IMG/VR virus record: IMGVR_UViG_3300044612_000982
Span: 1 to 22,072 of that record
Length of the DNA: 22,072 bases
Direction: 5' to 3' (one strand)
From: a virus
Part shown: positions 1 through 22,072 of the stretch, one piece after another
Layout of the letters: each line of letters opens with the position of its first letter
Position numbering within the stretch: the first letter of the stretch is position 1
Translations under genes and position numbers: made by a program
Notes under the pieces: generated by a model
Database searches by the model: none
What the model saw: only the letters and a program-made list of their open reading frames with translations
What the model was told of the DNA's origin: nothing

Positions 1-1410
1 CTCAGGGTCGTCGTTCCAAATGTCCTGCAAGAAACGCTCCCACGTTGGGCACGTTGCGTCAGGGTCGTAAGCAAACGGCAAACTGTTCTGCGTAAAGAAA
101 CCCAAGCTGTGGGGTATCAGCATGTTTTGCTCAGTGTGAAAGATGCCGTTCTCAAGCGACACCAGTTTGCTTGGGTCTGGCCTGTTGTTCCCGTACCCCT
201 CAAGCCACACCGGTGGTTTGGTGTTGGCCGTGTTGGGCAGGTGGGTGACTGCGTGCACCGCGTCTAGGATCGCAGACACGTGCGCAGGTGTCGGGTTGAA
301 CGGCATCAGGTTTTGCTTCTTGTCGTACTTCTTGCACCGGTCCAAGAACGTGTACAGCAGGGACCGCACTGTGGCCTCCTCAATGTCTTGGTAGTGTGTG
401 CCCTTGTACTGGAACATGTCGTTTGCGTATGTGGTCAGCGACGTGCCTTCCTCGCACGTGAACTGACTGGCCAAGAACTCTTTGGCGTGGTTCAGGGGCC
501 CGCCTGTGAGCACCTTCTCCCCGTTGGCCACCACCGCGGCCTCTTTGGTCTTGTTGACCTTAAACACCAGTGAACGCAGTGTGGTGCCACCAGTGCCGCC
601 AAAGCTGTCCCACTTGGCCGCGCACTGTCCTGCCGCGTATGACCCGCAGGCCCCGTCGTTATCAGACCACCGGTCCCACAACTCCAGTGCCTCATAGTCA
701 CCACCGAACTGGTGGTGTAGGGCCATGCCCACCGCCAACCACTCTGTGTAGCCACAGTCGGGGTCTAGCAGTGTCAGCAGGTCGGTCTCAACACGTGCCA
801 AGTCCCACCCGTCCAGTGGTGGGCTGTAGTCCGCAAACGAATCCCCCGAGCGGTAACTGCGACGTGCAGGCACGATGTGTTGCAGGTCCTGCTCTTGGTC
901 GGGAATGGTGCCACCTAACGTGTGGCCTGTCACTGTAAAGTAACGGCCCTTGGGGTAGATTTCGAGACCCTTCTCGTGGTCAACGTGCGCGGCATTCAAC
1001 TGCGCACGTGTAAAGATTTTGATGCCGGTGCCTGAGGGGCTAATTTCTGCGTAGCCTAGGACCGCGTCTTTAATGGCCTGCGCCTCAGGCGTAAGAGACG
1101 TTGGACCCTGAACGGCATCCACGCAGTCGTCCAAGTCGATGCCCATGATGCCGTCGCTACCATCAAAGACAAAACCAACACCATCGAAGCGACCTGTTTG
1201 ATAAGCCTCTTGTGCATGTAAAAAGTCACACCATGTTGTTGGGTTTGTTGAACTTGCTGACGACCCATTTGACTGCAGTGGTAACTTTGACCACCGCTTG
1301 TTCGACTCTTCCCCAACCTCGACTAACCTCCACAAAACCCAACGGGAGATTTTCTTGAGGCTGATCGGGATGTTCTCGAATTGAACCGCTAGTGCTGTTG
1401 GTTTGTTCAT
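1..1410 (-). CDS. AEP-type primase / D5_N helicase-primase, C-terminus cut by window edge
   Basis: The visible 470 residues read open from an ATG at 1410 to the left edge. Residues 88-96 (GIMGIDLDDC) carry the acidic metal-binding motif of archaeo-eukaryotic primases. SPSGTGIKIF (124-133) is motif II and LEIYPKGRYFTVTG (149-162) is motif III with E150 and R156. Residues about 205-285 match a PriCT-2 type linker (YTEWLAVGMALHHQF..WDRWSD), and about 305-470 look like the D5_N domain that precedes an SF3 helicase in P4/NrS-1-like replication proteins. The helicase itself would lie beyond the window. Motif II has Lys131 where many relatives have His. An in-frame TAA lies 30 nt before the start, so this ATG is the first possible one. 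Expected role: priming and unwinding at the phage origin. It is the last visible gene of the left operon. Confidence 0.85.
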   Translation of the reverse strand, partial: MNKPTALAVQFENIPISLKKISRWVLWRLVEVGEESNKRWSKLPLQSNGSSASSTNPTTWCDFLHAQEAYQTGRFDGVGFVFDGSDGIMGIDLDDCVDAVQGPTSLTPEAQAIKDAVLGYAEISPSGTGIKIFTRAQLNAAHVDHEKGLEIYPKGRYFTVTGHTLGGTIPDQEQDLQHIVPARRSYRSGDSFADYSPPLDGWDLARVETDLLTLLDPDCGYTEWLAVGMALHHQFGGDYEALELWDRWSDNDGACGSYAAGQCAAKWDSFGGTGGTTLRSLVFKVNKTKEAAVVANGEKVLTGGPLNHAKEFLASQFTCEEGTSLTTYANDMFQYKGTHYQDIEEATVRSLLYTFLDRCKKYDKKQNLMPFNPTPAHVSAILDAVHAVTHLPNTANTKPPVWLEGYGNNRPDPSKLVSLENGIFHTEQNMLIPHSLGFFTQNSLPFAYDPDATCPTWERFLQDIWNDDPE

Positions 1411-1443
1411 GTGTTTGCGCCTTTGTGTTTGGTGAATAGTTTA

Positions 1444-1800
1444 TCATTTTTTGACACCTCTCAGTGTGTCGTACGCTGTTTCTCGCGCTTGCTTCATTTC
1501 CATAAGACCCATCTCGGCCTCCTTAATCTGGTCGTCCATTTCGTTGATCACCGCCTGCCCATACTTCTCCGCGGCCTCCTCGGCTGTCAGGTCCTCGCGT
1601 GATGCTTTACCGAGCACGCTGTTGTTGTCCTCCGGCCCGTGGTACCCAAATTGTACAACACCCTGCATTTCAAGTATGGTGATCACCACCATAGGCATGA
1701 TTAGCACGATGGCCAGTGCTGTAATTGGGTCCAAAAAGTAGCCCGTCACTAACGCGAGTATTGCGCCAAATAAATAGATTGCGTAAATGATTTTCTTCAT
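1444..1800 (-). CDS. Small two-helix membrane protein, unknown function
   Basis: 118 residues. Two hydrophobic segments, about residues 4-22 and 27-45, are followed by a charged, probably helical cytoplasmic tail rich in Glu, Lys and Met (about 60-115). The ATG at 1800 is preferred over an in-frame GTG 15 nt upstream because AGGA lies 8 nt before the ATG. Its ATG overlaps the stop of the preceding gene as ATGA, so translation is probably coupled. No family was recognised. The topology would fit a holin-like or superinfection-exclusion protein, but nothing in the sequence proves either. Confidence 0.7.
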   Translation of the reverse strand: MKKIIYAIYLFGAILALVTGYFLDPITALAIVLIMPMVVITILEMQGVVQFGYHGPEDNNSVLGKASREDLTAEEAAEKYGQAVINEMDDQIKEAEMGLMEMKQARETAYDTLRGVKK

Positions 1801-2003
1801 GGGTGTTCCTGACACAATTTTAAAGCCTCAATGACCAACTCGTTTATGTTGGCCAGTATTTGGTCGCCATCTGCCTCGTACTTGTAGTGCAGGCGCAGTT
1901 GTTCTGATATGTCCAACAGTGCAAAGATAGCGTCTTGACCATGCAGGGCGTATCGCAACTTGTCCTCGTCGTCGGGGTACTCAAATTCAAGTATGGCCTT
2001 CAT
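1797..2003 (-). CDS. Short acidic phage protein, unknown function
   Basis: 68 residues starting MKAILEFEYPDDEDKLRYAL, of a type common in phage early regions (short beta strand, acidic turn, then a helix). AGGAG lies 8 nt before the ATG. Start and stop both overlap neighbours by ATGA, between the dioxygenase gene and the membrane protein gene. The function is not known. Confidence 0.75.
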   Translation of the reverse strand: MKAILEFEYPDDEDKLRYALHGQDAIFALLDISEQLRLHYKYEADGDQILANINELVIEALKLCQEHP

Positions 2004-2992
2004 TGATGCGCTCCTGTTGGGTTTTTGTATTCCCAATGATTGGGATATTTAAAATTGATCATGGACATTGAGATAGACCGGTCTAATGACACCACCCCGT
2101 GCCACCATGCTATTGGTAAAAACAAAGCTTCTTCAGGCTCAACCAAAGCCTCTATAATTTTTACCCCTTTCATTTTTGGAAACCTGTCGTAGTCGATGTT
2201 TTCCAAATCAATTGCACTGAACACACCTTTGTGGTTGTATACATTTGGCCCATAAAGAGGGGATATAAGCTTCCACACTTTACGTCCCACAATTTGCACA
2301 TGAAACAAAGCCACCTCGTCGTGGTGCAGTGGTGTTATGGTCCCCTTTGGTCCTATCCACAAATGTGTGTTGCCGTCCGCTTTGGGTGTGGTTAAATACT
2401 CTGGAAATTTACCCAAGTCTTCTAACACCTCTTTCAACCTTGTTTCTTTGAGTGTGTTGTTGTTTGCAGTCATGTAAAAATCGTTACTGCTTTCAGAGGC
2501 TTTTATTTTTCCAATGAATTCATTCAACGGCATTTTTGTTTTGTGTAAAACACTGTTTAACTCGTAGTTTTTGTCTGTGTTTCGTTTAGTCTGTACCTCA
2601 ACCAACTCATCACCAAACTTGTCCTCAAAATAATCAAGGGACCACTTGCTTATGGCAGGCCACCCCTTCGCAAAATTTTTAATGATCACCGGTTTGTTTC
2701 TTGTCCAGTACTCTTTGAAAAATACCTCTTCACTTGGAAAATCTATCTTTTCAATTTTCTCGTACTCAGGGTCGTGTTCTTGTAATGATTGCAAATTACC
2801 CACCACCGAAGATAATTTTTTGTACTGCTCGTTAATTTTACTGGCCACCCTGTAACCCGACAGTTTATCAAGTCCCGCGGTCATGGCTAACGCGTCGGCC
2901 TCCGCAATGCCCTCTTGTTTCATTCTGTCAACCAAGGCGATACGTGGTGCCCCATTGAGCGTGTTTTCAATTGCCCATTCGATCCAACTCAT
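2000..2992 (-). CDS. JmjC/cupin_8 Fe(II)- and 2-oxoglutarate-dependent dioxygenase, FIH-like
   Basis: 330 residues. TPLHHDEVALFHVQIVGRKV (221-240) aligns with the metal-binding strand of human FIH (TPAHYDEQQNFFAQIKGYK). It supplies the HxD pair H223/D225, and K238 sits exactly 15 residues after the first His, as does the 2-oxoglutarate-binding Lys of FIH. PIAWWHGVVSL (293-303) supplies the distal ligand H298, again matching FIH (PMYWWHHIESL). Residues 84-120 (entry strand, KPVIIKNFAKGWPA) are typical of JmjC-like hydroxylases. About 80 N-terminal residues form an extra helical domain. Known relatives hydroxylate protein or tRNA side chains; the substrate here is unknown. The start at 2992 has GGAG 6 nt upstream and an ATGA overlap with the gene before. 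The gene is visibly more AT-rich than its neighbours, which suggests recent acquisition. Confidence 0.9.
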   Translation of the reverse strand: MSWIEWAIENTLNGAPRIALVDRMKQEGIAEADALAMTAGLDKLSGYRVASKINEQYKKLSSVVGNLQSLQEHDPEYEKIEKIDFPSEEVFFKEYWTRNKPVIIKNFAKGWPAISKWSLDYFEDKFGDELVEVQTKRNTDKNYELNSVLHKTKMPLNEFIGKIKASESSNDFYMTANNNTLKETRLKEVLEDLGKFPEYLTTPKADGNTHLWIGPKGTITPLHHDEVALFHVQIVGRKVWKLISPLYGPNVYNHKGVFSAIDLENIDYDRFPKMKGVKIIEALVEPEEALFLPIAWWHGVVSLDRSISMSMINFKYPNHWEYKNPTGAHQ

Positions 2993-3321
2993 GCTTTGCT
3001 CCAATCGTAGTCGTCGTCATCTTCGCCCGCACGTGCGCGCTCTTCAAAAATGTATTTGGGTTGGTAGTTTTCACAGTAGTCGATCCATGCCTCTTCGTAG
3101 CGCATGAACTCTGTGTTTGGAATGAAGAGGGGCGTCAGGCGCCCGTCCTCTTTGACTGAACCTAGACAACGTGTGGCGGGTGTGCGCGTTGCGCGCCACA
3201 CCTTTCTCGCCCGTCGCACACGTAACCACGCCTCCCTGACCTCCTCGGTCCACTGTGCCGCCTTCTCAGGCGGTAACTTCTTTAGGTTGGCTTCGTATTG
3301 CATGCGCTCGTTGTCTGTCAT
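2989..3321 (-). CDS. Unknown phage protein with acidic tail
   Basis: 110 residues starting MTDNERMQYEANLKKLPPEK. The first half is a charged, probably helical segment (KLPPEKAAQWTEEVREAWLRVRRARKVW) and the C-terminus ends in an acidic run (AGEDDDDYDWSKA). AAGGA lies 8 nt upstream. An upstream TTG-type extension is possible but lacks a better ribosome site. The gene directly precedes and overlaps the dioxygenase gene. No family recognised. Confidence 0.7.
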   Translation of the reverse strand: MTDNERMQYEANLKKLPPEKAAQWTEEVREAWLRVRRARKVWRATRTPATRCLGSVKEDGRLTPLFIPNTEFMRYEEAWIDYCENYQPKYIFEERARAGEDDDDYDWSKA

Positions 3322-3322
3322 C

Positions 3323-3514
3323 TTAGTCCTTCGGTGTAAGCAGTTTGCCTTCAGCAATGGCGGTTTTCAGCACGCCAATGAACGCAAAATTTAGCAGGTA
3401 CTTGGTTGCCAGTGGCCCCATGTTGATGTTGCAGTCACAGGACCCGTCCTCATTTTCTTTGACGTTCTCTACCCGTATGTAGTCAAAATCTTTAATGTCA
3501 ACTTCTGAGATCAT
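3323..3514 (-). CDS. Small phage protein, unknown function
   Basis: 63 residues starting MISEVDIKDFDYIRVENVKE. A beta-rich first half with the segment DGSCDCNINMG is followed by a hydrophobic helix (ATKYLLNFAFIGVLKTAIAEG). No strong ribosome site precedes the ATG, but it starts 2 nt after the stop of the 47-residue gene and is probably translated by coupling. Function unknown. Confidence 0.7.
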   Translation of the reverse strand: MISEVDIKDFDYIRVENVKENEDGSCDCNINMGPLATKYLLNFAFIGVLKTAIAEGKLLTPKD

Positions 3515-3516
3515 AA

Positions 3517-3660
3517 TTAACTCGCTAGTTTGTACAGGCCGACGTTTGCAAACGCGTAGCCTAGGTACGTTAGACACATGGGTGTGTTGCCCTTGAGCCC
3601 CTGCTCAACTGCCACGCCCGCATAGATCAGCCCCGTCAGGGCTATTAGCCACCCGCTCAT
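3517..3660 (-). CDS. 47-residue hydrophobic membrane microprotein
   Basis: MSGWLIALTGLIYAGVAVEQ, then a short polar loop with CLTYLGYAFANVGLYKLAS: two hydrophobic helices separated by GLKGNTPM. This small double-helix type recurs in many phage genomes. A near-perfect ribosome site (GGAGG, 8 nt spacing) supports the ATG at 3660. The first 56 nt overlap the end of the preceding gene in another frame. Function unknown. Confidence 0.8.
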   Translation of the reverse strand: MSGWLIALTGLIYAGVAVEQGLKGNTPMCLTYLGYAFANVGLYKLAS

Positions 3661-3811
3661 ACTCAGCCTCCACCAGTTTAGTGAACTTCCTCAACTCTTT
3701 GTCGTAGTCGCAGGACCAGTCTATCGTGGCACCCTTCGGCTTCCAGTCACAGTCCGACCACATAACAAAACCCGCCTGCTCTGCTAATTGTAGCATCTTA
3801 GCACGTTTCAT
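3605..3811 (-). CDS. Small phage protein, unknown function
   Basis: 68 residues starting MKRAKMLQLAEQAGFVMWSD. This pattern (helix LAEQAGF, then a Trp/Cys-rich stretch, then a long FTKLVEAEYERVA helix) is common in small phage early proteins. AGGGGG precedes the ATG. Its start overlaps the previous gene as ATGA, and its last 19 codons overlap the 47-residue membrane protein gene out of frame, which is unusually long for this operon. Confidence 0.75.
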   Translation of the reverse strand: MKRAKMLQLAEQAGFVMWSDCDWKPKGATIDWSCDYDKELRKFTKLVEAEYERVANSPDGADLCGRGS

Positions 3812-4047
3812 GCCAACCCCCTGTATTTTAACTCAGGGCACTGGTACGTGGTAGCCTTCCAGTCTGCGTGGTACGCGCTCTTGACCCTCATGGCCTTTTG
3901 CTCGGCCGCCCTTGCCGCCCTTGCGGCCGCCTTGTACGCGTTGACCTTGTCCCTGTTGGCCTTGGCCCCCTCGCGCTCCATTAGGCGCTTACGCTCTAAA
4001 CGTTTTCGGTTTGTCTCCCACACGTCCCGAATGTCACCTTTAGCCAT
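3808..4047 (-). CDS. Basic, Ala/Arg-rich helical protein
   Basis: 79 residues, strongly basic. Residues about 12-55 are a continuous Arg/Lys/Ala-rich helix (KRLERKRLMEREGAKANRD..AARAARAAEQKAMRVK). This could be a coiled coil or a nucleic-acid-binding helix. AAGGA lies 8 nt before the ATG at 4047. The start overlaps the previous gene by 8 nt and the end by ATGA. No family recognised. Confidence 0.7.
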   Translation of the reverse strand: MAKGDIRDVWETNRKRLERKRLMEREGAKANRDKVNAYKAAARAARAAEQKAMRVKSAYHADWKATTYQCPELKYRGLA

Positions 4048-4207
4048 GGTTTTTATCCTTCAGTTTGGTTTCAATCTCTTTTACAAAATTGTTAACGTGG
4101 CCACCATAAACTATTCTCCACTTATCACACATTGCCTTCAACTCCTCGTGTGTCAGCGGCCTCCATGGGCGCGTGTACTCCTGAATGTCATCGTCGTCGT
4201 ATCTCAT
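4040..4207 (-). CDS. Small protein, unknown function
   Basis: 55 residues starting MRYDDDDIQEYTRPWRPLTH, with an acidic N-terminus, a Trp/Pro segment and a Lys-rich C-terminus (EIETKLKDKNHG). The ATG at 4207 follows AAAGGG and overlaps the stop of the Rap1a-like gene by ATGA, so it is preferred over an in-frame start 21 nt upstream. Function unknown. Confidence 0.65.
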   Translation of the reverse strand: MRYDDDDIQEYTRPWRPLTHEELKAMCDKWRIVYGGHVNNFVKEIETKLKDKNHG

Positions 4208-4539
4208 GTTAGCCCTTTCTTTGCGCATGGCGCGCGTTGTGCGAACACTGCCGCCAGTAGGTGGTCCGCGCCCCTGTTAGGCCCGTGGTACCGCTCCAGT
4301 CCCTCTTGCGTCCACTTGATCAGCGTGTCCCTCGTTGGCGTCATGCCTGTGGGGCAGTGCACGATCCCTGTCATGGCGTCGTACGCGCCCTGCACGTAGC
4401 CGGTGGCCTGCACCGCCTGCGGGGTATACTGGTGTTTGAGCGCGTCTTTAAGTTGCATGATAGTCAACTGTTGAGAGTAAGCGCTCACTTCAAATAGGGC
4501 GCTTGCTGTGATGATGAGGGTTTTAATTACGCGGTTCAT
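4204..4539 (-). CDS. Secreted Rap1a/Tai-like protein
   Basis: 111 residues. A signal peptide is evident: MNRVIKTLIITASALFEVSA followed by YSQQ. The mature part has the layout of Rap1a/Tai domains: a LKDAL helix, TGYVQGAYDAMTG, a Cys-Pro turn (VHCPTGMTPTRD), a helix with a conserved Trp, and a closing HLLAAVFAQRAPC with the second Cys, so the two Cys can pair in the periplasm. In bacteria, Rap1a/Tai proteins neutralise type VI amidase effectors. The role in a phage is unknown; it could protect or time cell-wall degradation. GGAGC lies 8 nt upstream of the ATG. Confidence 0.65.
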   Translation of the reverse strand: MNRVIKTLIITASALFEVSAYSQQLTIMQLKDALKHQYTPQAVQATGYVQGAYDAMTGIVHCPTGMTPTRDTLIKWTQEGLERYHGPNRGADHLLAAVFAQRAPCAKKGLT

Positions 4540-4783
4540 GTCTTTGCTCCATCTCAGCCGCTAGGCTGTTTAGTTGGTCGTGTGCGTCGGGGTTCCATAT
4601 TGCGTCGTCTAGCGACGGGCCTGTTAGGGTCGTGTTGATGGTCCACCGGTCTGCCTCTCGGGTAAACAAGGGCCGCAGGTACCGGCCCAACATGGCGTCG
4701 TCCACCAATCGGTCGGCCCTTGCCCGCTCCAATTCGTACGACCGCTTGTAGGCCTCTGCTAGTTGTATCATTCTGTCAATCAT
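4523..4783 (-). CDS. Unknown phage protein with N-terminal helix
   Basis: 86 residues. The first 30 (MIDRMIQLAEAYKRSYELER and the following ARADRL) form a long amphipathic helix; the rest is polar with a possible zinc-free compact fold. GGAAGAAG precedes the ATG at 4783. Overlaps are 8 nt with the sigma factor gene upstream and 17 nt with the Rap1a-like gene downstream. Function not recognised. Confidence 0.7.
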   Translation of the reverse strand: MIDRMIQLAEAYKRSYELERARADRLVDDAMLGRYLRPLFTREADRWTINTTLTGPSLDDAIWNPDAHDQLNSLAAEMEQRHEPRN

Positions 4784-5300
4784 AATCTTCTTCCGTTATT
4801 TGGTCTTTCTTGTACGCGTCCAGTGACACCGGTTGTCTCTGACTCACCACCAGTCTGTCGCGGACCCTGCTCTCTGACAGGCCCGTCAACTTGGCCACCT
4901 CTTTGGGTGTGGCCTCCCTGTTGAGCACTTGGGCCAACTCGGTCTCCACCCGCTTGATCTTGCGCAGGTCCTCCTGCACCGACACCGGCACGTGAATGAG
5001 TAGGGCCTTGTTCTCCACCGCTCTGAGCACTTGGCTCTTGATCAGTGTGCGCGCGTAACTCGCAAACCTTCCCTGCGGTTTCCACCTGTGCGCGGCCTTC
5101 ATCAAGGCTATGTAGCCCTCCTGCAGTAGGTCGTCGCGTGTCATGCTTCCGTTCAGGTCCCACTGTGGCAACTTCTGCACGATGTACACCACCAGTCCCA
5201 TGTTGGCCTCCACCAACTGGTCGTGGGCCTCCTCGTCACCCTGCACGATCCGGTGGTGTAGTTCGATCTCTTGCTCGGCTGTCAGTAATTGGCGTCTCAT
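4776..5300 (-). CDS. Sigma-70 family RNA polymerase sigma factor lacking region 4
   Basis: 174 residues. Residues 5-33 (LLTAEQEIELHHRIVQGDEE) match region 1.2. NMGLVVYIVQKL (33-44) is region 2.1. DDLLQEGYIALMKAAHRW (56-73) is the core-polymerase-binding region 2.2. FASYARTLIKSQVLRAVENK (79-98) followed by IHVPVSV (102-108) is 2.3/2.4. Residues about 110-155 (LNREATPKEVAKLTGLSESR) are region 3 with its helix-turn-helix. The protein then ends after a short acidic tail, so region 4 (-35 element and flap binding) is absent. The Trp pair of region 2.3/2.4 that opens the -10 element in primary sigmas is replaced by Thr-Leu. Such a protein could direct host polymerase to extended -10-type phage promoters, perhaps with a partner. 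It starts at a TAATG overlap with the upstream gene. Confidence 0.85.
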   Translation of the reverse strand: MRRQLLTAEQEIELHHRIVQGDEEAHDQLVEANMGLVVYIVQKLPQWDLNGSMTRDDLLQEGYIALMKAAHRWKPQGRFASYARTLIKSQVLRAVENKALLIHVPVSVQEDLRKIKRVETELAQVLNREATPKEVAKLTGLSESRVRDRLVVSQRQPVSLDAYKKDQITEEDYD

Positions 5301-5698
5301 TATCGGTCCAAGGTTAGGCGCTCAATCTCACGCGCAAATTTGATTGTGTTCGCACTCACGTCGTTGGCATCAAACCTCCACACCTTCACAGCACATTCGA
5401 CAATCTCACTAGTTGACAGTGGGTTGTATGGTGCGGGCTCAGGTTTGGTGGTGGGCATGTCGTAGTCCAACATGGCCTGCACGCCTGCCTCCCTGCCGGC
5501 CTCGTAGGGGTCCCACAACTCACACTCGCACACGTAGCGCGCGGCACTGTAGCTTGCGCCCCTCACAAGCCCGTGTGGTGCCTTGGGGTGGGGGTTGCAC
5601 TTAGGCTGTTGCGGTTCCGGCTGTATGATAACCTGCACGCTGTCCCATATCGCGTGGTTTAGTATCTCTGTCAGTTTCAGCGCTTCGTCTTTGGTCAT
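5300..5698 (-). CDS. Unknown phage protein with Cys-containing middle
   Basis: 132 residues. The N-terminus (MTKDEALKLTEILNHAIWDS) and C-terminus (NTIKFAREIERLTLDR) are helical. The middle holds ARYVCECELWDPYEAGREAG with a CxC motif. This three-part layout is frequent in phage small proteins of unknown function. AAGGCAG lies upstream of the ATG at 5698, which overlaps the previous gene as ATGA. It is the gene immediately before the sigma factor. Confidence 0.7.
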   Translation of the reverse strand: MTKDEALKLTEILNHAIWDSVQVIIQPEPQQPKCNPHPKAPHGLVRGASYSAARYVCECELWDPYEAGREAGVQAMLDYDMPTTKPEPAPYNPLSTSEIVECAVKVWRFDANDVSANTIKFAREIERLTLDR

Positions 5699-5922
5699 TT
5701 GATCTGCCTTATTTCAAATTGGTTGCATTTTTTACAGCACTTTGTCTGTTGGCCGTAACTTGGCGCGTAGTAGTTTGTCTCCGGCTTCTCGGGTGTTGAC
5801 CACTTGGTCCAATCGTGTCTGCATTTGTTCCAGTGCTCGTAGGTGTCGGCCATTATCCCGATCACCACCGCGCAGGCAATACACCCCACAAAAATCCAAA
5901 GCATAAATGTTTCAGGTTGCAT
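5695..5922 (-). CDS. Membrane-anchored zinc-ribbon-like protein
   Basis: 75 residues. One N-terminal transmembrane helix (about 7-24, MLWIFVGCIACAVVIGIM) is followed by a short domain with Cys34, His36 and a C-terminal CCKKC cluster (62-66). This CxH...CxxC pattern would fit a small zinc site on the cytoplasmic side. AAGGAG precedes the ATG. Function unknown. Confidence 0.7.
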   Translation of the reverse strand: MQPETFMLWIFVGCIACAVVIGIMADTYEHWNKCRHDWTKWSTPEKPETNYYAPSYGQQTKCCKKCNQFEIRQIK

Positions 5923-6085
5923 CTTGTTTCTCCTTCACTGTCACCTCGGTCCACGCGGGTAAGTGCACCACGTCACCCTCTTTGTCTTTGCAGTATGAAT
6001 ACATGCCGTCAACTCTGTAGAAGTAAATCTCTTGGCCGTCTTCCAAAATGACTGTGCTGTGTCTTGGCACTTCGTACAGTTTCAT
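5912..6085 (-). CDS. 57-residue phage protein, unknown function
   Basis: Starts MKLYEVPRHSTVILEDGQEI; beta-strand rich, with YFYRVDGMYSYCKDKEGDVVH in the middle suggesting a small barrel. It fills the space between two confirmed genes: the start overlaps the upstream stop as ATGA and the end overlaps the downstream start by 11 nt. Function unknown. Confidence 0.75.
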   Translation of the reverse strand: MKLYEVPRHSTVILEDGQEIYFYRVDGMYSYCKDKEGDVVHLPAWTEVTVKEKQDAT

Positions 6086-6366
6086 GTGCGCTCTTTCAAC
6101 TTGGCAATTACGTCTGTGTACTCTTGGGCCTGTGGGGCTCTTAGGTCGAACACCACAAACTCGTTCTGTCCGCTCTCACGCCAGTGTAGTTCATCCTCGC
6201 AGGCCCCTGCAATTTGCTTGGCCTCCTCTTCGGTTGCGTACAGGCCGACGACGTTTGAACTAACACCGCACTCGATGCACCCTACATTGAACACCATCCA
6301 GTGTTTAGGTAATTCGTACTCGCCTGCTCGCATGATAATTTTGTCTTCATGTATTTCCATTGGCAT
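6082..6366 (-). CDS. Unknown phage protein with CxxC motif
   Basis: 94 residues. VGCIECGV (29-35) provides C30 and C33. The second half (VGLYATEEEAKQIAGACEDE .. NEFVVFDL) has the helix-strand pattern often seen in phage proteins that carry per-residue strain-like repeats, without a known activity. The ATG at 6366 is chosen over the Met two codons later because AAGGAG is 7-8 nt upstream of it. Overlaps the upstream gene by 20 nt. Confidence 0.7.
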   Translation of the reverse strand: MPMEIHEDKIIMRAGEYELPKHWMVFNVGCIECGVSSNVVGLYATEEEAKQIAGACEDELHWRESGQNEFVVFDLRAPQAQEYTDVIAKLKERT

Positions 6367-6619
6367 CGTTGCTCTCCTTGCGAATGTAGTAATAGTGCTC
6401 GGGGGCCACCACCGATAATTGTAAACCTTTGGGGCTGTTGACTGTCACTTGGATAAACCCTGTGCCATATACGAGCGCGTTCCTGTATGCCTCGTCAAAG
6501 CATCGGACCCAATCGTACTCTCGCTCCATGGCCTTGTTGCGCTTTTGGACCTCTTGGTAAACTAACTCCATGCGCAACTTGGACTCTGTCTCTGCGCTGT
6601 TAAATTCATTTTGTGTCAT
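6347..6619 (-). CDS. Unknown phage protein, portal-like segment
   Basis: 90 residues starting MTQNEFNSAETESKLRMELV. After a charged helix, residues about 43-75 (RCFDEAYRNALVYGTGFIQV then VAPEHYYYI) resemble a stretch seen in portal proteins, where a helix is followed by YGTG and a strand. The resemblance is short and may be chance. GAGGAG lies 9 nt before the ATG, which overlaps the upstream stop as ATGA. Confidence 0.65.
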   Translation of the reverse strand: MTQNEFNSAETESKLRMELVYQEVQKRNKAMEREYDWVRCFDEAYRNALVYGTGFIQVTVNSPKGLQLSVVAPEHYYYIRKESNDANGNT

Positions 6620-6858
6620 AAATCGTACTCCTCGTCGATTACAGGCCACACTAGCAGTGGGGTGTCCTTGCCAATATACGTGTTATCTATGTTGAAGTCA
6701 ATGAAATCCATGGCATCGTCCCACTCCATGCCGTCCCGCTCCATAAGTATGCTTACGATTTCCTTGCCACTGTACACAAACACAGCCACCCGCTCACCCT
6801 CTTGGTACGTCATGGTTGTCCCTATGATCGCCTTGTCTAAGTTGGTCCATCTTTTCAT
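6616..6858 (-). CDS. Unknown phage protein
   Basis: 80 residues, acidic C-terminus. The segment SGKEIVSILMERDGMEWDDA then MDFIDFNIDNTYIG is a layout recurring in phage and some bacterial small proteins, a helix with MERDGMs followed by AxxFIDFN. GAAGGGC precedes the ATG at 6858; ATGA overlaps on both sides. Confidence 0.75.
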   Translation of the reverse strand: MKRWTNLDKAIIGTTMTYQEGERVAVFVYSGKEIVSILMERDGMEWDDAMDFIDFNIDNTYIGKDTPLLVWPVIDEEYDL

Positions 6859-7268
6859 TGCTTGCCCTTCTCACCCCACATGAGGCTTTTGTATGCTTTG
6901 GGTACCCACGAGGTCTTCAACCATATCCACACAAGGGCCGGTATGTCAAACTTGACCACCTGACTGTTGTGGTCCCACACCACGATGGGTTTGTTTTCTA
7001 ACTGCCAGTGGGTCATTGCAAAATTAAGTGACCCCGTTAATTGGCCTTGGTACCCGTACACCAGTGAGGCCGTACTGGCGCCCCACATGCGGTCGTGTAA
7101 GAACTTGTCGTGTCGCTCCATGGACTTTTTGCATAGCGTGGCCCATTCATGGGTTTGGAACGGGTAACTTTGCACTATGCGCCCTTGGTCAATCTTTGCG
7201 CACACCCACCCGTATAGGTAGTTTCGCACCTCCCAATGTGGCTGTTGGTTGTAGGTCCCTGTCATCAT
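6855..7268 (-). CDS. Unknown Trp-rich phage protein
   Basis: 137 residues from the ATG at 7268, rich in Trp and aromatic residues (HWEVRNYLYGWVCAKIDQGR, VWDHNSQVVKFDIPALVWIW). Starts further upstream exist (ATG 7298, TTG 7322), but only the 7268 site has a well-placed GGAG (8 nt). That choice still overlaps the end of the preceding gene by 80 nt in another frame. No family recognised. Confidence 0.65.
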   Translation of the reverse strand: MMTGTYNQQPHWEVRNYLYGWVCAKIDQGRIVQSYPFQTHEWATLCKKSMERHDKFLHDRMWGASTASLVYGYQGQLTGSLNFAMTHWQLENKPIVVWDHNSQVVKFDIPALVWIWLKTSWVPKAYKSLMWGEKGKQ

Positions 7269-7401
7269 TTTGTTTCTCCAAATTTCGTCTAAGAACATAC
7301 CTTGCGTCGGGCCTGCTTGCAAACCACTTGCTTAGTCTATTGTCGTCATCCTGCAATAACCCTTCGGGCCATCCGGTCTTTTTAATGTCTTGTCGTGCCA
7401 T
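7189..7401 (-). CDS. First gene of the left operon, unknown function
   Basis: 70 residues starting MARQDIKKTGWPEGLLQDDD and continuing NRLSKWFASRPDAR, a conserved pattern in small phage proteins. GAGGACC lies 7 nt before the ATG at 7401. It is the first gene to the left of the iteron/homopolymer element, whose left arm ends only about 14 nt before this ATG. The last quarter reads through the next gene out of frame, so the true C-terminus is somewhat uncertain. Confidence 0.7.
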   Translation of the reverse strand: MARQDIKKTGWPEGLLQDDDNRLSKWFASRPDARYVLRRNLEKQNDDRDLQPTATLGGAKLPIRVGVRKD

Positions 7402-7415
7402 GTTTTGGTCCTCGC

Positions 7416-7529
<114 letters not shown>

Positions 7530-7552
7530 AGAACAGTACTAAAGTACTCATT

Positions 7553-7651
7553 TTATTCAAAGTAGCAAAGTAGGGCCAGTACAACAAAGGCCCACCGGCC
7601 TTTGTCGGCCGCCCACAGGGCCAACATGGTTATTAGGCCTAAGTACAGCAT
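7553..7651 (-). CDS. 32-residue single-helix membrane microprotein
   Basis: Starts MLYLGLITMLALWAADKGRW and ends with a second hydrophobic stretch (AFVVLALLCYFE). It begins at a TGATG overlap with the stop of the preceding 51-residue gene, as is usual for real genes in this operon. It is the last gene of the early block. Being very short, it needs protein or conservation evidence. Confidence 0.5.
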   Translation of the reverse strand: MLYLGLITMLALWAADKGRWAFVVLALLCYFE

Positions 7652-7806
7652 CAGTACACCACCTTGATGGGTGTATCCGGTGGGATACAGGCCTTAAAGG
7701 CCTCTATGGCCTCTAGGCGCGAATTTCCGAAGTACTGACGGCCTGACCCTGTCCAAACCACCCACTGCTCTGCCACAGTGTTATACGCCACGTGTATGTT
7801 GATCAT
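7651..7806 (-). CDS. 51-residue phage protein, unknown function
   Basis: Starts MINIHVAYNTVAEQWVVWTG; a small beta strand/helix protein with a Trp pair and the turn GSGRQYFGNSRLEAIEAFKA, similar in outline to short hybrid-cluster-free HicB-like folds but too short to assign. AAGGGAAG lies before the ATG, which overlaps the upstream stop as ATGA. Confidence 0.7.
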   Translation of the reverse strand: MINIHVAYNTVAEQWVVWTGSGRQYFGNSRLEAIEAFKACIPPDTPIKVVY

Positions 7807-8021
7807 GTGATCTTCCCTTCATGGACCATTTTCTCAAACGTGTCAAATAAACGCTGAAACCGGATTTTGTACAACTCCTGCACGCCTAATAGCACGTTCA
7901 TCATGCGGTCCTCGTCTTGGTATAGGGCCTCGGTATGGTAGATCATGTCTAGGTCTTCGGTAACACCCCAACACTGCATGATCTGATCTTCCAGTGTGAA
8001 TCGGTCTATTTGTTCCATCAT
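7803..8021 (-). CDS. Conserved small phage protein, unknown function
   Basis: 72 residues. FTLEDQIMQCWGVTEDLDMI, then a stretch with MMNVLLGVQELYKIRFQRLF and a closing FEKMV, is a pattern repeatedly seen in cyanophage and other phage early genes: a helix with QxxMxCW, then LLGxxELYxxRFxxLFxxFE. GGAGC precedes the ATG. No activity is known for the family. Confidence 0.8.
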   Translation of the reverse strand: MMEQIDRFTLEDQIMQCWGVTEDLDMIYHTEALYQDEDRMMNVLLGVQELYKIRFQRLFDTFEKMVHEGKIT

Positions 8022-8236
8022 GCCATGCTCCGGTTAAGGGTTTTCCCTAGTAGGTTAAAAAGGTCGTTTTGTGCCGCTTCTCGTTGGCCACACACCAGTA
8101 GGTGTTCAATGTCTGCCAACTGCTCTTGGCTGACCCACAGGCCGTCACCCGCGTCTGCCGGTGCCGTCACCACGTAGCCCCAATCCCGCAGGTACTCGGC
8201 CACGTCGCGAATGTCGTAGTCTTCTAACGATCTCAT
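8018..8236 (-). CDS. Unknown phage protein
   Basis: 72 residues starting MRSLEDYDIRDVAEYLRDWG. The first third is a helix followed by the strand YVVTAP; the last third is helical (ADIEHLLVCGQREAAQNDLF). The ATG at 8236 has GGAG 7 nt upstream and overlaps the stop of the preceding gene as ATGA. A longer upstream reading lacks such support. Function unknown. Confidence 0.75.
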   Translation of the reverse strand: MRSLEDYDIRDVAEYLRDWGYVVTAPADAGDGLWVSQEQLADIEHLLVCGQREAAQNDLFNLLGKTLNRSMA

Positions 8237-8463
8237 GCTGTCTCCACTGGTTCGTAAGTCATTTGAAATATGTCGGGCTTGCATGGGTAATGCTCCCCCT
8301 TCACGCCTGTAATGATCCAGTCGCCGGGGGTGACTGTATGGTCGCCTTCTAGCGTGTGTATGACGCCAAGGTGTGGCTCGTGGCATTTCCAGACAGCAGG
8401 ATGGTCGCCCATCTTGAACCATTGTGTGGCTTCAATGACCACAGGCTTTTTTCTGAATTTCAT
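8233..8463 (-). CDS. Conserved phage PGDW(I)ITGVKGE protein
   Basis: 76 residues. The N-terminus MKFRKKPVVIEATQWF and the core LEGDHTVTPGDWIITGVKGE with YPCKPDIFQMTYEPVE are hallmarks of a small all-beta protein found in very many phages (the PGDYI-type family). Its biochemical role is not established. AAGGAG lies 6 nt before the ATG at 8463. The family match is strong, which also confirms the phage nature of this block. Confidence 0.9.
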   Translation of the reverse strand: MKFRKKPVVIEATQWFKMGDHPAVWKCHEPHLGVIHTLEGDHTVTPGDWIITGVKGEHYPCKPDIFQMTYEPVETA

Positions 8464-8621
8464 GTTGTCTCCTTCTTTGCCACCTTGATGGCCAGTAAAT
8501 GTTTGTCACCCAACATGCGCACAGATTTTACCCACTGGCGCATGTTGTGTCGGGCTGTGCTCGTCGGCACAAATTCACGCACAAAAAGTGTGCGCACGTG
8601 TTTTAACATTGTTGTGTTCAT
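8460..8621 (-). CDS. 53-residue basic phage protein
   Basis: Starts MNTTMLKHVRTLFVREFVPT and continues STARHNMRQWVKSVRMLGDKHLLAI; strongly basic, predicted mostly helical, suggesting nucleic acid contact (inference). GAGGAAAT precedes the ATG. ATGA overlaps link it to both neighbours, which is good evidence for a short coding gene. Confidence 0.8.
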   Translation of the reverse strand: MNTTMLKHVRTLFVREFVPTSTARHNMRQWVKSVRMLGDKHLLAIKVAKKETT

Positions 8622-8956
8622 TTGATTTCCTCTACGTCTTCAATGTGCCAGTCGTCGGGGTCGCATTCTGTGTCGAACATGCCCCCGTCTAATTCTTTGG
8701 CCAAATCGTATGCCTCGTCTAGGCTGTTAGCCTCGATTACGGCCTCGCACATGGCTTGGTACGACGCGCGCACCTTGAACTTGCGTTTTGGTGCCTCGGG
8801 CCAGTCTTCTTTGTAGATATGAATCGGGTTGTCGTTGTGGTCGTACACCTCCACCCACAGTGTGCCTAGTGTCATGTGCACTGCCACCCACCCGTTATCT
8901 TTGCCGATCAAAACCTCTGCGCGATTAGGCGCGTGCTGTTTTGCTAGTACTGTCAT
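8618..8956 (-). CDS. Phage protein with DpnD/PcfM-like C-terminal domain
   Basis: 112 residues. About residues 50-112 (KFKVRASYQAMCEAVIEANS ... DPDDWHIEDVEEIK) have the strand-helix-strand outline and the closing WHIEDVEEI of small phage domains related to the DpnD/PcfM C-terminal family. The first half is an independent beta segment (NGWVAVHMTLGTLWVEVYDH). GAGGAG lies 9 nt upstream. The function is unknown; the family call is by pattern memory only. Confidence 0.7.
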   Translation of the reverse strand: MTVLAKQHAPNRAEVLIGKDNGWVAVHMTLGTLWVEVYDHNDNPIHIYKEDWPEAPKRKFKVRASYQAMCEAVIEANSLDEAYDLAKELDGGMFDTECDPDDWHIEDVEEIK

Positions 8957-9108
8957 TTTGTTTTCTCCTCTTTTTTAATCTGATCACGCACGTCGTCGAT
9001 TGCCAGTCGTATTCTGTCCAGTCGGTCCCAGTCACCCTCATCAAAACAGACCTTGTCTTCGGCCAGTAAAAACGCTAGGTGTTCTTCTAGGGTTGATAGT
9101 GTGATCAT
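8953..9108 (-). CDS. 51-residue acidic helical protein
   Basis: Starts MITLSTLEEHLAFLLAEDKV; a pair of helices separated by CFDEGDWDRLDRI, the second ending in a Lys/Glu-rich tail. AAGGAG precedes the ATG with ideal spacing, and ATGA overlaps exist at both ends. Its last codons contain the ribosome site of the next gene. Function unknown. Confidence 0.75.
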   Translation of the reverse strand: MITLSTLEEHLAFLLAEDKVCFDEGDWDRLDRIRLAIDDVRDQIKKEEKTK

Positions 9109-9326
9109 GCTTGTTGCTCCTTTCGTTGGTAAACTGTTTCGATGTACCGCTTTGCGGACTCCATGCTGTCGTGGTATTTGGTGCCCTTGTCCATGATCAA
9201 CATGGTCACTGGGCGTCTGTCTTCATGCAGACTACGCAGGTCACCAAACGACAGCCACCCCACCTTCTTGCCGTCAAAGAACACGTCCTGCCCGTCACAG
9301 GCTCGGTCAAGCTTGTAATCTATCAT
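9105..9326 (-). CDS. Unknown phage protein
   Basis: 73 residues: a beta-rich first half (MIDYKLDRACDGQDVFFDGK, VGWLSFGDLRSL), a strand TMLIMDKG, then a helix with MESAKRYIETVYQ. It overlaps its upstream neighbour as ATGA. No family recognised. Confidence 0.7.
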   Translation of the reverse strand: MIDYKLDRACDGQDVFFDGKKVGWLSFGDLRSLHEDRRPVTMLIMDKGTKYHDSMESAKRYIETVYQRKEQQA

Positions 9327-9589
9327 ACTGCCTCCTGTGTATATGTGTTGCCTGCCAACTTGACTGACAGGATGGTCTCGCGGTTGATCGCGCGGTACTC
9401 TTCCTTCTTAACGTCGAACACTGTCAGGTACTTGTCCGCGTCCAACTTGGACGTGCCACCCTTCAGGTACTTTGTGACGCCTAAACGGCACAACATTGTG
9501 CGCTCTGTGCCGTCTTTCTTGACGAACACCACGCTGACAAAACGGCCGTTTGATTCGGCCACGATAGATGCTAGTTCTTTGCTGTCCAT
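9323..9589 (-). CDS. SH3-barrel-like small protein (DUF2693-type pattern)
   Basis: 88 residues starting MDSKELASIVAESNGRFVSV. The run VVFVKKDGTERTMLCRLGV, then KYLTVFDVKKEEYRAINRET and ILSVKLAGNTY, matches small beta-barrel proteins of phages and Bacteroidetes elements in which a KKDGTxRxM strand is followed by a YRxI strand. Substrate or partner unknown. AAGGAG (9598-9603) forms the ribosome site and overlaps the stop codon of the upstream gene. Confidence 0.7.
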   Translation of the reverse strand: MDSKELASIVAESNGRFVSVVFVKKDGTERTMLCRLGVTKYLKGGTSKLDADKYLTVFDVKKEEYRAINRETILSVKLAGNTYTQEAV

Positions 9590-9599
9590 GGTTTTCTCC

Positions 9600-9854
9600 T
9601 TAAATTTCATAAATAACTACGTTGGGGTCAATCTTCATCAGGTCTTTTGCCGCACCTGATAACATGCGGTACTTCATCTGCGCCTCTGTGTGGCTGATCT
9701 CGCCATCACAGTACAGGTTCTCGGGGCTTAGTTGAATGTCGATCAACTCTGCTATCTGTTGTCTGCCTTCCGGTGTATCGATTGTCAGGGCAGGGTTGCC
9801 GAAAATCTTACGCCAGTCGTTTTCTGCTTTGATAAATTTCTGTAACTTTTTCAT
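9600..9854 (-). CDS. Unknown phage protein
   Basis: 84 residues starting MKKLQKFIKAENDWRKIFGN. Helical, with acidic C-terminal half (QMKYRMLSGAAKDLMKIDPN). AAGGAG sits 6 nt before the ATG, which in turn lies 15 nt downstream of 29-bp repeat copy 1. It is therefore the first gene of a transcription or regulatory unit that runs on through 9323-7553. Confidence 0.75.
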   Translation of the reverse strand: MKKLQKFIKAENDWRKIFGNPALTIDTPEGRQQIAELIDIQLSPENLYCDGEISHTEAQMKYRMLSGAAKDLMKIDPNVVIYEI

Positions 9855-9868
9855 GGTTTGCTCCTTTG

Positions 9869-9897
9869 TACTACTATGGTCAATTGGGGGTGAATTA
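9869..9897 (-). promoter_or_regulatory. 29-bp early element, copy 1
   Basis: On the minus strand TTCACCCCCAATTGACCATA is followed by GTAGTA. The TAA stop of the upstream gene lies at its far end and the ribosome site of the 84-residue gene starts a few bases beyond it. It is identical to copies 2 and 3 over 29 nt. A phage-specific promoter or operator is the simplest reading. Confidence 0.8.
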
Positions 9898-10422
9898 GGG
9901 CATGTTCCTAATGTAGTCTGATGAATACGTGACGTACCCCACAAACTCGGAGGGGACAATGTAACTGTCGTAATGGTGCAGGGCCAAATGGTTTTCAATC
10001 TCGTTGGGGTCCATAAGGGCTTTCTCGTCGATTGAATGAATGATCACCATGGGCTCAATGTCGTGCTCTGTCACACCAAACCGGCCATGTGTCATCATGC
10101 CAAACCAAACCATGACCTTGGGGGCTTGGTCGGTCTCTGCTCTCAGGTAATCGCGCACTGTGTCCATGTCCTCTGCGCTCACTGTCCACGCAGGGATGCC
10201 ACCATCCAAGATCAGGCCTCCTGCACCACGACCCCACTTGTCGGTGCCTAGGATGGTGGACACATAGTAGCGTGTCACAAACTGGCCGTACTCGCAGTGG
10301 GGGTACCGGCCGTCGTAGAACTCGACCAGTGGCTTGTCCTCGTCGTGTGTCAGGCAGAAGTCACGTCCGTACTTGTCACCCTTGCGCAAAATGCGCACGT
10401 TGAATTTGTCTACTGTGATCAT
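9895..10422 (-). CDS. Unknown phage protein
   Basis: 175 residues. Beta-rich N-terminus with GRDFCLTHDEDKPLVEFYDG and YGQFVTRYYVSTIL, then a middle domain (AWTVSAEDMDTVRDYLRAET) and a C-terminal strand region (HHYDSYIVPSEFVGYVTYSS). This conserved phage pattern has no known activity. GAGGAG precedes the ATG at 10422. The TAA stop is the edge of repeat copy 1. Confidence 0.75.
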   Translation of the reverse strand: MITVDKFNVRILRKGDKYGRDFCLTHDEDKPLVEFYDGRYPHCEYGQFVTRYYVSTILGTDKWGRGAGGLILDGGIPAWTVSAEDMDTVRDYLRAETDQAPKVMVWFGMMTHGRFGVTEHDIEPMVIIHSIDEKALMDPNEIENHLALHHYDSYIVPSEFVGYVTYSSDYIRNMP

Positions 10423-10769
10423 TCTGTTGTCTCCTCAACAAATTGTTCCTGAAATGCGGCCAGTATGAACAGGCCCATCTTGTCCTCAATACGCTCCTGC
10501 GTGTCCATAGACAGCATGCCGTTGGCACGACGCGAATTGATCTCTTTGGCCACGCCTGCAATTTTAAACAGCGTGCTGAACTCACGTGCCCTGTTGCACA
10601 GGCCGTTGTTGTACACGTCGTAGTAGCAGTTAACTGCGCGCCTGAATGCCTCCAAATGCTTGTTGGCGCCCTTGCCGTCCTCCACCTCGCCAAAAATTGG
10701 CAGAAGCTTTTCTAACGCGTCGGCCTGCGCTTGATAACGGCCTTGGCCTGTCCAGTATGTTTTATCCAT
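10419..10769 (-). CDS. Conserved phage protein (NCYYDxYNNGLCNRAREF family)
   Basis: 116 residues starting MDKTYWTGQGRYQAQADALE. HLEAFRRAVNCYYDVYNNGL followed by CNRAREFSTLFKI is a well-conserved block in phages of Proteobacteria; the family function is unknown. The protein is largely helical. AGGAG lies 7 nt before the ATG, and repeat copy 2 lies 25 nt upstream of that ATG. Overlaps the downstream gene as ATGA. Confidence 0.8.
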   Translation of the reverse strand: MDKTYWTGQGRYQAQADALEKLLPIFGEVEDGKGANKHLEAFRRAVNCYYDVYNNGLCNRAREFSTLFKIAGVAKEINSRRANGMLSMDTQERIEDKMGLFILAAFQEQFVEETTE

Positions 10770-10793
10770 GGTTTTCTCCTGTTTGGTTGGTTG

Positions 10794-10822
10794 TACTACT
10801 ATGGTCAATTGGGGGTGAATTA
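10794..10822 (-). promoter_or_regulatory. 29-bp early element, copy 2
   Basis: Identical over 29 nt to copies 1 and 3. It again begins in the TAA stop of the upstream gene (10820-10822) and leads into the ribosome site of the 116-residue gene. Confidence 0.8.
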
Positions 10823-11146
10823 AAAAGGAATGTCCTCGAATTCTTCTGTTGCCTGCTTGGGCGCTTTGTACTTTGGGTAGATGTAAACGTCCCACACGTC
10901 GTGGTCGATGTTCTCTTCAAAATAATCGTTGATGATTGCTTCGGCCTCCTCGCGTGTCTTGCAGGCCTTGAGCACGTGGGGCATGGTGCCCATAGGCGCG
11001 TCGGTGTAGGGGCAGTAGGATAGCGACTCGAAAATCACCACGTACTTGCCGGCCTCGTGGTGCGCACGCACCTCGTCCATGGTGCGTGTGATCCGGTCCC
11101 ACTTGTCCATTTTGCCCTGCTCGTATGCTGATTGGTGTGCGTTCAT
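10820..11146 (-). CDS. Unknown phage protein
   Basis: 108 residues starting MNAHQSAYEQGKMDKWDRIT. A helical start is followed by a strand KYVVIFESL, a Cys-Pro loop, a helix TREEAEAIINDYFEE, then strand WDVYIYPKYK and an acidic tail FEDIPF. The helix-strand alternation is typical of small phage accessory proteins. AAGGGGC precedes the ATG; TAATG overlap with the gene before. Confidence 0.75.
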   Translation of the reverse strand: MNAHQSAYEQGKMDKWDRITRTMDEVRAHHEAGKYVVIFESLSYCPYTDAPMGTMPHVLKACKTREEAEAIINDYFEENIDHDVWDVYIYPKYKAPKQATEEFEDIPF

Positions 11147-11340
11147 TATTTTGCCCCTTGTGCTTGGTTGAATCGTTTGAATGCGTCGTAACGCAGGACT
11201 GCGTTTAGGTAATTGAAGTAGGTCTCGTGGCCACCGGCCTCCCATTTGTCCGCGGCCGCGCACTGCTCCTCGTATGATGGGAATTCCTGCGTGGTGAACT
11301 GGCCTGCTCTGTCAATGATGTACAGTGGAAACTTTCTCAT
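11146..11340 (-). CDS. Small phage protein, unknown function
   Basis: 64 residues starting MRKFPLYIIDRAGQFTTQEF. A strand pair is followed by a helix EEQCAAADKWEAGG and a second helix NYLNAVLRYDAFKRF. It overlaps the upstream gene as ATGA and the downstream as TAATG. No family recognised. Confidence 0.75.
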   Translation of the reverse strand: MRKFPLYIIDRAGQFTTQEFPSYEEQCAAADKWEAGGHETYFNYLNAVLRYDAFKRFNQAQGAK

Positions 11341-11612
11341 TTTGTCAACTCCTCAATGTTTTGTGTGAAACCGATAACGTGTGCGTTTAAGCGATCTTGG
11401 TCTGTGACCTCTGCGAACAACTCGTGTTTTGTAATGCCGTTGGTGGCCTTGGGGGCCAGTGTCCAAATGACAAACTTGTAGTCACCATGGAAATAGTCCA
11501 CAGTGACACACACGCCATGTGCACTACTATGGGCTATTTTTGAGGCCTGCTCGGCCATCTTTTTGTAGTAAATGAAACCTCCGACGTCGTCGGTGTATGG
11601 TCGTGCTGTCAT
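11337..11612 (-). CDS. Unknown phage protein
   Basis: 91 residues starting MTARPYTDDVGGFIYYKKMA. Strands VCVTVDYF and YKFVIWTL flank a central HGD turn; a C-terminal helix follows (QDRLNAHVIGFTQNIEELTK). AGGAG is 6 nt before the ATG, and repeat copy 3 lies 22 nt upstream of it. Function unknown. Confidence 0.75.
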   Translation of the reverse strand: MTARPYTDDVGGFIYYKKMAEQASKIAHSSAHGVCVTVDYFHGDYKFVIWTLAPKATNGITKHELFAEVTDQDRLNAHVIGFTQNIEELTK

Positions 11613-11633
11613 GGTGTGCTCCTGTGTTGTTGA

Positions 11634-11662
11634 TACTACTATGGTCAATTGGGGGTGAATTA
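11634..11662 (-). promoter_or_regulatory. 29-bp early element, copy 3
   Basis: Identical over 29 nt to copies 1 and 2. It starts at the TAA stop (11660-11662) of the 77-residue gene and precedes the ribosome site of the 91-residue gene. Confidence 0.8.
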
Positions 11663-11893
11663 AACTCGTTTGATCCGGACAAATGGCAGGGTTATCCACG
11701 TGGAATAATCGGTGCCTGTCTCTTCGCTGTATGGGTAGACGTTGATCGTGTACCACCCGTTGTTGCGCTCTCCGTCGTGGATATTAAAATCGTGGTCGGA
11801 CGTGCCAAACCACCAATCTTTGTCGCGTGTGATCTCGTTTTTGTGCGCTTTGATCAATACGTCTGCAATGATTTGCAAGTCTTCTTTTTTCAT
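11660..11893 (-). CDS. Unknown phage protein
   Basis: 77 residues starting MKKEDLQIIADVLIKAHKNE. An N-terminal helix is followed by a beta sheet with Trp- and Tyr-rich strands (NNGWYTINVYPYSEETGTDY). AGGAG is 8 nt before the ATG. No family recognised. Confidence 0.7.
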   Translation of the reverse strand: MKKEDLQIIADVLIKAHKNEITRDKDWWFGTSDHDFNIHDGERNNGWYTINVYPYSEETGTDYSTWITLPFVRIKRV

Positions 11894-11920
11894 GGTGTGT
11901 GCTCCTGTTTGTGCCCACAG

Positions 11921-12019
11921 TTACATGGGCGCGTCTTCGTGATTGTCGGGGTTGAACTTGGGCACGTTGGCGCCCTTATCCAGTGGGTTTGGAAATGGGG
12001 GGAATGGCCAGTTTGTCAT
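11921..12019 (-). CDS. 32-residue Pro-rich microprotein
   Basis: MTNWPFPPFPNPLDKGANVP followed by a short acidic end. The ATG overlaps the stop of the membrane microprotein upstream as ATGA; there is no separate ribosome site. Such Pro-rich tiny proteins recur in phage genomes. Reality rests on the overlap pattern alone. Confidence 0.5.
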   Translation of the reverse strand: MTNWPFPPFPNPLDKGANVPKFNPDNHEDAPM

Positions 12020-12111
12020 GGTTTCATTACGTAAAGAAAATAATAAAACAGCGGGCCACCGATTAGGACGGCCAGTATCAGGGCCTCGATAAATTCGCGT
12101 AAGTATTTCAT
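12016..12111 (-). CDS. 31-residue single-span membrane microprotein
   Basis: MKYLREFIEALILAVLIGGP followed by LFYYFLYV: one strongly hydrophobic helix with a charged N-terminus, ending MKP. It is tied by ATGA overlaps to the gene before and the gene after. It could be a small membrane effector; no function is visible. Confidence 0.6.
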   Translation of the reverse strand: MKYLREFIEALILAVLIGGPLFYYFLYVMKP

Positions 12112-12296
12112 GCTTTGAATGCCTCTCTGATTTTCTTGTACTCGAATTGCGCTGTGTTCAGGTCGTTGCGCTCACTGACCACCTCTTCGCGCGTTTGGCC
12201 CTCGCTGTGGTTATCGTGCAAGTACTCGGCCATTTGTAACAGCAGGCCGACATTTAATTCGCGCCACTGTTTTTCTGTGATTGTGATTGTCTTCAT
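12108..12296 (-). CDS. Small helical phage protein
   Basis: 62 residues starting MKTITITEKQWRELNVGLLL. After one strand the protein is helical (MAEYLHDNH, then ERNDLNTAQFEYKKIREAFK). A ribosome site (AGGAG) lies between the ATG and repeat copy 4. Function unknown. Confidence 0.75.
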   Translation of the reverse strand: MKTITITEKQWRELNVGLLLQMAEYLHDNHSEGQTREEVVSERNDLNTAQFEYKKIREAFKA

Positions 12297-12312
12297 GGTT
12301 TGCTCCTGTTGA

Positions 12313-12377
12313 TACTACTATGGTCAATTGGGGGTGAATTGATCTGCAATGGCCTGCACGCAGGCCATCACGCATCA
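12313..12377 (-). promoter_or_regulatory. Early element copy 4 with conserved hairpin
   Basis: The first 28 nt (12313-12340) match copies 1-3. They are preceded, on the minus strand, by a hairpin with perfect 8-bp arms ATGGCCTG/CAGGCCAT and loop CGTG (12349-12368) that starts right after the TGA of the upstream gene. The hairpin is not followed by a T run, so it is not a classic terminator. Confidence 0.8.
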
Positions 12378-12755
12378 TTTTGCCGGCACGTAATAACCCT
12401 GCACTCGCGTGCGTGGTCCGCACTTGGCCATGTCCAACTGTGTGCCATTGATCAGGGCAAACACGTGGCCGGTTTTGTTGATCACTAGGCGCTCATGCTT
12501 GGCGCCGTCCTCACGCATGAACTGGGCCAGTGTGGGCCTGTCGTTGCGTTTGATGTATGTCAGGCCCTTGCTTGCGTAAGCCCTGACCACGTCACCACGT
12601 GGCACGCCACGTCGGTTCTTACGGCCGAATGAGGCCATGAGCGCGTGCGCTTCACTGTATGGCATGTCGGCCACGTGGGCCAATGCGCGCACTGTGCAAT
12701 CACGCGCCTCTGTGTTGTGCCGGCCGTCCGGCACTGTCTTTTTGAACTTGATCAT
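12375..12755 (-). CDS. Papain-like cysteine-peptidase-fold phage protein
   Basis: 126 residues starting MIKFKKTVPDGRHNTEARDC. ARDCTVRALAHVADMPYSEA has the Cys at the start of a helix (C20) as in C39/papain-like folds. GHVFALINGTQLDM supplies H97 and, 11 residues later, D108 (or N103), giving a plausible Cys-His-Asp triad. The order and spacing match small phage proteins of the DCVxRALA type. Activity is unproven; it might be a peptidase, a transglutaminase-like enzyme or an inactive relative. AAGGAG lies 6 nt before the ATG. Confidence 0.7.
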   Translation of the reverse strand: MIKFKKTVPDGRHNTEARDCTVRALAHVADMPYSEAHALMASFGRKNRRGVPRGDVVRAYASKGLTYIKRNDRPTLAQFMREDGAKHERLVINKTGHVFALINGTQLDMAKCGPRTRVQGYYVPAK

Positions 12756-12765
12756 GGTCTGCTCC

Positions 12766-12978
12766 TTAGTTTGTGAAAAATCCGTCAATGCGGTAAATGT
12801 GGCCGTCGGTGCCTTGCAACAGGGCCTCTAATTCTGCCTTGTGGGCGCTGTCCATTTTGAATGTCAGGGTTTCCCATTTGCGTGTCTGCGCATTCCAGTT
12901 AATGGCCACACCATACTCACGTGGGTAAAAGTGACTTTTTGAATGCATGCGACGTTGAAATGCGTATAACTTATCCAT
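12766..12978 (-). CDS. Unknown small phage protein
   Basis: 70 residues starting MDKLYAFQRRMHSKSHFYPR. Basic N-terminus, then strands VAINWNAQTRKWETLTFKM and a short C-terminal domain. AGGAG lies before the ATG and repeat copy 5 lies about 27 nt upstream of it. It ends 10 nt before the next gene, with the AAGGAG ribosome site overlapping its stop. Confidence 0.7.
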   Translation of the reverse strand: MDKLYAFQRRMHSKSHFYPREYGVAINWNAQTRKWETLTFKMDSAHKAELEALLQGTDGHIYRIDGFFTN

Positions 12979-13004
12979 GGTGTTTTCTCCTGTTTTGTTG
13001 CTGA

Positions 13005-13069
13005 TACTACTATGGTCAATTGGGGGTGAATTGATCTGCAATGGCCTGCACGCAGGCCATCACGCATCA
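13005..13069 (-). promoter_or_regulatory. Early element copy 5 with conserved hairpin
   Basis: Identical to copy 4 over the 28-nt box and the hairpin (13041-13060). It lies between the stop of the 247-residue gene and the ribosome site of the 70-residue gene. Confidence 0.8.
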
Positions 13070-13070
13070 A

Positions 13071-13814
13071 TTATGCTGTCGCGCGTTGTTCTGTGAAACG
13101 TCGTGCCTTGTTGCCATGCACAATGATCACAGGGCTTGCGCCAGTGGATTTGGTCGTGCCATTGCACGCGCCACACGTGTCACACAGTTTGCGCTTACCG
13201 GCCTCTTCACTGGCAGGGCACACGAATTCGCGCTCCTGCAGGGCCTCGGTGGCCAAACGAATGCGAAAGTAACGCAGGCCACTGGCGCGTGCCTGTTGGG
13301 CCTCTTCTACTGTGTCTACACTGGCCATGGTCAATTGTGCAATGTCTGCGCGATGGTCCATGGGCAGGGCCTCGTTGGCCCATTGGTGCGTATAACCTGT
13401 ACGGCCGACGGCCTGTGCTGTCAGGGCCTGCCATACGTTGGCCGGCACAGCGGCAGGGTCCCCGTACGTGCCTAGACGCACCATGCGACCGGACACCATG
13501 GTGCCGACGTCGGCCGGTGTTGCATCGGGGTATTTGCCGGCCTGCATGGTTTTGAAAACCACTGTAGGACCTTGGGCCACGACCACGTAGCACGCGCCAC
13601 CTAAAAATGGCCGGTGTTTGCAATTGCCACAGATCGCGCTGTCCGCACCAGTTTGGACGGCCAAGGTCGGGCGCATGTCGTCGCGCAGGATATAGGTCTG
13701 CACCATGTTGCCTGTCTTGCGATTACTGGACCCAAGCAGGGCAATGGCCACAATTGGTGTGCCGTCCAGTAATGAGGGTCCGCGGTATATAACGTATCCG
13801 GTGGGTTTTTTCAT
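13071..13814 (-). CDS. Cys-cluster phage protein, DUF7227-like
   Basis: 247 residues. NMVQTYILRDDMRPTLAVQT leads into ICGNCKHRPFLGGACYV (C62, C65, C75). RMVRLGTYGDPAAVPANVWQ (110-129) and GYTHQWANEAL (140-150) are strongly conserved in a phage family of unknown function. MASVDTVEEAQQARASGLRY follows, and a second Cys cluster lies at C199, C211, C214 and C217. The two Cys groups could bind zinc or an iron-sulphur cluster. AGGAG precedes the ATG. Unlike its neighbours it lacks the 29-bp element and has only the hairpin upstream in the leader. Confidence 0.8.
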   Translation of the reverse strand: MKKPTGYVIYRGPSLLDGTPIVAIALLGSSNRKTGNMVQTYILRDDMRPTLAVQTGADSAICGNCKHRPFLGGACYVVVAQGPTVVFKTMQAGKYPDATPADVGTMVSGRMVRLGTYGDPAAVPANVWQALTAQAVGRTGYTHQWANEALPMDHRADIAQLTMASVDTVEEAQQARASGLRYFRIRLATEALQEREFVCPASEEAGKRKLCDTCGACNGTTKSTGASPVIIVHGNKARRFTEQRATA

Positions 13815-13838
13815 GGTGTGCTCCTGTTGTTGAAAATA

Positions 13839-13872
13839 ATCTGCAATGGCCTGCAAGCAGGCCATCACGCAT
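13839..13872 (-). promoter_or_regulatory. Conserved hairpin without the 29-bp box (copy 6)
   Basis: The hairpin arms are unchanged (13846-13865) and only the loop differs (CTTG instead of CGTG). The 28-nt box is missing; an A/T-rich stretch and the ribosome site follow directly. This separates the hairpin from the promoter-like box as an independent module. Confidence 0.75.
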
Positions 13873-14138
13873 TATTTGCTTGTGATGTAGTACTGGACGT
13901 TGCTGTTTTTCTCGTCACCTACGTACTGCAGGTCGTCCTCGTCGGTGGGGACCCAATACTGTGGTCCGCGTTTTTTAGCATAGTCGACGATGGCCTGACG
14001 CGTGATGCTTTTCGCGCTGTAGTCTAGCGACATGGCCTCGGCCTTGTCGTTTAGGTCCATACGTTGGACCATGATCTTGGCCGAGCGTGTGTTTGTTGCG
14101 GGTTTGTATGTTGCTTTGAACAGGGTAACGATTGCCAT
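13872..14138 (-). CDS. Unknown phage protein
   Basis: 88 residues starting MAIVTLFKATYKPATNTRSA. A strand-rich start (KIMVQRMDLND), a helix (SITRQAIVDYAKKRG), and strands at the C-terminus (NVQYYITSK). AAGGAGG lies 6 nt before the ATG. Repeat copy 7 precedes it. No family recognised. Confidence 0.7.
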   Translation of the reverse strand: MAIVTLFKATYKPATNTRSAKIMVQRMDLNDKAEAMSLDYSAKSITRQAIVDYAKKRGPQYWVPTDEDDLQYVGDEKNSNVQYYITSK

Positions 14139-14161
14139 GATGGCCTCCTTTTGGTTGGTGA

Positions 14162-14225
14162 TACTGATATGGTCAATTGGGGGTGAATTGATCTGCAATG
14201 GCCTGCACGCAGGCCATCACGCATC
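14162..14225 (-). promoter_or_regulatory. Early element copy 7 with conserved hairpin
   Basis: Box 14162-14189 differs from copies 1-5 only in the segment after the CCATA (TCAGTATC instead of GTAGTATC). The hairpin at 14198-14217 is identical to copies 4 and 5. Confidence 0.8.
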
Positions 14226-14227
14226 GA

Positions 14228-14545
14228 TTAAACCTTGTCGAAAATTGCGCAGTCGCTGAAATTGCCGAGAATGCGCGTCTTGTACTGCTCACCATTGATC
14301 AGGACAATGTCGCCATTTTCCAATGGTTTCATGTTGTGCAGGCGGTCGCGATGGGCAATGTCTGCCTCGCTGTAATGGCCCTGTAGGCAGGACGAATGTT
14401 GCAGGGCCCAGTAAATGCCGTCGTCGTTTTTCTTATAGCCTTGGTACAAGCTTGCGTCGCTGTATATACCGCGCATACGTGGCAGGTTAATTGTGAACAT
14501 GTTGTCGCGGTCGCCTGTGTGGCGTGATGGTGTGAGGGTTTGCAT
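14228..14545 (-). CDS. First gene of the early block, unknown function
   Basis: 105 residues starting MQTLTPSRHTGDRDNMFTIN. The middle is strand-rich (IYSDASLYQGYKKNDDGIYW), then HRDRLHNMKPLENGDIVLIN and a final strand pair. NGDIVLINGEQYKTRIL suggests a small SH3-like barrel. AAAGGAAC precedes the ATG. It is the gene closest to the control region. Confidence 0.7.
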   Translation of the reverse strand: MQTLTPSRHTGDRDNMFTINLPRMRGIYSDASLYQGYKKNDDGIYWALQHSSCLQGHYSEADIAHRDRLHNMKPLENGDIVLINGEQYKTRILGNFSDCAIFDKV

Positions 14546-14575
14546 GGTTTGTTCCTTTAGGGGTTTGGTTGGTAA

Positions 14576-14604
14576 CACTGATATGGTCATTTGGGGGTGA
14601 ATTA
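14576..14604 (-). promoter_or_regulatory. 29-bp early element, copy 8 (most diverged)
   Basis: Matches copy 7 except for one base in the central AATTG (AAATG) and one near the end. It lies upstream of the first early gene and therefore probably controls entry into the whole block. Confidence 0.75.
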
Positions 14605-14642
14605 GATCAGCACTAGACGATCGTTTAGGGCAATGATGCAGG

Positions 14643-14657
14643 GCACTATATTAGTGC
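14643..14657. promoter_or_regulatory. 15-bp operator-like dyad
   Basis: GCACTA-TAT-TAGTGC, perfect 6-bp arms. It lies 98 nt upstream of the first early gene's start, between the early element and the Fur box. The reverse strand contains TATAGT, which could serve as a -10 box, but no matching -35 is evident. Confidence 0.5.
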
Positions 14658-14699
14658 ATTGACGCTAGACAGGCAGATCGGCCTCGCGTGCGCATTGGT

Positions 14700-14718
14700 A
14701 ATGAGAATCATTCTCATT
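14700..14718. promoter_or_regulatory. Fur-box-like dyad
   Basis: AATGAGAATCATTCTCATT. The inner 7-1-7 core TGAGAATCATTCTCA (14702-14716) matches the Fur consensus TGATAATnATTATCA at all but two symmetric positions. This is a form commonly found in proteobacterial iron-regulated promoters. It lies about 155 nt upstream of the first early gene and just before the dyad array. Confidence 0.75.
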
Positions 14719-14742
14719 GACGTTTCATGCAAATTGCCACGT

Positions 14743-14865
14743 TGGCATGCTTCTTGCTATTAGCAACATACGTGCCACTGTGCCTTGGCATGCTTCTTGC
14801 TAATAGCACAATGCGTGCCATGCCACGTTGGCATGATACTTGCTTGCCATGCAAGATCCATGCCA
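14743..14865. repeat. Three sigma-54-like dyads at 43-bp spacing
   Basis: Dyads start at 14743, 14786 and 14829. Each begins with a plus-strand TGGCATGNNNNTTGCT (14743-14758, 14786-14801, 14829-14844), a full match to the sigma-54 -24/-12 consensus TGGCAYRNNNNTTGCW. Each ends with a facing minus-strand site: TGGCACGTATGTTGCT (14762-14777, full match), TGGCACGCATTGTGCT (14805-14820, one mismatch) and TGGCATGGATCTTGCA (14850-14865, full match). Dyad 1 has a 13-bp perfect core TTGCTA-t-TAGCAA. They may be real face-to-face RpoN promoters, or binding sites for a dimeric repressor or replication protein that resemble them. Confidence 0.75.
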
Positions 14866-14881
14866 GCTTGGCGCGCATACT

Positions 14882-15018
14882 GTACTGGGTAGGGTATGCG
14901 CCTCGGTGGTACTGTACTGGGTAGGGTATGCGGCCGAGCGGTACTATACCCTGTAGGGTATGCGACCAAGCCGGTACTATACCCCGTAGGGTATGCTACT
15001 ATACCCCGTAGGGTATGA
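14882..15018. repeat. Five GGGTAT dyad repeats
   Basis: Units end at 14899, 14931, 14963, 14996 and about 15018, giving steps of 32, 32, 33 and 22 nt. The later three contain the dyad CTATACCCYGTAGGGTATG (6-bp arms ATACCC/GGGTAT); the first two have GTACTGGGTAGGGTATGC, with one arm degenerate. GTACT precedes most units. Regular spacing of three helical turns suggests cooperative protein binding on one face of the DNA. Confidence 0.75.
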
Positions 15019-15036
15019 GGGGGCGTTGTTTTTTAG

Positions 15037-15084
15037 CGACACCCCATTTAGGGTCCCATCCGACACCCCGGGCGGGGGGCCCCC
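15037..15084. repeat. CGACACCCC boxes and GC-rich hairpins
   Basis: CGACACCCC occurs at 15037-15045 and 15061-15069; the same box is part of both iteron elements. It is followed by CCCCGGGCGGGG (15066-15077), which can form a 4-bp hairpin, and the palindrome GGGGGCCCCC (15075-15084). No T run follows directly. Confidence 0.6.
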
Positions 15085-15108
15085 ACAGACAGCAAGTTTT
15101 TGCAATTT

Positions 15109-15189
15109 CTGTATTTTTTTTACATATAGGTTAACAAAACACTTTATTTGTTAACGTATAAGTTTACAAATATACCCCCGGGGGTATAT
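15109..15189. other. AT-rich segment with inverted repeat and 20-bp palindrome
   Basis: GTTAACAAA (15130-15138) and TTTGTTAAC (15147-15155) are perfect 9-bp inverted arms. ATATACCCCCGGGGGTATAT (15170-15189) is a perfect 20-bp palindrome and related to the GGGTAT dyads upstream. The AT-rich stretch beside iteron-like boxes would fit a DNA-unwinding element of an origin; this is inference. Confidence 0.5.
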
Positions 15190-15266
15190 AGACCCTGCTG
15201 TCAGTGTGGGTATTTGTAACACCCTCAACCTCATAGTTTCAAAACTGTATACCTAAGTACTCATGT

Positions 15267-15378
<112 letters not shown>

Positions 15379-15459
15379 AAACGCTGATTTCTGGGTCATA
15401 TACCCCCCACCCTAAACTGGGGCACAAACAACCACATCCATGGGTAATTAGGGTTAGAC

Positions 15460-16332
15460 ATGGGAATCGACGCACGTACCCCCATTCCCACCACTGCCGG
15501 ATGGCAGTTAGCGAGGTTTATCAAACCCGGGGATGAGGTTTTTGATTACACGGGCCTGCCCGTCAAGGTTGTTTCTGTTCAGGAGTACACGCCGGTGGTG
15601 TGTCATAAGATCTGGACCAAGGACGGCCTGACGTTGGTAGTGGATAGCCGTACCGGCATTCCGGTGTACGACAGCAAGATATTCCTCACACTGTCCAAGT
15701 GGGGGCGCAAGGTCCCGCCCAGAGAAGAGTACAGCCTCCCAATCTACGCGCCACAGAACCTAGCCACCATAGACACGGGTTGGTGCAGGATGCCAACGTG
15801 CTACCCGATTAAGCCAAGCGCCAAGCCGCTACCTCTCCACCCCTACGACATGGGAATGTGGATAGGGGACCCACACAGGGACAGGCGCACCCACGTAACC
15901 TCCAAGCTGATCGAGGCGTACGGCAAGATACCAGACCACATTCCAGAAGAGTACCTGTTCGGATCCTTTGAGCAACGACTGGCTATACTCCGGGGGGTAT
16001 GTGCCTCCAGACCAAAATGCCACAGCAAGATCTCTGCAAAGTTCAGGTTCAACATCAAGGACCTGAGGCTGTTCAGGTCAATCCACAACCTGACAGAGTC
16101 CTTAGGCATACGCACAGAGATAGCACAACACCAACACCAGTACCACATGGTGTTCAGGACCAACCTCAAACTGGTCGAGGACCAGACCCCCGTGCGTAGA
16201 CCCCAGTACGAAGAGATGCGCAGGATTACCCACGTTACCAAAGTGGACATTAGGCCCTGCATGCACATCAAGACCGCAGACCCCAACAACACGTTCCTAG
16301 TTAGCGAAGGGTACCTGACAGTATGCCTATGA
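15460..16332 (+). CDS. Stand-alone Hint/LAGLIDADG protein, splice- and probably cleavage-dead
   Basis: 290 residues built like an intein. Residues 4-40 (DARTPIPTTAGWQLARFIKP, GDEVFDYTGLPVKVVSV) match intein block A, but there is no Cys/Ser1: the protein starts MGID. Block B (about 54-70, KDGLTLVVDSRTGIPVY) lacks the catalytic His. PYDMGMWIGDPHRDR (128-142) is a first LAGLIDADG-like motif with GDP in place of GDG. RLAILRGVCASRPKC (173-187) matches the second motif, but the acidic residue is lost; SLGIRTE follows. The end (FLVSEGYLTVCL) resembles block F/G without the terminal His-Asn. It overlaps TerL by 10 nt. It probably derives from a terminase-type intein; its present role is unknown. Confidence 0.75.
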   Translation: MGIDARTPIPTTAGWQLARFIKPGDEVFDYTGLPVKVVSVQEYTPVVCHKIWTKDGLTLVVDSRTGIPVYDSKIFLTLSKWGRKVPPREEYSLPIYAPQNLATIDTGWCRMPTCYPIKPSAKPLPLHPYDMGMWIGDPHRDRRTHVTSKLIEAYGKIPDHIPEEYLFGSFEQRLAILRGVCASRPKCHSKISAKFRFNIKDLRLFRSIHNLTESLGIRTEIAQHQHQYHMVFRTNLKLVEDQTPVRRPQYEEMRRITHVTKVDIRPCMHIKTADPNNTFLVSEGYLTVCL

Positions 16333-17768
16333 ACGACACACAGCAAAAACTACTCAAGGCTTTTGCTGATCAAAACAAGGGATGGCCCAAGGAGCAACTG
16401 GATCTGGCACTGTGGCGTGTGAGGTGGGAGCTAACGGCACTACCGCACCAACAAGAGCCAGAGGACGGGGAGTATGACACGTTCTTACTTTTGGCCGGCC
16501 GGGGTTCGGGCAAGACGCACACGGCGTCAAACTGGCTAGGACTAAGGGCGGCAATCTACGACAAGACCCGCTGGTTGGTAACAGCCCCCACATCAAACGA
16601 CATTCGCGCAACTTGCTTCGAGGGTGACTCAGGCTTGCTGAACATCATACCCTCCTCGCTGATCAAGGACTACAACAAGTCACTGTTTGAGTTGACGCTG
16701 AAGAACGGGAGCATGATCCGCGGCATCCCGGCGTCTGAGCCAGAGCGCTTCCGGGGTACACAGTGGCACGGCATGTGGGCAGACGAGTTGTGTGCGTTCG
16801 AGTACATCGACGACGCGTACGACCAGATTCAGTTTACGTTGCGACTGACAGACCCGCGCATAGCGCGTGTGCAGTCGATCATCACCACCACACCCAAGCC
16901 ACTGGAACTTATCACGGACCTGAACGAGGGTAAGGTTGGCGGTGACGTGTACGTGTCCAGAGCCTCCTCATACGACAACAGGTCAAACCTCTCCAGCACG
17001 TTCTTCAAACAACTTGAAGCGTACGAGGGCACAGACCTAGGACGTCAAGAGATTTACGGCGAGATCTTGGACCCGGAGAACGCGGGTATTGTCAAGCGTA
17101 AATGGTTTAGAAGTTGGCCTGCAAAAAAGCCGACGCCTGTGCTGGAGTACGTGCTGGTGTCGTACGACCCGGCCACCAGCGAAAAAACACACAACGACCC
17201 AACCGCGTGCATCGCGTTGGGTGTGTTCGAGCAAGAAGACTTTGCGACAAGTTGCATTTTGCTCGACGCATGGGACAACCACCTGTCGTACCCCGAGTTA
17301 CGACGCAAGGTGATCGAGGACTACAAGGAAGTTGTGTACGGAGCGGACAACACCTTTGCCAAGGGTAAGAAAACGGACCTCATTTTGATGGAAGATAAGT
17401 CCGCGGGTATCTCCCTCATTCAAGAACTACAGGCCGCGCACCTGCCGGTGAGGTCCTACAACCCCGGACGCGCGGATAAGGTGCAAAGGATGAACATTGT
17501 GGCGCCCTTGATTGCAAAAGGCCGGGTGTACGTGCCAGAGGACCCAGAAAATCCGGGTGAGGTGGCACCTTGGGCCAAGCGTTTCATCAGGCAGGTGTGT
17601 TCTTTTCCTGAGGCTAAAGGCCACGACGACTACGTTGACGCACTTTCACAGGCTCTGAGGGTACTTAGGGACTCAGGTTGGCTCCAGTTGGACCCACTGC
17701 CGGCGCGAGACTACGCACACGCGGATGATATTGCGCGAAACAGGGTGAATAACCCCTACGCCGCGTGA
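16323..17768 (+). CDS. terL: Terminase large subunit
   Basis: 481 residues. DNA-packaging motor ATPase and headful or cos nuclease. Walker A is AGRGSGKT (58-65), the Walker B acidic pair is D154/E155 in MWADE, and the coupling motif is TTTPKP (188-193). The RNase H-like nuclease has D282 in SYDPATSEKTHND, E357 in LILMEDKSAG, and D435/D436/D439 in GHDDYVDAL. All catalytic residues are present and the gene is uninterrupted. It begins inside the Hint gene's end with GAAGGG 11-12 nt upstream. No small subunit was recognised in the window. Confidence 0.95.
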   Translation: MPMNDTQQKLLKAFADQNKGWPKEQLDLALWRVRWELTALPHQQEPEDGEYDTFLLLAGRGSGKTHTASNWLGLRAAIYDKTRWLVTAPTSNDIRATCFEGDSGLLNIIPSSLIKDYNKSLFELTLKNGSMIRGIPASEPERFRGTQWHGMWADELCAFEYIDDAYDQIQFTLRLTDPRIARVQSIITTTPKPLELITDLNEGKVGGDVYVSRASSYDNRSNLSSTFFKQLEAYEGTDLGRQEIYGEILDPENAGIVKRKWFRSWPAKKPTPVLEYVLVSYDPATSEKTHNDPTACIALGVFEQEDFATSCILLDAWDNHLSYPELRRKVIEDYKEVVYGADNTFAKGKKTDLILMEDKSAGISLIQELQAAHLPVRSYNPGRADKVQRMNIVAPLIAKGRVYVPEDPENPGEVAPWAKRFIRQVCSFPEAKGHDDYVDALSQALRVLRDSGWLQLDPLPARDYAHADDIARNRVNNPYAA

Positions 17769-17823
17769 TTTTCGGGCACAAACACCCTCATTTATGGGTG
17801 ATTGGTTATAGGAGGCCCCTTGA

Positions 17824-18021
17824 ATGCACAGTTCATCGCACGCAAAAGAGATCAGGCAGTGTGGTTGTCAGATGTGTCGCTATATCCGAGGACGAAGCGA
17901 GTCATTTTCTGTCTGGGGCAAGGTTAGAGCAGGGTATCGGAGCATGTTGAAAGACATTGTTAAGGGCGGCGACCTTGAAAACTACAACAAAATTTTGAAA
18001 AACCGAGATTACGATGCTTAA
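17824..18021 (+). CDS. Small protein with CxCxxC motif
   Basis: 65 residues starting MHSSSHAKEIRQCGCQMCRY. The Cys cluster CGCQMC (13-18) may bind a metal. The rest is basic and helical (MLKDIVKGGDLENYNKILKN). AGGAGG 8 nt before the ATG is one of the best ribosome sites in the window. It ends 8 nt inside the next gene. Family not recognised; its position between terL and portal is typical for small packaging or head accessory proteins. Confidence 0.7.
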   Translation: MHSSSHAKEIRQCGCQMCRYIRGRSESFSVWGKVRAGYRSMLKDIVKGGDLENYNKILKNRDYDA

Positions 18022-19654
18022 TCCAATTAAAACACCGACACAAATGATGTACGAACAAGCAGGCATCCCTCATTACGGTACCGGCGGTAAAACTGGCGTG
18101 GTTGAGCAGTTTGCAAGCCGAATTCAAGACGCAATTCGTAAATATACAAAAGCGGTGGGCAAACCACCGTCACCAGAAGAAGTAAAACAGCTAGAGGACC
18201 ACATTCGGTCCCTTTCTCAGCCAACAGGCAACGCGCCGCAGACAATGGCGCGCACACAACAGCAGACACCGTTCTCAAACCAGCTTGTTGACGCAACAGG
18301 CCGTCCATATCAAGCGGTAACAACACCAGAAGGCCGCACAATCACACCAGAGCGTGCCAAGGGTGTGGCAACACGCGAGTCAGTGGGTCCTTACCAAGAT
18401 TTACCAAGCCAGTTTGGCATGTCACCCGCAAACATCAAGGCGCGTGCATATCCTAAGGGTCAGTTTCTAAACGCGTTCCCTGAAGACGAGTTCATGTCGA
18501 TGGCCAACACGGGCCGCACAGGCAACCGCACATGGAACAAGTCATTCACACCCTCAACAGAAGAGTTGGCAACGCGCCAGCAGTTGGGTGAAGAGGCGAT
18601 GGACCTGTCAGACGACGCAATGGGTGGTCTTGATGCTATTCGTATGACCGAGGGAGACATTCCTCAGATGACCAGCGCCAGCGAGCCGTTTGCCACACGC
18701 GCGGCGCAAATGGAAGGCCCCGGACTGGACAAACTGACAGACGAAATGTTGTTAGGCAAGCACGGCGCCTTGGTGGACAAGGTTGTTGCGGACTTCCGTG
18801 CCCGCGGTATTGACCCAGACCAAGAAGACATTGTGAACGCGATCAACGCAATGATCAACCCCATGCGCCACAACTACACCGGCATGAACCCTATTGCCCA
18901 ACGCCCTGTGCAGGGCCGTGGCCCCGCAACCGCAGAGATGAACGCGTGGCGCGACGAGGCCCGCATGTCTGGTCTGCCAGAAACGGTGGTGACTAAGCAC
19001 CCAGATGATTGGAAGGCACAACACCAGCGCGATTATTTGCTGGACACAACCCCCGAGCAACGCGCACCGTTTGCGCAAGACTGGCAGATGCAAGAGTTGG
19101 AAGACAGACGCCGCCGTGCGGTGCAAGGTAAAGCCGCAGGCGGTATGATGTACTCTCCCCGCGACATGCAGGCCGAGATGATGGTCCGCGGTTATGCAGG
19201 CGGTGGTTACACACAAGATTCCCCAACGTTAGAAGACATAGTTGGCCACATTCGTAGAGGCGGCACAAGCATGGACAACTCCGCTGATGAAATGATGATG
19301 CGCGCCTATGAGCGCCGTCAGCCTTCAATGAGCGAGTACAAAGCGTCTCCTAGAGAGCGTATCTCTTCATTGGGCCAAGACTTTTTAGAACGGTCAGGTA
19401 TGCCCCGCTACAATGCACGCAAAACAGCCAACACAGTAATTGGTGGACCCGCCAGTAACTTGCCCGGTGGTTTTGGTTTGGCAGACATTGCCATGTTAAA
19501 CCCCGCTGGCGCAATGGCTGTGGCGCCTATGTACGCCGCAGAAACAGGACACTACATTGGAAAAGGCGAACCAGTTAGCGCTGGCATGAGCGCTTTGGGT
19601 ATGTTGCCAATGGCCGGACCAATTCGTAAAGCATACAAAGGCTTTAACCAATAA
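18014..19654 (+). CDS. Large virion-associated protein candidate, unknown
   Basis: 546 residues between terL and the portal gene. The N-terminus (YEQAGIPHYGTGGKTGVVEQ) and a Gly-rich turn at about 376-400 (AAGGMMYSPRDMQAEMMVRG then YAGGGYT) recur in large uncharacterised phage head proteins. Most of the chain is polar and rich in Met, Gln and Ala. The last 70 residues are hydrophobic and Gly/Ala-rich (MLNPAGAMAVAPMYAAETGH, LGMLPMAGPIRK), which would fit membrane interaction. An internal virion (ejected) protein is one possibility. The ribosome site is weak, so it is probably translated by coupling. It shares a TAATG junction with the portal gene. Confidence 0.65.
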   Translation: MLNPIKTPTQMMYEQAGIPHYGTGGKTGVVEQFASRIQDAIRKYTKAVGKPPSPEEVKQLEDHIRSLSQPTGNAPQTMARTQQQTPFSNQLVDATGRPYQAVTTPEGRTITPERAKGVATRESVGPYQDLPSQFGMSPANIKARAYPKGQFLNAFPEDEFMSMANTGRTGNRTWNKSFTPSTEELATRQQLGEEAMDLSDDAMGGLDAIRMTEGDIPQMTSASEPFATRAAQMEGPGLDKLTDEMLLGKHGALVDKVVADFRARGIDPDQEDIVNAINAMINPMRHNYTGMNPIAQRPVQGRGPATAEMNAWRDEARMSGLPETVVTKHPDDWKAQHQRDYLLDTTPEQRAPFAQDWQMQELEDRRRRAVQGKAAGGMMYSPRDMQAEMMVRGYAGGGYTQDSPTLEDIVGHIRRGGTSMDNSADEMMMRAYERRQPSMSEYKASPRERISSLGQDFLERSGMPRYNARKTANTVIGGPASNLPGGFGLADIAMLNPAGAMAVAPMYAAETGHYIGKGEPVSAGMSALGMLPMAGPIRKAYKGFNQ

Positions 19655-22072
19655 TGCAACCAATCATTCCACTCCAAAAGGGCGGTAATCTGTCCGCGTT
19701 GTCGTACGCTGAAAACGAGACGACGAAAGAAGTAGACACGGACAAAGAAATCCAAGATCTGGCCGAGGCGCTTGACATCGACATTGACGATGTAGAGTCA
19801 GAGGTTATTGAGTTGGAAGACGGCTCTGTTGTGGTGAACATGACAGAGGTTGAAAAGCCGTCACAGAATCCAGAGTTCTACGCCAACTTGGCAGAAGAAA
19901 TGGAAGAGGGTATCTTGGACAGTTTAGCATCCGAGTACCTTGACCTGATTGAAGTGGACCGCGAGTCGCGCAAACAGCGTGACAAGCAGTACGAAGAGGG
20001 CATCCGCCGCACAGGTTTGGGCAACGACGCCCCCGGCGGTGCAACGTTTGACGGCGCGTCCAAGGTGGTTCACCCTATCATGGCAGAGGCCTGCGTGGAC
20101 TTTGCGGCAAACGCCTGCAAAGAGTTGTTGCCGGCAGACGGATTGGTGCGCACCTTTATCAAGGGCAAGGCGGACCAAACTCGTTTGGACACAGCACAGC
20201 GTAAAGCCAACTTCCTGAACTGGCAGTTGACAGAGCAGGTTGAAGAGTACCGCGACGAGATGGAGCAGTTGTTTACACAGCTTCCCCTTGGCGGCTCACA
20301 GTATCTCAAATGGAGATGGGACAAGGACCTGAACCGCCCAGTGCCAGAATGGGTTCCAATTGACAACGTGCTGTTGCCTTTTGCGTCGACAAATTTTTAC
20401 TCAGCCGCGCGTGTTACAGAACAGCAAGACATCACCGAAGATATGTTCAAGCAACGTATCGAAGTTGGTGAGTACCGCGACATTGAGATATACACCTCTG
20501 ACCTGTTGCCTGAGAACCAGACACAGTCTAAAAAGGCCAACGACAAAATTGAAGGTCTAACAGAGCCAACGAAGAACGTAGACGGTTTGCGCCGCGTGTA
20601 CGAAATTACCGCGTTCTTGCGTTTGGAAGACGACCCGCTGACAAAAGGTGCACGTGCGCCGTATGTTATGACGGTGGACGAGATTTCAAGCAAGGTGGTT
20701 GCACTGTACCGTAACTGGCAGTCTGGTGACCTGCGCATGCGCAAGCTCGACTGGATGGTGGAGTACAAGTTTATTCCATGGCGCGGCGCTTATGCGATTG
20801 GTATGCCACACCTGATTGGTGGACTATCCGCGGCACTGACTGGTTCATTGCGCGCGTTGATGGACTCAGCGCACGTGAACAACAGCCAGACCATGTTGAA
20901 GCTAAAAGGCGGACGCATTGGTGGACAGACAGACCGCATTGAACCAACTCAGGTCGTAGAGATCGAGGGTTCACCCGGCGTGGACGACGTGCGTAAGTTG
21001 GCAATGCCACTGCCGTTCAACCCACCGTCTTCTGTGCTGTACAACCTGTTAGGTTGGTTGACTGACGCGGCTAAAGGTGTTGTGAAGACCAGCGAAGGCC
21101 GTATTGCCGACGCGGGTAGCAACACACCTGTTGGCACAACACAGGCGCTCATCGAGCAGGGTTCTAAAGTATTCTCAAGCATTCACGCACGACTGCACCG
21201 CAGTCAGGCTAAGAGCTTGCAGGTCTTGTCACGTATCAACCACTGGTACTTGGAAGACATGGACAACCAGTCCGGTGCCGAGATCGCGGTTGAGGACTTT
21301 GAAGACAATTCAGACGTCAGCCCTATCTCTGACCCTAACATTTTCAGCGAAACACAGCGTTTAACTCAGGCTCAACTGGTAATGCAGTTGGCAGACAAGG
21401 CGCCCCAGTTGTACAACGTGCGGGAAGCGCACATGCGCGTGATGAAGTTGATGAAGGTGCCTGACATTGAGAAGGTCATGCCTAACCCACAGGGCTCGGT
21501 TGAAAGCAACCCTGCACTGGAGAACGTTCAGATGACAATGGGCCACGCGGCGGCCGCGTTCCCAGACCAGAGCCACATTGACCACCTGAAGGTGCACTTG
21601 GCGTACATGATGGACCCTGCGTACGGCGGCAACCCACTCATTGGCCCCGGTGTGACGCCTTTGATGTTGGAGCACATCAAGCAACACTTAACACTGCACT
21701 ACCTGCAGTCGATGCGCAACTACGTGTCACACGCCGCTGGTGGAGAAGACTCGTTCAAGTTGAACGAAGAGCGCAAGCTGGACCTAGCCGCCCAAGAGGC
21801 GCTGGCAATGGCCGCGCAGTTGGTCAACCAAGACGCGCAGAAGACATTCGAGGGCATCACACCAATTATTCAGCAGTTGGTGCAACAGATGCAACAGGCC
21901 AAGCAGACCCAGATGCAGTCAGTGGCGATGGCGGACCCAACGTCTCAGGCACTCATCCAGACACAGATGGCCGAGACAAAGCGCAAGACAGAAGAGGCGC
22001 AGGCCAGATTCCAGTTGGAGCGCGAGAAGATGCAGGCCGAGATGGCAGACAAGGTGCGCGACATGCAGGCCA
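19654..22072 (+). CDS. Portal protein, C-terminus cut by window edge
   Basis: 806 residues visible. An acidic N-terminal arm (about 1-100) precedes the conserved core: YEEGIRRTGLGNDAPGGATF and GASKVVHPIMAEACVDFAAN then CKELLPADGLVRTFIKG (about 113-170). A stem region with LPLGGSQYLKWRW follows, and around 440-520 a helical wing includes KTSEGRIADAGSNTPVGTTQ. The C-terminus from about residue 730 is a Gln/Met-rich coiled coil (QQLVQQMQQAKQTQMQSVAM). This length and layout fit the very long portals of N4-like and related phages. It forms the dodecameric head vertex through which terL packages DNA. Confidence 0.85.
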   Translation, partial: MQPIIPLQKGGNLSALSYAENETTKEVDTDKEIQDLAEALDIDIDDVESEVIELEDGSVVVNMTEVEKPSQNPEFYANLAEEMEEGILDSLASEYLDLIEVDRESRKQRDKQYEEGIRRTGLGNDAPGGATFDGASKVVHPIMAEACVDFAANACKELLPADGLVRTFIKGKADQTRLDTAQRKANFLNWQLTEQVEEYRDEMEQLFTQLPLGGSQYLKWRWDKDLNRPVPEWVPIDNVLLPFASTNFYSAARVTEQQDITEDMFKQRIEVGEYRDIEIYTSDLLPENQTQSKKANDKIEGLTEPTKNVDGLRRVYEITAFLRLEDDPLTKGARAPYVMTVDEISSKVVALYRNWQSGDLRMRKLDWMVEYKFIPWRGAYAIGMPHLIGGLSAALTGSLRALMDSAHVNNSQTMLKLKGGRIGGQTDRIEPTQVVEIEGSPGVDDVRKLAMPLPFNPPSSVLYNLLGWLTDAAKGVVKTSEGRIADAGSNTPVGTTQALIEQGSKVFSSIHARLHRSQAKSLQVLSRINHWYLEDMDNQSGAEIAVEDFEDNSDVSPISDPNIFSETQRLTQAQLVMQLADKAPQLYNVREAHMRVMKLMKVPDIEKVMPNPQGSVESNPALENVQMTMGHAAAAFPDQSHIDHLKVHLAYMMDPAYGGNPLIGPGVTPLMLEHIKQHLTLHYLQSMRNYVSHAAGGEDSFKLNEERKLDLAAQEALAMAAQLVNQDAQKTFEGITPIIQQLVQQMQQAKQTQMQSVAMADPTSQALIQTQMAETKRKTEEAQARFQLEREKMQAEMADKVRDMQA

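Follow-up and report, generated by a model that had tools for sequence, protein, structure and literature searches.

A stand-alone, catalytically dead intein encoded beside the large terminase gene of uncultured aquatic phages appears to be domesticated

Immediately upstream of the large terminase gene (terL), uncultured aquatic phages that form a large group carry an open reading frame that is, by sequence and modelled fold, a stand-alone class 3-type intein composed of a Hint domain and a LAGLIDADG domain. It is identified here, with a probability of roughly 90%, as a domesticated, catalytically dead intein, since it combines an origin in a mobile element, loss of mobility and maintenance by selection. 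Inteins are regarded as parasites and, to our knowledge, very few have been recruited for a host task. In this gene family, which spans at least hundreds of contigs, splicing and cutting are gone, the whole fold is conserved and the gene is tied to the terminase; what was a selfish element has apparently acquired a use. The use to which a dead intein is put thereby becomes a directly testable question. Furthermore, the automatic names 'homing endonuclease' and 'terminase' are wrong for genes of this family.

Results and Discussion

Origin of the Hint gene

The window is a 22,072-nucleotide stretch of viral DNA (IMG/VR record IMGVR_UViG_3300044612_000982), and the features discussed below are collected in Table 1; the analysis drew on sequences and a single predicted structure. 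The Hint gene was detected in 27 viral contigs at 85-100% identity and a profile-like search with 19 members recovered at least 485 relatives, which excludes a chance ORF and confirms the 290-codon, ATG-initiated frame as genuine. It has its own start codon, stops at the intein end and is not inserted in frame into a host protein. Across the family, the gene begins with Met followed by intein position 1 (Ala or Gly in nearly all members) and stops where the ...PTHN of an intein would fall; because Met directly precedes position 1 and the terminus coincides with the intein end, the gene corresponds exactly to an intein from end to end. The downstream TerL is intact and complete, as had been predicted.

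Table 1. Coordinates of the Hint gene, terL and associated elements in the window
Feature	Position	Strand	Remarks
33-base conserved leader element, GGGCACAAAC-N-TGGGTAATTAGG (GGGCACAAAC-N11-TGGGTRATT)	15420-15452	+	5' of the Hint gene; second copy at 17774-17806, 3' of terL
Hint gene, stand-alone intein-derived ORF (Hint + degenerate LAGLIDADG)	15460-16332	+	290 aa/codons, ATG start; basis: ORF call, family, fold
Hint N-terminal half (aa 1-76)	15460-15687	+	dN/dS 0.10 in window clade
C48 codon	15601-15603	+	Aligned to Cys48 of Msm DnaBi1 class 3 intein; 64/64
Block B, class 3 His65/Trp67 positions	15652-15660	+	Thr65 and Ile67 in window protein
LAGLIDADG (DOD) domain (aa 123-244)	15826-16191	+	Basic; catalytic residues altered
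D137, first LAGLIDADG Asp	15868-15870	+	Retained in window protein
R184, replacing second LAGLIDADG catalytic Asp	16009-16011	+	Lys/Arg in 58/64
Hint C-terminal half (aa 245-290)	16192-16329	+	Block F, degenerate block G (...GYLTVCL); dN/dS 0.084
C267, block F Cys, class 3 splicing nucleophile position	16258-16260	+	64/64
GAAGGG, terL Shine-Dalgarno-like site	16306-16311	+	Within codons of invariant E283-G284
ATGA, Hint stop/terL start overlap	16329-16332	+	Alternative terL ATG at 16323 not conserved
TerL, large terminase	16329-17768	+	Complete, without intein; Walker A GRGSGKT, Terminase_6N + 6C

A Pfam scan of the window Hint protein gave no match, while PHROG profiles of intein-bearing terminases matched it with an E-value of 3e-10 and the family profile matched the class 3 DnaB inteins 6rix, 6riy and 6bs8 in the PDB (E about 1e-9). 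The AlphaFold model of the protein has a complete intein fold at high confidence (pLDDT 92.4, pTM 0.90), superimposes on whole homing inteins with Z of about 20-22 (TliVMA 21.7; PI-SceI about 20) and on the Hint domain of the class 3 DnaB intein 6riy with Z 19 (2.0 Å over 128 residues). The Hint blocks and two LAGLIDADG-like regions first recognised from the sequence alone are thus supported by profiles and fold alike. Against sequenced phages, tblastn returned distant inteins only (<30% identity), hosted by the TerL proteins of Mycobacterium, Clavibacter, Escherichia and cyanobacterial phages, a PhoH protein, a DarB-like protein and HNH proteins. In the nearest active phage inteins an initial Ala, His65, Trp67, the block F Cys and a terminal PTHN or VTHN are mostly present.

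In a tree with nine active inteins, a branch supported at 100/100 separates the family from all nine, and its clade adjoins a mixture of TerL, PhoH, DarB-like and HNH-protein inteins. The original prediction held that a former terminase intein had become a separate gene; the passage from intein to separate gene is upheld, but a terminase is only one candidate donor, because the neighbouring inteins sit in mixed host proteins. The terL gene of a 65-kb contig contains an apparently active intein (L028:3986-4993) with Cys1 as well as the class 3 Trp-Cys-Thr set, possibly an intermediate between classes 1 and 3.

Catalytic residues lost and retained

Residues were tallied in 64 non-redundant family members and nine active inteins, the block F Cys being located by the motif C-hydrophobic-x-V/I and by how far it lies from the end, as the automatic alignment was two columns off in some members. 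Position 1 carries a non-nucleophilic residue (Ala in 47, Gly in 16, Ser in one), with Gly in the window protein. The absence of Cys1 was therefore correctly foreseen, albeit wrongly taken for decay: Ala is normal at this position in the nearest active inteins, which are class 3, and C267, at the nucleophile position of that class, is kept. Loss of the block B His and of the closing His-Asn had also been predicted, and both the His and the His-Asn are present in 0/64 members as opposed to 9/9 active inteins; Trp67 has gone too (0/64 versus 8/9).

In the LAGLIDADG domain, 58 of the 64 members have Lys or Arg in place of the second catalytic Asp, a residue conserved in 8/9 active inteins, whereas the first is retained in 12/64, including the window protein. 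Of the acidic residues thought to be missing from the window protein, then, the second is (Arg184) and the first is not (D137). Although two LAGLIDADG helices are present by fold, the family does not have the two catalytic acids that characterise a LAGLIDADG homing endonuclease. Meanwhile, C48 and the block F Cys are each present in 64/64 members. By alignment they would be equivalent to Cys48 and Cys118 of the Msm DnaBi1 class 3 intein, which form a disulfide upon oxidation (PMC6195587). Family proteins are basic (pI 9.0-10.0, median net charge of the LAGLIDADG domain +9), while the pI of active inteins ranges from 4.9 to 9.4.

Linkage to terL and selection

The best 80 of the at least 485 relatives all lie immediately 5' of terL with an overlap of 3-39 bases. 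When the search was started from TerL, covering relatives with enough upstream sequence, all those at 77% TerL identity or above had a separate Hint-LAGLIDADG ORF, 290-330 codons long, just 5' of terL, and among them the Hint proteins drop to about 26% identity. The Hint gene was present at 211/211 clade terL loci that had 700 or more bases of upstream sequence, adjacent at 200 and separated from terL by one endonuclease VII gene at 11; these loci were picked by similarity, include same-contig repeats and comprise 144 distinct junction sequences. Stand-alone Hint proteins upstream of terL in other phages, which a profile search had been proposed to reveal, are thus the rule in this clade. A single-protein scan of genome contigs found no relatives in cellular genomes, and no description of stand-alone inteins beside a terminase was found in the literature.

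The intervening endonuclease VII gene (116-119 aa; PF02945, E 2e-24; L001:4870-5220, L008, L016, L023, L024) occurs in some close relatives, likewise has overlapping stop and start codons and probably reached the Hint-terL junction later, as a homing-type insertion.

Hint and TerL distances are correlated (r = 0.91, n = 157 sequence pairs). It is most improbable that the Hint gene still encodes a selfish, free-standing homing endonuclease with the terL flank as its homing site. Such genes are known to cluster upstream of the terminase (PMC10448857), and the endonuclease VII gene has inserted here in some relatives, but the catalytic Asp has been exchanged for Lys or Arg, and the patchy, neighbour-independent spread by which free-standing homing endonucleases are recognised is not seen: every member carries the gene, in congruence with TerL.

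Active inteins at the same terL site, whose discovery would have spoken against the original prediction, were also looked for; none was found in the clade, where all homologues are separate genes without catalytic function, and the sister clade described below has no Hint gene. This bears on the idea of a homing blocker, i.e. a dead protein that binds the intein target and thereby shields terL from active inteins. The nuclease of the ancestral intein would have recognised a conserved gene, and cleavage has been lost while fold and charge were retained, but without any active intein in the Hint-bearing TerL clade there is no sign of a threat, and a blocking role is very unlikely.

Substitution patterns were strongly purifying rather than neutral, in agreement with the original prediction. 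Median dN/dS of the Hint gene in the window clade was 0.156 (TerL, 0.054), values in six other clades were 0.02-0.09, and constraint extended to all domains of the protein in clades about 30% identical. No frameshifted copy was found among the loci. That the gene is a decaying pseudogene, retained solely for the ribosome-binding site of terL, is hardly credible. The terL Shine-Dalgarno sequence does lie within the Hint gene, and Arth_1007, the single decayed class 3 intein in the literature, is indeed a pseudogene (PMC3196547), but the frame is open and under purifying selection across divergent clades, and this reading is already contradicted by the substitution pattern.

The small terminase and the sister clade

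In a sister TerL clade (MW202545, 53% TerL identity, and 80 relatives) the Hint gene was present at 0/67 loci and its slot was occupied by an Sf6-type small terminase (TerS, PF20901) at 67/67 loci with enough upstream sequence (77/80 overall). No Sf6-type TerS was found in the large Hint-clade contigs. All 11 of these, and none of six sister genomes, encode a TerS-like protein of 125-129 aa among the replication genes (phrog_309, E 5e-7 to 2e-9, which are weak family matches). Pfam and PHROG detected no TerS family signature in the Hint protein or its relatives, returning mainly intein-bearing terminase profiles and weak LAGLIDADG/Hint ones.

The exchange of genes within one slot, together with the missing Sf6-type TerS, would fit a substitute for the small terminase, responsible for recognising the packaging site. 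Because of the distal TerS-like gene in 11/11 large contigs, however, the Hint gene is not needed to account for the missing small terminase, and such a replacement is decidedly unlikely. The Hint gene occupies the physical place of TerS but probably does not do its job. In two members of the sister group, one of them Caulobacter phage RW, TerS and TerL are separated by a short paralogue resembling the TerL ATPase (L108:2445-3113 and L219:567-1301).

Junction with terL

A GARGG motif resembling a Shine-Dalgarno sequence is encoded by E283-G284 in 64/64 members, mostly 8 or 11 nt 5' of the first ATG; an alternative terL ATG at 16323 is not conserved. This arrangement indicates that terL is translated from a site inside the Hint gene, and the invariance of E283-G284 is explained by these codons forming that site. 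Neither these residues nor C289 (57/64), which overlaps the terL start, were counted as signs of protein function. A frameshift fusion of Hint and TerL was considered and rejected, as no slippery site was seen by eye at the overlap and ATGA with a Shine-Dalgarno sequence favours coupling.

Comparison with known systems

The HO endonuclease of yeast is an intein-derived stand-alone protein with a degenerate splicing domain that has been put to host use; it keeps its nuclease and has zinc fingers. The Hint family is likewise intein-derived and stand-alone, but its nuclease is dead as well and its setting is a phage terminase operon. Class 3 inteins (Mch and Msm DnaB-1, and phage TerL inteins, e.g. 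of Escherichia phage Ec_Makalu_002 and Synechococcus phage B23) share with the family a common fold, a mostly Ala position 1, the block F Cys, C48, the LAGLIDADG insert and the ends; the family differs in having no insertion in a host protein, His65, Trp67, terminal His-Asn or second nuclease Asp. Arth_1007 is also a class 3 intein without splicing, but it is a lone pseudogene with short exteins that has lost the block F Cys, whereas the family is conserved and keeps it (PMC3196547).

WhiA and the Hint family are both domesticated LAGLIDADG proteins without catalytic residues, but WhiA has an HTH domain and no Hint domain, and it does not bind DNA mainly through its degenerate LAGLIDADG domain (PMC3781837). 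HK97 gp74 shows that a nuclease-like gene upstream of the terminase can have joined packaging (PMC9410871, PMC10448857). Genes of the gp74 type are homing-endonuclease-like and sit 5' of the terminase as the Hint gene does, but have an HNH fold, an active nuclease and an unrelated sequence (PMC9410871). One database entry, A0A6J7WN65 from an uncultured Caudovirales phage, is a member of the Hint family (44% identity, TM 0.91); its automatic name, 'DOD-type homing endonuclease domain-containing protein', implies a nuclease although the family has lost the second catalytic residue.

Possible roles

Position in an operon is, on its own, no proof of function. That the domesticated protein is a basic, DNA-binding accessory of the packaging operon is rated at even odds. 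The Hint protein would be produced with TerL through coupled translation, its basic LAGLIDADG domain would still bind DNA without cleaving it, the second catalytic Asp having become Lys or Arg, and it could serve the packaging machine by, e.g., placing TerL on the genome or curbing the TerL nuclease. The invariant C48/C267 pair may act as a redox or conformational switch carried over from class 3 inteins. The charge and the Asp-to-Lys/Arg changes are only suggestive of DNA binding, and the Hint protein evolves several-fold faster than TerL, so contact with the TerL core need not exist. More tentatively, an intein may here have become a dedicated non-catalytic subunit of the viral DNA-packaging machine, in which the dead nuclease half binds DNA and the Cys pair, all that is still conserved of the active site, is perhaps a switch.

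The main rivals are a TerL partner acting through protein alone and a late regulator. The former would be a domesticated, translation-coupled chaperone or inhibitor that contacts TerL before assembly and has lost DNA binding. Co-translation, strict linkage and co-inheritance with TerL all suit this proposal, but a strongly basic LAGLIDADG domain would be superfluous for such a role, and the proposal is rather doubtful.

Leader element and intergenic region

The 33-base element that precedes the Hint gene is likely a late promoter or leader, and similar copies precede other genes in a 53-kb relative (the element was examined in two genomes). A WhiA-like, DNA-binding regulator of late transcription, heading the late operon, would be consistent with the Hint gene being the first of the rightward operon, with a conserved leader element repeated before several genes and with WhiA as a precedent for a domesticated LAGLIDADG regulator. 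It is nevertheless unlikely, as the Hint protein has no HTH domain, a regulator would have no need to overlap terL and the leader element was examined in two genomes only.

Synonymous diversity is low over the first 70 Hint codons (15460-15687) in the window clade, perhaps from recombination or a local DNA signal; the pattern is absent in a second clade, and a signal at the DNA level is therefore not claimed for the gene's 5' third. A long poly-T run (15308-15338) occupies the intergenic region where the leftward and rightward gene blocks diverge, and is present in most close relatives.
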